Below are positions 1 to 52,055 of a stretch of 52,055 nucleotides of DNA, one piece after another. The first letter of the stretch is position 1, and each line of letters starts with the position of its first letter. The stretch lies in contig NZ_JAUYSS010000026.1 of assembly GCF_030695525.1 (NCBI RefSeq), positions 1-52,055 of the forward strand. Reading direction: 5' to 3'. The position numbers were made by a program, and so were the translations under genes. Below the pieces are notes generated by a model that ran no database searches, was not told the DNA's origin, and was given only the letters and a program-made list of their open reading frames with translations. This stretch comes from Daejeonella sp. Its GTDB lineage: Bacteria; Bacteroidota; Bacteroidia; Sphingobacteriales; Sphingobacteriaceae.

Positions 1-130
1 ATCGGGCTTCAGCCCGATTAAATGTTGTCGGCGCTGAAGCACCGGTTTACGTTATTTTCTAACCTGCTATATGTGGGGCTGAAGCCCGAATTAATCACGC
101 CGATTACAACCCGCCTAAAGGCGGGCCCTA
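1..130. repeat. Three REP-like short hairpins
   Basis: Three perfect short inverted repeats with 2-nt loops lie in 130 bp. They are ATCGGGCT/AGCCCGAT at 1-18, GGGCT/AGCCC at 76-87 and CCGCCT/AGGCGG at 111-124. The first two share the GGGCT-AGCCC core and are followed by ATTAA-type flanks, so they look like members of one dispersed family. No gene is visible here. Function is unknown; REP-like extragenic palindromes of this kind often lie near gene ends. Confidence 0.6.
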
Positions 131-302
131 TTGAGCGATACGCCTATACCCGAGATTAAAATAACTCAATCATTAATAAAATACCCTCTTTCCTAAATAT
201 GGCAAGAGTTTCAATTCTGCTGCCGGGCTAAACCTTAATAAAAACTTTCCCCGGACACTAGTATTCTTTCAAAACCACCATTTTCATCTGAACCAAAACA
301 TT

Positions 303-386
303 GTCTTGTTTCTTGGTTCTTGATTCCTGGTTCTCAATTGGCAACTCTCCACTCTCCACTCTCCACTCTCAACTGTCAATTATCAA
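303..386. repeat. Heptanucleotide-period CT-rich repeat (site A)
   Basis: Low-complexity DNA with a 7-nt period ends directly at the stop codon of the M42 peptidase gene. The left half has TTCTTGG, TTCTTGA, TTCCTGG units. The right half has three ACTCTCC units followed by degenerate ones. It resembles four other period-7 sites in the window (18834-18977, 20797-20879, 21417-21540, 40507-40675). No GA-rich partner arm is seen at this site. The stretch 131-302 holds nothing I can recognise. Confidence 0.6.
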
Positions 387-1493
387 CTACTTTATCGATC
401 TAAAATCATGTCCAACCTCAATACTCAGTAAAGACTCATAAATCAGTCGGATGACATTGTCCACATCTTCTTTATGGATCATTTCAACAGTGGTGTGCAT
501 GTAACGTAATGGAAGTGAGATTAATGCAGAAACTACCCCATCATTTGAATAAGCAAAGGCATCGGTATCAGTGCCTGTAGAACGTGAAGATGCCTGGCGC
601 TGGAAGGGAATATTATTTGCTTCGGCTGCTTTGATCAGTAATTTATTCAGATTGGTTTGAACGGCAGGTGCATAGGAAACCACAGGTCCTTTTCCGCAGG
701 CAAGATCACCCTGGGTGATCTTATTGATCATTGGGGTTTGGGTATCATGTGTCACATCGGTGATGATCGCGATATTCGGTTTGATCCGGTGAGCAATCAT
801 TTCTGCTCCGCGTAATCCAATTTCTTCCTGTACTGAGTTGACGATATACAGTCCGAAAGGTAGTTTCTTTTTATTCTCTTTGAGCAATCGGGCAACTTCG
901 GCAATCATAAATCCACCGGCACGGTTATCAAGTGCCCTGCCTACATAATAACGATCATTCAATACCATGAACTCGTCTTCGTAGGTAACCACGCAGCCTA
1001 CGTGAATACCTAATTCTTCGACCTCCTCTTTTGTGGTGCAGCCGCAATCGAGGAAGATGTTTTTCAGGGTCGGTGCTTCTTCTTTTTCACCATTGCGGGT
1101 ATGAATAGCAGGCCAGCCGAATAATGCTTTGACAATTCCTTTATCGGTATGGATATTAACCCGCTTTGATGGTGCAATCTGATGGTCAGATCCACCGTTT
1201 TTAATCACGTAGATTAATCCATCTTTGGTGATATAATTTACGAACCAGGAAATCTCATCAGCATGAGCCTCTATGACGACCTTGAATTCAGCTTTTGGGT
1301 TAATTACCGCAACTGCTGTACCATAATTATCGACCATATACTCATCAGTATAAGGTTTGATATAATCCAGCCACATTCTTTGACCTTCCCACTCAAAGCC
1401 GGTAGGTGATGGATTATTGATGTATTTTTCAAAAAACTCCAGTGATTTCTTAGTAACTACCGGAATATGTTTCTGCTCTTTTTTCTTTGCCAT
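387..1493 (-). CDS. M42 family metallopeptidase (glutamyl aminopeptidase/endoglucanase-like)
   Basis: A 368-aa cytosolic zinc or cobalt aminopeptidase of the M42 family, whose members form dodecameric shells that trim peptides. The expected metal and catalytic residues are visible: H77 in EAHADE, D189 in ALDNRAGG, the E223-E224 pair in VQEEIGLRG, D246 in ITDVTH and H333 in MHTTVE. Length is normal for the family. The start codon overlaps the stop of the upstream ORF6N gene (TAATG), indicating translational coupling at the end of a four-gene minus-strand operon. Some relatives are annotated as endoglucanase or FrvX; peptidase activity is the better-supported role. Confidence 0.92.
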   Translation of the reverse strand: MAKKKEQKHIPVVTKKSLEFFEKYINNPSPTGFEWEGQRMWLDYIKPYTDEYMVDNYGTAVAVINPKAEFKVVIEAHADEISWFVNYITKDGLIYVIKNGGSDHQIAPSKRVNIHTDKGIVKALFGWPAIHTRNGEKEEAPTLKNIFLDCGCTTKEEVEELGIHVGCVVTYEDEFMVLNDRYYVGRALDNRAGGFMIAEVARLLKENKKKLPFGLYIVNSVQEEIGLRGAEMIAHRIKPNIAIITDVTHDTQTPMINKITQGDLACGKGPVVSYAPAVQTNLNKLLIKAAEANNIPFQRQASSRSTGTDTDAFAYSNDGVVSALISLPLRYMHTTVEMIHKEDVDNVIRLIYESLLSIEVGHDFRSIK

Positions 1494-2005
1494 TATTTCT
1501 GTTCTTTCTTGGATTTTAATTTATAGCCGACCGGCTCTATGCTGCTTTTATGGATTTCAATTTTATTTAATAAAAAGCTGTAAACGTGGTTTATCTTATC
1601 ATCCAGTTCATTAACTTTTTTATATAGATCCTGATTTTGCAGGAGTATCTGCCTGTAATATACAAAAGCACGCATGATTTCGATATTAATTTTGACCGCT
1701 TTGGGTGATCTTAATACTGAGGATAACATTGCTACCCCTTGTTCAGTAAAGGCCATCGGGTTAATACTGGAATGTTTGAGGCTATTTAACCGGTCGCAAT
1801 TTGCGACCAGTTGTTCCTTTTCTTCCAATGTCAATTCGAACATAAAGTCATCAGGGAAACGAACTATATTTCTTTTGACCTGTTCTTTCAATCGTTTTGT
1901 TTCAGTCTCATAAAGAGAGGCCAGATCAGTATCAATCATTACCTTAAAACCTCTTAATTCAAAAATTAAGTTCTCAAATTGGCGGGTTTGAAGAATGTCA
2001 TTCAT
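1493..2005 (-). CDS. ORF6N domain DNA-binding protein
   Basis: A 170-aa protein with an ORF6N domain over about residues 8-95, carrying the typical pattern: FRGFKVMIDTDLA-like start, LYETETKRLKEQVKRN, RFPDDFMFELT, and MAFTEQGVAMLSSVL. The C-terminal part (about 115-150) is predicted helical or coiled-coil. ORF6N (KilA-N related) domains are common in phages and in Bacteroidota chromosomes and are thought to bind DNA; the target is unknown. It sits between a GNAT gene (12-nt gap) and the M42 peptidase (1-nt overlap). No phage genes lie nearby, so it is probably a domesticated copy. Confidence 0.85.
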   Translation of the reverse strand: MNDILQTRQFENLIFELRGFKVMIDTDLASLYETETKRLKEQVKRNIVRFPDDFMFELTLEEKEQLVANCDRLNSLKHSSINPMAFTEQGVAMLSSVLRSPKAVKINIEIMRAFVYYRQILLQNQDLYKKVNELDDKINHVYSFLLNKIEIHKSSIEPVGYKLKSKKEQK

Positions 2006-2017
2006 TGTTTCTGATTC

Positions 2018-2428
2018 TTAAAACAAGATTTTCTCCATGATCACGAAATCATGTCCATCCTTATAATAAGTTTTCTCTGTTTCAGTAAACCCAAATTTAA
2101 TATAAAAACCTGAAGCATTTTTGCGTGCATTGCACCAGATTCGCTTGCAATTTTCTGTTTTTGCTATTTCGATCAGGTACTTTAATAGTTGAGTTCCAAA
2201 ACCTTTGCCCTGGTATTCTTCAACAGTTGCAAATTTGCGTAATTGCATCTCATTCTCTTTCCTGAATAACGAAACTACACTGATCAGCTTATTTTCATAA
2301 AATAAGCCCAGGTGCATACCATCGTCATCATTATCAAGGATAGCCTTCCCGAATTCCTGATCCGGATACAAAACCTGCCTGCGAATATGCCAGGTAAGTT
2401 CCGGAGGAATTTGTTCAATGTGTGACAT
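2018..2428 (-). CDS. GNAT family N-acetyltransferase
   Basis: A 136-aa single-domain acetyltransferase of the GNAT superfamily. The acetyl-CoA-binding motif A is seen at about residues 66-85 (RKFATVEEYQGKGFGTQLLK, with the Q/RxxGxG/A loop). It is followed by the conserved NCKRIWCNARKNASGFYIKFGF segment, typical of the C-terminal strands. The substrate cannot be predicted from sequence. It is spaced 12 nt from both operon neighbours, so it is very likely co-transcribed with the carboxyltransferase and the ORF6N gene. Confidence 0.88.
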   Translation of the reverse strand: MSHIEQIPPELTWHIRRQVLYPDQEFGKAILDNDDDGMHLGLFYENKLISVVSLFRKENEMQLRKFATVEEYQGKGFGTQLLKYLIEIAKTENCKRIWCNARKNASGFYIKFGFTETEKTYYKDGHDFVIMEKILF

Positions 2429-2440
2429 TTGTAAGGATTT

Positions 2441-3982
2441 TTACAAAGGCATATTCCCATGCTTCTTCCTTGGGTTATTAACAACCTTGTTCTCCAGCAT
2501 TTTGAAAGCTTTGATCAGCTTTTTTCGTGTTTGAGATGGCTCAATAACCTCGTCTATAAAACCCCGTTCAGCCGCTCTGTAGGGGTTTGCAAAAATGTCT
2601 GAGTATTCTTTTTCCTTCTCTATCCAGCGGGCATTCGGATCTTCAGCAGAACTGATCTCTTTTTTGAAAATGATTTCGGCAGCCCCTTTAGCGCCCATCA
2701 CTGCAATTTCAGCTCCCGGCCAGGCATAGTTCATGTCTGCACCAATGTGTTTCGAATTCATCACATCATACGCACCGCCATAAGCTTTCCGGGTAATTAC
2801 CGTAATTCTTGGAACAGTGGCTTCACAGAATGCATACAATAATTTCGCGCCGTTTGTAATGATTGCGTTCCATTCCTGGTCAGTTCCCGGCAGGAAGCCC
2901 GGAACATCCTCGAGAACCAGCAGGGGGATGTTAAAACTGTCGCAGAAACGAACAAAACGTGCGCCCTTTACTGAGGATTTGATGTCAAGAACCCCTGCTA
3001 AAAAAGCGGGCTGATTTGCTACAATCCCAATACTTCTACCCGCCAGGCGTGCGAAGCCGACCACAATATTTTCGGCAAAGTCTTTATGTACTTCAAGAAA
3101 AGTACCCTCATCACTTACTTCCGAAATTACTTCGCGGATATCATAGGGTTGGGAATTATTTTCAGGGATGATATCATCCAGTTTTGGTCTCACTTCATCT
3201 GTACTTTCATATGACATTGATGGAGCGGTCTCCTCACAGTTCTGTGGCATGAATGAAAGCAGCTTTTTAACATGGTTGATTGCATCAAGCTCATTGCTAC
3301 AGGCAAAATGTGTAACACCTGATTTTGTGGCGTGAGCTGAGGCACCACCCAGCTCTTCAGAACTCACAATTTCATGAGTGACGGTTTTCACCACGTTAGG
3401 GCCAGTGACGAACATATAGGAAGTATTTTCGACCATGAGGACAAAATCAGTGATGGCAGGGGAGTAGACCGCACCTCCGGCACAGGGTCCCATGATTGCT
3501 GAGATCTGTGGAACAACTCCGGATGCCATCGTATTCCTGTAGAAAATATCTGCATATCCTCCCAAAGAAACAACTCCTTCCTGAATCCGGGCACCTCCTG
3601 AATCATTTAGCCCGATTAGCGGTGCGCCATTTTTTATTGCAAGATCCATGATCTTGCAGATCTTCTCGGCATGTGTTTCTGAAAGTGAGCCGCCAAAAAC
3701 AGTAAAATCCTGAGAAAAGACATAGACAAGCCTGCCATTGATGGTACCATACCCGGTAACTACCCCATCCCCCGGATAATGTTCCTTCTCCATGCCAAAG
3801 TCAGTTGAACGATGCATCACCAGCATCCCAATCTCTTCAAAAGAACCTTCATCCAGCAAAAAATGTAAACGTTCCCTTGCAGTTAGTTTGCCTTTTTTAT
3901 GCTGACTTTCAATTCTCGCCTTTCCACCACCCAGCAGGGCTGCTTCTTGCTTTTTTCTTAATATCTGAGTTCTTTTATCCAC
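2441..3982 (-). CDS. Acyl-CoA carboxylase beta subunit (carboxyltransferase; propionyl/methylmalonyl-CoA type)
   Basis: A 513-aa biotin-dependent carboxyltransferase. It has the tandem crotonase-like halves of the family. The oxyanion-hole signature GGARIQEG is at 129-136, [12 protein letters not shown] lies in the N half, and GFLPG and [10 protein letters not shown] lie in the C half. In Bacteroidota this subunit acts in propionyl-CoA or methylmalonyl-CoA metabolism with a biotin carrier and a carboxylase or decarboxylase membrane subunit. None of those partners is next to it here. It is the first gene of the minus-strand operon, divergent from the porin at 4179. The exact acyl-CoA substrate is inferred. 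Confidence 0.92.
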
Positions 3983-4178
3983 AAATGCCGGATTATTATT
4001 GGTTTTTCGGAACCGTGAAAATACTAAAAAATGGATAAAGCAATTAAATTAATGCTTGTTTTATATACGTTCGAATTAAAATCAGTTTTCATTTTTTAAT
4101 TTGCAGGACAAATATTTGAGATATTCCTTCAAATTAAATTAGTGTTAAATAATTATTAATTTCGCAAAAAAAATACCA

Positions 4179-5375
4179 GTGATCGTATCCAGAATAGTAC
4201 TATTAATTGTTTTATCGCTGACTTTAACAAATGTTTTTGCGCAAAGGGAAAGGGATGAACGTGCGATGATCCATGACTTTAAAGGATTACAGTATAAATC
4301 TCCTGATTCATCTTTCTACATTAATTTCCGTTTTCGGATGCAAAACAGAATCGGAGCTTATACTACTTCGGGTTCTGATCTCAGTTTTAATGAATATGAA
4401 GCCCGCGTTCGAAGATTAAGAATGAGGGTGGATGGCTATATTATGAATCCAAAACTGTCTTATAGCGTTCAGTTAGCATTTACCCGCGGTGATCAGGACG
4501 TTGACAATACGGGGATTGCCAATATTGTAAGGGATGCTGTCATCTTTTATCATTTTACCCCAAAGCTATACATAGGATTTGGGCAGAATAAACTGCCCGG
4601 AAACAGACAAAGGGTTAATTCATCCGGACAATTGCAATTCGCAGATCGCTCGATAGTGAATGGTGCGATGACTATTGATCGTGATTTCGGTCTTAAAGCC
4701 TATTTTCATAATAAGATTGGAGAGATGGATTATCATATTAAAGGTGCAATCACAACGGGTGAAGGAAGAAGTGTGAATTCAACCGATGATGGTCTTGCGT
4801 ATACCGGCCGCATAGAGTTTTTACCACTAGGTTCTTTTACAGGTGACGGTGATTATTCGGAGGGCGATCTTGAGCGGGAACCTAAACCCAAAATTTCTAT
4901 TGCAGCAGCTTACAGCAAGAATAAGAAAACAAACAGGACAGGAGGACAACTGGGAAAGGAGCTGTACAGTCCGGTGGATATGGCAACCTGGATGATTGAT
5001 GCAATTGGGAAATACAGGGGTTGGGCCTATTCAGTAGAGTATATTAAAAGGCATGTTGATAATCCGCTAACATTTAATCCAGGCGGAAGCCTGAGGTATG
5101 CTTTTACAGGAAACGGAATAAATCACCAGGCTTCTTATATCTTTCCTTCCAATATTGAATTTGCTTTCAGATATTCAAGATTGACTCCTTCGGTAAAAAT
5201 TCTGGCTCATGAAAACAAGAAAAACATTCTGGAATTAGGTGCAACAAAATATTTGAATAAACACAGGGTTAAATTACAGCTAAACCTTAACTATATGGCT
5301 ACTGATGGTAATTATGCTCTCCGGCACCCCGGAAATAAATGGGGCGTTTTAACCCAGTTTGAACTTGGAATCTGA
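4179..5375 (+). CDS. Porin of the OprO/OprP (phosphate-selective) family
   Basis: A 398-aa outer-membrane beta-barrel. The GTG start gives an immediate signal peptide (hydrophobic residues 4-20, cleavage after VFAQ), so I accept GTG. The mature part has many alternating aromatic strands (FYINFRFRMQNR, YSVQLAFTRG, HRVKLQLNLNYM) and the KLYIGFGQNKLPGNRQR segment typical of OprO/P-like porins in Bacteroidota. It precedes the carbonic anhydrase/SulP genes on the same strand (112-nt gap, with a candidate promoter in between). It may supply anion or bicarbonate passage across the outer membrane, but that link is inference; homologues are mostly tied to phosphate. Confidence 0.82.
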   Translation: MIVSRIVLLIVLSLTLTNVFAQRERDERAMIHDFKGLQYKSPDSSFYINFRFRMQNRIGAYTTSGSDLSFNEYEARVRRLRMRVDGYIMNPKLSYSVQLAFTRGDQDVDNTGIANIVRDAVIFYHFTPKLYIGFGQNKLPGNRQRVNSSGQLQFADRSIVNGAMTIDRDFGLKAYFHNKIGEMDYHIKGAITTGEGRSVNSTDDGLAYTGRIEFLPLGSFTGDGDYSEGDLEREPKPKISIAAAYSKNKKTNRTGGQLGKELYSPVDMATWMIDAIGKYRGWAYSVEYIKRHVDNPLTFNPGGSLRYAFTGNGINHQASYIFPSNIEFAFRYSRLTPSVKILAHENKKNILELGATKYLNKHRVKLQLNLNYMATDGNYALRHPGNKWGVLTQFELGI

Positions 5376-5439
5376 CATTATTTTTATGTAACGATTTCAT
5401 AAATTTTCTGATTTTCAGTATATTGGTGACACTTTATGT

Positions 5440-5447
5440 TAACTTTG
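5440..5447 (+). promoter_or_regulatory. Candidate Bacteroidota -7 element before the 111-aa gene
   Basis: TAACTTTG matches the Bacteroidota -7 consensus TAnnTTTG exactly, 40 nt before the ATG at 5488. A TTG at 5423-5425 is closer than the usual ~20-nt spacing, so the -33 element is uncertain. If real, it separates the small-protein/carbonic-anhydrase unit from the upstream porin. Confidence 0.4.
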
Positions 5448-5487
5448 CAAAATAATATGGGAAGCTTGCTGTTCTCTCATTTAGCTG

Positions 5488-5823
5488 ATGAAAAAAAAAT
5501 TCGCAAAAAAAATATTCAGTTTCGTCTTTTTATTCATCTTTTTCGTTAAGATGGTCATTTCCATTGCACCTTTAATTGCCAACCAAATTGATAATAGAAT
5601 AGTCAATGCTGTAATTATGCAGTTGGAGATTGAAACAAATGCATCAAAGGGTGTTGATCAGGCTAAAGAGTCACCAAATAAAGGGGAATGGTTAAATGGT
5701 ATATTTAAATTCAACTTGTCCAGCCCTCAAAATTCCCTTGCATTAAAGAAATACAGTACAAACAGTCAATTTTTGATAGAATCTTTTTACCCCTCTGTTC
5801 CTACCCCGCCTCCAAATTGTTAA
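5488..5823 (+). CDS. Uncharacterised 111-aa membrane-anchored protein with proline-rich tail
   Basis: I do not recognise a characterised family. The protein starts with a Lys-rich stretch (MKKKFAKKIF) and one hydrophobic segment (about residues 10-32), then a polar region of about 60 residues. It ends in a proline-rich tail, SFYPSVPTPPPNC, with a terminal cysteine. It is probably anchored in the inner membrane or secreted. It lies between the porin and the first carbonic anhydrase on the same strand, and has its own candidate -7 element. The architecture (hydrophobic N end, short polar body, Pro-rich C end) resembles the small protein at 35248 beside a TonB receptor, though the sequences do not clearly align. 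Reading frame and codon use look genuine. Confidence 0.7.
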   Translation: MKKKFAKKIFSFVFLFIFFVKMVISIAPLIANQIDNRIVNAVIMQLEIETNASKGVDQAKESPNKGEWLNGIFKFNLSSPQNSLALKKYSTNSQFLIESFYPSVPTPPPNC

Positions 5824-6020
5824 ATCTTATTTAGCGCTTTATTCCCATTTTTTTTGAGTTCATATTGCCCGTTTGATCAAATTTTGATTTCGGTATTTTT
5901 CAATTCAATTAAAATATGATTTTTTTTATTATTTAATTCAAGTCTTATCGCGTTAAACTTCTGTAGTTCTGCAATTTCCATGCAGACTAATATTTCAAAT
6001 ATTCATATAGCAATTTAACA

Positions 6021-6695
6021 ATGAGACATCATAAAGAACAATCAAGAGAATTACTTACCCCGCGTTTAGCACTGGAGTTTTTAAGGGATGGGAATAGCCG
6101 GTTTTGTAAAAATATAAGCTATAATCGTGATAATCAACAAATTATAATGGAAACTGCTGCAGGGCAATGGCCCTTCGCTGCAGTGTTGAATTGCAGTGAT
6201 TCAAGAGTAGCGACCGAACTTATTTTTGATCAGGGACTTGGTGATATTTTCAGTATTCGATTGGCAGGTAACGTAGCAAGCCCTGAAGCTATTGCAAGTC
6301 TTGAATACACCTGCAAGGTTTTAGGAAGCAAATTGATAGTTGTCCTTGGACACACCAATTGCGGAGCTGTTTCTGCAGCCTGTAACAGTGTTCAAATGGG
6401 TAACCTTGACGCATTGCTCAAGCATATTAATCCGGCCATTGAGGCTGAAAAGGAAACACTAAACGATCGTAATGGTTCAAATAAAGTGTTTTTGAATAAT
6501 GTATTACATAATAATGTTCATGTACAAATTGAAAGCATAATCAATGGAAGTGAGATCATTCGCGAGCTTATTCAAAATCAGCAAATCGGAATAATTGGAG
6601 GCATGTACGATATTAGTACTGGTGGGGTGGAATTCTTCGATGAGCTATTTGATTTAGAACAATATAATGTTTCTGCCGGCCAAGAAACTATTTAG
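6021..6695 (+). CDS. Beta-class carbonic anhydrase (first copy)
   Basis: A 224-aa zinc enzyme interconverting CO2 and bicarbonate. The zinc ligands C58, H111 and C114 are in NCSDSR and LGHTNCGAV, and the D60-R62 dyad is intact. RLAGNVASPEAIASLEY is typical of the plant/Type A beta-carbonic anhydrase branch. No signal peptide is evident, so it is cytosolic. It is followed 113 nt later by a SulP transporter and then a second, clearly different beta-carbonic anhydrase. The order suggests a role in bicarbonate supply for carboxylating enzymes or in pH control, which is inferred from context. Confidence 0.93.
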   Translation: MRHHKEQSRELLTPRLALEFLRDGNSRFCKNISYNRDNQQIIMETAAGQWPFAAVLNCSDSRVATELIFDQGLGDIFSIRLAGNVASPEAIASLEYTCKVLGSKLIVVLGHTNCGAVSAACNSVQMGNLDALLKHINPAIEAEKETLNDRNGSNKVFLNNVLHNNVHVQIESIINGSEIIRELIQNQQIGIIGGMYDISTGGVEFFDELFDLEQYNVSAGQETI

Positions 6696-6808
6696 GTCGA
6701 TGTAGTCAAATATAAAATTTTATGTTAAATAAAAAGTAAATTATCCGGTGCTACCGTGTAAACCAATAGAAAAAGATAATAAAATATAATACCTCTAAAT
6801 AAGCTTTA

Positions 6809-8407
6809 ATGGAAAAGAAAAATTCAATATTTAATATAAGTCCGTACTTCGCAGCAAGTAATTTTAAAAAGGATCTGCCCGCCAGTATTGTTGTATTCCT
6901 GGTCGCATTGCCTTTGTGTCTCGGAATTGCGCTTGCTTCAGGTGCGCCTTTATTTGCCGGAATATTAACTGGTATAATTGGTGGTATCGTAGTGTCTTCT
7001 ATCAGTGGGTCTCAACTCAGTGTGAGTGGGCCTGCGGCAGGATTAACAGTGATTGTCTTTGGTGCAATAGCTTCCCTGGGAAGTTATGAAACGTTTTTGC
7101 TTGCGGTAGTACTTGCTGGTATACTTCAGATTTTTCTTGGAATATTAAAGGCAGGAATAATTGCCAACTACTTTCCATCCTCGGTGATAGAAGGTATGCT
7201 GGCAGCAATTGGTATCATATTGATTTTGAAGCAGATTCCACATGCTGTCGGATTTGACTCAGATTTTGAAGGTGATCAAAGCTTTATTCAGCCCAATAAT
7301 GAAAATACATTTTCGTCACTGCTCTCTGCACTCGATATGATCAGTTACGGAGCAGTAATTATCAGTGTTTTATCCCTGCTTATTATGATCTATTGGCCGG
7401 GTATCAAGAAATTGAGCGCGATTCCTGCGGCTATATTGGTAGTAATTCTTGGAATTGTACTCAGTATGTTGTTCCAGAATACCGGTCTTGCCTTAAGTCC
7501 TCAACAATTGGTTACCATTCCGGCAGTTGATTCTTTTAATGGGTTTATGGCTTTGTTCGTATTTCCTGATTTTACACAAATCGGAAACCAGGAGGTGTGG
7601 ACAGTAGCCTTCACCATTGCAATTGTTGCCAGTATAGAAACACTCTTATGTATAGAAGCCGTTGATAAGGTAGATCCATACAAAAGGGTCTCTCCAACAA
7701 ACAGGGAATTGGTAGCACAGGGTGTCGGCAATATGACAAGTGGCATGTTGGGTGGATTGCCCATGACTTCAGTAATTGTCCGTTCCTCCGTAAATGTGAA
7801 TTCCGGAGGTAAAACAAAAATGTCGGCTATTTTACATGGTTTGTGGTTATTACTTTCATTTCTCCTTATTCCGTTTTTGCTCAACAAAATTCCATTAGCC
7901 AGTCTGGCAGCTATTCTATTGATAACAGGCTATAAACTTGCTAAACTTAGTCTGTTTCAGAAAATGTGGAAGAATGGGAAAGACCAGTTTATTCCTTTTG
8001 TGGTTACGGTACTCGCTGTTGTATTTACAGATCTGCTTAAAGGTGTAGCTATAGGAATGGTAATTGGGATTTTTTATATTTTAAGAACCAATCTCAGGAA
8101 TTCTTATTTCTACAAGATAGAAAAGAACGGAGAGAAGAATGTGATCAGGATTAAACTGGCTCAGGAGGTCTCTTTTTTAAATAAGGCTGCAATACAACAA
8201 ACCCTGCAAAAATTACCTAAAGGATCGCATGTGATCATTGACGGATCTGATTCAATGTTTATCGATAAAGATGTACTCGAGATTATACATAATTTCAGGC
8301 ATAGTGCCTTTTCTAAAGGTACCATAGTTGAGATTCTAAATATTCGTGAGCACTATGATAGTCCGAATGTAAAGGAATTTACAATCAACCCGGAAAAAAT
8401 CAATTAA
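6809..8407 (+). CDS. SulP family inorganic anion transporter (likely bicarbonate)
   Basis: A 532-aa inner-membrane transporter. The SulP core runs from about residue 20 to 420 with multiple hydrophobic segments and conserved LPLCLGIALASGAP, GSQLSVSGPAAGLT and ETLLCIEAVDK-like stretches. A short STAS-like C-terminal domain follows (about 445-525). The stop codon is 1 nt from the start of a beta-carbonic anhydrase, and another carbonic anhydrase is upstream. SulP proteins linked to carbonic anhydrases are thought to move bicarbonate (compare BicA), so I infer bicarbonate rather than sulfate as substrate. Confidence 0.9.
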   Translation: MEKKNSIFNISPYFAASNFKKDLPASIVVFLVALPLCLGIALASGAPLFAGILTGIIGGIVVSSISGSQLSVSGPAAGLTVIVFGAIASLGSYETFLLAVVLAGILQIFLGILKAGIIANYFPSSVIEGMLAAIGIILILKQIPHAVGFDSDFEGDQSFIQPNNENTFSSLLSALDMISYGAVIISVLSLLIMIYWPGIKKLSAIPAAILVVILGIVLSMLFQNTGLALSPQQLVTIPAVDSFNGFMALFVFPDFTQIGNQEVWTVAFTIAIVASIETLLCIEAVDKVDPYKRVSPTNRELVAQGVGNMTSGMLGGLPMTSVIVRSSVNVNSGGKTKMSAILHGLWLLLSFLLIPFLLNKIPLASLAAILLITGYKLAKLSLFQKMWKNGKDQFIPFVVTVLAVVFTDLLKGVAIGMVIGIFYILRTNLRNSYFYKIEKNGEKNVIRIKLAQEVSFLNKAAIQQTLQKLPKGSHVIIDGSDSMFIDKDVLEIIHNFRHSAFSKGTIVEILNIREHYDSPNVKEFTINPEKIN

Positions 8408-8408
8408 A

Positions 8409-9110
8409 ATGCCTAATATCAGGGAATCAAAAGAACAATCAGAAGAGATGTCAAAGATCCTGAACGAAAGGCAAAGGCGAGGTTATGAAGAATTACTTCA
8501 GGGTAATCGGGATTGGGTTCAGAAAGAAATTGGAAAAGATCCCGATTATTTCAAAAAGCTGGCTGCAGGTCAGGAGCCGGATGTATTATGGATTGGTTGT
8601 TCTGATAGTCGTGTACCAGCGAATGAAGTTACAAATACAAGACCCGGGCAGGTCTTTGTACACAGAAATATTGCCAATGTTTGTGTGCATTCAGACATGA
8701 ATATGTTAAGTGTCCTTGATTATGCTGTCAACGTATTGAAAGTGAAACATGTGATCGTTTCAGGTCATTACGGATGCGGGGGTATTGCTGCTGCATTAAG
8801 TAATAAGCAATTCGGCCTTATCGATAACTGGCTCAGACATATTAAGGATGTTTATCGTTTACATAGTAATGAACTGGACAAGATTACAGATGAAGATGTC
8901 AAGCTGAACCGTTTGGTTGAATTAAATGTCATAGAGCAGGTTAATAATCTATGTACAACGACAATCGTTCAGAATGCCTGGCGTGAACGCGAAGATCTGG
9001 AGATTCATGGCTGGGTAATTGACCTAAGTTCAGGGCTGGTCAAGGATCTTCAGGTTAGCTCGAAATCAAGTGAAAATCTTGGAAATGTATTTAAGCTGGA
9101 TGAGTCATAA
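8409..9110 (+). CDS. can: Beta-class carbonic anhydrase (second copy, Can-like)
   Basis: A 233-aa beta-carbonic anhydrase with zinc ligands C64, H120 and C123 in IGCSDSRVPA and SGHYGCGGI, plus the D66-R68 dyad. The motif set (NTRPGQVFVHRNIANV, LIDNWLRHIKDVY, VQNAW) is that of the Escherichia coli Can-like type, unlike the copy at 6021. The start at 8409 gives a polar N-terminal extension; an internal ATG at 8448 (MSKILNERQ) would also fit the family. It is almost certainly translationally coupled to the SulP gene. Confidence 0.92.
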   Translation: MPNIRESKEQSEEMSKILNERQRRGYEELLQGNRDWVQKEIGKDPDYFKKLAAGQEPDVLWIGCSDSRVPANEVTNTRPGQVFVHRNIANVCVHSDMNMLSVLDYAVNVLKVKHVIVSGHYGCGGIAAALSNKQFGLIDNWLRHIKDVYRLHSNELDKITDEDVKLNRLVELNVIEQVNNLCTTTIVQNAWREREDLEIHGWVIDLSSGLVKDLQVSSKSSENLGNVFKLDES

Positions 9111-9155
9111 GTGAAGTAATATTTCATTTATATTATTTTGATTTCGACATAAGAA

Positions 9156-9658
9156 AGGTTAAAACCAGGCTATAATTGGTCAGATAAGGCTCTTGAGCCG
9201 AAATATTTGATTTTGGAAAGCAATACCTGCATGTTATAGGCTGGTTCAGCCCTTTCCTCCGGTTAGTTCCGGCAAGAAATCGCGTTCCCCTCTGGTCGGT
9301 GTTCTCACCGTACCAAGCACGATAAAATCAAGTGGTCGGTGATAACACCAACCACAGGGAAATTTCAAATTACGAATAGCCGGAATCTACCTCCTCCGGC
9401 AAGGTTTATTTAACCTGGTGCTGTATTTCATTGGGAAGGACAGCCCGGCAATAGGACCATTTGCCCTTTGAAATAAACCCGGGTGGCAGCTCTAGCTTTT
9501 TTGCACTACTGAATTTCATGATATCTATTAAATCTGCTGCAAAAAACTAGGGCAGAACACGGGATTGGCAGGGCCGAAGAGGTACAGACCCTGCTTTCCA
9601 AAACAAAGAAAATCTTCAATCTATACTTACCACAACAAGATTTTATATCGACCTTAGA
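9156..9658. repeat. Structured ~0.5 kb intergenic element, copy 1 (possible ncRNA or mobile element)
   Basis: This region is similar along its length to 28456-28987. Two long blocks are identical between the copies: 52 nt (9267-9318) and 31 nt (9333-9363). Further shared blocks are at 9388-9411 and 9420-9436. Folding by eye gives a perfect 12-bp closing helix (9211-9222 with 9592-9603) and a long hairpin (9286-9360, arms about 24 bp plus ACCA/TGGT). There is a smaller hairpin at 9380-9399, a copy-specific arm near 9490-9550 (CTAGCTTTTTTGCA with TGCAAAAAACTAG), and a GGCTC/GAGCC hairpin before the closing helix. A terminator-like pair AAAATCTT/AAGATTTT sits at 9609-9644. It lies between converging genes. 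The family is unknown to me. The strand is unproven; the T-run favours plus. Confidence 0.7.
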
Positions 9659-9707
9659 TTAAATTAATAAAGTAGCGAAATTCATATAATCGCGATCCCT
9701 GCCTTTT

Positions 9708-11342
9708 TTATTCCTTATCCAGAAATGGGTAACGATAATCCTTTGGAGGGTCAAATGTCTCTTTTATTGCTCTTGGGGATACCCATCTTAAGAGATTGAT
9801 CATTGAACCTGCTTTATCATTTGTTCCTGATCCTCTGGCACCGCCAAATGGTTGCTGTCCAACTACAGCCCCGGTACACTTATCATTTATATAAAAATTG
9901 CCGGCGGCATTTCTCAATACATGGGTAGCTTTAGCCAATGCATAGCGGTCTTGTGCTAAAACAGCGCCTGTTAGTGCATAAATGGAAGTATTATCAATTA
10001 TTTCAAGTGTTTTTTCAAAGTCCTTGTCTTCAAAAACATAAATCGTTAGAACCGGTCCGAATAATTCTTCACACATGGTCACATAATAAGGGTCTTTGGT
10101 TAATAAAACGGTCGGCTCAATGAAATAGCCTTTGGATTTATCATAATTTCCCCCTGCAATGATCTCGAGGTCTTTGTCATTCTTTGCCCTGTCAATATAT
10201 CCGCCTAGTTTATCAAATGATTTTTCATCGATCACAGCATTAATGAAATTGCCGAAATCTTCAGTAGGGCCTATTTTTAGGCTTGCCAGATCTCGCGTTA
10301 ATAATTCTTTTATTTTTGGCCAAACAGAGGCTGCAATGTATACCCTTGAAGCTGCGGAACATTTTTGACCCTGATACTCAAAGGCGCCCCGTAGGATCGC
10401 TGTACTTGAAGCTTCCATATCTGCAGAACCATGCACCAGAATGAAGTCTTTACCACCTGTCTCACCTACGATTCGCGGATAGGTTTTGTATTTATGGATA
10501 TTATTGCCAATAGTTTTCCAGATATCCTGAAATACCGCCGTAGATCCGGTGAAATGAATTCCTGCAAAATTTGGATGATTAAAGATCACTTCCCCGGCAT
10601 CCGGCCCTGAAACATAAACCAGATTGATTACTCCATCAGGTAATCCGGCTTCGCGGAAAATCTGCATCAAAACATTGGCAGAGTAGATCTGGGTGTTGGA
10701 CGGCTTCCAAACTACCACATTTCCCATCATGGCTGCAGAAGTAGGCAGGTTACCGGCTATGGCAGTAAAATTGAAAGGAGTTAATGCAAAAACAAAACCT
10801 TCGAGAGGTCTTTGCTCGAGGCGATTCCAGCTTCCGGAGGGCGACACCGGTGGCTGTTGCTCATAAATTTCGCTCATGTATTTAACATTGAAGCGTAAAA
10901 AATCGATGAGTTCGCATGCGGCATCAATCTCTGCCTGAAATGCATTTTTTGATTGCCCGAGCATGGTGGCTGCATTCAGTTTGTAACGGTAAGGTCCAGC
11001 AATCAGGTCGGCTGCTTTTAAAAATATAGCTGCACGCTGTTCCCAAGGCAGATTTTCCCAGTCAGATTTCGCTGCAAGCGCTGCATTGATTGCATCTGTA
11101 ACATGTTGTTTAGTACCCTGATTATAAGTGCCCAGCAAATGCTGATGATCGTGTGGCGGATTGATCTTTACTTTTTTATCAGTTCTGATCTCTTTGCCAC
11201 CAATATACATGGGTATTTCAATAAGCACTGACCGGGCTTCATTGAGTGCTTCTTTTAATAATTTACGTTCCTTGCTTCCCGGTGCATAATTCAATATAGG
11301 TTCATTTACCGGCTGAGGTACCTTGAAAAATCCTTTTAACAT
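9708..11342 (-). CDS. pruA: L-glutamate gamma-semialdehyde dehydrogenase (delta-1-pyrroline-5-carboxylate dehydrogenase)
   Basis: A 544-aa NAD-dependent aldehyde dehydrogenase that oxidises glutamate semialdehyde to glutamate in proline and arginine breakdown. The catalytic C328 (YQGQKCSAASR) and general base E294 (VGETGGKDF) are present, along with the P5CDH-typical TPFNFTAIAGNLP segment. I start at MLKGFFKVPQ (11342) because the open frame upstream to 11378 contains a promoter-like -7 element. No proline dehydrogenase gene is adjacent. It is convergent with the carbonic anhydrase operon across the structured repeat. Confidence 0.95.
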   Translation of the reverse strand: MLKGFFKVPQPVNEPILNYAPGSKERKLLKEALNEARSVLIEIPMYIGGKEIRTDKKVKINPPHDHQHLLGTYNQGTKQHVTDAINAALAAKSDWENLPWEQRAAIFLKAADLIAGPYRYKLNAATMLGQSKNAFQAEIDAACELIDFLRFNVKYMSEIYEQQPPVSPSGSWNRLEQRPLEGFVFALTPFNFTAIAGNLPTSAAMMGNVVVWKPSNTQIYSANVLMQIFREAGLPDGVINLVYVSGPDAGEVIFNHPNFAGIHFTGSTAVFQDIWKTIGNNIHKYKTYPRIVGETGGKDFILVHGSADMEASSTAILRGAFEYQGQKCSAASRVYIAASVWPKIKELLTRDLASLKIGPTEDFGNFINAVIDEKSFDKLGGYIDRAKNDKDLEIIAGGNYDKSKGYFIEPTVLLTKDPYYVTMCEELFGPVLTIYVFEDKDFEKTLEIIDNTSIYALTGAVLAQDRYALAKATHVLRNAAGNFYINDKCTGAVVGQQPFGGARGSGTNDKAGSMINLLRWVSPRAIKETFDPPKDYRYPFLDKE

Positions 11343-11364
11343 AATTGGTCTAATTGGTTGGGGG

Positions 11365-11399
11365 CAAAGATAAGGCATAACTGATTAAAGTCAGACAAA
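11365..11399 (-). promoter_or_regulatory. Candidate promoter of pruA
   Basis: On the minus strand, TATCTTTG (11372-11365) is an exact TAnnTTTG -7 element, preceded 23 nt upstream by TTTG (11399-11396). The spacing is slightly longer than the usual ~20 nt. It lies 23 nt before the chosen pruA start and supports that start. Confidence 0.5.
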
Positions 11400-11482
11400 T
11401 GCATGATCTCTCTCATTATTTCCCTGCCAGTGTTTGACGAACTTTATCAGATACTTTTGATTTACCATAAAAACATTAAAAT

Positions 11483-12568
11483 ATGAACAATGATTTAATG
11501 GGTGCCACAAATGCACCTGAAAGTATAAAGACAATGAAGGGACTTGTCTATGAGGGTCCTGGCGAAAAGAAATGGATGGATGTTCCAAAACCCGGAATTA
11601 TTGCTCCCACTGATGCCGTGGTTAAAGTATTAAAAACTACGATATGTGGTACGGATTTACATATTTTAAAAGGTGATGTGCCTGCTGTAACCAAGGGAAG
11701 GATACTTGGGCACGAAGGTGTTGGTATTATTGAAGAAACAGGTACGGCTGTGAATAATTTTAAGAAGGGGGATCATGTGCTCATATCCTGTATTACTTCC
11801 TGTGGTAAATGTGAATACTGTAAACAGCAGATGTATTCTCATTGTGAAGATGGGGGTTGGATACTGGGGCACTTAATTGATGGCACACAGGCCGGTTATG
11901 TGAGAATTCCGCATGCCGACAATAGTTTGTACCTTATTCCTGAGGGAGCGAATGAAGAAGCTCTGGTCATGCTAAGTGATATTTTGCCAACTGGGCATGA
12001 GATAGGTGTATTGTATGGTGCTGTGAAGCCCGGTGATACAATCGCTATTGTGGGTGCTGGTCCCATTGGCATGTCTGTATTGCTCACAGCCCAGTTTTAC
12101 TCACCTTCAAAAATCATCATGATTGACATGGACGAAAATCGTCTTGAAGTGGCTAAGACCTTTGGAGCTACTCATACAATTAATCCTCTTAAAGGCGATG
12201 TGGCTAAATTAATCGCAGAACAAACCAAAGACGGTGTGGATGTAGCCATTGAAGCAGTAGGAATACCCGAGACCTTTGATATGTGCCAGAACATCATACG
12301 GCCTGGAGGCCATATCGCCAATGTTGGTGTCCATGGAAAGAGTGTAGATCTGCAATTGCAGAAATTGTGGATACAGAATATTACCATTACTACCGGACTG
12401 GTAAATACAAATACTACGCCCATGCTGTTAAAAACAGTTCAAAGCAACAGGATACAGCCGGAAAAGCTGATCACACACCGTTTTACTTTCGACAAGATAT
12501 TGGATGCTTACGAAGTATTTGGAAATGCTGCAAGGGAAAAAGCGATAAAGGTAATTATCGGTGATTAA
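11483..12568 (+). CDS. Zinc-dependent alcohol dehydrogenase (medium-chain)
   Basis: A medium-chain zinc alcohol dehydrogenase of 361 aa. Catalytic zinc ligands are in TICGTDLH and GHEGVG (C55, H77, E78). Four structural zinc cysteines are in CGKCEYCKQQMYSHC. The Rossmann loop is GAGPIGMSV, and an acidic residue follows the second strand (MIDMDENR), which favours NAD. The second ATG at 11534 (MKGLVYEGPG) matches the usual start of the family and may be the true one, giving 344 aa. It is divergent from pruA. The substrate is unknown; relatives act on short alcohols or sugar alcohols. Confidence 0.9.
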   Translation: MNNDLMGATNAPESIKTMKGLVYEGPGEKKWMDVPKPGIIAPTDAVVKVLKTTICGTDLHILKGDVPAVTKGRILGHEGVGIIEETGTAVNNFKKGDHVLISCITSCGKCEYCKQQMYSHCEDGGWILGHLIDGTQAGYVRIPHADNSLYLIPEGANEEALVMLSDILPTGHEIGVLYGAVKPGDTIAIVGAGPIGMSVLLTAQFYSPSKIIMIDMDENRLEVAKTFGATHTINPLKGDVAKLIAEQTKDGVDVAIEAVGIPETFDMCQNIIRPGGHIANVGVHGKSVDLQLQKLWIQNITITTGLVNTNTTPMLLKTVQSNRIQPEKLITHRFTFDKILDAYEVFGNAAREKAIKVIIGD

Positions 12569-12682
12569 TCTAAACTCTGACAGAAAGAAGGGCTGCCTTA
12601 ATCGTACTTGAGGCATAGCTCTGTATCTGGTAAATATCTGAATTTAGAATTTAATTGAAAATATTAACCAGTAAACTGAATA

Positions 12683-12695
12683 TTGAATTTACTCG
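12683..12695. repeat. Left flanking copy of TTGAATTTACTCG
   Basis: TTGAATTTACTCG lies one base beyond the stop codon of the ATPase gene. The same 13 bp occurs inverted as the left arm, and direct as the right arm, of the palindrome at 13887-13927 upstream of that gene. The gene is therefore bounded by the motif on both sides. Confidence 0.65.
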
Positions 12696-12696
12696 C

Positions 12697-13866
12697 TTAT
12701 ATTTTTCCGATAAGCTGAGTTAAAGTATATAAAAGGGAAGTGTAAAGGATTCCTTCCCTGCCTGTATAGTTATCTTCTCCTGAGTAAATAACCCAGTTCT
12801 GAGTAGTTTGGAGATCTTTAATGCATTGATAAAATCCTGCCTTTAGCACGGGCGCTTTACTGTATTTTATTTCTATACAGGCCACAGGTTTCATTCCTTT
12901 TACCAGAATAAGGTCAGCCTCAGCACCATGCTGGGTGCGATAATAAAATGGCCTGACATTGGCTGGTAAATGGCGTATGATTTCTTCTATGACATAACCT
13001 TCCCAACTACCGCCAATCACTATATTTCCCTGAAGTTCCCGCACAGAAGGAATGCCGCATAGCGCGTGCACAATACCACTGTCTCGAACATATACCTTTG
13101 GTGATTTAATAATGCGCTTGTTTACATTTGCGAACCAGGGCTGCAGCCTGCGTATCAGGAAGGCTCCTTCCATATAATCAAGGTAGCGCTTCACACTGGG
13201 GCCGCTGATGCCTAATGCCCGTGCATAATTTTCGATATTCAGTATGGTGCCAGTACCATTGGCCAGCATTTCCCAGAAATTTCTGATAATTACTGCGGAT
13301 AGCTTAACACCAAACATCAGGGTAAGGTCGCGTTCTACATAGCTGCGGATAAAACTATCGGCCCATCGGTGAAAAGCCGGATCGTCTTTTGCTGTCAATG
13401 CCGGAGGATAGCCACCCCTGAACCAGTGCCGCTGCATTCCGTAGCGGCTGCTTTTAGCTTCACTAAGATTAATCGGACTGAGTTCTACATAGGCTATTCG
13501 ACCTGCCAGGCTTTCGCTTACACCCTTTACCAGTTCAGGGCTGGCTGAACCTGTCAGCAGGAAACGACCGGGCCGACGTAATTCATCAATTTCAGGACGA
13601 AGGGCAGCAAAGAGCTGGGGCATCATCTGTACTTCATCCAGTAGCACCAGTCTGTCCCGGTTGGCTTCAAAGAAAATTTCAGGATCCACCAGTTTACGCT
13701 GATCAGAGACACGCTCCAGGTCAATATAAACCACATCATTTTTCAGTTTGCGTGCTATACTTTTGGCCAGGGTAGTTTTACCTACCTGCCGGGGGCCAAG
13801 TATCGCCACTGCCGGAAACTCCCGGAGAAGCACTTCGATTTTTTGTAGAGAATCTCTGCGTATCAT
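12697..13866 (-). CDS. AAA family ATPase with DUF4143 domain
   Basis: A 389-aa protein with an N-terminal P-loop (GPRQVGKT at 24-31), a Walker B segment (VLLDEVQ) and sensor motif LTGSASPEL, then a winged-helix region. The C-terminal DUF4143 nuclease-like fold is seen in EEIIRHL, YYRTQHGAEADLIL and ACIEIKYSKAP; the E-x-D-x14-E-I-K arrangement resembles PD-(D/E)XK enzymes. The start is MIRRDSLQKI at 13866, not the upstream in-frame ATG. These ATPases are scattered through Bacteroidota and archaea, have no agreed function and behave as accessory genes. Here the gene sits next to a toxin-antitoxin pair and between matching repeats. Confidence 0.88.
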   Translation of the reverse strand: MIRRDSLQKIEVLLREFPAVAILGPRQVGKTTLAKSIARKLKNDVVYIDLERVSDQRKLVDPEIFFEANRDRLVLLDEVQMMPQLFAALRPEIDELRRPGRFLLTGSASPELVKGVSESLAGRIAYVELSPINLSEAKSSRYGMQRHWFRGGYPPALTAKDDPAFHRWADSFIRSYVERDLTLMFGVKLSAVIIRNFWEMLANGTGTILNIENYARALGISGPSVKRYLDYMEGAFLIRRLQPWFANVNKRIIKSPKVYVRDSGIVHALCGIPSVRELQGNIVIGGSWEGYVIEEIIRHLPANVRPFYYRTQHGAEADLILVKGMKPVACIEIKYSKAPVLKAGFYQCIKDLQTTQNWVIYSGEDNYTGREGILYTSLLYTLTQLIGKI

Positions 13867-13886
13867 GTTACAAAGATAAAAATAAA

Positions 13887-13927
13887 TACCGAGTAAATTC
13901 AAAGTATAACTTTGAATTTACTCGGTA
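13887..13927. repeat. Perfect palindrome upstream of the DUF4143 ATPase
   Basis: A perfect inverted repeat has 19-bp arms (TACCGAGTAAATTCAAAGT and its complement) and an ATA loop. It begins 20 nt before the ATPase start codon, where a promoter or operator would lie. Its outer 13 bp equal the motif found one base past the stop codon of the gene at 12683-12695. It could be an operator for self-regulation, a hairpin in the 5' leader, or one end of a mobile unit. Confidence 0.75.
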
Positions 13928-14012
13928 AAAATAATTGCTTAATTTGTATATTGAATATTTAAAGGTACTTGAATTTGCCTGAAATGATTAAAATCCTGGC
14001 TAGTGTATTGGA

Positions 14013-14345
14013 TTAATACCTCCAGATATCTTCGAAGCCATTCTTGATTTGTTTTAGCTCATCCGCAGATATTGTTCCTATTTTACGAACCAGACGTTCT
14101 TTTGAAACAGAACGAATATGGAAAGTAAGAATTTCGGACGGTTCTCTCAGCTTATTTGTTGCATTGGGTTGAAGTACTACATTACCCTTGTATTGTTTGA
14201 TCTTTGTTGTGAGCGGGCAGCAGATTACAGTATTTAAATACGTGTTTGCGAGATTTCCGCTCACAATTACTACCGGACGGGTACCAGATTGTTCGCTTCC
14301 TTTAACAGGGTTCAGATCGGCGTACCAGAGCTCAGCCTGCTTCAT
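14013..14345 (-). CDS. Type II toxin, MazF/PemK family
   Basis: A 110-aa PemK/MazF-like endoribonuclease toxin. Typical features are the start MKQAELWYADLNPVKGSEQ, the GTRPVVIVSG strand, VICCPLTTKIK, and a C-terminal LVRKIGTIS segment with the conserved Arg/Ser surface. I choose the ATG at 14345, which lies inside the end of the antitoxin gene (14-nt overlap), so the two are translationally coupled. It would cleave mRNA when the antitoxin is lost. The target sequence cannot be predicted. Confidence 0.88.
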   Translation of the reverse strand: MKQAELWYADLNPVKGSEQSGTRPVVIVSGNLANTYLNTVICCPLTTKIKQYKGNVVLQPNATNKLREPSEILTFHIRSVSKERLVRKIGTISADELKQIKNGFEDIWRY

Positions 14346-14574
14346 TTTCCAGTTGCTCAAAATAGTCTGCCATGCCTTCTTCAGCTATTGCCAGTAAATC
14401 GGTATCTTCAGCCATTTGCTTATAGGAGCGGATATAGGCTGCCCGGTTCAGGTGATCAAGGTAAAGCCGGAGCGCCTGTTCGATCAGTTTATTTTTGGGC
14501 ATTGAGAGTTCTTTTGCTTTTTCTTCAAGCAGTTGAAGGAGCCCGTCAGGAAGGGAGCTGGTAAAAGTTGCCAT
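14332..14574 (-). CDS. Antitoxin of the MazF pair, ribbon-helix-helix (CopG-like)
   Basis: An 80-aa antitoxin. The N-terminal half (ATFTSSLPDGLLQLLEEKAK, KNKLIEQALRLYLD) fits a ribbon-helix-helix DNA-binding fold. The acidic C-terminal half (EDTDLLAIAEEGMADYFEQL) would wrap the toxin. The gene leads the toxin-antitoxin operon and overlaps the toxin. An AT-rich near-palindromic stretch just upstream (14581-14625), with an exact -7 element, is the probable autoregulated promoter. Confidence 0.87.
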   Translation of the reverse strand: MATFTSSLPDGLLQLLEEKAKELSMPKNKLIEQALRLYLDHLNRAAYIRSYKQMAEDTDLLAIAEEGMADYFEQLENEAG

Positions 14575-14593
14575 ACTGTATATTTATATAATA

Positions 14594-14601
14594 CAAATAT
14601 A
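14594..14601 (-). promoter_or_regulatory. Candidate -7 element of the toxin-antitoxin operon
   Basis: TATATTTG on the minus strand matches TAnnTTTG exactly, 19 nt before the antitoxin ATG. It lies inside a very AT-rich run (14578-14625) suitable as a ribbon-helix-helix operator. No -33 TTTG is found at the usual distance. Confidence 0.4.
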
Positions 14602-14625
14602 AAATATATTTACAAAATTTATAAT

Positions 14626-14941
14626 ACGATGATTTTGAAGCTTATTCAGGATTCGAAAATAGTACGGATGCGCTTTAATTGATATTATTACTTAGGAGAT
14701 GGGGGATTTGAGGTGTGTGGAGACTCCTCTTCATTTGCCGATCCATAGGAGGCGCTGCGCTGAAACTGTACTACAGCGAAATACTGTTGTACTGAAAAAT
14801 CAATTTTCGTAATCGCTGGAAACTCTCCGGAAAGGGGTATTCTCATTTTATCAGCTTATAAATACCGCAGTTTTACAAAAACTATATTCTATTTATTTGA
14901 TGAATCAAACGTCATTAAATTCAAGCTTAAGATCAATTATG
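14626..14941. other. Gene-free stretch between the accessory island and lpxK
   Basis: No credible coding frame is present. The only structure seen is an imperfect hairpin, GTACTACAG (14768-14776) with CTGTTGTAC (14784-14792), one mismatch. Local base composition is more GC-rich around 14740-14830 than in the flanks, which could mark the remains of an inserted element. Confidence 0.4.
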
Positions 14942-14949
14942 TATTTTTG
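14942..14949 (+). promoter_or_regulatory. Candidate -7 element of lpxK operon
   Basis: TATTTTTG fits TAnnTTTG exactly and lies 14 nt before the lpxK ATG. No TTTG is seen at the expected -33 distance. The leader would be very short. Confidence 0.35.
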
Positions 14950-14963
14950 CCCTAAGTTTAAGA

Positions 14964-16019
14964 ATGAAATTAATCCGACTGTTATTATTCCCCCTTTCAA
15001 TCCTCTATGGCATCGGAGTGATACTCCGAAATCTTGCCTACGATTTCGGGGTATTTAAGTCACAGAAATTTCAGCTGCCTGTAATCTCTGTTGGGAATTT
15101 GTCGGTTGGTGGTTCCGGTAAAAGTCCGATGACAGAATACCTTATTCGATTATTAAAGGATAAGTATAAAATCGCAACCTTAAGCAGAGGCTATGGACGC
15201 AAAACATCGGGCTTCCTATATGTAGATGCAAATTCTATAAGCTCAGACTCTGGTGATGAACCGCTTCAGTTTAAACGTAAATTCAGGGATATCACGGTAG
15301 CTGTTTGTGAAAATAGAACAGAAGGCATTCTTCGTCTTGAGCCGGATCATGAACTGATCATTCTGGACGACGCCTTTCAGCACCGTGCCGTAAAGCCGGG
15401 TTTCAGCATTCTTCTTTTTGAATACAAGACTTTGTTTAAACAGCAATGGCTTCTGCCTTCCGGCGACCTCAGGGAGCCTCTTTGGGCAATTAAGCGTGCC
15501 GATATCATTGTGATCTCGAAGTGCCCTGAAATATTAAATACTGCACAAAAAAATACGATACTGAGCAGATTTCGAACTGAAAAGGTGTTTTTTTCTTTTC
15601 TGAAGTACGGAAATCTGATATCAATCCATGAAAATACAAGTGAACGGACTCTAAAGTCGATAAATGAGAATTGCAAAGTCATTTTATTGACAGGAATTGC
15701 CAATCCAGAACCATTGCTTGAAGAGCTGGCCACTTATGGCCCTGAATTGATACACCATCAATATCCGGATCATTATCAGTTCAGCGACAAAAATATCGCT
15801 AAACTTGTAAACGTATTTAAAAGACTTAGTGGGAATGATAAATTGATCATCACTACTGAAAAGGATGTCCAGCGTTTAAGAATTGCAGGCATCAGAGAAC
15901 AATTAAAAGACTTACCCGTTTATTACCTGCCGGTTGAAGCAGAGTTTATGGAACCGGAAAGGTCGGGATTTAATAATTTAATAGAAGAATATGCATCAAA
16001 ACCTGCGGGCAACAACTGA
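14964..16019 (+). CDS. lpxK: Tetraacyldisaccharide 4'-kinase
   Basis: A 351-aa membrane-associated kinase that phosphorylates the 4' position of the lipid A precursor. A hydrophobic N-terminal helix (residues 3-22) anchors it. The P-loop is GNLSVGGSGKS (44-54), and the family signature DDAFQHR follows ILD. The position and length are typical. The end overlaps the start of the purine nucleoside phosphorylase gene by 29 nt, an arrangement that implies coupled translation in a lpxK-PNP-porin operon. Confidence 0.94.
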   Translation: MKLIRLLLFPLSILYGIGVILRNLAYDFGVFKSQKFQLPVISVGNLSVGGSGKSPMTEYLIRLLKDKYKIATLSRGYGRKTSGFLYVDANSISSDSGDEPLQFKRKFRDITVAVCENRTEGILRLEPDHELIILDDAFQHRAVKPGFSILLFEYKTLFKQQWLLPSGDLREPLWAIKRADIIVISKCPEILNTAQKNTILSRFRTEKVFFSFLKYGNLISIHENTSERTLKSINENCKVILLTGIANPEPLLEELATYGPELIHHQYPDHYQFSDKNIAKLVNVFKRLSGNDKLIITTEKDVQRLRIAGIREQLKDLPVYYLPVEAEFMEPERSGFNNLIEEYASKPAGNN

Positions 16020-16806
16020 TTATATCAAGAATAAGATAGGTGATTTTGAGCCGGAGATCGGAATTATATTAGGTACCGGTCTAGGTGGATTGGTAGAGGA
16101 TATTGAAATCCACTTTAGCTTAATGTACTCCAATATTCCGGACTTTCCGATTTCAACTTTGGAATTTCACTCGGGTAAGCTGATTTTTGGGATGCTCAGC
16201 GGCAAAAGGGTAGTCGCCATGCAGGGGCGGCTTCATTATTATGAAGGCTATGATATGAAGCAAATCACTTTTCCTGTTCGGGTAATGAAAATGCTTGGTA
16301 TAAGCAATTTGTTTGTTTCAAATGCAAGTGGTGCATTGAATCCGGAATATCGGAAAGGCGATCTGATGATCATTAATGATCATATCAATATGCAAAGTGA
16401 TAACCCGCTTCGCGGGAGAAATACGGAAAGCCTTGGCCCCCGTTTCCCCGATATGAGCGAACCTTACGACAAAAAAATGATCGAAAAGGGGATGGGAATT
16501 GCCCTTAAAAATAATATTCGTTGCCATTCTGGTGTTTATGTTTCGGTGAATGGCCCGAATCTTGAAACTAGAGCTGAATACCGATTTTTACGTTTGATTG
16601 GAGCTGATGCGGTGGGCATGAGTACAGTGCCCGAAGTTATTGTTGCCAATCATATGGCTCTTCCTGTTTTTGCTATTTCTGTACTGACCGATGAGGGCTT
16701 TCCGGATACGCTGAAAGTAGTATCATTAGAAGAGATTATTAAAACTGCGGAAGAGGCTGAACCAAAAATGACTAAAATATTGAAAGATCTCATTCTGGAA
16801 ATTTAA
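15991..16806 (+). CDS. Purine-nucleoside phosphorylase (trimeric type)
   Basis: A 271-aa phosphorylase splitting purine nucleosides with phosphate. Motifs include GTGLGGL near residue 28, MQGRLHYYEGY, SNASGALN, GPNLETRAEYRFL and GADAVGMSTVPEV, which place it in the trimeric PNP/MTAP superfamily. The start at 15991 lies inside lpxK and gives the usual short leader before the GTG loop. The stop overlaps the next ATG (TAATG at 16804-16808). Confidence 0.94.
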   Translation: MHQNLRATTDYIKNKIGDFEPEIGIILGTGLGGLVEDIEIHFSLMYSNIPDFPISTLEFHSGKLIFGMLSGKRVVAMQGRLHYYEGYDMKQITFPVRVMKMLGISNLFVSNASGALNPEYRKGDLMIINDHINMQSDNPLRGRNTESLGPRFPDMSEPYDKKMIEKGMGIALKNNIRCHSGVYVSVNGPNLETRAEYRFLRLIGADAVGMSTVPEVIVANHMALPVFAISVLTDEGFPDTLKVVSLEEIIKTAEEAEPKMTKILKDLILEI

Positions 16807-18812
16807 TGATCAAGCGCTTAGCCTTAGGATTATTCATACTGCTGTATCTGTTTGTTTCAGAGGTATTTGCCCAAAGAACAATCAGGGCAGAAGGGAGTGT
16901 GGGTTCATCAGGCCGTATGGGTCAGACCGGGGAGCGGGATACTTCCCTTAATAAGACGAGTGATGCCGATTCTGTTTATTTCTATGCCAAAGATATCCGA
17001 TACACCAATCTCAGTTTACTGAAAGAGGGTACCCAGACCAGGGGAATTGATACAACTGTACATAATTTTCAGAATTTCAGCCCATTATATCAGCCTAAGA
17101 GGCCTACTATCGGACTTGGAAGTGCAGGAATCGCTTATCGTGAAATGTTATTCAATCCAACTAAAACTATCGGTTTCGATGCAGGCTTTCATAGTCTTGA
17201 CCTCTACCGGCTGACACAGGATTCCATTAAATTCTACCGCGCCAAATCACCTTATACCGAACTGTATTACGTGAATGGTAGAATCCATGAGCAGATGTTT
17301 AAAGTAACGCATTCACAGAATGTTAAGCCGAATTTTAATGTAGGGGCAATCTATAACCGTCTGACCGGGGATGGTTTTTATGTCAATCAGAAAGCAGATC
17401 ACCTGAATGCAGCACTCTTTGCCTGGTATGAATCGCCAAATAATCGCTATAATATCGTCGGTGATATCATTTTCAATACTTTAAAGGCAGGTGAAAACGG
17501 ATCCACAAGAAATGATACTATTTTTAAGGAAAGTTCCCTTGATAAAAGAGCAGAGCCTGTATATTTGAAAGCCATAGGTGCCGACCGTCCGATGCAGACC
17601 TGGCGACAGACCCAATTCTTTCTCAAACAGTTATATTATCTTGGCAGAATGGATAGCCTCCAGGGGCCTGATTCTTCTGATAGGATTTTACCTACACAGC
17701 GTGTATCACACACCTTAACCTATACCCGTGATCAGTATAAGTTTTTCAGGAATGAAGAGGATGTATATGGAGCTTTTCCTACGCTTCCTTCCCGATCATT
17801 CACCCTAACCAATGATTCTACCAAAGTATCCAATCTACGGAATGAATTTACCTATAGTTTCTACCTGAGGGCTCAAGCCCTGAGTTTTATTAAGAATGAA
17901 CTTAAACTCGACCTGGGTATTCAAAATGATATATACCATTATGAGCAATTGGATTATAAAACCAATTTTTCGAATACAATGCTCAAAGCAGGTCTGGGTT
18001 ACCGCTTTAGTGATAAGGTAAATATTGAAGCTGATCTGAATCAAATTGTACAGGGTAAGAATGCGGGTGATTTTTTTTATGAAGCCAATACCAGCTTTTT
18101 ATTGAGTAAATCAATTGGCAGGTTTGTACTCGGGGCATATGTTCAAAATAAATCTCCTGAGCAGATGTACGAGCGTGTCGATTATCAGTATCATAGCTGG
18201 AACAGAAACTTTGAAAAATCAAAGATCAGTAATTTGTCCTTTATGTATCAGAATTTGAAATATAAGCTGTCAGCTAAAGCAGAGTATTTCCTGGTCGGTA
18301 ATTATCTCTATTACAGGGAAACCGCAAGTGCGAAACAGATTACACCAGATCAGTTCGGGACTAATATAAATCTGCTGAAAATTAGCCTGTCAAAGGATTT
18401 TAGGTTTGGAAAATTTAACCTTGAAAACCATATTGTTTATCAAAAAACTGACTTTCAGGATATTATCAGAACTCCGGAAATATATACCTATAATAGTTTT
18501 TATTATGCAAGCAGACTTTTTAAAGTGTTGTACACCAATGTTGGCTTCGACTTACGCTTTAATACTCCGTTCAAAGCTCCGGCCTACGCCATTAATGTTA
18601 GCCAGTTTTATAATGATAATGCCTCCCTTACATATTCTACTTATCCGGTACTGGATGTTTGGGTAAGAGCAACTTTAAAGCGGGCTAATCTGTTTCTGAA
18701 ATACGATTATGTGAACCAGGGATTGCTTTCCAGAGGATATTACACCGTCAGATCTTATCCGATGCAGGATAAAGTATTAAAGTTTGGGGTAAGCTGGAAA
18801 TTCTATAATTAA
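16806..18812 (+). CDS. Putative porin, Bacteroidota outer-membrane family
   Basis: A 668-aa exported protein with signal peptide (LALGLFILLYLFVSEVFAQ) and a mature part rich in alternating aromatic beta-strands, ending in an outer-membrane-like C-terminus (KVLKFGVSWKFYN). It matches my memory of the 'putative porin' family that commonly follows genes such as lpxK or PNP in Sphingobacteriaceae. The substrate is unknown. It is coupled to the upstream gene by a 1-nt overlap. A CCCGATAGCTATCGGG palindrome follows 6 nt past its stop. Confidence 0.82.
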   Translation: MIKRLALGLFILLYLFVSEVFAQRTIRAEGSVGSSGRMGQTGERDTSLNKTSDADSVYFYAKDIRYTNLSLLKEGTQTRGIDTTVHNFQNFSPLYQPKRPTIGLGSAGIAYREMLFNPTKTIGFDAGFHSLDLYRLTQDSIKFYRAKSPYTELYYVNGRIHEQMFKVTHSQNVKPNFNVGAIYNRLTGDGFYVNQKADHLNAALFAWYESPNNRYNIVGDIIFNTLKAGENGSTRNDTIFKESSLDKRAEPVYLKAIGADRPMQTWRQTQFFLKQLYYLGRMDSLQGPDSSDRILPTQRVSHTLTYTRDQYKFFRNEEDVYGAFPTLPSRSFTLTNDSTKVSNLRNEFTYSFYLRAQALSFIKNELKLDLGIQNDIYHYEQLDYKTNFSNTMLKAGLGYRFSDKVNIEADLNQIVQGKNAGDFFYEANTSFLLSKSIGRFVLGAYVQNKSPEQMYERVDYQYHSWNRNFEKSKISNLSFMYQNLKYKLSAKAEYFLVGNYLYYRETASAKQITPDQFGTNINLLKISLSKDFRFGKFNLENHIVYQKTDFQDIIRTPEIYTYNSFYYASRLFKVLYTNVGFDLRFNTPFKAPAYAINVSQFYNDNASLTYSTYPVLDVWVRATLKRANLFLKYDYVNQGLLSRGYYTVRSYPMQDKVLKFGVSWKFYN

Positions 18813-18818
18813 TTGAGA

Positions 18819-18834
18819 CCCGATAGCTATCGGG
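18819..18834. repeat. Palindrome CCCGATAGCTATCGGG
   Basis: A perfect 16-bp palindrome directly after the putative porin gene and next to heptamer site B. Similar GC-flanked palindromes are dispersed in genomes of this group. It may act as a terminator hairpin or be a REP unit. Confidence 0.6.
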
Positions 18835-18977
18835 TGGAGAATTGAGAGTGGAGAATTAGGTTGGATTTCTGATTTAATACTAACATTCCAAAGGATAGTT
18901 TTTCCAGATTTGGCGGATTTGTGATTTCCTGAAGAATTTTCCTCCATTCTCCATTCTCCATTCTCCACTCTCCCCTA
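18834..18977. repeat. Heptanucleotide-period inverted arms (site B)
   Basis: The left arm (18834-18859) has GGAGAAT/TGAGAGT units. The right arm (18940-18977) has three CTCCATT units then CTCCACT. The arms are roughly complementary, so the ~80-nt spacer can be closed into a long hairpin. The site lies between the convergent ends of the porin and the exported protein at 18979, where it could serve as a bidirectional terminator. Confidence 0.6.
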
Positions 18978-18978
18978 A

Positions 18979-20241
18979 TCAAGTTTTCTGTTTCTTCTTC
19001 TTCGCAGCAGGGAATAAGACATTATTCAGAATTAATCTGTATCCCGGTGAGTTAGGGTGCAGATTGAGGTCGGTAGGAGGGTCTCCAACCATATGCTGAT
19101 AATCTTCCGGATCATGCCCGCCATAGAAGGTCCACTGGCCTTTTCCGAACTCTCCGTGGATGTAACGCGCTTCATCGCTGGTTTTGGTTTCACCCATCAC
19201 AAGCACATTCGGCTTAATTACATTCTTCCTGAATGCGGTTGTCTGCCCCATAAACCCTTTCACTACTTTATCATGGTTTTGAGTAAGCATTGCCGGAACG
19301 ATATCCCATTTTGCTGAGAAATCAAACAGGGTAAAAAAGTCGTTTGTCCGGTTTACAGCTTGAGATCGGAAAGGAGTAGCGTCTATATTCGAAAATTCAT
19401 TGTTTGCAGGGTTCACATCCAGCTTGAAGTTCTGGAAGGCAAAGGTTTGATTAAAATCGAGTTTCGACTGAGCATTCGGGTCTGAGGAGTCACCATCGAA
19501 TACACGCTCCACGATGTCTGTACCATTAGCTGCAAGTGCTATATCAATAGTTTCCGGGCCTGAGCACATGGCAAACATAAAGCCACCCCCCGAGCAAAAG
19601 TTTCGGATAGTTCTGGCAACTTCCAGTTTCATTTCAGAAACTTTACTGAAACCATTTCTCTTTGCAGTTGCTTCCTGCAATTTTACATCTTCGATAAACC
19701 ATGAGGCATTTCTGAACGCACTCCAGAAACGGTTGTATTGCCCGGTAAAATCTTCGTGGTGAAGATGCAGCCAGTCGTATTTCGGCAATTCACCTTTCAA
19801 TACTTCATCGTCATAAAGAATATCATATGGAATTTCTGCATAGCTAAGAACCATGGTCACGGCATCGTCCCATGGTAACTTGTTTTTTGGAGAATAAACG
19901 GCAATTTTAGGAGCTTTCTCCAGTTTGACCATCTCCATATTTACTGATGGATCGGTCACCTCGTTCAAAATCGCATTCACTTTTCCATCTGCAAGCACTT
20001 CATAAGACACCCCTCTGATCTTACATTCTGATTCCATTGACTGTGTATATTTCATCAGAAAACTGCCCCCTCTGTAATTCAACAGCCAGTCGGTTTCGAG
20101 GCCATTTTTTAAGGCCCAATAAGTGATACCATAGGCTTTCAAATGATTTTTCTGATCTTCATCCATCGGAATAAGAATGGAGGCGGCCTTGCAAAATGCA
20201 GTTAAAAGGAGGAAAAGAAGAGTTAATCTGGCTTTTAACAT
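18979..20241 (-). CDS. Exported protein often labelled 'asparagine synthetase B' (function unknown)
   Basis: A 420-aa protein with a clean signal peptide (LTLLFLLLTAFCKA, cleavage near residue 19). Bacteroidota homologues are often named asparagine synthetase B, but I see no N-terminal nucleophile Cys2 and no ATP-pyrophosphatase loop, and the protein is exported. The visible features are a ThuA/class I amidotransferase-like core: YDWLHLHHEDFTG, a Cys in FMFAMCSGPETIDIALA, and a C-terminal GQWTFYGGHDPEDYQH segment. Those pieces suggest a periplasmic gliding or surface-related protein, which I cannot specify. It stands alone on the minus strand. Confidence 0.75.
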   Translation of the reverse strand: MLKARLTLLFLLLTAFCKAASILIPMDEDQKNHLKAYGITYWALKNGLETDWLLNYRGGSFLMKYTQSMESECKIRGVSYEVLADGKVNAILNEVTDPSVNMEMVKLEKAPKIAVYSPKNKLPWDDAVTMVLSYAEIPYDILYDDEVLKGELPKYDWLHLHHEDFTGQYNRFWSAFRNASWFIEDVKLQEATAKRNGFSKVSEMKLEVARTIRNFCSGGGFMFAMCSGPETIDIALAANGTDIVERVFDGDSSDPNAQSKLDFNQTFAFQNFKLDVNPANNEFSNIDATPFRSQAVNRTNDFFTLFDFSAKWDIVPAMLTQNHDKVVKGFMGQTTAFRKNVIKPNVLVMGETKTSDEARYIHGEFGKGQWTFYGGHDPEDYQHMVGDPPTDLNLHPNSPGYRLILNNVLFPAAKKKKQKT

Positions 20242-20323
20242 CAGGTATTATAACGTTATACAGTATTTAAAGGTATAAAAAGAAGAAGATATTTGAAGTA
20301 TTTCATCAATTGACTGAAATAAT

Positions 20324-20331
20324 TACCTTTG
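20324..20331 (+). promoter_or_regulatory. Candidate -7 element of the PPIase gene
   Basis: TACCTTTG matches TAnnTTTG, 24 nt before the ATG at 20356. A TTG at 20310-20312 is too close, and TTTG at 20292-20295 is 28 nt away, so the -33 assignment is open. Confidence 0.4.
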
Positions 20332-20355
20332 TCTTCCAATTATAAGGAAACAAAT

Positions 20356-20793
20356 ATGAGCAAAGCAATTATTAAAACCGAGAAAGGTGATATGACCGTT
20401 CAATTTTATGATAAAGATGCACCAAATACAGTTGCAAATTTCTTGAAATTGGCCAAAGAAGGTTATTATGATGGTGTAACTTTTCACAGAGTTATTAATG
20501 ACTTTGTGATACAGGGTGGAGATCCGACAGGAACTGGTGCTGGTGGTCCGGGTTACAGCATTGATTGTGAGCTTGAAGGGGAAAATCAATTCCACGACAG
20601 AGGGGTTCTTTCCATGGCCCATGCCGGCCGCAATACAGGCGGTTCACAGTTTTTCATTTGCCATAGCCGTACAAATACTTCTCATCTTGATCGTAATCAT
20701 ACCTGTTTTGGTAAGGTTATTGAGAATGTAGATGTTGTTGATGATATCCGTCAGGGTGATAAGATATTAGGAATAGAGATTATTGAAGAATAG
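20356..20793 (+). CDS. Cyclophilin-type peptidyl-prolyl cis-trans isomerase
   Basis: A 145-aa cytosolic cyclophilin that speeds proline isomerisation during folding. The catalytic and binding motifs are complete: FHRVINDFVIQGGDPTGTG, LSMAHAGRNTGGSQFFIC and HLDRNHTCFGKVIENVDVV. I take MSKAIIKTEKG at 20356 as the start, because the upstream in-frame ATG would put the -7 element inside the gene. A single-domain protein without signal peptide, the PpiB type. Confidence 0.93.
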   Translation: MSKAIIKTEKGDMTVQFYDKDAPNTVANFLKLAKEGYYDGVTFHRVINDFVIQGGDPTGTGAGGPGYSIDCELEGENQFHDRGVLSMAHAGRNTGGSQFFICHSRTNTSHLDRNHTCFGKVIENVDVVDDIRQGDKILGIEIIEE

Positions 20794-20796
20794 ATT

Positions 20797-20879
20797 TGAG
20801 ATATGAGATCTGAGATTTGAGAAGCTTTTAAAGCGTCCGTTAAGATCTCATATCTCACATCTCATATCTCATATCTAAA
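20797..20879. repeat. Heptanucleotide-period inverted arms (site C)
   Basis: The left arm has GAGATAT, GAGATCT, GAGATTT units. The right arm has four ATCTCAT-type units complementary to it, with a short spacer (about 20826-20842). It fills the gap between the PPIase stop and the DUF5606 ATG and can form a strong hairpin. Confidence 0.65.
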
Positions 20880-20885
20880 AAAAAT

Positions 20886-21416
20886 ATGAATTTAAGAGGA
20901 TTAGTATCCGTATCCGGTAAGCCGGGATTGTTTAAGCTGATTGGACAGAATAAATCTGGCTTTATCCTGGAAACATTGGATGAGCAGAAGAATAAGATCG
21001 TAGTGAACATCAGTACTGCAAAGATGGCCTCTTTAGAAGATATTACCGTTTTTGGTGATACGGCTGATTTGAAACTGAGCGATATTTTCCTGAAAATGAA
21101 GGACAGCAAAAGTCTGCCTGATGCAAAAACCGCTGATGGCAATGCTTTGCGTACTTTCTTTACAGAAGTAGCTCCTGATCACGATCAGGAACGTGTTTAT
21201 GCATCTGATATGAAGAAGATTATCAATTGGTTCACTATTATTAAGGATCTGCCTTTATTCAGTGAAGAGGCTCCGGAGCCAATTGCAGATGGCTCTGTGG
21301 TACCTGCTGCTACTGATGCTCCGCCTGTTAAAAAGCCTGAGCCAGTTAAGGAGAAGCCTAAAGCTACCAAAGCTGCAGGAAAGAGTGCAACACGATTGTC
21401 GCAGAAATCGAAGTAG
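20886..21416 (+). CDS. DUF5606 domain protein
   Basis: A 176-aa protein. Residues 1-140 match the DUF5606 pattern as I remember it (MNLRGLVSVSGKPGLFKLI, KIVVNISTAKMASLEDITVF, LSDIFLKM). The tail (about 140-176) is Pro/Lys/Ala-rich and disordered. The family is near-universal in Bacteroidota, small and cytosolic, and its function is unknown. It begins 6 nt after the heptamer repeat of site C. Confidence 0.85.
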   Translation: MNLRGLVSVSGKPGLFKLIGQNKSGFILETLDEQKNKIVVNISTAKMASLEDITVFGDTADLKLSDIFLKMKDSKSLPDAKTADGNALRTFFTEVAPDHDQERVYASDMKKIINWFTIIKDLPLFSEEAPEPIADGSVVPAATDAPPVKKPEPVKEKPKATKAAGKSATRLSQKSK

Positions 21417-21540
21417 GGGGCAGGAGGTCTGAGGTCTGAGGTCTGAAGTCTGAGGTCTGAAGTCTGAGGTCTGAAGTCTGAGGTTTGAAGTAGGAGGTCT
21501 GAAGTCTGAGGTTTGAAGTAGGAGGTTTGAAGTAGGAGTG
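21417..21540. repeat. Heptanucleotide tandem repeat GAGGTCT/GAAGTCT (site D)
   Basis: About 120 bp of 7-nt units alternate between GAGGTCT, GAAGTCT, GAGGTTT and GAAGTAG. They start at the stop codon of the DUF5606 gene. This is a GA-rich strand only; no complementary CT-rich arm is present. It lies between convergent gene ends. Confidence 0.7.
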
Positions 21541-21581
21541 GACTAGAGATAAGCCATTAAGGTTATCTGGACTCTATCTCC

Positions 21582-21704
21582 TCAAAAGAAGCGTATAATC
21601 GCATATACAATAGCCAGACCAATCAGGATCATGATCCAAAGCAGTCTGTTTTCTTTTGATTGATTACCTGACCGGAATCTGTATTTTCTTTTATATTCTG
21701 TCAT
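21582..21704 (-). CDS. Small single-pass membrane protein (40 aa), unrecognised
   Basis: The frame reads MTEYKRKYRF, then a basic-polar stretch, then a hydrophobic helix (LLWIMILIGLAIVYAII) and ends RFF. Length is 40 aa. The start lies 11 nt after the rlmH stop on the same strand, so it is probably co-transcribed. The pattern (basic cytosolic N end, one C-terminal helix) is typical of a real small inner-membrane peptide rather than chance. No homologue is recognised and no function is proposed. Confidence 0.65.
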   Translation of the reverse strand: MTEYKRKYRFRSGNQSKENRLLWIMILIGLAIVYAIIRFF

Positions 21705-21715
21705 AATTCAGTGCT

Positions 21716-22189
21716 TTAATCATGGTGATAAGGTTCTCCTTTCAAAATGGTGCAGGCACGATAGAGCTGTTCCGTAAAAAAAAGGCGGATCATCTGATGT
21801 GAAAGTGTCATTTTTGAAAAGGATATTTTTTCATTGCTTCGTTGGTAAACTTCATTGCTAAATCCATAGGGGCCTCCAATGATAAATACCAGGTGCTGCA
21901 GCCCTCCTGCCATTTTTTTATTTAAATATACGGAAAAGCCTCTTGATGTGAACTCTTTACCGTTTTCATCGAGCAGAATGACATGGTCAGTGCTTTGAAT
22001 ATTTTTAAAAATTAATTCTGCTTCTTTGCTTTTTTGTTGTTCCTGCGACAGGCTCTTTGTATTCTTTAATTCCGGGATCTCGAGTATCCGGAAGGGGATA
22101 TAATGTTTCAGGCGTTTGAGATAGATGTCAATGCCTTCTAAAAGATATTTGTCTTCTGTTTTGCCGATGGTTAAAAGGGTGATTTTCAT
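21716..22189 (-). CDS. rlmH: 23S rRNA pseudouridine(1915)-N3 methyltransferase RlmH
   Basis: A 157-aa SPOUT methyltransferase of normal family length. It starts MKITLLTIGKTEDKYL. The SAM-binding knot shows LVFIIGGPYGFSNEVY, and it ends with SHQMIRLFFTEQLYRACTILKGEPYHHD, the invariant C-terminal signature. It follows the PKD surface-protein gene on the minus strand with a 38-nt gap and is followed by the 40-aa membrane peptide. Confidence 0.96.
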   Translation of the reverse strand: MKITLLTIGKTEDKYLLEGIDIYLKRLKHYIPFRILEIPELKNTKSLSQEQQKSKEAELIFKNIQSTDHVILLDENGKEFTSRGFSVYLNKKMAGGLQHLVFIIGGPYGFSNEVYQRSNEKISFSKMTLSHQMIRLFFTEQLYRACTILKGEPYHHD

Positions 22190-22227
22190 TTATAGCATCG
22201 TTTTATTTTCTTTGCCGGCATAAGATT

Positions 22228-24768
22228 TTAACGTAATATAGTAACCGGCCCTGATTTTTTGATGATATTTCCATTAAAATCGCTCGCATCAATCAGATAA
22301 TAATAAGTTCCAACCGGCAGGGGTTCATTTTTATAAGTTCCTTTCCAATGATTAAACAGATCATCCGAAACAAACATCGATACGCCGAACCGGTTGAAAA
22401 TCTGTATTTTGTAGGTTTTGATATTGGTCATGCTGATTACAAACTCATCATTTAAAGTGTCATTATTTGGAGTAAAGGTATTAGGAATGAACAGGATATT
22501 ATTTGCGCTAATCATGAACTGGCCCTGGGCGGTGGATGCACTACACACCGAACTTTTAAACACAGTCAGCCTCACCTCGAAATCACCTTCACTGAGGTAG
22601 GTATGTTCGGGATCCTTGTCTGTAGAGTTATTCCCATCCCCAAATTCCCATAAAAATGCATCTGCATCTTTTGATTCATTGAAAAATCGCACAAGGATAG
22701 GGAATGATAGTTTTGAAGGGGGCTTTGGCTCTGAACGGAATGCCGCCACCGGATTTTTATAAATTGGTGGGACTTCTATTGTCGCCGTTTCGGTAATGCA
22801 ATTTCCCCTGCTCAAGGTGAGGGTATAGGTCCCTGCTACTGCTTCACTTGTAACCGGTATTTCTGGTGATTGCAGATTGGAACTGAAATTATTCGGGCCT
22901 GTCCAGTTGTAAATTACATTGCTTTGTGCTGCGGTACTGAGCCTGATCACATCTGTCAGGCAGAAATCGGGCTTATTGACAATGATTACAGGTTTTGCCG
23001 GACTTAATGCCACGATGATCTCTTGTGTGAAAACGCTGATACATCCTGAACTTCCTTCTGCTTCGAGACGAATGGTCTTGGTTCCTGAGCCAGAATAAGT
23101 AACTGTATTTACCGGATTACTGCCTCCCGGAGGGATATTTGAACCCTCCCCAAAATCCCATTTCAGTTTCTGGTATTCTATAGAACGATTGGTAAAGGTA
23201 AAGGTTTGCTGCGGGGTGCAGGGACTGGTACTCGTCATCACAAATGAGGCGCTTGGTGTTTGTCCGATAGAAGCTATGCTAACTGCTGCTGCCTCGCTTG
23301 TACAACCATTCAGGCTAACAGTGACAGCGTATGTGCCAGCCTTGCCAACACCATCAACAGGGACCTTGATTTCAGCAGTGCTTGCGCTAAATCCCCCCGG
23401 ACCGGTCCAGGAATATGTCGCTCCATCCACCAAATCAATCTTCAAATTTATCGTTTCACCAACACAGTATCTTGTTTGGAGGCCACTTATTTTTGGTACA
23501 TCGGGTTTAATGACGTGCATGAAAGTTTCTGTTTGCACAACCGAGCACCCATCTTTGTTCTTTACCTCTAAAACAACTGTTTTCAATCCGGATGTGTTGT
23601 AGGTTACGATGCCAGGATTTTGGTCATTACTTCCGGCAATACTTGCCCCTTCTCCAAAATACCATTGTAAAATGGTGAAATCAGAAGCTTCGCTGCTAAA
23701 TGTATAGGAAGGGCTGGAAGTACACAGATTATTATCCACTTTCTTGATTTTTGCGGTAGGGCCTTTAAATAAACCGGTTCCGGCTTTGCCTGCTTTGTCG
23801 GTAAAGGCAATTTCAAATCCATTATTACCCGCTGAGGCATTGTTTACAAGGAGAGCATAAACATAACCATTTTTCATAGTGACGAACTGAACTACACCAT
23901 CTTGTCCTGTCCCACAGCCACTTGACTCCCTTAAATCAGTTGCATTAAAGTCTAATCCCGTTTGTACATATGTTGCCTCATTCGCACAACGTTGATTGAT
24001 GCCTTCCCCGGCGGCACATCTGATCGCATTAGAGGCTAAAGGATTCTGTGTATTACCTTCAGGCCCTAATTCATATAATACCCAGTCAATATCGTCCCTT
24101 TTGCTTGGTGTAATCGTAAAGACGAGTGTTCCATCGTTGGCAGCAGTCCATTTATACCATGCAGAATTTGTTTCTGAAAAAGCAATACCGGGTTGGACAT
24201 CCAGGCAAGTCCCTATTGCTTCATTGGGATTTAAACCTGCACCTGATATGTTAACCTCCCTTATTATGCTCTCAATTGAACAGATTAACGATGCTCCTGA
24301 GAAATCCTGTCCGGCTTTAATTTCAGACTGATAATTCTCAATACAAAGTTTGAAAGTGCCAGTATTGTTATTAGCCCCGCTGATTCCAATGAAATAAGTA
24401 ATACCCGGAACTAATCCTGCACCTGTTATAATAGTTGTATTGCCATCTTTTATTGTCTCTATAGTTCTTAGCGTGCCACCGCATGTATTGTATAAACGAA
24501 TTTCAGGTGATTGTAAGGTGCCAGTACCTGGAGAACCACTAACAGTCACCTTAACCTCAAAATTCCTTGCAGTAAACCTAAACCATACATCATTTCCAGT
24601 GCCAATGAAAGAAGGGCTTGCATTTATATTGCTGTATTGTCCGTTGCCTGAACAATATTCACGTGCATCATTAATTTCAATAGCATTTGCACACTCATCA
24701 TTTGCAGGTTGTGCAAATGCAGTAAATACTGATATAAAAAGAAGAAAAAAAAGTGAAATGTATCTCAA
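22228..24768 (-). CDS. Surface protein with PKD domains and type IX secretion C-terminal sorting domain
   Basis: A large secreted protein. I propose a TTG start at 24768, which yields an immediate signal peptide (LRYISLFFLLFISVFTAFAQ read from TTG) and 846 aa. The in-frame extension to 24972 runs through dispersed hairpin repeats and has no signal at its start. After NDECANAIEI, pre-peptidase-like and PKD-like beta domains alternate (WDFGEGSN, WEFGDGNNSTDKDPEHTYL). The last ~90 residues are the gliding-motility-associated C-terminal domain (FIPNTFTPNNDTLNDEF, IFNRFG, GTYYYLI), so export is by the T9SS. The ligand is unknown. It is probably the first gene of a unit with rlmH. Confidence 0.85.
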   Translation of the reverse strand: MRYISLFFLLFISVFTAFAQPANDECANAIEINDAREYCSGNGQYSNINASPSFIGTGNDVWFRFTARNFEVKVTVSGSPGTGTLQSPEIRLYNTCGGTLRTIETIKDGNTTIITGAGLVPGITYFIGISGANNNTGTFKLCIENYQSEIKAGQDFSGASLICSIESIIREVNISGAGLNPNEAIGTCLDVQPGIAFSETNSAWYKWTAANDGTLVFTITPSKRDDIDWVLYELGPEGNTQNPLASNAIRCAAGEGINQRCANEATYVQTGLDFNATDLRESSGCGTGQDGVVQFVTMKNGYVYALLVNNASAGNNGFEIAFTDKAGKAGTGLFKGPTAKIKKVDNNLCTSSPSYTFSSEASDFTILQWYFGEGASIAGSNDQNPGIVTYNTSGLKTVVLEVKNKDGCSVVQTETFMHVIKPDVPKISGLQTRYCVGETINLKIDLVDGATYSWTGPGGFSASTAEIKVPVDGVGKAGTYAVTVSLNGCTSEAAAVSIASIGQTPSASFVMTSTSPCTPQQTFTFTNRSIEYQKLKWDFGEGSNIPPGGSNPVNTVTYSGSGTKTIRLEAEGSSGCISVFTQEIIVALSPAKPVIIVNKPDFCLTDVIRLSTAAQSNVIYNWTGPNNFSSNLQSPEIPVTSEAVAGTYTLTLSRGNCITETATIEVPPIYKNPVAAFRSEPKPPSKLSFPILVRFFNESKDADAFLWEFGDGNNSTDKDPEHTYLSEGDFEVRLTVFKSSVCSASTAQGQFMISANNILFIPNTFTPNNDTLNDEFVISMTNIKTYKIQIFNRFGVSMFVSDDLFNHWKGTYKNEPLPVGTYYYLIDASDFNGNIIKKSGPVTILR

Positions 24769-24892
24769 TTTTATGATATAGGCTGCTATAAAAGTACGAA
24801 AAACAGCCCAAATATGTTCAGGGAAAGGCTTTTTACTATATTGTTTTCTTTTACTGTAATTAGTATTCGTATAAAAAATCTGGTTTTTCGAA

Positions 24893-24990
24893 CCCGAAGG
24901 TGGTCGTATGTGAGAATTATACATGCGACCACCGGGGTCGGGATTTCCGTGTATATGGTATGCTATAAACATTTGAACCCTTCAGGTTCA
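24893..24990. repeat. Dispersed hairpin repeats upstream of the T9SS protein
   Basis: A 13-bp hairpin GGTGGTCGTATGT (24899-24911) pairs with ACATGCGACCACC (24921-24933) with one wobble, and outer CCCGA/TCGGG can extend it. A second hairpin, TGAACC/GGTTCA around CTTCA, is at 24974-24990. Both contain cores resembling other REP-like hairpins in the window (1-130 and 35895-35911). Confidence 0.5.
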
Positions 24991-25047
24991 GTAGAAGAAA
25001 TTCCAACTGTATGTACTGACCTGGCAATTTATAGGTCATTTCGAAAA

Positions 25048-25914
25048 TTACTTATTCAATATCGCCTTTCTAAGCTGAGCCTTCATGATCTCACCATCAG
25101 GATCCAAACTGGTTTTTAATTTCGTGAATGCCAATGTGCCTTCGGAAGTAAGGTATCTGACTTTGGGATTCGGATCATTCATACATCTGATGATTACCGA
25201 TGCAATATCTGCAGGTTTCTGAAATGCCTTTTCTTTAAACTCTTCCGTAAATGTAGCCCGGTATGCCATGTAGTCTTCCATCAAAGGCTTGTAGTCATCG
25301 TTCAGAATACCACCGGTCGACTCGAAATATTCGGTCAGGCTATTGCCGAATTCCGTGATCGTGCCACCGGGCTCAATCAGGGATACATTGATCCCGAAAT
25401 AGGGTTCCAGGTATGTGGCAAGGCTTTCTGTTAAGCCTTCAAGTGCAAATTTTGCGGCACAATAAATTTCATTCACAGGAGAACCCACAATTCCGCCTAC
25501 CGAAGAAACATTGATGATATGTCCGCTTTTTTGTTTGCGCATAAACGGCATTACGGCTTTGCTGCAACGAATCGGACCATAGAAGTTCACATCCATCACC
25601 TGCTGAATTTCTTCCATGCTTGCCTGCTCCATCGGTTTGATAAATCCGGCACCGGCATTATTGATCAGGACATCAATCTTTTTTTCGAAGGAGATGATTT
25701 CTTCAAGGCATTTCGCTATGCTTTTTTCATCCTGAACATCCAGTTGTAAAATCTTGAGTTTAACCTTTCTTCTCTCAGTTTCCTGATCCAGCAAAGCCCT
25801 TTTATTTAGGTTGCGCATTGTTGCGTAAACCTGATGGCCCTGTTCAGCAAGCTGAACCGCAGTTTCGAGTCCGATGCCGGTTGAAGCCCCGGTAATGAGA
25901 ATTACTTTTGACAT
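25048..25914 (-). CDS. Short-chain dehydrogenase/reductase (SDR)
   Basis: A 288-aa classical SDR. The cofactor loop is TGASTGIG, the structural motif NNAGAG, and the active site includes the Ser in INVSSVGGIVG and the YCAAK tetrad Tyr/Lys. An Arg in ATMRNLNKR after strand 2 suggests NADP(H). I start at MSKVILITGAS (25914); the upstream ATG lies closer to the terminator of aconitase. The substrate is unknown; relatives are called oxidoreductase or ketoreductase. Confidence 0.92.
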   Translation of the reverse strand: MSKVILITGASTGIGLETAVQLAEQGHQVYATMRNLNKRALLDQETERRKVKLKILQLDVQDEKSIAKCLEEIISFEKKIDVLINNAGAGFIKPMEQASMEEIQQVMDVNFYGPIRCSKAVMPFMRKQKSGHIINVSSVGGIVGSPVNEIYCAAKFALEGLTESLATYLEPYFGINVSLIEPGGTITEFGNSLTEYFESTGGILNDDYKPLMEDYMAYRATFTEEFKEKAFQKPADIASVIIRCMNDPNPKVRYLTSEGTLAFTKLKTSLDPDGEIMKAQLRKAILNK

Positions 25915-25950
25915 GATGTAATTATTAGAAAACAGAATTGGATTAAAAGC

Positions 25951-25984
25951 AAAAAAAGCCAAAAGTATTGAACTTTTGGCTTTT
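25951..25984 (-). terminator. Rho-independent terminator of the aconitase gene
   Basis: The stem AAAAGCCAAAAGT/ACTTTTGGCTTTT closes a short loop and, on the minus strand, ends in a run of seven T. It lies 21 nt past the aconitase stop. It is nearly symmetric and the SDR gene downstream is on the same strand, so it would insulate the SDR gene. Confidence 0.8.
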
Positions 25985-26004
25985 AAATTATATCAGGTTT
26001 TTAA

Positions 26005-28272
26005 TTAACCCTTTTGATTCATTCTGATGATATTTAATGCACCACCAGCTTTGAACCACTCAATTTGCTGCTCATTATAGGTATGGTTTACACTGAATGA
26101 CTCAGTATTTCCATCCGCATGATGAAGCACAATGCTCAAAGGTTTGCCTGGAGTGAAATCATTTAATCCACAGATATCAATGGTATCATCTTCAAGAATA
26201 CGGTCATAATCATTCACATCTTCAAATGTCAATGCAAGCATTCCTTGTTTCTTCAGGTTGGTTTCGTGAATACGTGCAAACGATTTTACCAGAATGGCAC
26301 GTACACCAAGGTGTCTCGGCTCCATTGCAGCATGTTCACGCGAAGATCCTTCTCCGTAATTTTCATCTCCAACAACAATACTGCCTACACCAGCTGCCTT
26401 GTATGCACGGGCTGTTGCAGGTACTGAGCCGTATGCACCATTAAGCTGGTTTTTTACGTTATCTGCTTTTTCGTTGAAGAAATTCGTTGCTCCGATGAGC
26501 ATATTATTAGAGATATTATCAAGGTGACCACGGAACTTTAACCATGGACCTGCCATAGAAATATGATCAGTGGTACATTTTCCTTTTGCTTTGATCAGAA
26601 GTTTTAATCCTGTAATATCTGTTCCTTCCCATGCTTTGAAAGGATCAAGCAATTGCAGACGTGCAGAATTTGGATCAACGAGTACATTTACAGTGCTTCC
26701 GTCTTCTGCCGGAGCCTGATATCCTGCATCCTCTACTGCAAATCCTTTGGTAGGCATTTCAAGACCCTGTGGCTCATCAAGTTTTACTTGTACACCTTCT
26801 GAGTTAGTCAGCGTGTCGGTCAATGGATTGAATGCTAAATCGCCGGCAATAGTCATTGCCGTAACAATCTCAGGAGAAGCTACGAAAGCATGTGTATTTG
26901 GATTTCCGTCGTTGCGCGACTTAAAGTTTCTGTTGAATGAAGTAATAATCGAATTTTTACGGGTAGGATCATCGCTGTGACGCGCCCATTGTCCGATACA
27001 TGGTCCGCATGCATTTGCAAGAACCACACCGCCCATTTTCTCGAAAGTATCCAAATAGCCATCGCGCTCTACAGTATATCGTACAAGCTCTGAACCAGGT
27101 GTAATTGTAAATTCAGCCTTAGCTACCAGTTTCTTATCAACAGCCTGTTGAGCCAGAGATGCTGCTCTTGAAATATCTTCGTAGGAAGAATTGGTACATG
27201 AACCGATCAAACCAACTTCTAAAGTTTGTGGCCATCCATTTTCACGTACTGCTTCAGCAAATTTTGATATTGGCCATGCCGCATCCGGCGTGAAAGGACC
27301 GTTTATATGAGGTTCAAGAGTTGAAAGATCAATTTCAATCACCTGATCGAAGTAATTCTGAGGATTAGCATAAACTTCATCATCTCCTGTTAAGTGTTCT
27401 TTAACCTGATCAGCAAGTTTTGCAATTTCTTCTCTTTCAGTACCTTTTAAATAAGTTGCAATTTTATCATCGTATCCAAATACTGAAGTGGTTGCACCAA
27501 TTTCAGCACCCATATTACAGATTGTTCCTTTTCCGGTTGCTGAAAGAGATCTTGCTCCTTCCCCGAAGTACTCAACAATATAACCTGTACCGCCTTTTAC
27601 AGTCAGGATACCGGCAACTTTAAGAATTACATCTTTTGCAGAAGCCCAGCCTGAAAGTTTACCTGTTAGTTTTACACCGATCAGCTTTGGAAACTTTAAC
27701 TCCCATGCCAGACCTGCCATCACATCACAGGCATCAGCACCACCAACACCAATGGCAATCATTCCTAAACCACCTGCATTTGGAGTATGAGAGTCGGTTC
27801 CGATCATCATACCACCCGGAAATGCATAGTTTTCTAAAACTACCTGGTGGATAATACCCGCCCCCGGTTTCCAAAATCCAATACCATATTTGTTTGATAC
27901 GGAAGCCAGAAAATCAAAAACTTCTTTATTCTGAGTATTGGCAGTTGCCAAATCCTCAACAGCACCAATTTTCGCCTGAATCAGGTGATCGCAGTGTACA
28001 GTTGAAGGTACAGCTACCGTTGGTCTGCCTGCTTGCATAAACTGCAATAATGCCATTTGGGCGGTCGCATCCTGCATCGCAACACGATCAGGAGCAAAGT
28101 CAACATAAGTCACTCCGCGCTCATGTGCTTCGCTTGCGTTACCATCCCATAAATGGGCGTATAAAATTTTCTCTGTTAATGTAAGGGGCTTACCAACAAC
28201 TTTACGCGCTGCCGCAATACGCGGACCGTAGTTGTCATAAACCTTTTTGATCATGTCTAAATCAAATGCCAT
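26005..28272 (-). CDS. acnA: Aconitate hydratase (mitochondrial-type aconitase)
   Basis: A 755-aa iron-sulfur TCA-cycle enzyme isomerising citrate to isocitrate. The 4Fe-4S cysteines are C359 (GSCTNSS) and C421/C424 (ACGPCIG). The substrate-binding [11 protein letters not shown] (158-168) and the swivelling-domain motif [15 protein letters not shown] are intact. Length and layout fit the eukaryote-like mitochondrial aconitase type that Bacteroidota carry, more than AcnB. The gene symbol is uncertain, but the function is firm. It stands alone, terminated at 25951-25984. Confidence 0.95.
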
Positions 28273-28455
28273 CTTATTTGCTTGATTTTAATTTATTTCC
28301 AATTCTAATTGCGAGCGAAGTTACATAAAACGACCTTAAAAATGAATAGATATGGGTATTGAAAACGCAAAAATTATGTATTATCTGAAAAATAATACAC
28401 AATTTCCCAAAAATGAAGGTGGAGAGAAGCTTAGAATAACTTGAGTTCGATTTAA

Positions 28456-28987
28456 GGAAGGGTAAAATAGTACGGTTATAATATATCAGATTAAGCTCTG
28501 GAGCAACAATAATTTGTTTTTTGAAAGCAAAACCTGTGTGTTAGAGGTCAGTTCAGCCCTTTCCTACAGAGTATTTCCGGCAAGAAATCGCGTTCCCCTC
28601 TGGTCGGTGTTCTCACCGTACCAAGCCCGATCATATCATTGGTCGGTGATAACACCAACCACAGGGAAATAGCCGGAAGATACCTCCTCCGGCAAGGTTT
28701 ATTTTACCCGGAGCTGTATTTCATTGGGACGGGCATCCCGGCGCTGTGGCTGCGCGCGCAATGTCATTTTTTAAGGATTACGATCCTGACGAAGGTCGGG
28801 ATCTCCTCCATTTTTTAAAAAAATACATTGTCATTCTGGCGAAGGCCAGAACCTCCTGCCCCTTAAATAATGACATTGGGTGCGCGTGAGCTAGAATAAC
28901 CAAAAAGAAACAGACCCTGCTTTCTAAAATAAGAGAAAATCATTCAATCTAAAACAGCCCGGCAAGATTTTATTTCGAACTCAGGTT
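28456..28987. repeat. Structured ~0.5 kb intergenic element, copy 2 (possible ncRNA or mobile element)
   Basis: This is the partner of 9156-9658. Identical blocks lie at 28575-28626 (52 nt), 28640-28670 (31 nt), 28681-28704 and 28713-28729. The closing helix is kept: GAAAGCA (28523-28529) with TGCTTTC (28918-28924), one mismatch, then TTTT/AAAA. The upstream hairpin is GCTC/GAGC (GGCTC/GAGCC in copy 1), and the 3' pair AAAATC/GATTTT remains. It lacks 14 nt between the long hairpin and the CCGGA/TCCGG hairpin. Its variable arm is replaced by an unrelated palindromic insertion (28751-28886). It lies upstream of aconitase and downstream of OsmC. Confidence 0.7.
28751..28886. repeat. Palindromic insertion inside copy 2
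   Basis: About 135 bp are bounded by imperfect inverted repeats that share CAATGTCATT (28759-28768) and AATGACATTG (28869-28878) within longer GC-rich ends (TGCGCG/TGCGCG-like). Inside are two REP-like hairpins of the form CTGRCGAAGGYCRG followed by ATCTCC/ACCTCC, at about 28786-28806 and 28836-28856. The TGTCATTCTGGCGAAGG unit looks like a dispersed repeat that has inserted into the variable arm. Confidence 0.6.
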
Positions 28988-28994
28988 AGAACAG

Positions 28995-29037
28995 AAAAAA
29001 TGAGGAATTACAAGCTTTCGCTTAGTTCCTCATTTTT
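28995..29037 (-). terminator. Terminator overlapping the end of the OsmC gene
   Basis: On the minus strand AAAAATGAGGAA pairs with TTCCTCATTTTTT and ends in a T-run. The 5' arm of the stem (29026-29037) lies inside the last codons of the OsmC gene, so the terminator is partly coding. Confidence 0.7.
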
Positions 29038-29469
29038 ATTCGTGAAAATTTGTATGTCATTATAATTTACATCCCAGGTAACAGGGATTGCCTTTTTTAG
29101 CATGCTGCTAACCCCGCAGTATTTTTCCTGTGAATCGGTAACGGCTCTCATGGCGGCATCTTTTGCAGTTTCAGGGCCTTTGAAGTTATAAATTAGATGA
29201 ATTGAAGTATATTCAATTGGATTTTTTTTGCTTAGTTCTCCAACAGCTTTTATATTCAGGTCATCTACCGGCTGCTCAAATTTTCTTAAAAGTGATACCA
29301 CATCCATACCTGTACAACCTGAAAGGGCTGTCAGCACAAATGGTTTTGGAACAGGGCCATTATCTTCACCACCCGCTTTTTCAGGAGCATCCATCAACAC
29401 TGTATGTCCGTTTACTAATGCATTGAACTGCATTTTACCCATCCATTGGGTCTCAATTTCATGTGCCAT
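29008..29469 (-). CDS. OsmC family peroxiredoxin-like protein
   Basis: A 153-aa OsmC/Ohr-family protein. The two redox cysteines are C52 (ALSGCTGMDVVSLL) and C118 (EKYCGVSS), as in thiol peroxidases of this family. It is cytosolic and probably reduces organic peroxides or handles sulfur species. A DUF302 gene lies 12 nt upstream on the same strand, and a DGC zinc-binding protein gene is divergent, so the three may form a redox/sulfur group (inference). Its 3' end carries a partly coding terminator. Confidence 0.9.
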   Translation of the reverse strand: MAHEIETQWMGKMQFNALVNGHTVLMDAPEKAGGEDNGPVPKPFVLTALSGCTGMDVVSLLRKFEQPVDDLNIKAVGELSKKNPIEYTSIHLIYNFKGPETAKDAAMRAVTDSQEKYCGVSSMLKKAIPVTWDVNYNDIQIFTNKNEELSESL

Positions 29470-29481
29470 AATTGCTGATTA

Positions 29482-29868
29482 CTAGAGATTTTCAATTACC
29501 CTGCGTAATTTATCGCTTACAGATGAGGCGACTTCTCCAAGTGAATCATTTTTTATTGCCATCATTGATGCGATCGGATCTACTGCCGAAACCTCAATCT
29601 TGCCATCTTCGTGTTCCTGAACTATTACATTGCAGGGCAGCATAGTACCTACCTTGTCTTCAGACTTAATCGCCTCAAATGCGAAAGTTGGATTGCATGC
29701 ACCCAGGATGCGGTATTTGCGGAAATCCACATCAAGTTTCTTTTTAAAGGTTTCTTTGACATCAATTTCAGTAAGTACACCGAATCCTTCTTTTTTAAGT
29801 TCATCAGTGACTTTTGCAATTGCTGTATCAAAATCTGTGTTTAATGTTTTTGAAAAATAATAGCTCAT
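29482..29868 (-). CDS. DUF302 domain protein
   Basis: A 128-aa small soluble protein matching the DUF302 pattern: FDTAIAKVTDELKKEGFGVLTEIDVKETFKKKL, then YRILGACNPTFAFEAI with a conserved Cys, then LPCNVIVQE with a second Cys, and a helical C-terminus. DUF302 proteins often occur with sulfur or thiol metabolism genes; no biochemical role is established. It is co-directional with OsmC (12-nt gap). Confidence 0.9.
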   Translation of the reverse strand: MSYYFSKTLNTDFDTAIAKVTDELKKEGFGVLTEIDVKETFKKKLDVDFRKYRILGACNPTFAFEAIKSEDKVGTMLPCNVIVQEHEDGKIEVSAVDPIASMMAIKNDSLGEVASSVSDKLRRVIENL

Positions 29869-30006
29869 GATCTTGTATTTTAAGGTTTATATGATATTCA
29901 AATATCCGGATAATTCATCTCTTTAACTGTTACATCTGTTACATTACTCTTTGAATTTTATTGAATGCAGAATCATTCTTTTATCTGATTTTTAATATAA
30001 CCTGCA

Positions 30007-30014
30007 CAAATATA
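30007..30014 (-). promoter_or_regulatory. Candidate -7 element of DUF302-OsmC
   Basis: TATATTTG on the minus strand is an exact TAnnTTTG match, but it lies 138 nt before the DUF302 start and no TTTG is seen at -33. It is a weak candidate. Confidence 0.25.
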
Positions 30015-30039
30015 GGCTAAGATTTTAATAAAAGATAAA

Positions 30040-30070
30040 TTTGTCTTTTATTTATAATAAAGTAAATTTG
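30040..30070 (+). promoter_or_regulatory. Strong candidate promoter of the DGC protein gene
   Basis: TTTG (30040-30043), 19-nt spacer, TAAATTTG (30063-30070) matches the Bacteroidota sigma consensus closely. The ATG at 30077 is only 6 nt after the -7 element, so the transcript would be leaderless or nearly so. A second TAAATTTG at 30036-30043 overlaps the -33 element and could be an alternative -7 giving a longer leader. Confidence 0.55.
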
Positions 30071-30076
30071 TTCAAA

Positions 30077-30472
30077 ATGGATACATTCAAACCTTTGATT
30101 TACTCCTGCTCAGGTTGTTCGAGTGCTGCTCAAATGGCTAATTATATTGCTGTGAGATTAGATCGTCTGGGTATTGCAGATATGTCGTGTATTGCAGGAG
30201 TTGGGGGAGGAGTTAAGAAACTTGTCAGAACAGCACTTTCCGGAAGAAAAATCATAGTTCTTGATGGCTGTCCGCTTTCCTGCTCCAGAGCTTGTCTGAG
30301 TCATTATAAGATTGTACCTGATTTGCACATAGATCTAAGCGCTCTGGGTGTTTCCAGGAAAGAACATGAAGATTTTAATCAGGCAGAGGCAGATGAAATC
30401 ATTGATCACCTTTTGTTAAAGATTAATGCTGCAGAAAATCTGAATTTAGCTTCCCTCATAAATCACCCCTGA
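30077..30472 (+). CDS. Putative zinc-binding protein (DGC domain)
   Basis: A 131-aa cysteine-rich protein of the DGC family. Metal-binding cysteines are C11 and C14 (YSCSGCSSAAQ), and several more sit in LDGCPLSCSRACL. It is cytosolic, with no signal. I start at MDTFKPLIYS (30077), since the longer frame from 30041 reads through the promoter. It is divergent from DUF302-OsmC, so all may share a metal or thiol role, though the function is unproven. It converges on queD with a 27-nt overlap of coding ends. Confidence 0.85.
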   Translation: MDTFKPLIYSCSGCSSAAQMANYIAVRLDRLGIADMSCIAGVGGGVKKLVRTALSGRKIIVLDGCPLSCSRACLSHYKIVPDLHIDLSALGVSRKEHEDFNQAEADEIIDHLLLKINAAENLNLASLINHP

Positions 30473-30802
30473 AGTTGGGGTTTCTTTTAGTTCGATCCTT
30501 TTTAATTCAGGAATCATGGGTTTTAATTTGTTCCATAACCAGATTGTCAGGATTTCGCTGGTTGGGTTTTCGAGTCCAGGTATTTCGTTCAATAAATGAT
30601 GGTCCAGAATATCAATAACGGGTTTGATATGCTTTTTAAGATCGCCATAGTCAATGATCCATCCGGTTTTTTCATCGGGATGCCCTTCCACAAAAACACT
30701 GAGGGCATAAGTATGTCCATGCATATTTGCACATTTATGTCCCTCGGGAACATTGGGAAGAAAATGTGCTGAATCGAAAGTAAATTGCTTGTAAATTAAC
30801 AT
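30446..30802 (-). CDS. queD: 6-carboxytetrahydropterin synthase
   Basis: A 118-aa zinc enzyme of the queuosine/7-deazaguanine pathway (relative of 6-pyruvoyl-tetrahydropterin synthase). Zinc ligands H13 (SAHFLP), H28 and H30 (NMHGHTY) and the catalytic C24 (GHKCAN) are in place. Other queuosine genes are not in the window. Length is normal. Its 3' end overlaps the DGC protein gene on the other strand by 27 nt. Confidence 0.9.
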   Translation of the reverse strand: MLIYKQFTFDSAHFLPNVPEGHKCANMHGHTYALSVFVEGHPDEKTGWIIDYGDLKKHIKPVIDILDHHLLNEIPGLENPTSEILTIWLWNKLKPMIPELKRIELKETPTSGVIYEGS

Positions 30803-30845
30803 GCGGCAAAATTAGATTCTAAACTAAAGATAAAAATGATCCTGA

Positions 30846-32015
30846 TCAGTTTTGAGGATTATTTTCAACCAGAATGCTGAAAGCTGTTCCGCCGAAACCT
30901 GCAGCATTGATTAGGATTTTTTGAAGCGGTTTATATTGCTTTTGTTGAGGAATGAACGGAACCTGAATAAATTGATCATGTTTCAGCATTAAAAGGGCCA
31001 TTTCAAGGCTTAAGGCACCGGAAGCACCGAAAGTATGTCCGATTTTCCATTTATTTCCGGTTAACATGGGCTTCCTTTTACCAAAGACGGATTCAATGGC
31101 TATCATTTCCGAACTGTCGCCTAATATAGTTCCCGGTGAATGCAAAATCACTACGTCTACACTAGCTGGGTCATGCCCTTCCAGAGCCATATTCATAGAT
31201 TTTTGAAGGCAAGCTGCATCTGAAGATAAAGAGGCTCCATGACTGATAATCTCTGTCCCAAAACCTATGCCCGTGATAAATCCTATCGCGTTTTCAGAAT
31301 CGAGTTCCAGGCAAAAGCAAGCTGCACCTTCGCCCAAAATCAAGGTATTGTGATCTTTCTTCAGATCCATACTCCTGCAGGGATAATCCTGATCAATTGC
31401 AGAATATATTTTGAGAGCCTTCATTTGGGCAATTGTAAAGGGTGTTAAGGGGGCTTCGCTGCCTCCTGCCAGAAAGCGTGTGCAGAAACCTGCTTTAAGC
31501 CATGCAGCAGCATTTGCTATTGATTGTAAAGCCGTTGAACATGTCGCAGAATGTGAAATTGAAGGCCCATTTATATTCTGGTCGCTGGCTACCCAACTGG
31601 CGATATTTCCGAGTGTGGTGCCTGGAGATGTCAGAGGATTTACTTTTTGCCGGCCATTCTCAATAAATTCACTGTGATATTTTTCAAAGCTTTCAGTTGC
31701 ACCTCTGGATGAACCCATGTTAATGCCAAATCCCGCATTTGTATTCCAAGCCGCTTGCTTTACAGCTATTCTTGAAGCTGCAATTGCATATAGTACACTG
31801 GGATCAAGCTGTTGGTATTTCTTGTCTTTAATCAGAGTTGAAATTAGTTCTTTCGCTTCTAATGAAAGCCGGGCTACCCATTCTTGTTTGTTGTTGATCT
31901 GTTCCCTATGAAAGCAATGCCGATTATTTAAATAATTCTTCCAGACAGATTCACTGTTTATACCCAAAGCCGAAATACTTCCGTAACCACTGATCGATAT
32001 TTTTAGGTTTTTCAT
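30846..32015 (-). CDS. Beta-ketoacyl synthase (FabF/KAS II-like), stand-alone
   Basis: A 389-aa condensing enzyme of the KAS I/II fold. The nucleophile is C159 (SHSATCSTALQ). The two His sites are in ILHSPGTILGDSSEM and KWKIGHTFGASGALS. The protein is shorter and more divergent than the housekeeping FabF, with no acyl carrier or ketoreductase genes beside it. It could be a fatty-acid or aryl-polyene-type synthase; no choice can be made from the sequence. The queD gene follows downstream on the same strand after 43 nt. Confidence 0.82.
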   Translation of the reverse strand: MKNLKISISGYGSISALGINSESVWKNYLNNRHCFHREQINNKQEWVARLSLEAKELISTLIKDKKYQQLDPSVLYAIAASRIAVKQAAWNTNAGFGINMGSSRGATESFEKYHSEFIENGRQKVNPLTSPGTTLGNIASWVASDQNINGPSISHSATCSTALQSIANAAAWLKAGFCTRFLAGGSEAPLTPFTIAQMKALKIYSAIDQDYPCRSMDLKKDHNTLILGEGAACFCLELDSENAIGFITGIGFGTEIISHGASLSSDAACLQKSMNMALEGHDPASVDVVILHSPGTILGDSSEMIAIESVFGKRKPMLTGNKWKIGHTFGASGALSLEMALLMLKHDQFIQVPFIPQQKQYKPLQKILINAAGFGGTAFSILVENNPQN

Positions 32016-32220
32016 GGAATTTTAATACTGCATTTTTTATACTGCCCCGAATGTAAGGCAGATATTGCTGATTTGAAAAATAACAGGATTTTTTGTCTAA
32101 GAAAAAACCAATGAAAACAATCCGAAACTCTATGTTGTTCTCATTGGTTGTAATATTTAAGATTTCTCTGTATTTCGATGATTGTTATTTTTTCAGCAGG
32201 ATTTACCTGAATTCAATTTT

Positions 32221-34245
32221 CTAAAATTTCAGAGATAACATTGAATAAATATTTCTTCCGGGACGAAGCATTTTACCCCAATCGAGGTGCTCATAATAGG
32301 CTTCGTCCAGGATATTTTCAACTCCTGCAGATAATTCAAGATTGTAATTTTTTAAACTAAAAGTATAGCTGCTCCGCAGGTTTATAATTGAAAATCCCGG
32401 ACTGGTTTTTTCACCAAAAACCGTGTTTACCCTGTTCTGCCCTGAACTTAATTCACTTTCTGCCTGAATGAATAATTTCTCATGACTAAACCTGAGGCCA
32501 GTGATCGATTTTAAAGGCGCGATCAAAGGGAGGGGATTCCCTGTATTATCGCGGCCATGAACCCATTTGATTGTATTGTTCAAGGTGAAATGCCCGTTGG
32601 CAAATTGATAATTCAGGCTGCTTTCTGCTCCGCTGATTCTTGCTGAGGGAATATTGGTATATCCGCGTACACCCTCTGCACCAATCGTCATAACACTTAA
32701 ACCTGATTGAGTTTGTCCTAATATATAATGCTGCAAATAACTTGTAAAGCCACTTAGCTTTAAGGAAAAATTATTTATTGAATAAATAATATTTAATCCG
32801 GCGTTTAATGCCTGTTCGTTTTTTAAATCTGGATTTCCAATATAATCGTGGTTATCCATTCGGTTAAAGAGGTAAAACCCATAACGCTCTGAAGTTGTAG
32901 GCAATCGCTCGCTGTAGCCTGCATTTGCATAGAGTGTAAATTCGGAATTCAGATATCGGGTAAACCCTGCACTAAAATTTTTCAGCAGCCCGTTTACCGT
33001 TTTCGATACATCATATCCCAGCACTGCAAACTGGTCTTGCCCCATTTTGTCAGTTAGTTTTGAGAATGCGGCATCCATCCTTAGTTTAAAGTCAATTCTG
33101 TTTTTTTCGTCAATTGAAATCAGATCCTGAAAGTAAATACCTGTCACAGTTTGATGATTGACAGGCCAGGTAAGCATATACATTGGGGCACTATTGGCGG
33201 GATACATAGTCATATCTGCTTTTACCCGGTTATGGTAAGCATCCAGTTTCATACTGATAGTATGTTTGCCTTGATTCCTGAATTGGGTTTCCAGGTAAGC
33301 TCCCTGGGTATTGCTCCAGCCCGGCATATCCATATGGATTGGTACGGAAGGACGTTTGGTATCATCCATAGCGTGGCGGATGCTGTTTGCATATAATTTT
33401 GCTTCCAGATCGCTGATCAGGCCCCCTTTTGGATTATTTCTGAAGGTAACTGCAGCAACCCTTGCACGGGCATTGCCCACATCCATTGGCAATGCAGGAT
33501 AGCCTATGTTCCAGCCGTCGTCGATGAGTACATCAGCTTTAAGGATACTGTTTTCATTCAGTTGATATTTTCCGGAAATACTTGCATTAGCCTTCTCATA
33601 CTGCGAAAAATCTACTCTTCTGTTTAGTCCATCCCGGTAATTACCGGCCTTTCGGTAGACCCCGCTTACCCGCATAGCCCATTTGGATGTTCCGTAATCG
33701 AAGGCCAGAATATTCTGAACTGCAGCGGCAGCAGAATAATAACCTGATGCCAGGGTGCCAGAAAGCTTTTTCTCAGGGTTTAGCATAGCCTCTGCAAGTT
33801 TCAGATTTAGGCTTCCACCAATGGATGCTCCCATAGCCATTCCATCTCCTGCATATTTTATATCAATACTTTTAAGGTTTACAGGTTCAGTATAAATGGT
33901 TACCGGATCCATTTTGTCTGTGCAGGCTCCAAAAAACTTCATTCCATCGATCACTACATTGACCTGCCCGGCGCTAAATGCCCGGAGTACAGGTTCCATT
34001 CCAATCGGTCCTCTTCTGATCAGACTCACTCCCTCAATTTTAGAGAGGATATCTTCGGTGCTCGAAAGGCTTGATGACTGGTAAAATGCCGAACCCGGAT
34101 GTTTACTCTGGCTATGTCCTTTTATATGAACCTCTTTCAGTTCAAGGCGCTTGTAAATGGTGTCCTGAACAGGTTGTGCTGCTTCAGAGTAGCCTGAAAT
34201 GATCAGGCTACTGAGAAAGAAAACAATAATTAAGAAAGATTTCAT
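32221..34245 (-). CDS. TonB-dependent receptor, OprC/NosA-like (probable copper)
   Basis: A 674-aa outer-membrane receptor with signal peptide (SFLIIVFFLSSLIISGYS) from the ATG at 34245. It has a plug domain (DILSKIEGVSLIRRG) and a beta-barrel ending in YSMLSLKF. The plug carries FGACTDKMDP, a CxxxM motif (C108, M112). The barrel has RHAMDD, an HxM motif (H291, M293), with HMDMPGW nearby. CxxxM plus HxM is the copper site of Pseudomonas OprC, so copper import is the best inference. Upstream on the same strand, 4 nt away, is a Met/His-rich lipoprotein gene, and beyond it a small Cys protein gene. Confidence 0.85.
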   Translation of the reverse strand: MKSFLIIVFFLSSLIISGYSEAAQPVQDTIYKRLELKEVHIKGHSQSKHPGSAFYQSSSLSSTEDILSKIEGVSLIRRGPIGMEPVLRAFSAGQVNVVIDGMKFFGACTDKMDPVTIYTEPVNLKSIDIKYAGDGMAMGASIGGSLNLKLAEAMLNPEKKLSGTLASGYYSAAAAVQNILAFDYGTSKWAMRVSGVYRKAGNYRDGLNRRVDFSQYEKANASISGKYQLNENSILKADVLIDDGWNIGYPALPMDVGNARARVAAVTFRNNPKGGLISDLEAKLYANSIRHAMDDTKRPSVPIHMDMPGWSNTQGAYLETQFRNQGKHTISMKLDAYHNRVKADMTMYPANSAPMYMLTWPVNHQTVTGIYFQDLISIDEKNRIDFKLRMDAAFSKLTDKMGQDQFAVLGYDVSKTVNGLLKNFSAGFTRYLNSEFTLYANAGYSERLPTTSERYGFYLFNRMDNHDYIGNPDLKNEQALNAGLNIIYSINNFSLKLSGFTSYLQHYILGQTQSGLSVMTIGAEGVRGYTNIPSARISGAESSLNYQFANGHFTLNNTIKWVHGRDNTGNPLPLIAPLKSITGLRFSHEKLFIQAESELSSGQNRVNTVFGEKTSPGFSIINLRSSYTFSLKNYNLELSAGVENILDEAYYEHLDWGKMLRPGRNIYSMLSLKF

Positions 34246-34249
34246 GCTC

Positions 34250-35071
34250 TTAGAATAAAAGATCAAAGAAAGTTGAGGTTGATTTCCCTTCTTTATTCAA
34301 AACCAGGTTTATTCTCCAATCCCCGGTCATTGTAAAGTTTACCTTCCCTTTATAGTGGCCATTTTTAGTTAATACAGGATTGACATTGTTTGGTGAACCA
34401 TGTCCCATGCTTGGCATTTCAGGGGTCATAGTTATGCTGTAATTATCTTCAGCAGGGAAAGTCATCATGTCAAGTTTTTTAAAAACAGCTATCTCAAAAT
34501 CATTCACACCTACTTTAGGGCTTGAAGGAGAGACATAAGCGACAATAATCTTTGATCCATCGGCTGCAGTTAAGTTTTTTACCCGTTCAAGTGGAGATTG
34601 CTTTACCTGAATGGCCATTTCAGCTTTTCCATATTTGGTCTGGCCTTCTTTTTTTACCATTACTATCATTCTCCATTTACCGCTTTCGCCGCTGCTTGGC
34701 ATAGTAAATACTGCTGCGCAAGGATAAAGTGTATTATCAGCCTCCATGCTCTCCGGGTTTTCAAGCGGGGCCGAATGACTTGTTTTCGTGCCGTTCATAT
34801 CCATGTCCATCATTGGAAGAATCTGGACAGAAGATCGGTTTAGTGTTTTGCCTGAAGCCGAATCAGATAAAGCAATATAAAGTTTCTGATAGCCGGTACC
34901 TAGTTCAGCTCCTGACCATAGTTCTACTTTGGCAGCCGAACCTATAGCAAAGGCATCAGCAATTTTAATCAGGTTTTTTTTGGGATCCTCAATTTCAATA
35001 CTGCTATCTTTTTTACATGAACTAAGAATTGAAAGGGCAAGTGCTATGGTGATGAAAAATATTTTTTTCAT
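34250..35071 (-). CDS. Met/His-rich lipoprotein of the copper-uptake locus (YtkA/FixH-like domains)
   Basis: A 273-aa lipoprotein. The signal sequence ends LSILSSC, so Cys20 would be lipidated. The mature part has two immunoglobulin-like halves that resemble YtkA/FixH-type domains (SGKWRMIVMVKKEG and TGDWRINLVLNKEG are internal repeats). Methionine/histidine clusters (PMMDMDMNGTKTSH, MTPEMPSMGHG) are suited to copper binding. It starts at MKKIFFITIAL (35071). Four nucleotides separate it from the OprC-like receptor. The copper role is inferred from motif and context. Confidence 0.75.
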   Translation of the reverse strand: MKKIFFITIALALSILSSCKKDSSIEIEDPKKNLIKIADAFAIGSAAKVELWSGAELGTGYQKLYIALSDSASGKTLNRSSVQILPMMDMDMNGTKTSHSAPLENPESMEADNTLYPCAAVFTMPSSGESGKWRMIVMVKKEGQTKYGKAEMAIQVKQSPLERVKNLTAADGSKIIVAYVSPSSPKVGVNDFEIAVFKKLDMMTFPAEDNYSITMTPEMPSMGHGSPNNVNPVLTKNGHYKGKVNFTMTGDWRINLVLNKEGKSTSTFFDLLF

Positions 35072-35247
35072 GATTTTATATATAAGGGTATGTATAGACT
35101 TTTCCTTATGCACGCAGCTTTATGCCCGGCATAAGAATCTATCAGGTAATTTCAGTACAAGGCATGTTTTGCCCGACTTTTTAGGATTAAAATGTTTGTG
35201 GTCCTAGGGAATTAATAGAGCATCAGCTCAGCCGGAAAAAAGAGGAT

Positions 35248-35616
35248 TCAGGTCAGTGGGGGATGAAAAATATTAAAGTTTGGGGTATGTGAATAAAGGT
35301 TTTTCAGTTCTGGTGATGAATTTTCAATCAGGATATACTCAGCGTTGAGTGATAGGTTGGAATGAGGGATAAACACTGGAAACTCGATCTGTTTAAAAAT
35401 TTCAGCAGATTGTTTTTCAGCCTTGTCAGCTTCGCCCATTTTCTTTTTCAGATAACATTTTCCCTTACAGTTCAGCTCCGGTTTGTCCTTGTTTTCGCAG
35501 AGTTCTTTAATGATATATTCTATGTTGAGGGAGTAATAACTTATAAGACCTATTTTAATAAGGCATTGAAAGCTCAGGGCCATTATTAACATCAGACTTA
35601 TGAGCTTATACTTCAT
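35248..35616 (-). CDS. Small cysteine-containing exported or membrane protein of the copper locus
   Basis: A 122-aa protein of unknown function with a hydrophobic N-terminal segment (residues 4-29). The conserved-looking block CENKDKPELNCKGKCYLKK holds C40, C50 and C54, and the tail ends IFHPPLT. Short proteins with this layout occur beside TonB receptors and metal efflux genes in Bacteroidota (from memory; not checked). The Cys cluster may bind copper. It is the first gene of the minus-strand locus, 176 nt before the lipoprotein gene. Confidence 0.72.
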   Translation of the reverse strand: MKYKLISLMLIMALSFQCLIKIGLISYYSLNIEYIIKELCENKDKPELNCKGKCYLKKKMGEADKAEKQSAEIFKQIEFPVFIPHSNLSLNAEYILIENSSPELKNLYSHTPNFNIFHPPLT

Positions 35617-35958
35617 GCTAAATATCTTGTTTCCTGTGATAAAAATATAAAGTATGTATATGCTCCGGAATGACAGGTGTTAGGTGAAAACATGAGATTA
35701 GTCACCTTTTTAGCGCGTTTTGAAATAAGTTGTTTCAATTTATTATACACAAATAATAATGCTGCAAAAATACAGATAGTTTTATGGATATGCAATGAAA
35801 TTACCGAGGCTAAATAAAGCCCCATCTTCAATGACCGACAAGCTTGATCCCGAAGCAGCAATGTCATGATTTAAGGAGTTATTCAATAAACATACGACCC
35901 TTTCAGGGTCGATGAACAAAAACTTTTACCGGAAACTAGTGGGTTAAACATTTGTTTA
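35617..35958. other. Gene-free stretch with one REP-like hairpin
   Basis: No convincing gene. A perfect hairpin CGACCCT/AGGGTCG around TTC lies at 35895-35911, with a core like the CTTCAG hairpins elsewhere in the window. The AT-rich part around 35735-35780 may hold the promoter of the copper locus; a TATTTTTG -7 match occurs on the minus strand there (about 35768-35775). Confidence 0.4.
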
Positions 35959-36576
35959 TTAAAGCATTTTAAATTGGAAACCCTTTTCCGATAAATTTTC
36001 AAGTATAAGCGGCAGGGCATATTCCAGACGTTTAAACGCTTTCAGGCTGTCGTGAAAGACTATAATTGAACCATTTTTGCAATGCCTTAAAACATTACTG
36101 ACACATTGTTCCTTTGAAATGGTATCATCAAAATCGCCGCTAAGAACATCCCACATCACGATTTCGGTCTCAGGTAAATATTTTCTGATCCTTTTTATCT
36201 GTGATTTTTTTATCCTGCCATAAGGAGGTCTGAACAGACGGGCGCCTGTTAGAGTAGCACCTTTTTTTATATTGTCTAAATAATCGCTGTCAGCTAAATT
36301 CCAGCCCCTGAGGTGATTATACGTGTGGTTTCCCACAGTATGTCCCTGTGCGATTAGCTCAGTTATAATCGATGGGTGCTTAACTATATTTTCACCAATG
36401 CAAAAGAATGTGGCTTTGCAATTGAATTTTTTTAGAGTATTTAATACAAAAGGTGTAACAACTGGTATGGGTCCATCGTCAAAAGTGATGTATACATATT
36501 TTTCTTTGCGGCTTCTATGCCAGGTTAAGGTAGGGTACAACCATTTAAGCCAAAAGGGGGAATAGGATAAATACAA
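35959..36576 (-). CDS. Polysaccharide deacetylase (NodB domain)
   Basis: A 205-aa single-domain carbohydrate esterase family 4 protein. The metal site and catalytic motifs are present: ITFDDGPIP (base and metal Asp), GHTVGNHTYNHL (metal His pair), and LFRPPYGRIK (Arg/Pro). The C-terminal motif FHDS carries the catalytic His. A short hydrophobic N-terminus may anchor it. It likely removes acetyl groups from peptidoglycan or a chitin-like polymer; the substrate is not predictable. Confidence 0.92.
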   Translation of the reverse strand: MYLSYSPFWLKWLYPTLTWHRSRKEKYVYITFDDGPIPVVTPFVLNTLKKFNCKATFFCIGENIVKHPSIITELIAQGHTVGNHTYNHLRGWNLADSDYLDNIKKGATLTGARLFRPPYGRIKKSQIKRIRKYLPETEIVMWDVLSGDFDDTISKEQCVSNVLRHCKNGSIIVFHDSLKAFKRLEYALPLILENLSEKGFQFKML

Positions 36577-36678
36577 AATTGCCTTTTAATAATTTATCAC
36601 GAAGATAAATATGTTATTAATTAAATGATAGTATTTTTAGAGCGGATTTACATCCTAACCAATCTTGTTGAATAATTT

Positions 36679-38028
36679 ATGAAACATCCAAACTCCCGGT
36701 TCTTTTACAGATGTAGTGTTTTTACCTTATTTCTAGCCAGCTTAATGATAAATCCGATTGTTGCGCAGGAGCGCATCACTCTAAAAAGAGCAACTGAATT
36801 GGTCATTGAGAATAACCTTCAGATCAAGCAGGCTCAATTTTCAGAGGCTATATCGGGAGAGAACCTGAGTCAGTCTAAGCTTGCTGTTTATCCGAGTCTG
36901 AATGCAAATACAGGTCTTAATTTTAACTATGGGCGGAGTATTGATCCATTGACAAACCAGTTCGTGAATCAGGCAATTACATCGAACACCGGGAGTGTTA
37001 CTTCTAATACAGCCTTGTTTCAGGGATTCAGAAGGATGAATGAAATATCGCAAAACAAACTTCAGCTTGAAGCAGATAAAAGCAATACTCAAAAAGTTAA
37101 GAATGATCTGGTTTTGGCTGTAGTAACCAACTATTTATCTGTATTAAATGCCCAGGATCTTTTAACAGCCTCACAACAGCAACTTGAAATAGCCAATCAG
37201 CAGTTGGATATAGAGCAAAAGTTCTTTGATGTAGGCAACAGAACACTGGCAGATCTTTCCCAGGCGAAATCACAGGTTGCTACTGCCGAGCTAAATGTCA
37301 CCAATGCCAGAAACCAGGTTGATTTGTCTTTTTTGGATCTTGCGCAGTTGTTAGAACGAGATCCCTCAGTAGCTTTTGAAGTTGAAAAGCCTCAAATTGA
37401 CAATATTAGTAATGTTAATGCAGCCTATTCTGCTGTAGATGTTTTTAATACTGCTTCATTGAATTTTCCTGATATTAAACTTGCTGAGTTTAGAAAGCTA
37501 GTATTTGAGAAAGAAATTGATATTGCAAAAGCCGGTTATTTTCCATCACTTAATCTTCAGAGCGGTTTTGGTACCCGGTATTCGAACGGATCTTTTGGCA
37601 ATACTTCTTTTGGTGAACAGGTGAAAGATAATTTCAACCAGTTCATCGGTTTTGGATTGAGCATTCCAATTTTCAATGGACTGGCAGCGAAGTCCGCCGT
37701 ACGGAGGGCAAATATTAATTTCCAAAACGCGATGCTTTCTGAAAAGCTTGCAAAAAACAACCTGAATAAAGTTATTAATCAGGCGGTTTATGACCTTAGA
37801 GCTGCTGAGAAACGTTATTATTCGACACTGACTGCTTATGAATCATCAAAAGAAGCATTTAATGTAATTGAACAACGCTATGCGGTTGGTTTGGTTAATT
37901 CCCTTGATTTTAATCAGGCACAAACAAATTTAAATAGAGCACAGTTTGATCAGATCCAGGCACAATATGATTTTATTTTCAGAAGTAAAGTAATTGATTA
38001 TTATCTGGGTAATCCAATTACCTTTTAA
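36679..38028 (+). CDS. TolC family outer-membrane efflux protein
   Basis: A 449-aa outer-membrane channel subunit with a signal peptide and two internally repeated long coiled-coil halves (LKRATELVIENNLQIKQAQ near the start, ERYYSTLTAYESSKEAF-type helices later). It forms the exit duct of tripartite efflux or secretion systems. It is followed by an HlyD-type adaptor gene after 28 nt, but no inner-membrane pump gene is adjacent. Substrate unknown. Confidence 0.92.
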   Translation: MKHPNSRFFYRCSVFTLFLASLMINPIVAQERITLKRATELVIENNLQIKQAQFSEAISGENLSQSKLAVYPSLNANTGLNFNYGRSIDPLTNQFVNQAITSNTGSVTSNTALFQGFRRMNEISQNKLQLEADKSNTQKVKNDLVLAVVTNYLSVLNAQDLLTASQQQLEIANQQLDIEQKFFDVGNRTLADLSQAKSQVATAELNVTNARNQVDLSFLDLAQLLERDPSVAFEVEKPQIDNISNVNAAYSAVDVFNTASLNFPDIKLAEFRKLVFEKEIDIAKAGYFPSLNLQSGFGTRYSNGSFGNTSFGEQVKDNFNQFIGFGLSIPIFNGLAAKSAVRRANINFQNAMLSEKLAKNNLNKVINQAVYDLRAAEKRYYSTLTAYESSKEAFNVIEQRYAVGLVNSLDFNQAQTNLNRAQFDQIQAQYDFIFRSKVIDYYLGNPITF

Positions 38029-38056
38029 TCAAAAAAATTCCCTTTATATCAGAAAA

Positions 38057-39424
38057 ATGGCAAAGAAAAATAATACGTTAAAATATGTGCTCATTGGAGC
38101 AGGAGTCCTGGTACTGGTGGCAGTTGCGGGTAATAAACTCGGCTGGTTTGGCAAGAGTGATGTGATTAAAGTGTCAGTTGAAAAGGCTGAGAAACGCAAT
38201 ATAATCGAAACAGTATCGGCCAGTGGTAAGGTGCAGCCTGAGGTAGAGGTAAAGTTAAGTGCTGAAGTGTCCGGAGAAGTTGTAGAATTACATGTTAAGG
38301 AAGGTGATGTGGTTAAAAAGGGGCAGTTATTATGTAAAGTTCGTCCTGATGTACTTCAGTCTGGTTATGACCGTGCAGTGGCATCCCTGAATAGTCAGAG
38401 GGCCTCATTAGCCAGTACACAGCAGCAACTCAAGCAGGCTGAAGCGAATTTTGCCAATACCGAGGCAAAATACAAACGAAATGAGGAACTTTTTTCCAAA
38501 AAGGTAATCTCTGCTGCAGAGTTTGATGCTGTAAAAGCTGAGTATAGAAGTGCAATAGCAAGCCTTGAATCAGTTCGCCAGAATGTGGTCGGAGCTCGTT
38601 TCGGGGTCGATCAGTCGAATGCTGTAGTTAAAGAAGCAGGAGCGAATCTTGCTAAAACAACAATTTATGCTCCGGTAGACGGGGTAATTTCAAAGTTATC
38701 TGTTGAACTTGGAGATCGTATTCTTGGCACTTCGCAAATGGCCGGTACAGAGATCATGAGGATATCCAACCTGAGTTCAATGGAAGTTAGTGTGGATGTA
38801 AATGAAAGTGATATTAACCGTGTTTCTATAGGTGATCTTGCTGATATTGAAGTAGATGCTTTCCAAAGCCAGAAATTTAAAGGTGAGGTTACTGAAATTG
38901 CCAGTTCATCAAATGTAGTGGGTACTTCAACTGATCAGGTTACTAATTTCACTGTAAAAGTTAAGATTTTGCCTGAATCTTATGCGAATCTTCTTCGTCC
39001 GGATAGTGCAAATCCGTCTCCATTCCGTCCGGGACTTTCAGCTACTGTTGACATTCAAACAGAGCAGTTTAACGGAATTGCTGTTCCGATTCAGTCGGTA
39101 ACCATCCGGGATGATAAGAAAGATGCGAAGGAAGGTGAAAAAGATTCAAAGCCATCAACAGCCCCCCCCGCAAATGGCAAGAATAAAAAGAATGCAGAAC
39201 CTGCTAAAGAGTATGTGTTTGTTTATAGTGCAGGAAAGGTAAAGCAGGTACAAGTTACAACCGGAATACAGGATGATACTTATATTCACGTAAAAACGGG
39301 ATTGAAGGGTTCCGAAGAAGTAGTTTCACTTCCTTTTACTGCCATTTCAAAAACACTCAAAGACGGCTCGATCGTTGAGAAGGTTGATAAAGAAAAGCTA
39401 TTTAAAGCTGAAGGTAAAGACTAA
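38057..39424 (+). CDS. HlyD/MacA-like periplasmic adaptor subunit
   Basis: A 455-aa membrane-fusion protein. It has an N-terminal transmembrane anchor (YVLIGAGVLVLVAVAG). The biotinyl-lipoyl-like and alpha-hairpin regions (SASGKVQPEVEVKLSAEVSGEV, then a coiled coil) are followed by a beta-barrel. An odd Lys/Asp-rich insert (about residues 355-390, KKDAKEGEKDSKP) interrupts the C-terminal part and looks disordered. The start MAKKNNTLKY is at 38057. The partner pump (ABC or RND) is not in the window. Confidence 0.9.
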   Translation: MAKKNNTLKYVLIGAGVLVLVAVAGNKLGWFGKSDVIKVSVEKAEKRNIIETVSASGKVQPEVEVKLSAEVSGEVVELHVKEGDVVKKGQLLCKVRPDVLQSGYDRAVASLNSQRASLASTQQQLKQAEANFANTEAKYKRNEELFSKKVISAAEFDAVKAEYRSAIASLESVRQNVVGARFGVDQSNAVVKEAGANLAKTTIYAPVDGVISKLSVELGDRILGTSQMAGTEIMRISNLSSMEVSVDVNESDINRVSIGDLADIEVDAFQSQKFKGEVTEIASSSNVVGTSTDQVTNFTVKVKILPESYANLLRPDSANPSPFRPGLSATVDIQTEQFNGIAVPIQSVTIRDDKKDAKEGEKDSKPSTAPPANGKNKKNAEPAKEYVFVYSAGKVKQVQVTTGIQDDTYIHVKTGLKGSEEVVSLPFTAISKTLKDGSIVEKVDKEKLFKAEGKD

Positions 39425-39445
39425 TTTACCCAAAATACCTAAATG

Positions 39446-39486
39446 TTCCGCTTATTGTACTGATATTTAAAGTACATTAAGCGGAA
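39446..39486. terminator. Hairpin between the adaptor and gpsA
   Basis: TTCCGCTTATTGTACT pairs with AGTACATTAAGCGGAA (15 of 16 bp) around a 9-nt loop. T-rich sequence follows, so it could terminate transcription of the efflux genes or form the 5' leader of gpsA. Confidence 0.5.
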
Positions 39487-39502
39487 TTATTATTAGTACC
39501 AA

Positions 39503-40501
39503 ATGCATAAGAAAATAGCTGTAGTAGGTGGAGGTAGCTGGGCGACCGCGATTATCAAGATCTTATCTGATAATCTGATCGGTAAGGAGATCTATTGGTG
39601 GATGCGAAATCCTGAGTCAATAGAACATATCCGGCATTATAACCACAACCCACATTATCTGAGTTCAGTAGAAATAAAAATCCCTGATGAAAACCTCAGC
39701 ACCAATCTGAAGGAATTAATAGCCCCATGTGAATTAATTGTACTGAATGTTCCTGCAGCTTTTTTAAAGGCTGCATTGGCCGGGATTAGTCCGGAGGATC
39801 TGAAAGGCAAAAAGATAATTTCTGCTATTAAAGGTATAGTTCCTGACGAAAATATGATTATTGGAGAATTCCTGAATAAACATTATCAGATTCCATTCAG
39901 TGATATTATTGTAATCAGTGGACCCTGCCATGCTGAAGAGGTGGCACTTGAAAAATTATCCTATCTGACCATTGCTTCACAGGATCCGGACCTGGCCGCA
40001 GATTTTGCCGCAATGTTAAATACCCGTTATATTAAAACAAATGTTTCCGATGATATTTATGGTACTGAGTATTCTGCAGTTCTGAAGAATATTTATGCTA
40101 TTGCCAGCGGTATTTGTCGCGGTATAGGATATGGGGACAATTTCCAGGCGGTTCTTATATCGAATGCAATTCGGGAGACTTCCCGTTTTGTTGAGGCTAT
40201 ACATCCGATACAAAGGGATATTAAAGAATCGGCTTATTTGGGCGACCTTTTGGTAACGGCCTATTCACAATTTAGCCGTAACCGTACCTTTGGTTTTATG
40301 GTTGGGAAGGGTTATACGGTAACATCCGCACAACTGGAGATGAATATGATTGCAGAAGGTTATTATGCGGTTAATTGCCTTCACCAGATCAATAAGGCAT
40401 TTAAAGTAAATATGCCGATCTGCAGGGCGGTTTATGCCATTCTTTATGAAAGACATTCACCTCAGATTGAGATGAAATTATTGTCGGAGCAGCTGACGTG
40501 A
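39503..40501 (+). CDS. gpsA: Glycerol-3-phosphate dehydrogenase (NAD(P)+)
   Basis: A 332-aa cytosolic enzyme making sn-glycerol-3-phosphate for phospholipid synthesis. The Rossmann start VVGGGSWATA (7-16) carries the NAD(P) loop. Catalytic Lys residues are in SAIKGI and in VLKNIYAIASG, and GYGDN and DLLVTAYSQFSRNRTFG are typical. Length is normal. A period-7 repeat follows directly after its stop. Confidence 0.94.
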   Translation: MHKKIAVVGGGSWATAIIKILSDNLIGKEIYWWMRNPESIEHIRHYNHNPHYLSSVEIKIPDENLSTNLKELIAPCELIVLNVPAAFLKAALAGISPEDLKGKKIISAIKGIVPDENMIIGEFLNKHYQIPFSDIIVISGPCHAEEVALEKLSYLTIASQDPDLAADFAAMLNTRYIKTNVSDDIYGTEYSAVLKNIYAIASGICRGIGYGDNFQAVLISNAIRETSRFVEAIHPIQRDIKESAYLGDLLVTAYSQFSRNRTFGFMVGKGYTVTSAQLEMNMIAEGYYAVNCLHQINKAFKVNMPICRAVYAILYERHSPQIEMKLLSEQLT

Positions 40502-40506
40502 GTAGG

Positions 40507-40675
40507 GAGTATTGAGTATTGAGTATTGAGTATTGAGTATTGAGTATTGAGTATTGAGTATCAAGAGCCAAGAATCAAGACAAATCCAGGTAGGATTGCG
40601 ATTTCTGGTATTGATTTAAATTCTATTCCTATTCTTATCAGTCTTGATTCCTGGTTCTTGGCTCCTGGTTCAAAA
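40507..40675. repeat. Heptanucleotide-period repeats and inverted arms (site E)
   Basis: Seven perfect GAGTATT units plus GAGTAT lie at 40507-40561. They are followed by GAGCCAA/GAATCAA-type units, and about 60 nt further on by their complement (TCTTGAT, TCCTGGT, TCTTGGC) ending near 40675. The AAGAATCAAGA arm and its complement can close a hairpin. The site lies between the convergent gpsA and DEAD-box genes. The GAGTATT tract is pure and may vary in copy number between strains. Confidence 0.7.
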
Positions 40676-40713
40676 CTGATGTCAGCTATTATGTCTTGAT
40701 TTCTGATTCTAAA

Positions 40714-40762
40714 ACAAAAAAAGGAGCAAAAACTTAGGTTTTACCCTTTGTCTTTGCTCCTT
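40714..40762 (-). terminator. Rho-independent terminator of the DEAD-box helicase gene
   Basis: AAGGAGCAAA pairs with TTTGCTCCTT around a ~22-nt loop and, on the minus strand, continues into a seven-T run. It lies 20 nt past the helicase stop. Confidence 0.75.
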
Positions 40763-40782
40763 ATACTTTGCTCATTATTCTC

Positions 40783-42648
40783 TTAAATGCGTCTGCGTCT
40801 GTCGCCGCCTTCACGGCGTCCACCCTCGGCATTGCTTCCGCTACGATCTTCACGGCGTTTGCCTGAAAAATCACGGAAACCACCACCGCTTCCACCTTCG
40901 CGTCTGCCGGCACCGCCACGGTATCCGCCACCACTGCCACCTTCTCTGCGTCCACCGCCACCAGCTCCACGGTATGAACCGGAACCGCCACGCTCGCTGC
41001 TTCCGCCTTCACGGTCGCCTGCTAACTCAATGCGGACACTTCTTCCCTGGAAATCAACAGATTTAAAACCTTCAACAACCTGATTAACAGCTGCATCTTC
41101 TACTTCAAAGAATGTGAACACACCTTTAAGGTCAATCTTGCCAACACTTTTTCCGCTGATTTTGGTATTGTTGCAAATGAATCCCAGCATATCGCCGCGG
41201 GTGAAATCATCTACTGAACCTAAATTCATAAACAATCGGGTATATCCTGCGTTGGTACCTGATCTCATTGGACGCTCAGAACGTTCACCTCTTTCAGAAC
41301 GCTCAAATCCTCTGTCATCTGAAGAAATATTCAGATCAGGAGCTTTAGCATAATATTCCAGGAATCGGTTAAATTCAAGGGAAGCGAATCGTTTAATGAT
41401 CTCTTCTTTATCCAGATCTTTAAATTCATCCATAATTCGTGGGATGTATTGTTCAATCTGATCCTGGTTAACTTCTACATTATGGACTTTATGAATCATG
41501 GCAAATAGTTGTTTTTCGCAAACGTCAAATCCGGTAGGGATATCGGCTTTTGTAAACTGTTTTCCTATGGTTCTTTCGATATGGCGGATTTTACCAAGTT
41601 CTTTAGAGTTGATGATCGCAATAGAAATACCTGTTTTACCTGCACGACCGGTACGGCCGCTACGGTGGGTATAATTTTCTATTTCATCAGGCAGTGAATA
41701 ATTGATAACGTGAGTAACATCATTCACATCAATTCCTCTGGCAGCAACGTCAGTTGCTATCAGTAATTGAAGGCTGCGGTCACGATAGCGTTTCATTACT
41801 TTATCACGCTGCTGTTGCGACAGGTCACCATGTAATGCATCTGCATTATAGCCGTCTTTCATTAAGGACTCAGCAATTTCCTGAGTTTCAATTTTGGTAC
41901 GGCAGAATACGATTCCGAAGATCTCAGGATTGAAATCAACGATACGCTTAAATGCTGCATATTTATCGCGAGCCTTTACAATATAATACTCATGTTCGAT
42001 ATTGACGTTTCCGGTATTTTTGGTACCCATGGTCAGTTCAAAGGGATCGGTCATGTATTTTTTTGCAATTCGACGAACCTCGTTTGGCATGGTTGCAGAA
42101 AATAACCAGGTTTTTTTGTCATCAGGGGTAGTTGACAAAATACTGTCAATATCTTCCTGAAAACCCATGTTAAGCATCTCATCTGCTTCGTCGAGTACTA
42201 CGAATTGTACCTGAGTAAAATCAATTGCTTTACGATTGATGATATCAAGCATACGGCCCGGAGTGGCCACTACGATCTGAACGCCGCGTTTGATCTGGCG
42301 TAACTGATCTGAAATGTTTGCTCCGCCATAAACAGCAACGACTTGAACGTTCTTCATGTTTTTGGCGTAGTTTTTCATGTCATTGGTGATCTGTAAACAG
42401 AGTTCACGTGTAGGACATAAAATTAGCGCTTGTGGATAATTTTCTTCAAAATCCAATAATTCTAATAGGGGGAGGCCGAAGGCTGCCGTTTTACCGGTTC
42501 CTGTTTGAGCTAATCCGACAAAATCGTTGCTGCCTGAAAGTAATACCGGGATAGATTGCTCCTGGATTGGTGTGGGATTTTCGAATCCCAGTTCAGTAAT
42601 GGCATTAACAATATCATGACGGATACCCAAGGTACTAAATGGGTTCAT
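40783..42648 (-). CDS. DEAD-box RNA helicase (CsdA/DeaD-like) with glycine-arginine-rich tail
   Basis: A 621-aa ATP-dependent RNA helicase. Motif I is AQTGTGKT (47-54), motif II DEAD (153-156), motif III SAT, motif VI HRSGRTGR. After the two RecA domains comes a DbpA-like RNA-binding region (about 470-545; MNLGSVDDFTRGDMLGFICN, VEGFKSVDFQGRSVRIEL). The last ~75 residues are almost all Gly, Arg, Ser and Glu, an RGG-like low-complexity tail for RNA binding. It probably works in ribosome assembly or cold adaptation. The repeat-rich 3' end of the gene yields spurious open frames on the other strand. Confidence 0.92.
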   Translation of the reverse strand: MNPFSTLGIRHDIVNAITELGFENPTPIQEQSIPVLLSGSNDFVGLAQTGTGKTAAFGLPLLELLDFEENYPQALILCPTRELCLQITNDMKNYAKNMKNVQVVAVYGGANISDQLRQIKRGVQIVVATPGRMLDIINRKAIDFTQVQFVVLDEADEMLNMGFQEDIDSILSTTPDDKKTWLFSATMPNEVRRIAKKYMTDPFELTMGTKNTGNVNIEHEYYIVKARDKYAAFKRIVDFNPEIFGIVFCRTKIETQEIAESLMKDGYNADALHGDLSQQQRDKVMKRYRDRSLQLLIATDVAARGIDVNDVTHVINYSLPDEIENYTHRSGRTGRAGKTGISIAIINSKELGKIRHIERTIGKQFTKADIPTGFDVCEKQLFAMIHKVHNVEVNQDQIEQYIPRIMDEFKDLDKEEIIKRFASLEFNRFLEYYAKAPDLNISSDDRGFERSERGERSERPMRSGTNAGYTRLFMNLGSVDDFTRGDMLGFICNNTKISGKSVGKIDLKGVFTFFEVEDAAVNQVVEGFKSVDFQGRSVRIELAGDREGGSSERGGSGSYRGAGGGGRREGGSGGGYRGGAGRREGGSGGGFRDFSGKRREDRSGSNAEGGRREGGDRRRRI

Positions 42649-42719
42649 GATAATTTTTATAGCTATCAGCTATATTGCTGAAAGCGCCGCAAAGGTAAGG
42701 TTTTAATTTGGTATTTTCT

Positions 42720-43455
42720 TATATAGTAGTGTCCGGGTAAATTGAAATTGTAAGATAAAAGATCAAATTCTTAACTCATCATTATTCTCTCTACTTTTCC
42801 TGCAGCAGAAAAGTAGCATGCCGAGGAGGTACGACGAGACCATGAGTACCTTAAAAATAATAGAGAAAAACGAATAAATGCCGCCGCTGTCCCGAAGGTT
42901 CGGGAATGCTATAAAAGTTAATGCTTTGGCTTGGATTGTGCCTGCCGCACCAGCTGAGGCGGAAAAAACGTTAACGGAGATTTTGTGCTTAGGCCAAAGC
43001 TTATGAACAGTCCTGTTGTTTTAGGTAAAATTTTGCAGATTTCAAGGCAGTGAAACTATAAAAAATGATTCTAAACTTAAAGGGGGGCTTACTTTGTGTC
43101 GGACTCTTAAAAACATACTTCTTACGATGTAAATGGCTATTTTATCTGAAATTTTATTTTAACCGAACAACAGTGTTTTCTTATAAAGCTAATGATGGGG
43201 CGTCCTAAATGAGATAAGGGTAGAAAAATCAGGAAATCTTAAACTGTTTCCTATTTAAATTAATCACTCCAAAATTTCATCTGCATCAAAGTATATTTTG
43301 TATTTTCAGTTTTTGTTGGATTAATGTAATTCTCTTAAGTGGGAAATGCATTTATTTAATTGAATCTAAAGAATAATAAATTACTTAAACGATAATTCTT
43401 ATTTAGTAAGATCAATGTTTTGATCACAAGGAAAATATCTCAATTTTTAATTAAA
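42720..43455. other. Long gene-free stretch before the PLP-enzyme operon
   Basis: No credible gene in about 730 bp. Structures seen are ACTTTTC/GAAAAGT around a CTGCAGCA loop near 42794-42815, followed by CGAGGAGGTACGACGAG, and a TCCCGAA/TTCGGGA hairpin near 42890. Together they look like degenerate dispersed repeats. The 3' part (43250-43420) is AT-rich and should hold the promoter of the operon, but no clear TTTG/TAnnTTTG pair is seen. Confidence 0.4.
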
Positions 43456-45117
43456 ATGAAACGAAGAAACGCAATTAAGGGATTAGCACTGCTTCCGTTC
43501 GCAGGGACTGTGCTTAGAAATCAAAACGTGCAGGCAAACACTCAGGATGCAGGTAGTACTGCTATCATTGAAACATTATCCTCCGATTCAGCTGCATCTG
43601 CTTTTATGGCCGAAACAAATATATTTCGTTCCATTGGCGTTGAACCTGTCATCAATTGTATGGGGACTTTTACAATCATCGGGGGTTCACTGGAGCGTCC
43701 GGCCGTTCGGGAGGCGATGGAGGCCGCTGCGCATAATTTCGTACAATACGATGAATTGGCCGATGGGATTGGTCAGAGGCTGGCTGATCTTACGGGTGCA
43801 GAATGGGGAATGGTTTCGGCAGGATGTGCCGCCGGACTTAAACATATAACTGCTGCCTGCGTTACTGGAGGCAATCCTGAAAAACTGATCCGAATTCCTG
43901 ATCTGAGTGGTTTTGATAAGAATGAAGTAATCATACCTTCATTTTCGAGGAATGCCTATGATCATGCGATCCGGAATATTGGAGTTAAAATTGTCAGTGT
44001 GAAAACACCTGAGGAACTTGAGAATGCGATCAACCCGCGAACTGCGATGATTTATATCCGCTCAACCGACACGGCTACTTTTACAGGTCAGCCATTTTCA
44101 CTTGAAGTGATTTCCCGGATAGCCAAACCGCATCAGGTGCCGGTATTGGTTGATGCTGCTGCTGAGAATCTGACCTTGCCACCGGTTCACCTGAAGCGAG
44201 GTGCAACTATTGTTGCATACAGTGGAGGAAAGGCAATTTGCGGACCTCAATGTGCCGGATTAATGCTGGGTGATAAATCTATTTTAATGTCTGCCTGGCA
44301 GGCGAGTTCCCCGCATCATGGCCCGGGCCGGGATAATAAAGTTGGCAGGGAAGAGATGATTGGGATGATGGCGGCAGTAGAGGATTGGGTGAAACGTGAT
44401 CATGCCGCCGACTGGAAGAAATGGTTGGGCTGGCTGGATACAATTTCAAAAAAACTAAAAACGATTCCCGGGTTGAAATTAGAAGTAATAGAGCGCACTT
44501 TGCTTGATAATAAAACACCGGTCTTAAAAGTTAGCTGGGATCCCCAAAAGCTGCATATCAGCGGATTTGAAATGGCTGAGGAATTAGGAAGAAATAAGCC
44601 AAGAATTGCTGTTTGGGCAGAGGATGATAGTAGTGGGGAGAGCTTTTTCAATATCACTACGGGACAAATGCAGGAAGGAGAAGAGAAGATTGTTGCAGAG
44701 AGGGTATTTGCAATTTTTTCGAAGAAACGTAATCCTAAACCTGAACATATGATTACTCCGGTTGGGAACCTAAGCGGTCGATGGGACTTAAGTGTACAGT
44801 TTTTCAGTAGTATCAGTCAGCATTCATTAACAATTGTGCAGGATGGCAATTGGTTGAGTGGAAGTCATCAGACTGACTTTCAATCAGGAAATATGAGCGG
44901 TACAATTGAGGGGAATCAAATCAGGATGCAAAGTGCTATGAGAATTGTGGGTGATCATCTTACCTATCAATTTTCAGGGATTGTGAATGGAGATACAATG
45001 TCGGGGGAGATTCATCTCGGGGAATACCGTACTGCCAAATTTACTGCTAAACGGAATGTGCAGAAAGCACCCCGAAGAAAAGTGAATATTCCCGCAGGTC
45101 CGCCATTGGCCACCTGA
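43456..45117 (+). CDS. Exported SelA-like PLP-dependent enzyme
   Basis: A 553-aa protein with a Tat-like signal (MKRRNAIKGLALLPFAG). The PLP core is of the aminotransferase fold, SelA/selenocysteine synthase-like branch. The phosphate-binding loop is AGCAAGLKHITAA, the Asp pairing with PLP is D233 (VLVDAAAEN), and K259 (AYSGGKAICGPQ) is the likely Schiff-base lysine. An extra C-terminal beta domain of about 110 aa (residues 440-550, HSLTIVQDGNWLSG) has no clear catalytic motif. It lies 41 nt before an exported RidA gene. Probable role is a periplasmic ammonia-lyase or aldolase; the substrate is unknown. Confidence 0.85.
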   Translation: MKRRNAIKGLALLPFAGTVLRNQNVQANTQDAGSTAIIETLSSDSAASAFMAETNIFRSIGVEPVINCMGTFTIIGGSLERPAVREAMEAAAHNFVQYDELADGIGQRLADLTGAEWGMVSAGCAAGLKHITAACVTGGNPEKLIRIPDLSGFDKNEVIIPSFSRNAYDHAIRNIGVKIVSVKTPEELENAINPRTAMIYIRSTDTATFTGQPFSLEVISRIAKPHQVPVLVDAAAENLTLPPVHLKRGATIVAYSGGKAICGPQCAGLMLGDKSILMSAWQASSPHHGPGRDNKVGREEMIGMMAAVEDWVKRDHAADWKKWLGWLDTISKKLKTIPGLKLEVIERTLLDNKTPVLKVSWDPQKLHISGFEMAEELGRNKPRIAVWAEDDSSGESFFNITTGQMQEGEEKIVAERVFAIFSKKRNPKPEHMITPVGNLSGRWDLSVQFFSSISQHSLTIVQDGNWLSGSHQTDFQSGNMSGTIEGNQIRMQSAMRIVGDHLTYQFSGIVNGDTMSGEIHLGEYRTAKFTAKRNVQKAPRRKVNIPAGPPLAT

Positions 45118-45158
45118 TAAGAATGCAGAACATTATAGTTTTTATAAATTGATATGGC

Positions 45159-45626
45159 ATGAAATCAACACGAAGATCAGTTATAACCAGCCTTTTTTCT
45201 ACCATTGCCGGACTTGCCGGATTCAATCTGGTTGCCCGCGCACAGACTCCACAAAACAGTGATGCCCTGTTTTTAAGTACAGGGGCATCCCCTGATGTTA
45301 CTTTGTACCCCGGCTCGATACGATATGGGAATCTGGTTTTTGTCTCGGGAACCGGTGCGGATGCGGAATCCGTTTTTGAAATCAAGGCCGATACTGACTT
45401 TGTACTGAAAAAGATGGAGAAGAGATTACTTGCAGCAGGTTCTTCGATGGAGAAGGTCTTGAAAGTCACTGTCTTTTTGAGTGATATGGCAGATTTTGAA
45501 GGGATGAATGAAGTTTACAGAGGAAGGTTTGGTGAAAAAGCACCTGTTCGTTCAACCGTTGCTGTTGCTAAAGGTGGAATCCCCGGTAATTCGATTATTG
45601 AAATTGATTGTATAGGGTATGTTTAA
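45159..45626 (+). CDS. Exported RidA-family protein
   Basis: A 155-aa RidA/YjgF-type protein preceded by a twin-arginine-like signal (KSTRRSVITSLFSTIAGLAG, cleaved after ARAQ). The RidA core includes the conserved Arg in APVRSTVAVA and the GNSIIEID C-terminal strand. RidA proteins hydrolyse reactive enamines and imines released by PLP-dependent enzymes. An exported copy directly behind an exported PLP enzyme suggests that the two act together outside the cytosol (inference). Confidence 0.85.
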   Translation: MKSTRRSVITSLFSTIAGLAGFNLVARAQTPQNSDALFLSTGASPDVTLYPGSIRYGNLVFVSGTGADAESVFEIKADTDFVLKKMEKRLLAAGSSMEKVLKVTVFLSDMADFEGMNEVYRGRFGEKAPVRSTVAVAKGGIPGNSIIEIDCIGYV

Positions 45627-45764
45627 ATGAGTGCTCTTTTTGTTTAATATTAATAATAAATAAGGACTGTTTTTTATTAACCTTCAAGAAATTGTTGTTT
45701 AATATTTTTGATTTAAAGTGAAATAAGTTAAATTAGAATTCCTTTTTTACGTATTTCATATAAA

Positions 45765-46346
45765 ATGAAGGGTTTATATAATGAATCGGTACTAATACAG
45801 TTGATTTCCCAAGGGGATGAAACTGCCTTTCGTGAAGTGTTCGATCATTTTAATAAAAAGCTATATAACTACACAATAAAGATTACAGACGATGATGATT
45901 TAGCTGAAGAAATTGTCATGGATGCATTCGTAAAGGTCTGGTGTAATCGTCATAAACTTTGTGATATTCATAGCCTGGATGCATATTTATTTACCCTGGT
46001 TAAAAATCAGGCCTTTAGCGAACTTAAAAGAAGAGCACATGAAGCTTTTATTATTAAGAATCTAAGTAAAAGCCGTACTGAATATCATGATAGTACCGAA
46101 GAAACAATAATATCAAATGAATATCAGCAGATTCTGAATAATGCAATAAATCAATTACCCCCGCAACAAAGGATAGTGTATGGAATGAGCAGGGACGAAG
46201 GTCTGAAATATGATGAAATTGCAGACCAGTTAAGCTTATCTAAAAACACTGTAAAATCTCATTTAAAGAAGGCTTTATATACGATTCGGCTTGTTATGTC
46301 CAATTATTTGGTAATTCTTTTTTGGCACTCTTTCCCTTTTGAATAA
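45765..46346 (+). CDS. ECF sigma factor (RNA polymerase sigma-70 family)
   Basis: A 193-aa ECF sigma factor of the Bacteroidota FecI-like type. Region 2 shows FREVFDHFNKKLYNYTIKIT and AEEIVMDAFVKVW. Region 4 shows LPPQQRIVYGMSR and a helix-turn-helix (GLKYDEIADQLSLSKNTVKSHL). It is followed by the FecR-type anti-sigma gene and a STN-containing SusC gene, the standard cell-surface signalling order. It probably drives the susC-susD operon downstream. Confidence 0.93.
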   Translation: MKGLYNESVLIQLISQGDETAFREVFDHFNKKLYNYTIKITDDDDLAEEIVMDAFVKVWCNRHKLCDIHSLDAYLFTLVKNQAFSELKRRAHEAFIIKNLSKSRTEYHDSTEETIISNEYQQILNNAINQLPPQQRIVYGMSRDEGLKYDEIADQLSLSKNTVKSHLKKALYTIRLVMSNYLVILFWHSFPFE

Positions 46347-46444
46347 TTTTTAAAAAATTTTAAAAATTAACTCACCCTTTTTATCTTCTCAATAGTCTTT
46401 AGATTAATTTGGTCTGCTAAATAGTAGCTTTTAATTTATTTGAT

Positions 46445-47461
46445 ATGTCATTTCATAGGTTTAGATATCTTTTTAAACAATTCATAAATAAGACAGGCTC
46501 AGATGAGGAGATTCAGGAGTTTCTTGCAATGATGAGTAAGGAGGATTATGATGATGAAGTCAGGCAGCTTCTTAGTGAATTTTGGAATGAGGTATCAACT
46601 GATTCTGTTATAGACGATAATAGGGCTGATCAGATTTTCCAAAAGATTATGACATCTAAGCGATCCAGGGTTTTAAGCCTGTTTAGTAATCGTAGTTTAT
46701 GGTATAAATCAATTGCAGCCATTTTGATAATTGGACTTTCATCTCTTTTTTATTGGAATCAATCAAAGCGGGCTGAGCTCAAAATGGTTCAAATGGAAAA
46801 AACTGAACCCAAAAGTGTGAATTTCCCAACCAGACGCTTCATTAATCTACCAGACGGCAGTTCTGTAATATTAAATGAGAATAGTCGGGTTGAATTGAGT
46901 AAGAATTTTAGTAAAAATGGTTTGCGTGAAGTACATCTGTATGGTGAAGCATATTTTGATGTTACTCATGATCCTAATAAACCATTCATCGTTTATGCCG
47001 GGAAGGTAAAAACTACAGTCCTTGGAACGGCGTTCAATATTAAGGAGAGTTCCCTGGCTAAAACTGTAACAGTCACAGTTACCAGAGGAAAAGTAAAAGT
47101 TGGAGATAGTCAAAAAACGTTTAATGTAATAGTTCCTGATGAACAGGTAGTTATTGATGAATTTTTAACAAAACATACTAAAAAAGTGGTTAAAGCAGGA
47201 TCAGTTATTGAATGGACAAATCAGGATATTTATTTTGATGATGTGAGTATTAAAGATGTAGCTAAGCAATTACAGGAACGATTTAAGGTTTCAATAATTT
47301 TCTCGAATGAACAGATTAAATCCTGTCGTTTTAGCGCCACTTTTATGAAAGATCAAAGTTTAGCTCAAATTTTAAAAGTAATCGGAGAGTTCAATCAAAT
47401 TAAGTATCAAATTAAGGAAAATAACAAAATTGTTGTACTGGATGGATCTGGCTGTAGATAA
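46445..47461 (+). CDS. FecR family anti-sigma factor
   Basis: A 338-aa inner-membrane sigma regulator. The N-terminal cytosolic segment holds the sigma-binding helices, the transmembrane helix is near residue 90 (IAAILIIGLSSLFYW), and the periplasmic FecR domain includes NLPDGSSVILNENSR and EAYFDVTHDPNKPFIVYAGKVKTTVLGTAFNI. The C-terminal DUF4974 part (VSIKDVAKQLQERFKVSI) meets the STN domain of the SusC partner. Length is typical. Confidence 0.93.
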   Translation: MSFHRFRYLFKQFINKTGSDEEIQEFLAMMSKEDYDDEVRQLLSEFWNEVSTDSVIDDNRADQIFQKIMTSKRSRVLSLFSNRSLWYKSIAAILIIGLSSLFYWNQSKRAELKMVQMEKTEPKSVNFPTRRFINLPDGSSVILNENSRVELSKNFSKNGLREVHLYGEAYFDVTHDPNKPFIVYAGKVKTTVLGTAFNIKESSLAKTVTVTVTRGKVKVGDSQKTFNVIVPDEQVVIDEFLTKHTKKVVKAGSVIEWTNQDIYFDDVSIKDVAKQLQERFKVSIIFSNEQIKSCRFSATFMKDQSLAQILKVIGEFNQIKYQIKENNKIVVLDGSGCR

Positions 47462-47537
47462 CAGACCTAGGGGTCTTGGAATATTTGGGAATTTAAAATC
47501 TTAAGATTATGAAAAAGGCATTACCACCATGAAAAAA

Positions 47538-47573
47538 CCGGTAAACACTTCACGGCAATGAAGCATTTACCGG
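47538..47573 (+). promoter_or_regulatory. Hairpin and micro-ORFs in the susC leader
   Basis: CCGGTAAA/TTTACCGG forms an 8-bp stem, then a 2x2 internal loop and CTTCA/TGAAG with a 6-nt loop. Two short open frames, the 7-codon frame MKKALPP starting at 47509 and a 10-codon frame from 47530, run into the hairpin. The hairpin sits between fecR and susC and could be an attenuator or terminator. Confidence 0.45.
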
Positions 47574-47658
47574 CTATAAAGTAAGGATTAACATCTTTAC
47601 TTCTGTTTATTAACAAATCCCTGGATAGGATATTTATTAATTTAAACTGTGTAAATAT

Positions 47659-50600
47659 ATGAAATATTTTACAAAATCTGCACTTGGGATCACCCAAGAG
47701 GTTTCTATTGCAGAGCATTCTAATCTAAAACAACTTATAGTAAAAATTATGCGGATCGGATTTATATATACGGCCTTGTTATTAATTACTATGCAAGTTT
47801 TATCAGCTCTGCCTGTTAAAAGTCAAAAGATTGGGTCAGTAAGAATCAATTTAGAGTTGAAAAATGAGTCTTTACTAAATGCATTAAAGAAAATTGAAGA
47901 ACAAACTCCTTTTCGTTTTGTATATCGTAAAGGAGAGTTAACTGCAATCCCCTCTCGGACAATCACTGCTTCAAATTATACTGTTGAGGAAGCCCTAAAT
48001 CTCCTGTTTGTAAACACAGAATTTTCATTCAGACAAGTAGATAATAATGTTTTAATTCTTCAGAATAATGATTTGAAAAAGTCAGTAAAGCTAAATCTAT
48101 CCGAAGAATTATCTAATAATGCAGACATAGTAGTGAGAGGGCAGGTGACTGATTCTAAAGGGGTTTCATTACCAGGTGTCAGCGTTCTTCTTAAGGGAAC
48201 TACTACTGGAGCCTCTACAGATCTTGAAGGTAGGTTTACAATCAACGTGCCTGATGCTGGTGCTACACTCGTTTTTAGCTATATCGGATTTGATGCCAAA
48301 GAGGTAGTTGTTACAAACCAAACGGTTGTGAATGTACAATTGACTGAGGCGAATACCGCCTTAACAGAGGTAGTTGTCACTGCCCTTGGTGTAAAGAGGC
48401 AGGCAAAAAGTCTTGGTTATGCAACTGGAACGGTAGATGCTGAACAAATTACCACAAATAGTACGGTGAACGTCGGTAATAGTCTTCAGGGTAAGGTCTC
48501 TGGAGTAAATGTTTCGGCGCCATCTAGTGGACCTGGTGGTTCATCCAAGATTCGGATCAGGGGGCAGTCATCATTTGGTGGCGATAATTCACCATTAATT
48601 ATTGTAAATGGGGTGCCAATTAATAACGCTGCGAATGGTGCGGGTTATCTTAGTGGAAATCCAGGAGGTTCTTCTGATGGTGGTGATGGTTTGCAAAGTA
48701 TCAATCCGGACGATATTGAGTCCATAAATATTCTGAAAGGTGCAGCTGCATCGGCTCTTTACGGTTTCAGAGCCAAGGATGGTGCAGTTATTATTACAAC
48801 AAAAAGCGGAAGTAAACAAAGAGGCGTTTCGGTTGAGTTCAATTCCAATACCCAAATGGTTAGTGCCCTGGATTATACTGATTTTCAATATGAATATGGA
48901 CAAGGTGAATTTGGGGTAAGACCTGCCACAGTTGCAGATGCTCGAAGTTCAGGGGTATGGAGTTTTGGGGTGAAATTTGACGGAGTACTGACACCACAAT
49001 TTGACGGTTCTATGCAGCCCTATTCTCCAAATCGTGACCGGGTTAAAGATTTTTATGAAAATGCACTAAATCTTACCAACTCTATTGCTTTTTCCGGAGG
49101 AGATGATAGGGGAAATTTCAGGTTATCCTATTCAGATACTGATGCAGGTGGAATAGTTCCGAATTCACGTTTTGTTAAAAGAACCTTAAATGTGGGTTTG
49201 AATTATAATCTGACTAAAAAACTAAGTGTTCAGGTGAACACGAATTATTCCAATGAGAATAATGAGAATCCTCCACAAATTGGAATAGAAAGTTTTTCGC
49301 CCAATACTGCACTTTTTACCATGGCCAATTCCATAAATGTTGATTGGTTAAAGAATTATATGGATGCCGATGGTAATGAAATGCCACTTGCTCGTTTCAC
49401 CGGAAGAAATAATCCTTATTGGCTGGTGAATAAGAAGTTTGAATATATCAAGAGAGACCGACTTTTTGGGAATGCTTCTGTAAATTATAAGTTTAATGAT
49501 TGGCTAAATGCAATGGTACGTGTTGGCCAGGATTATTTTAGTCGGCCGGTTGAATTTAATCGTCCTACTGGTTCAAGAAACTTGCCTGCTGCCGTAACCG
49601 GATTTAATGGTAACTACTATCAAAGCTCTAATACTTTCAGAGAATTGAATTATGATTTTTTAATTAATGCAAATCGGACATTCGGAAAATTTGGCGTGGA
49701 TGTAATTGTTGGTGGTAACCAAATGAACCAGATCAACAATGGCATGAGTACTTTTGTTAATAATTTCTTTGTTCGGGATCTTTACACAATAGGCAACGGA
49801 CAGATTAAAACCCCTGATCAGTTTTATTCCCAGAAGAAGGTTAATTCATTCTATGGTTCTGCCGAATTTTCATATAATGATTTGCTATTCCTGAATATTA
49901 CTGCCAGAAATGACTGGTTTTCAACATTGAATCCAAACTCAAACAATTATCTATACCCTTCAGTGAGTTCAAGCTTTGTGTTTACCGAAGCCATGTCAAG
50001 TAAACCTTCCTGGTTAAATTATGGTAAAATCCGTGCTGCTTATGCTGAAGTTGGTGGAGATACAAATCCTTATGCAAATAGTCTTTATTATAATTTGAAT
50101 GCTAACACCTTTAACGGAGTGGCTCTGGGAACAATATCAGGAGGAACAAGTCCGAATGCATTCTTGAGACCTTTAAAGGTTAAAGAAGCTGAAGTTGGTA
50201 TGGAGATCAGGACATTGGGTGGAAGAGTTAATTTTGATTTTTCCTTATACAGAAAGAATACGATCGATGAAATCTTAAATGTCAATATCTCTGACGCATC
50301 GGGTTTTGGACAGACCAGAGTGAATGTAGGTCGTCTTAAAAATGAAGGTGTTGAAATGTTACTTAGCCTTGTACCAATTGAAGGTAGTGTGTTTCGATGG
50401 GAATCAGCAATCAATGGGGCTTACAACAAGAGTACAGTACTTGAACTGGCAGATGGGCAGGCTAGGTTTGATGTAGGTCTTGGACAGTATTTTGGAACAA
50501 TTTCACATGAGGTAGGCATGCCACTTGCTTCTGTCAGAAGTTTTGATTACAGAAGGGATGCACAAGGACGTATACTTACTGCTGCAGGTAAGCCATTGCT

Positions 50601-51144
50601 TGGCAATATGAAGACTTTCGGCAGTGCTATTCCAACATGGACAGGCGGATTTATAAATACTTTCACTTATAAAGGAATACGCCTATTCACTCAGGCAGAT
50701 TTTAAGTTTGGGGCGGTCGTGTTATCTAATTCTAACTTCAACTTCTTGAGACACGGTTTGTCCAAAAAATCTCTTGAGGGAAGGGAAGGAGGCGTATTAT
50801 TCGCCGGATTTAATGCAGATGGATCTGCAAATACAACCAGAGTGGAAGCGGAAGAGTTTTATGCAACCTTGCGAAATTTGGGCGAACCCTTTGTTTATGA
50901 TGCCAGTTTCATTCGGATGCGTACCATTTCACTGGGATACGATTTAGGTAAAATAATCAAAAAGGATTTTCTAAAGAGCTCTACAGTTTCCCTTTTTGTG
51001 AATAATCCATTCATGATCAAAAAGTACTTGGATAATCTGGATCCTGAGTCTCAAATCGCAGTTTCTGATAATTTTCAGGGTATAGATACACACTCCTTGC
51101 CAACAACCAGAAATATCGGATTGAACCTGAACTTCAAATTTTAA
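47659..51144 (+). CDS. SusC/RagA family TonB-linked outer-membrane protein with STN domain
   Basis: A 1161-aa nutrient receptor. After a signal segment (IGFIYTALLLITMQVLSALP; the ATG at 47749 may be the true start) come the STN domain (about 50-125), the carboxypeptidase-D-like domain (about 135-215; GQVTDSKGVSLPGVSVLLKG), the TonB box region (TEVVVTALGVKRQ), the plug (GKVSGVNV, LIIVNGVPI, DIESINILKGAAASALYG) and a 22-strand barrel ending in a typical Phe (NLNFKF). The STN domain means it signals to FecR and the ECF sigma factor. The ligand is unknown (a glycan or peptide). Confidence 0.94.
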   Translation: MKYFTKSALGITQEVSIAEHSNLKQLIVKIMRIGFIYTALLLITMQVLSALPVKSQKIGSVRINLELKNESLLNALKKIEEQTPFRFVYRKGELTAIPSRTITASNYTVEEALNLLFVNTEFSFRQVDNNVLILQNNDLKKSVKLNLSEELSNNADIVVRGQVTDSKGVSLPGVSVLLKGTTTGASTDLEGRFTINVPDAGATLVFSYIGFDAKEVVVTNQTVVNVQLTEANTALTEVVVTALGVKRQAKSLGYATGTVDAEQITTNSTVNVGNSLQGKVSGVNVSAPSSGPGGSSKIRIRGQSSFGGDNSPLIIVNGVPINNAANGAGYLSGNPGGSSDGGDGLQSINPDDIESINILKGAAASALYGFRAKDGAVIITTKSGSKQRGVSVEFNSNTQMVSALDYTDFQYEYGQGEFGVRPATVADARSSGVWSFGVKFDGVLTPQFDGSMQPYSPNRDRVKDFYENALNLTNSIAFSGGDDRGNFRLSYSDTDAGGIVPNSRFVKRTLNVGLNYNLTKKLSVQVNTNYSNENNENPPQIGIESFSPNTALFTMANSINVDWLKNYMDADGNEMPLARFTGRNNPYWLVNKKFEYIKRDRLFGNASVNYKFNDWLNAMVRVGQDYFSRPVEFNRPTGSRNLPAAVTGFNGNYYQSSNTFRELNYDFLINANRTFGKFGVDVIVGGNQMNQINNGMSTFVNNFFVRDLYTIGNGQIKTPDQFYSQKKVNSFYGSAEFSYNDLLFLNITARNDWFSTLNPNSNNYLYPSVSSSFVFTEAMSSKPSWLNYGKIRAAYAEVGGDTNPYANSLYYNLNANTFNGVALGTISGGTSPNAFLRPLKVKEAEVGMEIRTLGGRVNFDFSLYRKNTIDEILNVNISDASGFGQTRVNVGRLKNEGVEMLLSLVPIEGSVFRWESAINGAYNKSTVLELADGQARFDVGLGQYFGTISHEVGMPLASVRSFDYRRDAQGRILTAAGKPLLGNMKTFGSAIPTWTGGFINTFTYKGIRLFTQADFKFGAVVLSNSNFNFLRHGLSKKSLEGREGGVLFAGFNADGSANTTRVEAEEFYATLRNLGEPFVYDASFIRMRTISLGYDLGKIIKKDFLKSSTVSLFVNNPFMIKKYLDNLDPESQIAVSDNFQGIDTHSLPTTRNIGLNLNFKF

Positions 51145-51168
51145 ATTCAATACTAAAATAAGAGAATT

Positions 51169-52055
51169 ATGAAAAGATTATCAACATACATTGTTCTGAT
51201 CTCGGTCTTTATGACTAGTTGCGATAAAGATTTCGAGCAGATTAATATAAACCCAGTATTGCCATCTAAATTAGATGCAGCCTATCTTTTTGCAGATGCA
51301 CAGGTAGGTTCAGATTATTATATTATTCGTTATGAAAGTCAAATTCCACAGCAAATTATTACCCCATTTACTGGTGTATTGCAAGGAGGAAATCATAATG
51401 TATGGTTCGAAGCAAATAATACTTCTGCTCCTTTTGATATGCTTTATCCCAGATCGGTTAAGCATATAGTCGATGCGATAGAAAATTCAAAAGGCTCTCC
51501 TGAGAAGAGTAATCTGTACAATATGGCCCGAATCATGAAGGCATTTATCTTCCAGCGCCTTGTAGATTCGTATGGTGATGTACCTTATACAGAAGCAGGT
51601 CAGGCATTTTTAACTCAAACTTATCTGCCAAAATATGATAGTGCCGCAGATATTTATAATGATTTGCTAAAAGAGGTTTCTGAAGCTACAGTTGCTTTGG
51701 ATGCTTCAAAGCCTTTGGTAACAAATGATATCTTATATAAAGGAGATATTGTAAAATGGAAGCGTTTCGGTAACTCACTTTTGTTAAGAATTGCTATGCG
51801 ATATACGAGAGTTGATGCTAATAAAGCGAGACAGTTTGCAATATTGGCAGTAGATCCTGGACGTGGCGGTGTAATGCAAAGTAATGCAGATAACGCTCTT
51901 GTAGCCTATAATGCAGTAATTACCAACTCTAATACGAATACCTTCCATGGTTCTGAGCGGGCCAATTTTTATCTGGAAAAACCATTCGTGGATTATCTGA
52001 AAACAACTCAGGATCCAAGATTAAGGGTAATGGCTGTAAAGTATGCCATACCTGC
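51169..52055 (+). CDS. SusD/RagB-like lipoprotein (partial, cut by window end)
   Basis: The first 295 codons of a nutrient-binding outer-membrane lipoprotein. The signal is MKRLSTYIVLISVFMTSC, so Cys18 would be lipidated. The TPR-like helical body contains MARIMKAFIFQRLVDSYGDVPYTEA, KWKRFGNSLLLRIAMRYTR and YLEKPFVDYL, as in the SusD-like_2 family. It starts 24 nt after the SusC stop and is clearly the partner that closes the SusC barrel. The gene has no stop inside the window. Confidence 0.92.
   Translation, partial: MKRLSTYIVLISVFMTSCDKDFEQININPVLPSKLDAAYLFADAQVGSDYYIIRYESQIPQQIITPFTGVLQGGNHNVWFEANNTSAPFDMLYPRSVKHIVDAIENSKGSPEKSNLYNMARIMKAFIFQRLVDSYGDVPYTEAGQAFLTQTYLPKYDSAADIYNDLLKEVSEATVALDASKPLVTNDILYKGDIVKWKRFGNSLLLRIAMRYTRVDANKARQFAILAVDPGRGGVMQSNADNALVAYNAVITNSNTNTFHGSERANFYLEKPFVDYLKTTQDPRLRVMAVKYAIP

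Follow-up and report, generated by a model that had tools for sequence, protein, structure and literature searches.

A MITE-like element family of Daejeonella carrying an inverted pair of Flavo-1-related modules

MITEs of the IS4 family are geneless, multicopy units with inverted ends, a duplication of about 9 bp and sites that lack the element, and the element described here shares all of these features. In most MITEs the ends are no more variable between copies than the interior. HEARO, ROOL and GOLLD are large ornate RNAs, which our element resembles at first sight in its size and structure; it differs from them in consisting of two small modules and not one large fold, and the window, by which we mean the whole stretch of 52,055 nucleotides analysed, gave zero matches to any Rfam 15 family at gathering score.

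The interior of the element resembles Flavo-1 (RF01705), which Weinberg et al. (2010; PMC2864571) class as probably an RNA and as not cis-regulatory. Excerpts of two further papers place Flavo-1 hits sense or antisense to transcripts, with many outside them and no functional clue (PMC9723704), and count Flavo-1 among the most abundant sRNA families without giving a function (PMC9029176); the literature surveyed, with subscription papers mostly outside its scope, yielded no statement that Flavo-1 is mobile. Shared with Flavo-1 are a lower helix, an asymmetric internal loop, a long upper hairpin and many copies per genome, whereas the covariance model of our module (R1) extends over an additional 3' tail, and the modules here are paired, tails outward, within transposon-like ends. 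A hairpin nested in the element can be compared with the REP/BIME-RAYT systems, with which it has in common short palindromes, a GTGG-like tag, an occurrence as singles and inverted pairs, and a RAYT gene with these repeats on both sides, as far as these systems are characterized in the passages used from PMC3733652; according to the same passages the usual tag is GTAG, GTGG is found in one family, and CGTC, not GTAG, is the repeat type in connection with which the Bacteroidetes are mentioned. The REP pair here differs in that it recurs in one slot of another mobile element.

A dispersed family with inverted ends

A first-pass annotation of the window had described two related stretches, 9156-9658 and 28456-28987, that share blocks of 52, 31, 24 and 17 identical nucleotides in the same order. 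Both are present between open reading frames with a similarity far beyond chance, and the blocks can be read off the alignment, the 31-nt block at 100% identity. The positions were roughly right; as borders, the inverted ends give about 9137-9658 and 28440-28985. The features of the two copies are as follows.

9128-9136: candidate left 9-bp target duplication of copy 1, TTATATTAT, 7 of 9 positions equal to the right one
9137-9658, plus strand: element copy 1, a MITE-like unit between inverted ends, with the ends taken from aligned copies
9137-9153, plus strand: left inverted end of copy 1, degenerate CCTGAGTTCGATATAAG
9208-9415, minus strand: Flavo-1-like module of copy 1, R1 37.7 bits, E 2.8e-6, apical loop split by the REP pair
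9288-9361, no strand assigned: nested 74-nt REP pair (BIME-like) of copy 1, an exact gap against genome G019
9467-9606, plus strand: intact Flavo-1-like module of copy 1, R1 151.7 bits, E 2.8e-33
9642-9658, minus strand: right inverted end of copy 1
9659-9667: candidate right 9-bp target duplication of copy 1, TTAAATTAA, with the 9-bp register from 53 copies
28440-28985, plus strand: element copy 2, flanks TTAGAATAA / TTAGAACAG, 7 of 9 positions equal
28515-28708, minus strand: module of copy 2, its loop holding a REP pair, R1 33.0 bits, E 3.5e-5
28594-28668, no strand assigned: nested REP pair of copy 2, from HMM matches; repeat families D4 and D5
28813-28932, plus strand: module of copy 2, R1 38.7 bits, E 1.6e-6

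A search of the genome that contains the window (G000; 73 contigs, 4.2 Mb, Sphingobacteriaceae-like), as the first-pass annotation had proposed, returned 63 pieces matching copy 1, the best besides copy 1 itself with an E-value of 9e-152. Among 60 related genomes, 15 have matches at E <= 0.001; those with E < 1e-40 are found in 11 genomes, our own included, all of them among the 20 genomes of the same genus. The gene adjoining the element has its best named matches in a Sphingobacteriaceae MAG (85%) and in Pedobacter (79-81%, best three). Profiles run against 51 merged stretches revealed the 5' block in at least 46 copies, with 40 matches to the middle block and 26 to the 3' block, all lower bounds for our own genome, in which the covariance model lists additional modules, among others on contigs C42, C44 and C66. 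The middle block could be assigned in 38 and the 3' block in 23 of the 46 copies, and many copies are incomplete. The stretches had been described as unlike any gene, and this holds across the family: 69 hairpin-free copies gave no coding signal in six frames, with a median longest open run of 39-52 codons and a single longest run of 146.

The consensus of the inverted ends from the aligned copies is CCTGAGTTCGATATAA and its complement, and the ends are more variable between copies than the interior. A target-duplication signal was detected only at length 9 (z 3.4 for the flank match against shuffled partners, in the 53 copies that have both ends and include a few orthologues of each other); at the ten other lengths within 2-12 the flank match ranges from z -0.4 to 1.4. 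The 9-bp target site has the consensus TTAANTTAA, and the duplication is exact (9/9) in copies L027 and L277. At the site of copy 1, the element is present in G019 and absent from the orthologous position in G009 and G004, the kind of element-free site that the earlier annotation had named as support for a mobile element. The dispersed copies, inverted ends, target site duplication and element-free orthologous sites are those of a MITE. We call the element MITE-like because of its degenerate inverted ends, the 9-bp duplication signal and the orthologous sites without it, and by this anatomy the family is a predicted non-autonomous transposon. In G007, G011 and G017 (loci L224, L225 and L226), the intergenic region of copy 1 holds an element that is turned the other way round with respect to the adjacent gene, and because of this orientation it is probably a separate insertion. 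The window also contains a 14-bp tandem repeat, GAGGTCTGAAGTCT, at 21396-21549.

Two inverted modules and their kinship with Flavo-1

Inside the element, one structured module of about 135 nt is present twice, in inverted orientation and with the tails facing outward. Model R1 was built from 44 3' modules, of which 41 are same-genus copies, one (L123) belongs to a less closely related species within the genus and two (L124, L136) come from another genus; copy 1 is not among these sequences, and the 41 were picked by eye as less decayed from a set of 64 copies, itself 64 of the 66 distinct 3' modules. Both strands carry a module in 18 of the 40 loci of our own genome scanned with R1 (E <= 0.01), the minus modules scoring 49.5-64 bits where hairpin-free and 33-44 bits with a REP pair, and on these matches the minus-strand module is a second, divergent copy of the plus-strand module. 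The plus module of copy 2 has retained its tail, with its hairpin swapped for a different array of repeats (about 28742-28890). This second family of nested repeats, with GTGCGCGCGCAATGTCATTATTTAAG-like ends and sometimes GTCATTCYRGCGAAGGCYRGAAYCTCC inside, displaces the plus-module hairpin at a near-identical junction; it was seen at 28742-28890 of the window and in L016, L017, L011 and L039, with a similar array in L048. Across the taxonomic family, the module is detected with R1 in 34 of 121 genomes and 8 of 25 genera, with a per-genome maximum of at least 27. Modules of other genera are single or tandem, and common ends were rejected for them, as their flanks differ between copies (26 loci, compared by eye).

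The first-pass annotation had proposed either structured RNAs or non-autonomous mobile elements, and both seem to apply together, with two modules on opposite strands in place of the one fold of about 390 nt that it had drawn. A single large 390-nt RNA was rejected, given that the long-range helix is poor in compensatory changes and is explained by the two inverted modules. The closing helix of that fold (TTTTGGAAAGC / GCTTTCTAAAA) does exist, because the tails of the inverted modules are complementary, but most of its pairs either do not vary or are broken, and it shows little covariation of its own.

For both elements of the window, the fold is better than that of every one of 100 dinucleotide-shuffled sequences (z -4.7 and -5.4). 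Covariation, which the earlier annotation had expected in an RNA, is found in the module helices and hardly in the closing helix, where compensatory changes are few. In the 64 copies it amounts to 0.200, compared with 0.086 shuffled (sd 0.008) and at most 0.052 slid; in the 44 sequences to 0.217, compared with 0.073 and at most 0.045; and in a set of 51 matches, taken from 40 loci in other species and genera and aligned to R1 itself, which favours the model, to 0.420, compared with 0.113 and at most 0.090, all against shuffles that ignore relatedness among sequences. Double changes affect seven pairs in the 64-copy set against 4.5 shuffled, a number reached by 19 of 500 shuffles, and 17 of 19 pairs in the 51-match set, in which the helices are short, the changes span genera and 53 of 500 shuffles attain as many pair types. 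With RNAalifold, the full element gave a single set of short helices and the module alignment zero pairs. The module also has conserved unpaired nucleotides and a conserved tail. The G-U wobble suggests which strand of the module would be the RNA: the 44-sequence set has 43 G-U and 6 A-C cells, with 31 of the 43 on a single pair, and the 51-match set has 7 and 4. No sigma-70-like promoter was found in 9100-9720; Bacteroidota promoters differ from sigma-70-like ones.

Searched with RF01705, positions 9050-9750 gave no match even at E <= 10, and the modules of the window miss the gathering cut-off of 42 bits; matches to Hrs13 (E 5) and, in L025, to mir-286 (E 0.16) were attributed to chance. The relation to Flavo-1 appears through intermediates, in both search directions. 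RF01705 matches 6 of 13 R1-type loci with 25.5 (E 0.19) to 45.6 bits, the distant modules L399 (45.6) and L438 (42.8) lying above its gathering score, and R1 in turn matches 5 of 23 Flavo-1 loci with scores of 30.9-58.4 bits, four of these five holding an opposite-strand module 84-478 bases away. The module and Flavo-1 would thus belong to a common superfamily, without membership of the window modules in RF01705, and the earlier statement that no known RNA family fits is correct for the window itself but leaves out this more distant kin. Flavo-1 matches occur in 19 of the 20 genomes of the genus, 17 of which exceed the cut-off, and number 15 in our own genome. Two of the Flavo-1-like stretches there (L255, L258) gave no match to R1, and each adjoins one element-type end; element-type ends on both sides (first 11 bases, at most 2 mismatches, within about 800 bases) were found at 0 of 30 Flavo-1 loci. 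Genome G014 (3.7 Mb) has at least 142 Flavo-1 matches, the most among the 20. Three Flavo-1-like modules stand in direct tandem with a spacing of 283 bp in L429 (G118), and modules of mixed orientation are found in L427 (G124).

The nested REP pair and candidate transposases

The long central hairpin had been described as invariant, which it is not. It occupies its slot in 21 of the 46 copies and is also found outside the element, and at the copy 1 site of G019 the element is present with exactly 9288-9361 missing and one T instead; the slot occupancy and this exact gap led us to reject the hairpin as part of the element's fold. The 25 hairpin-less copies mostly have a spacer of about 18 nt in the slot (in two of them this portion of the block is gone), and the insertion junctions vary among the hairpin-bearing copies. 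Genome-wide, 60 pieces match the REP, with single halves as well as pairs outside the element. A RAYT gene flanked by these REPs, located via the repeats themselves, lies on contig C19 and matches NF047646 with 84.5 bits (cut-off 80); Pfam assigned no family to it. The RAYT genes matching PF01797 (L106-L111) were rejected as the REP partner, since they have no adjoining REPs and one weak tag match only. With its palindromic unit, its occurrence as singles and inverted pairs, and the flanking RAYT gene, the nested hairpin is, judged by sequence, a separate REP pair in a tolerant apical loop of the module, and the REP-flanked RAYT is its likely mobiliser.

The common ground between the element itself and the candidate ISs is restricted to the ends. 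Our own genome encodes two DDE genes (L308 and L317), and neither NF033590 nor an IS982-family transposase was found in its 73 contigs. It also contains a family of MITEs of about 200 bp, with element-like ends at six loci (e.g., L256, contig C55 of G000, 442-640). Five of these six correspond to an IS4-family IS of G009 cut to bp 1-34 and 1516-1679, with one shared breakpoint between 34 and 1516, and the sixth, compared from a sequence lacking the left end, matches the latter of these two parts. The IS encodes NF033590 (320 bits), which has matches in 3 of the 20 genomes of the genus, and its two ends show 5 and 4 mismatches in 16 against the consensus end of the element. Beyond the ends, the element has no homology to this one IS4 element tested; its interior, not IS-derived and better conserved than its ends, sets it apart from IS4-family MITEs.

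The ends of two IS982 loci are closer to the element than those of the IS4 element. L306 and L307 (NF033520, 244 and 241 bits, cut-off 130) carry inverted C[CG]TGAGTTCG ends flanking the gene, with 4 and 3, and 3 and 4, mismatches in 16 to the end of the element. An inverted end-like pair around the gene was found at 3 of 23 DDE loci (the third being L322), compared with an average of 0.1 for shuffled ends. An IS982-family transposase as the mobiliser, with everything else in our explanation kept, would account for both observations, and we nevertheless consider it unlikely: IS982 matches are found in 3 of the 20 genus genomes, our own not among them, and the short MITEs with similar ends come from an IS4 element. 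Because of this derivation we prefer IS4 over IS982, and the ends of the element most likely point to an IS4-family transposase acting in trans. Since no such transposase was found in the 73 contigs of our own genome, present mobility there remains a proposal.

Divergence, placement and alternative explanations

We compared orthologous elements in 14 comparisons at eight sites, of which six comparisons from four sites are clean (site 1; C32 with three, non-independent; C10a; C5, G009 against G019), the other eight being affected by nested inserts, missing parts or poor alignment. In the clean comparisons, hand sums give differences at 135/1716 positions (7.9%) of the interior, 55/753 (7.3%) of the ends and 138/1524 (9.1%) of the flanks, which may contain coding bases. 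When all 14 are pooled, the 5' interior differs at 87/1046 positions (8.3%), compared with 161/1013 (15.9%) in the 5' ends and 326/2433 (13.4%) in the flanks; the middle (231/1099, 21.0%) and the 3' part (199/1090, 18.3%) are faster, partly via inserts. Inserted copies thus appear mostly to drift, with the module maintained in the lineage of spreading copies, and some constraint may act on single copies. By simple open reading frame rules, 16 of 44 elements lie between convergent genes, 18 between tandem and 2 between divergent ones, with 8 unclear; as a circular genome has equal numbers of convergent and divergent gaps, this is a clear bias to gene ends, through tolerance or function.

The element is probably a MITE-like transposon with IS4/Tn5-type ends and, as cargo, a tails-outward pair of modules of the Flavo-1 superfamily. 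A trans-acting transposase, most likely of the IS4 family encountered in a sister genome, would insert the element at TTAANTTAA-like sites; it would land where the sequence is AT-rich and persist near gene ends, after which the inserted copy would largely drift, the module being preserved chiefly in the lineage of copies that spread. Since the module would be kept in that lineage, it probably serves the element and not the host. As folded RNA or as a single strand, and on either strand, it might cap or block transcripts entering the element, or aid its mobility. The REP pair would be a second, independent element, probably placed in the apical loop of the module by the RAYT transposase.

That the cell itself keeps the family, as an sRNA or a 3'-end element whose inverted ends are merely an RNA closing helix, would agree with an interior better conserved than the ends between copies, with the covariation of the module helices, with the preference for gene ends and with the slower pooled 5' interior, and the mixed pooled rates give this reading slightly more weight, and the transposon slightly less. 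We nevertheless regard it as very unlikely, in view of the six clean comparisons, in which the interior changes at about the rate of the ends and flanks, and of the orthologous sites without the element, the 9-bp duplications, the modules on both strands and the frequency of incomplete copies, with the 3' block assigned in only 23 of 46. Scarcely better placed, and also improbable, is an ordinary MITE whose hairpins are DNA palindromes and whose covariation stems from correction between the inverted arms and not from selection on RNA. The element is indeed hairpin-rich and inverted, and the G-U evidence for a strand is thin; such a palindrome would leave aside the conserved unpaired nucleotides and tail, the double changes in short helices across genera, and the kinship with Flavo-1, which was described independently as RNA.

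Our preferred reading, a transposon with paired modules as its cargo, hints that the abundant Flavo-1 family spreads as mobile DNA. We think it possible, if somewhat short of probable, that Flavo-1, instead of being a set of host regulators, provides the folding core for a superfamily of mobile structured modules, which would occur solo or as outward pairs and be captured by transposon ends, with the fold selected for spread as in structured-RNA parasites. A mobile superfamily of this kind would explain why Flavo-1 hits lie on either strand and outside transcripts, and would indicate which copies are worth testing; catalogues of Bacteroidota sRNAs may then include transposon fragments counted as genes. 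The element offers a tractable case of a nucleic-acid fold conserved inside a DNA transposon, and the finding provides a lead on the nature of Flavo-1.
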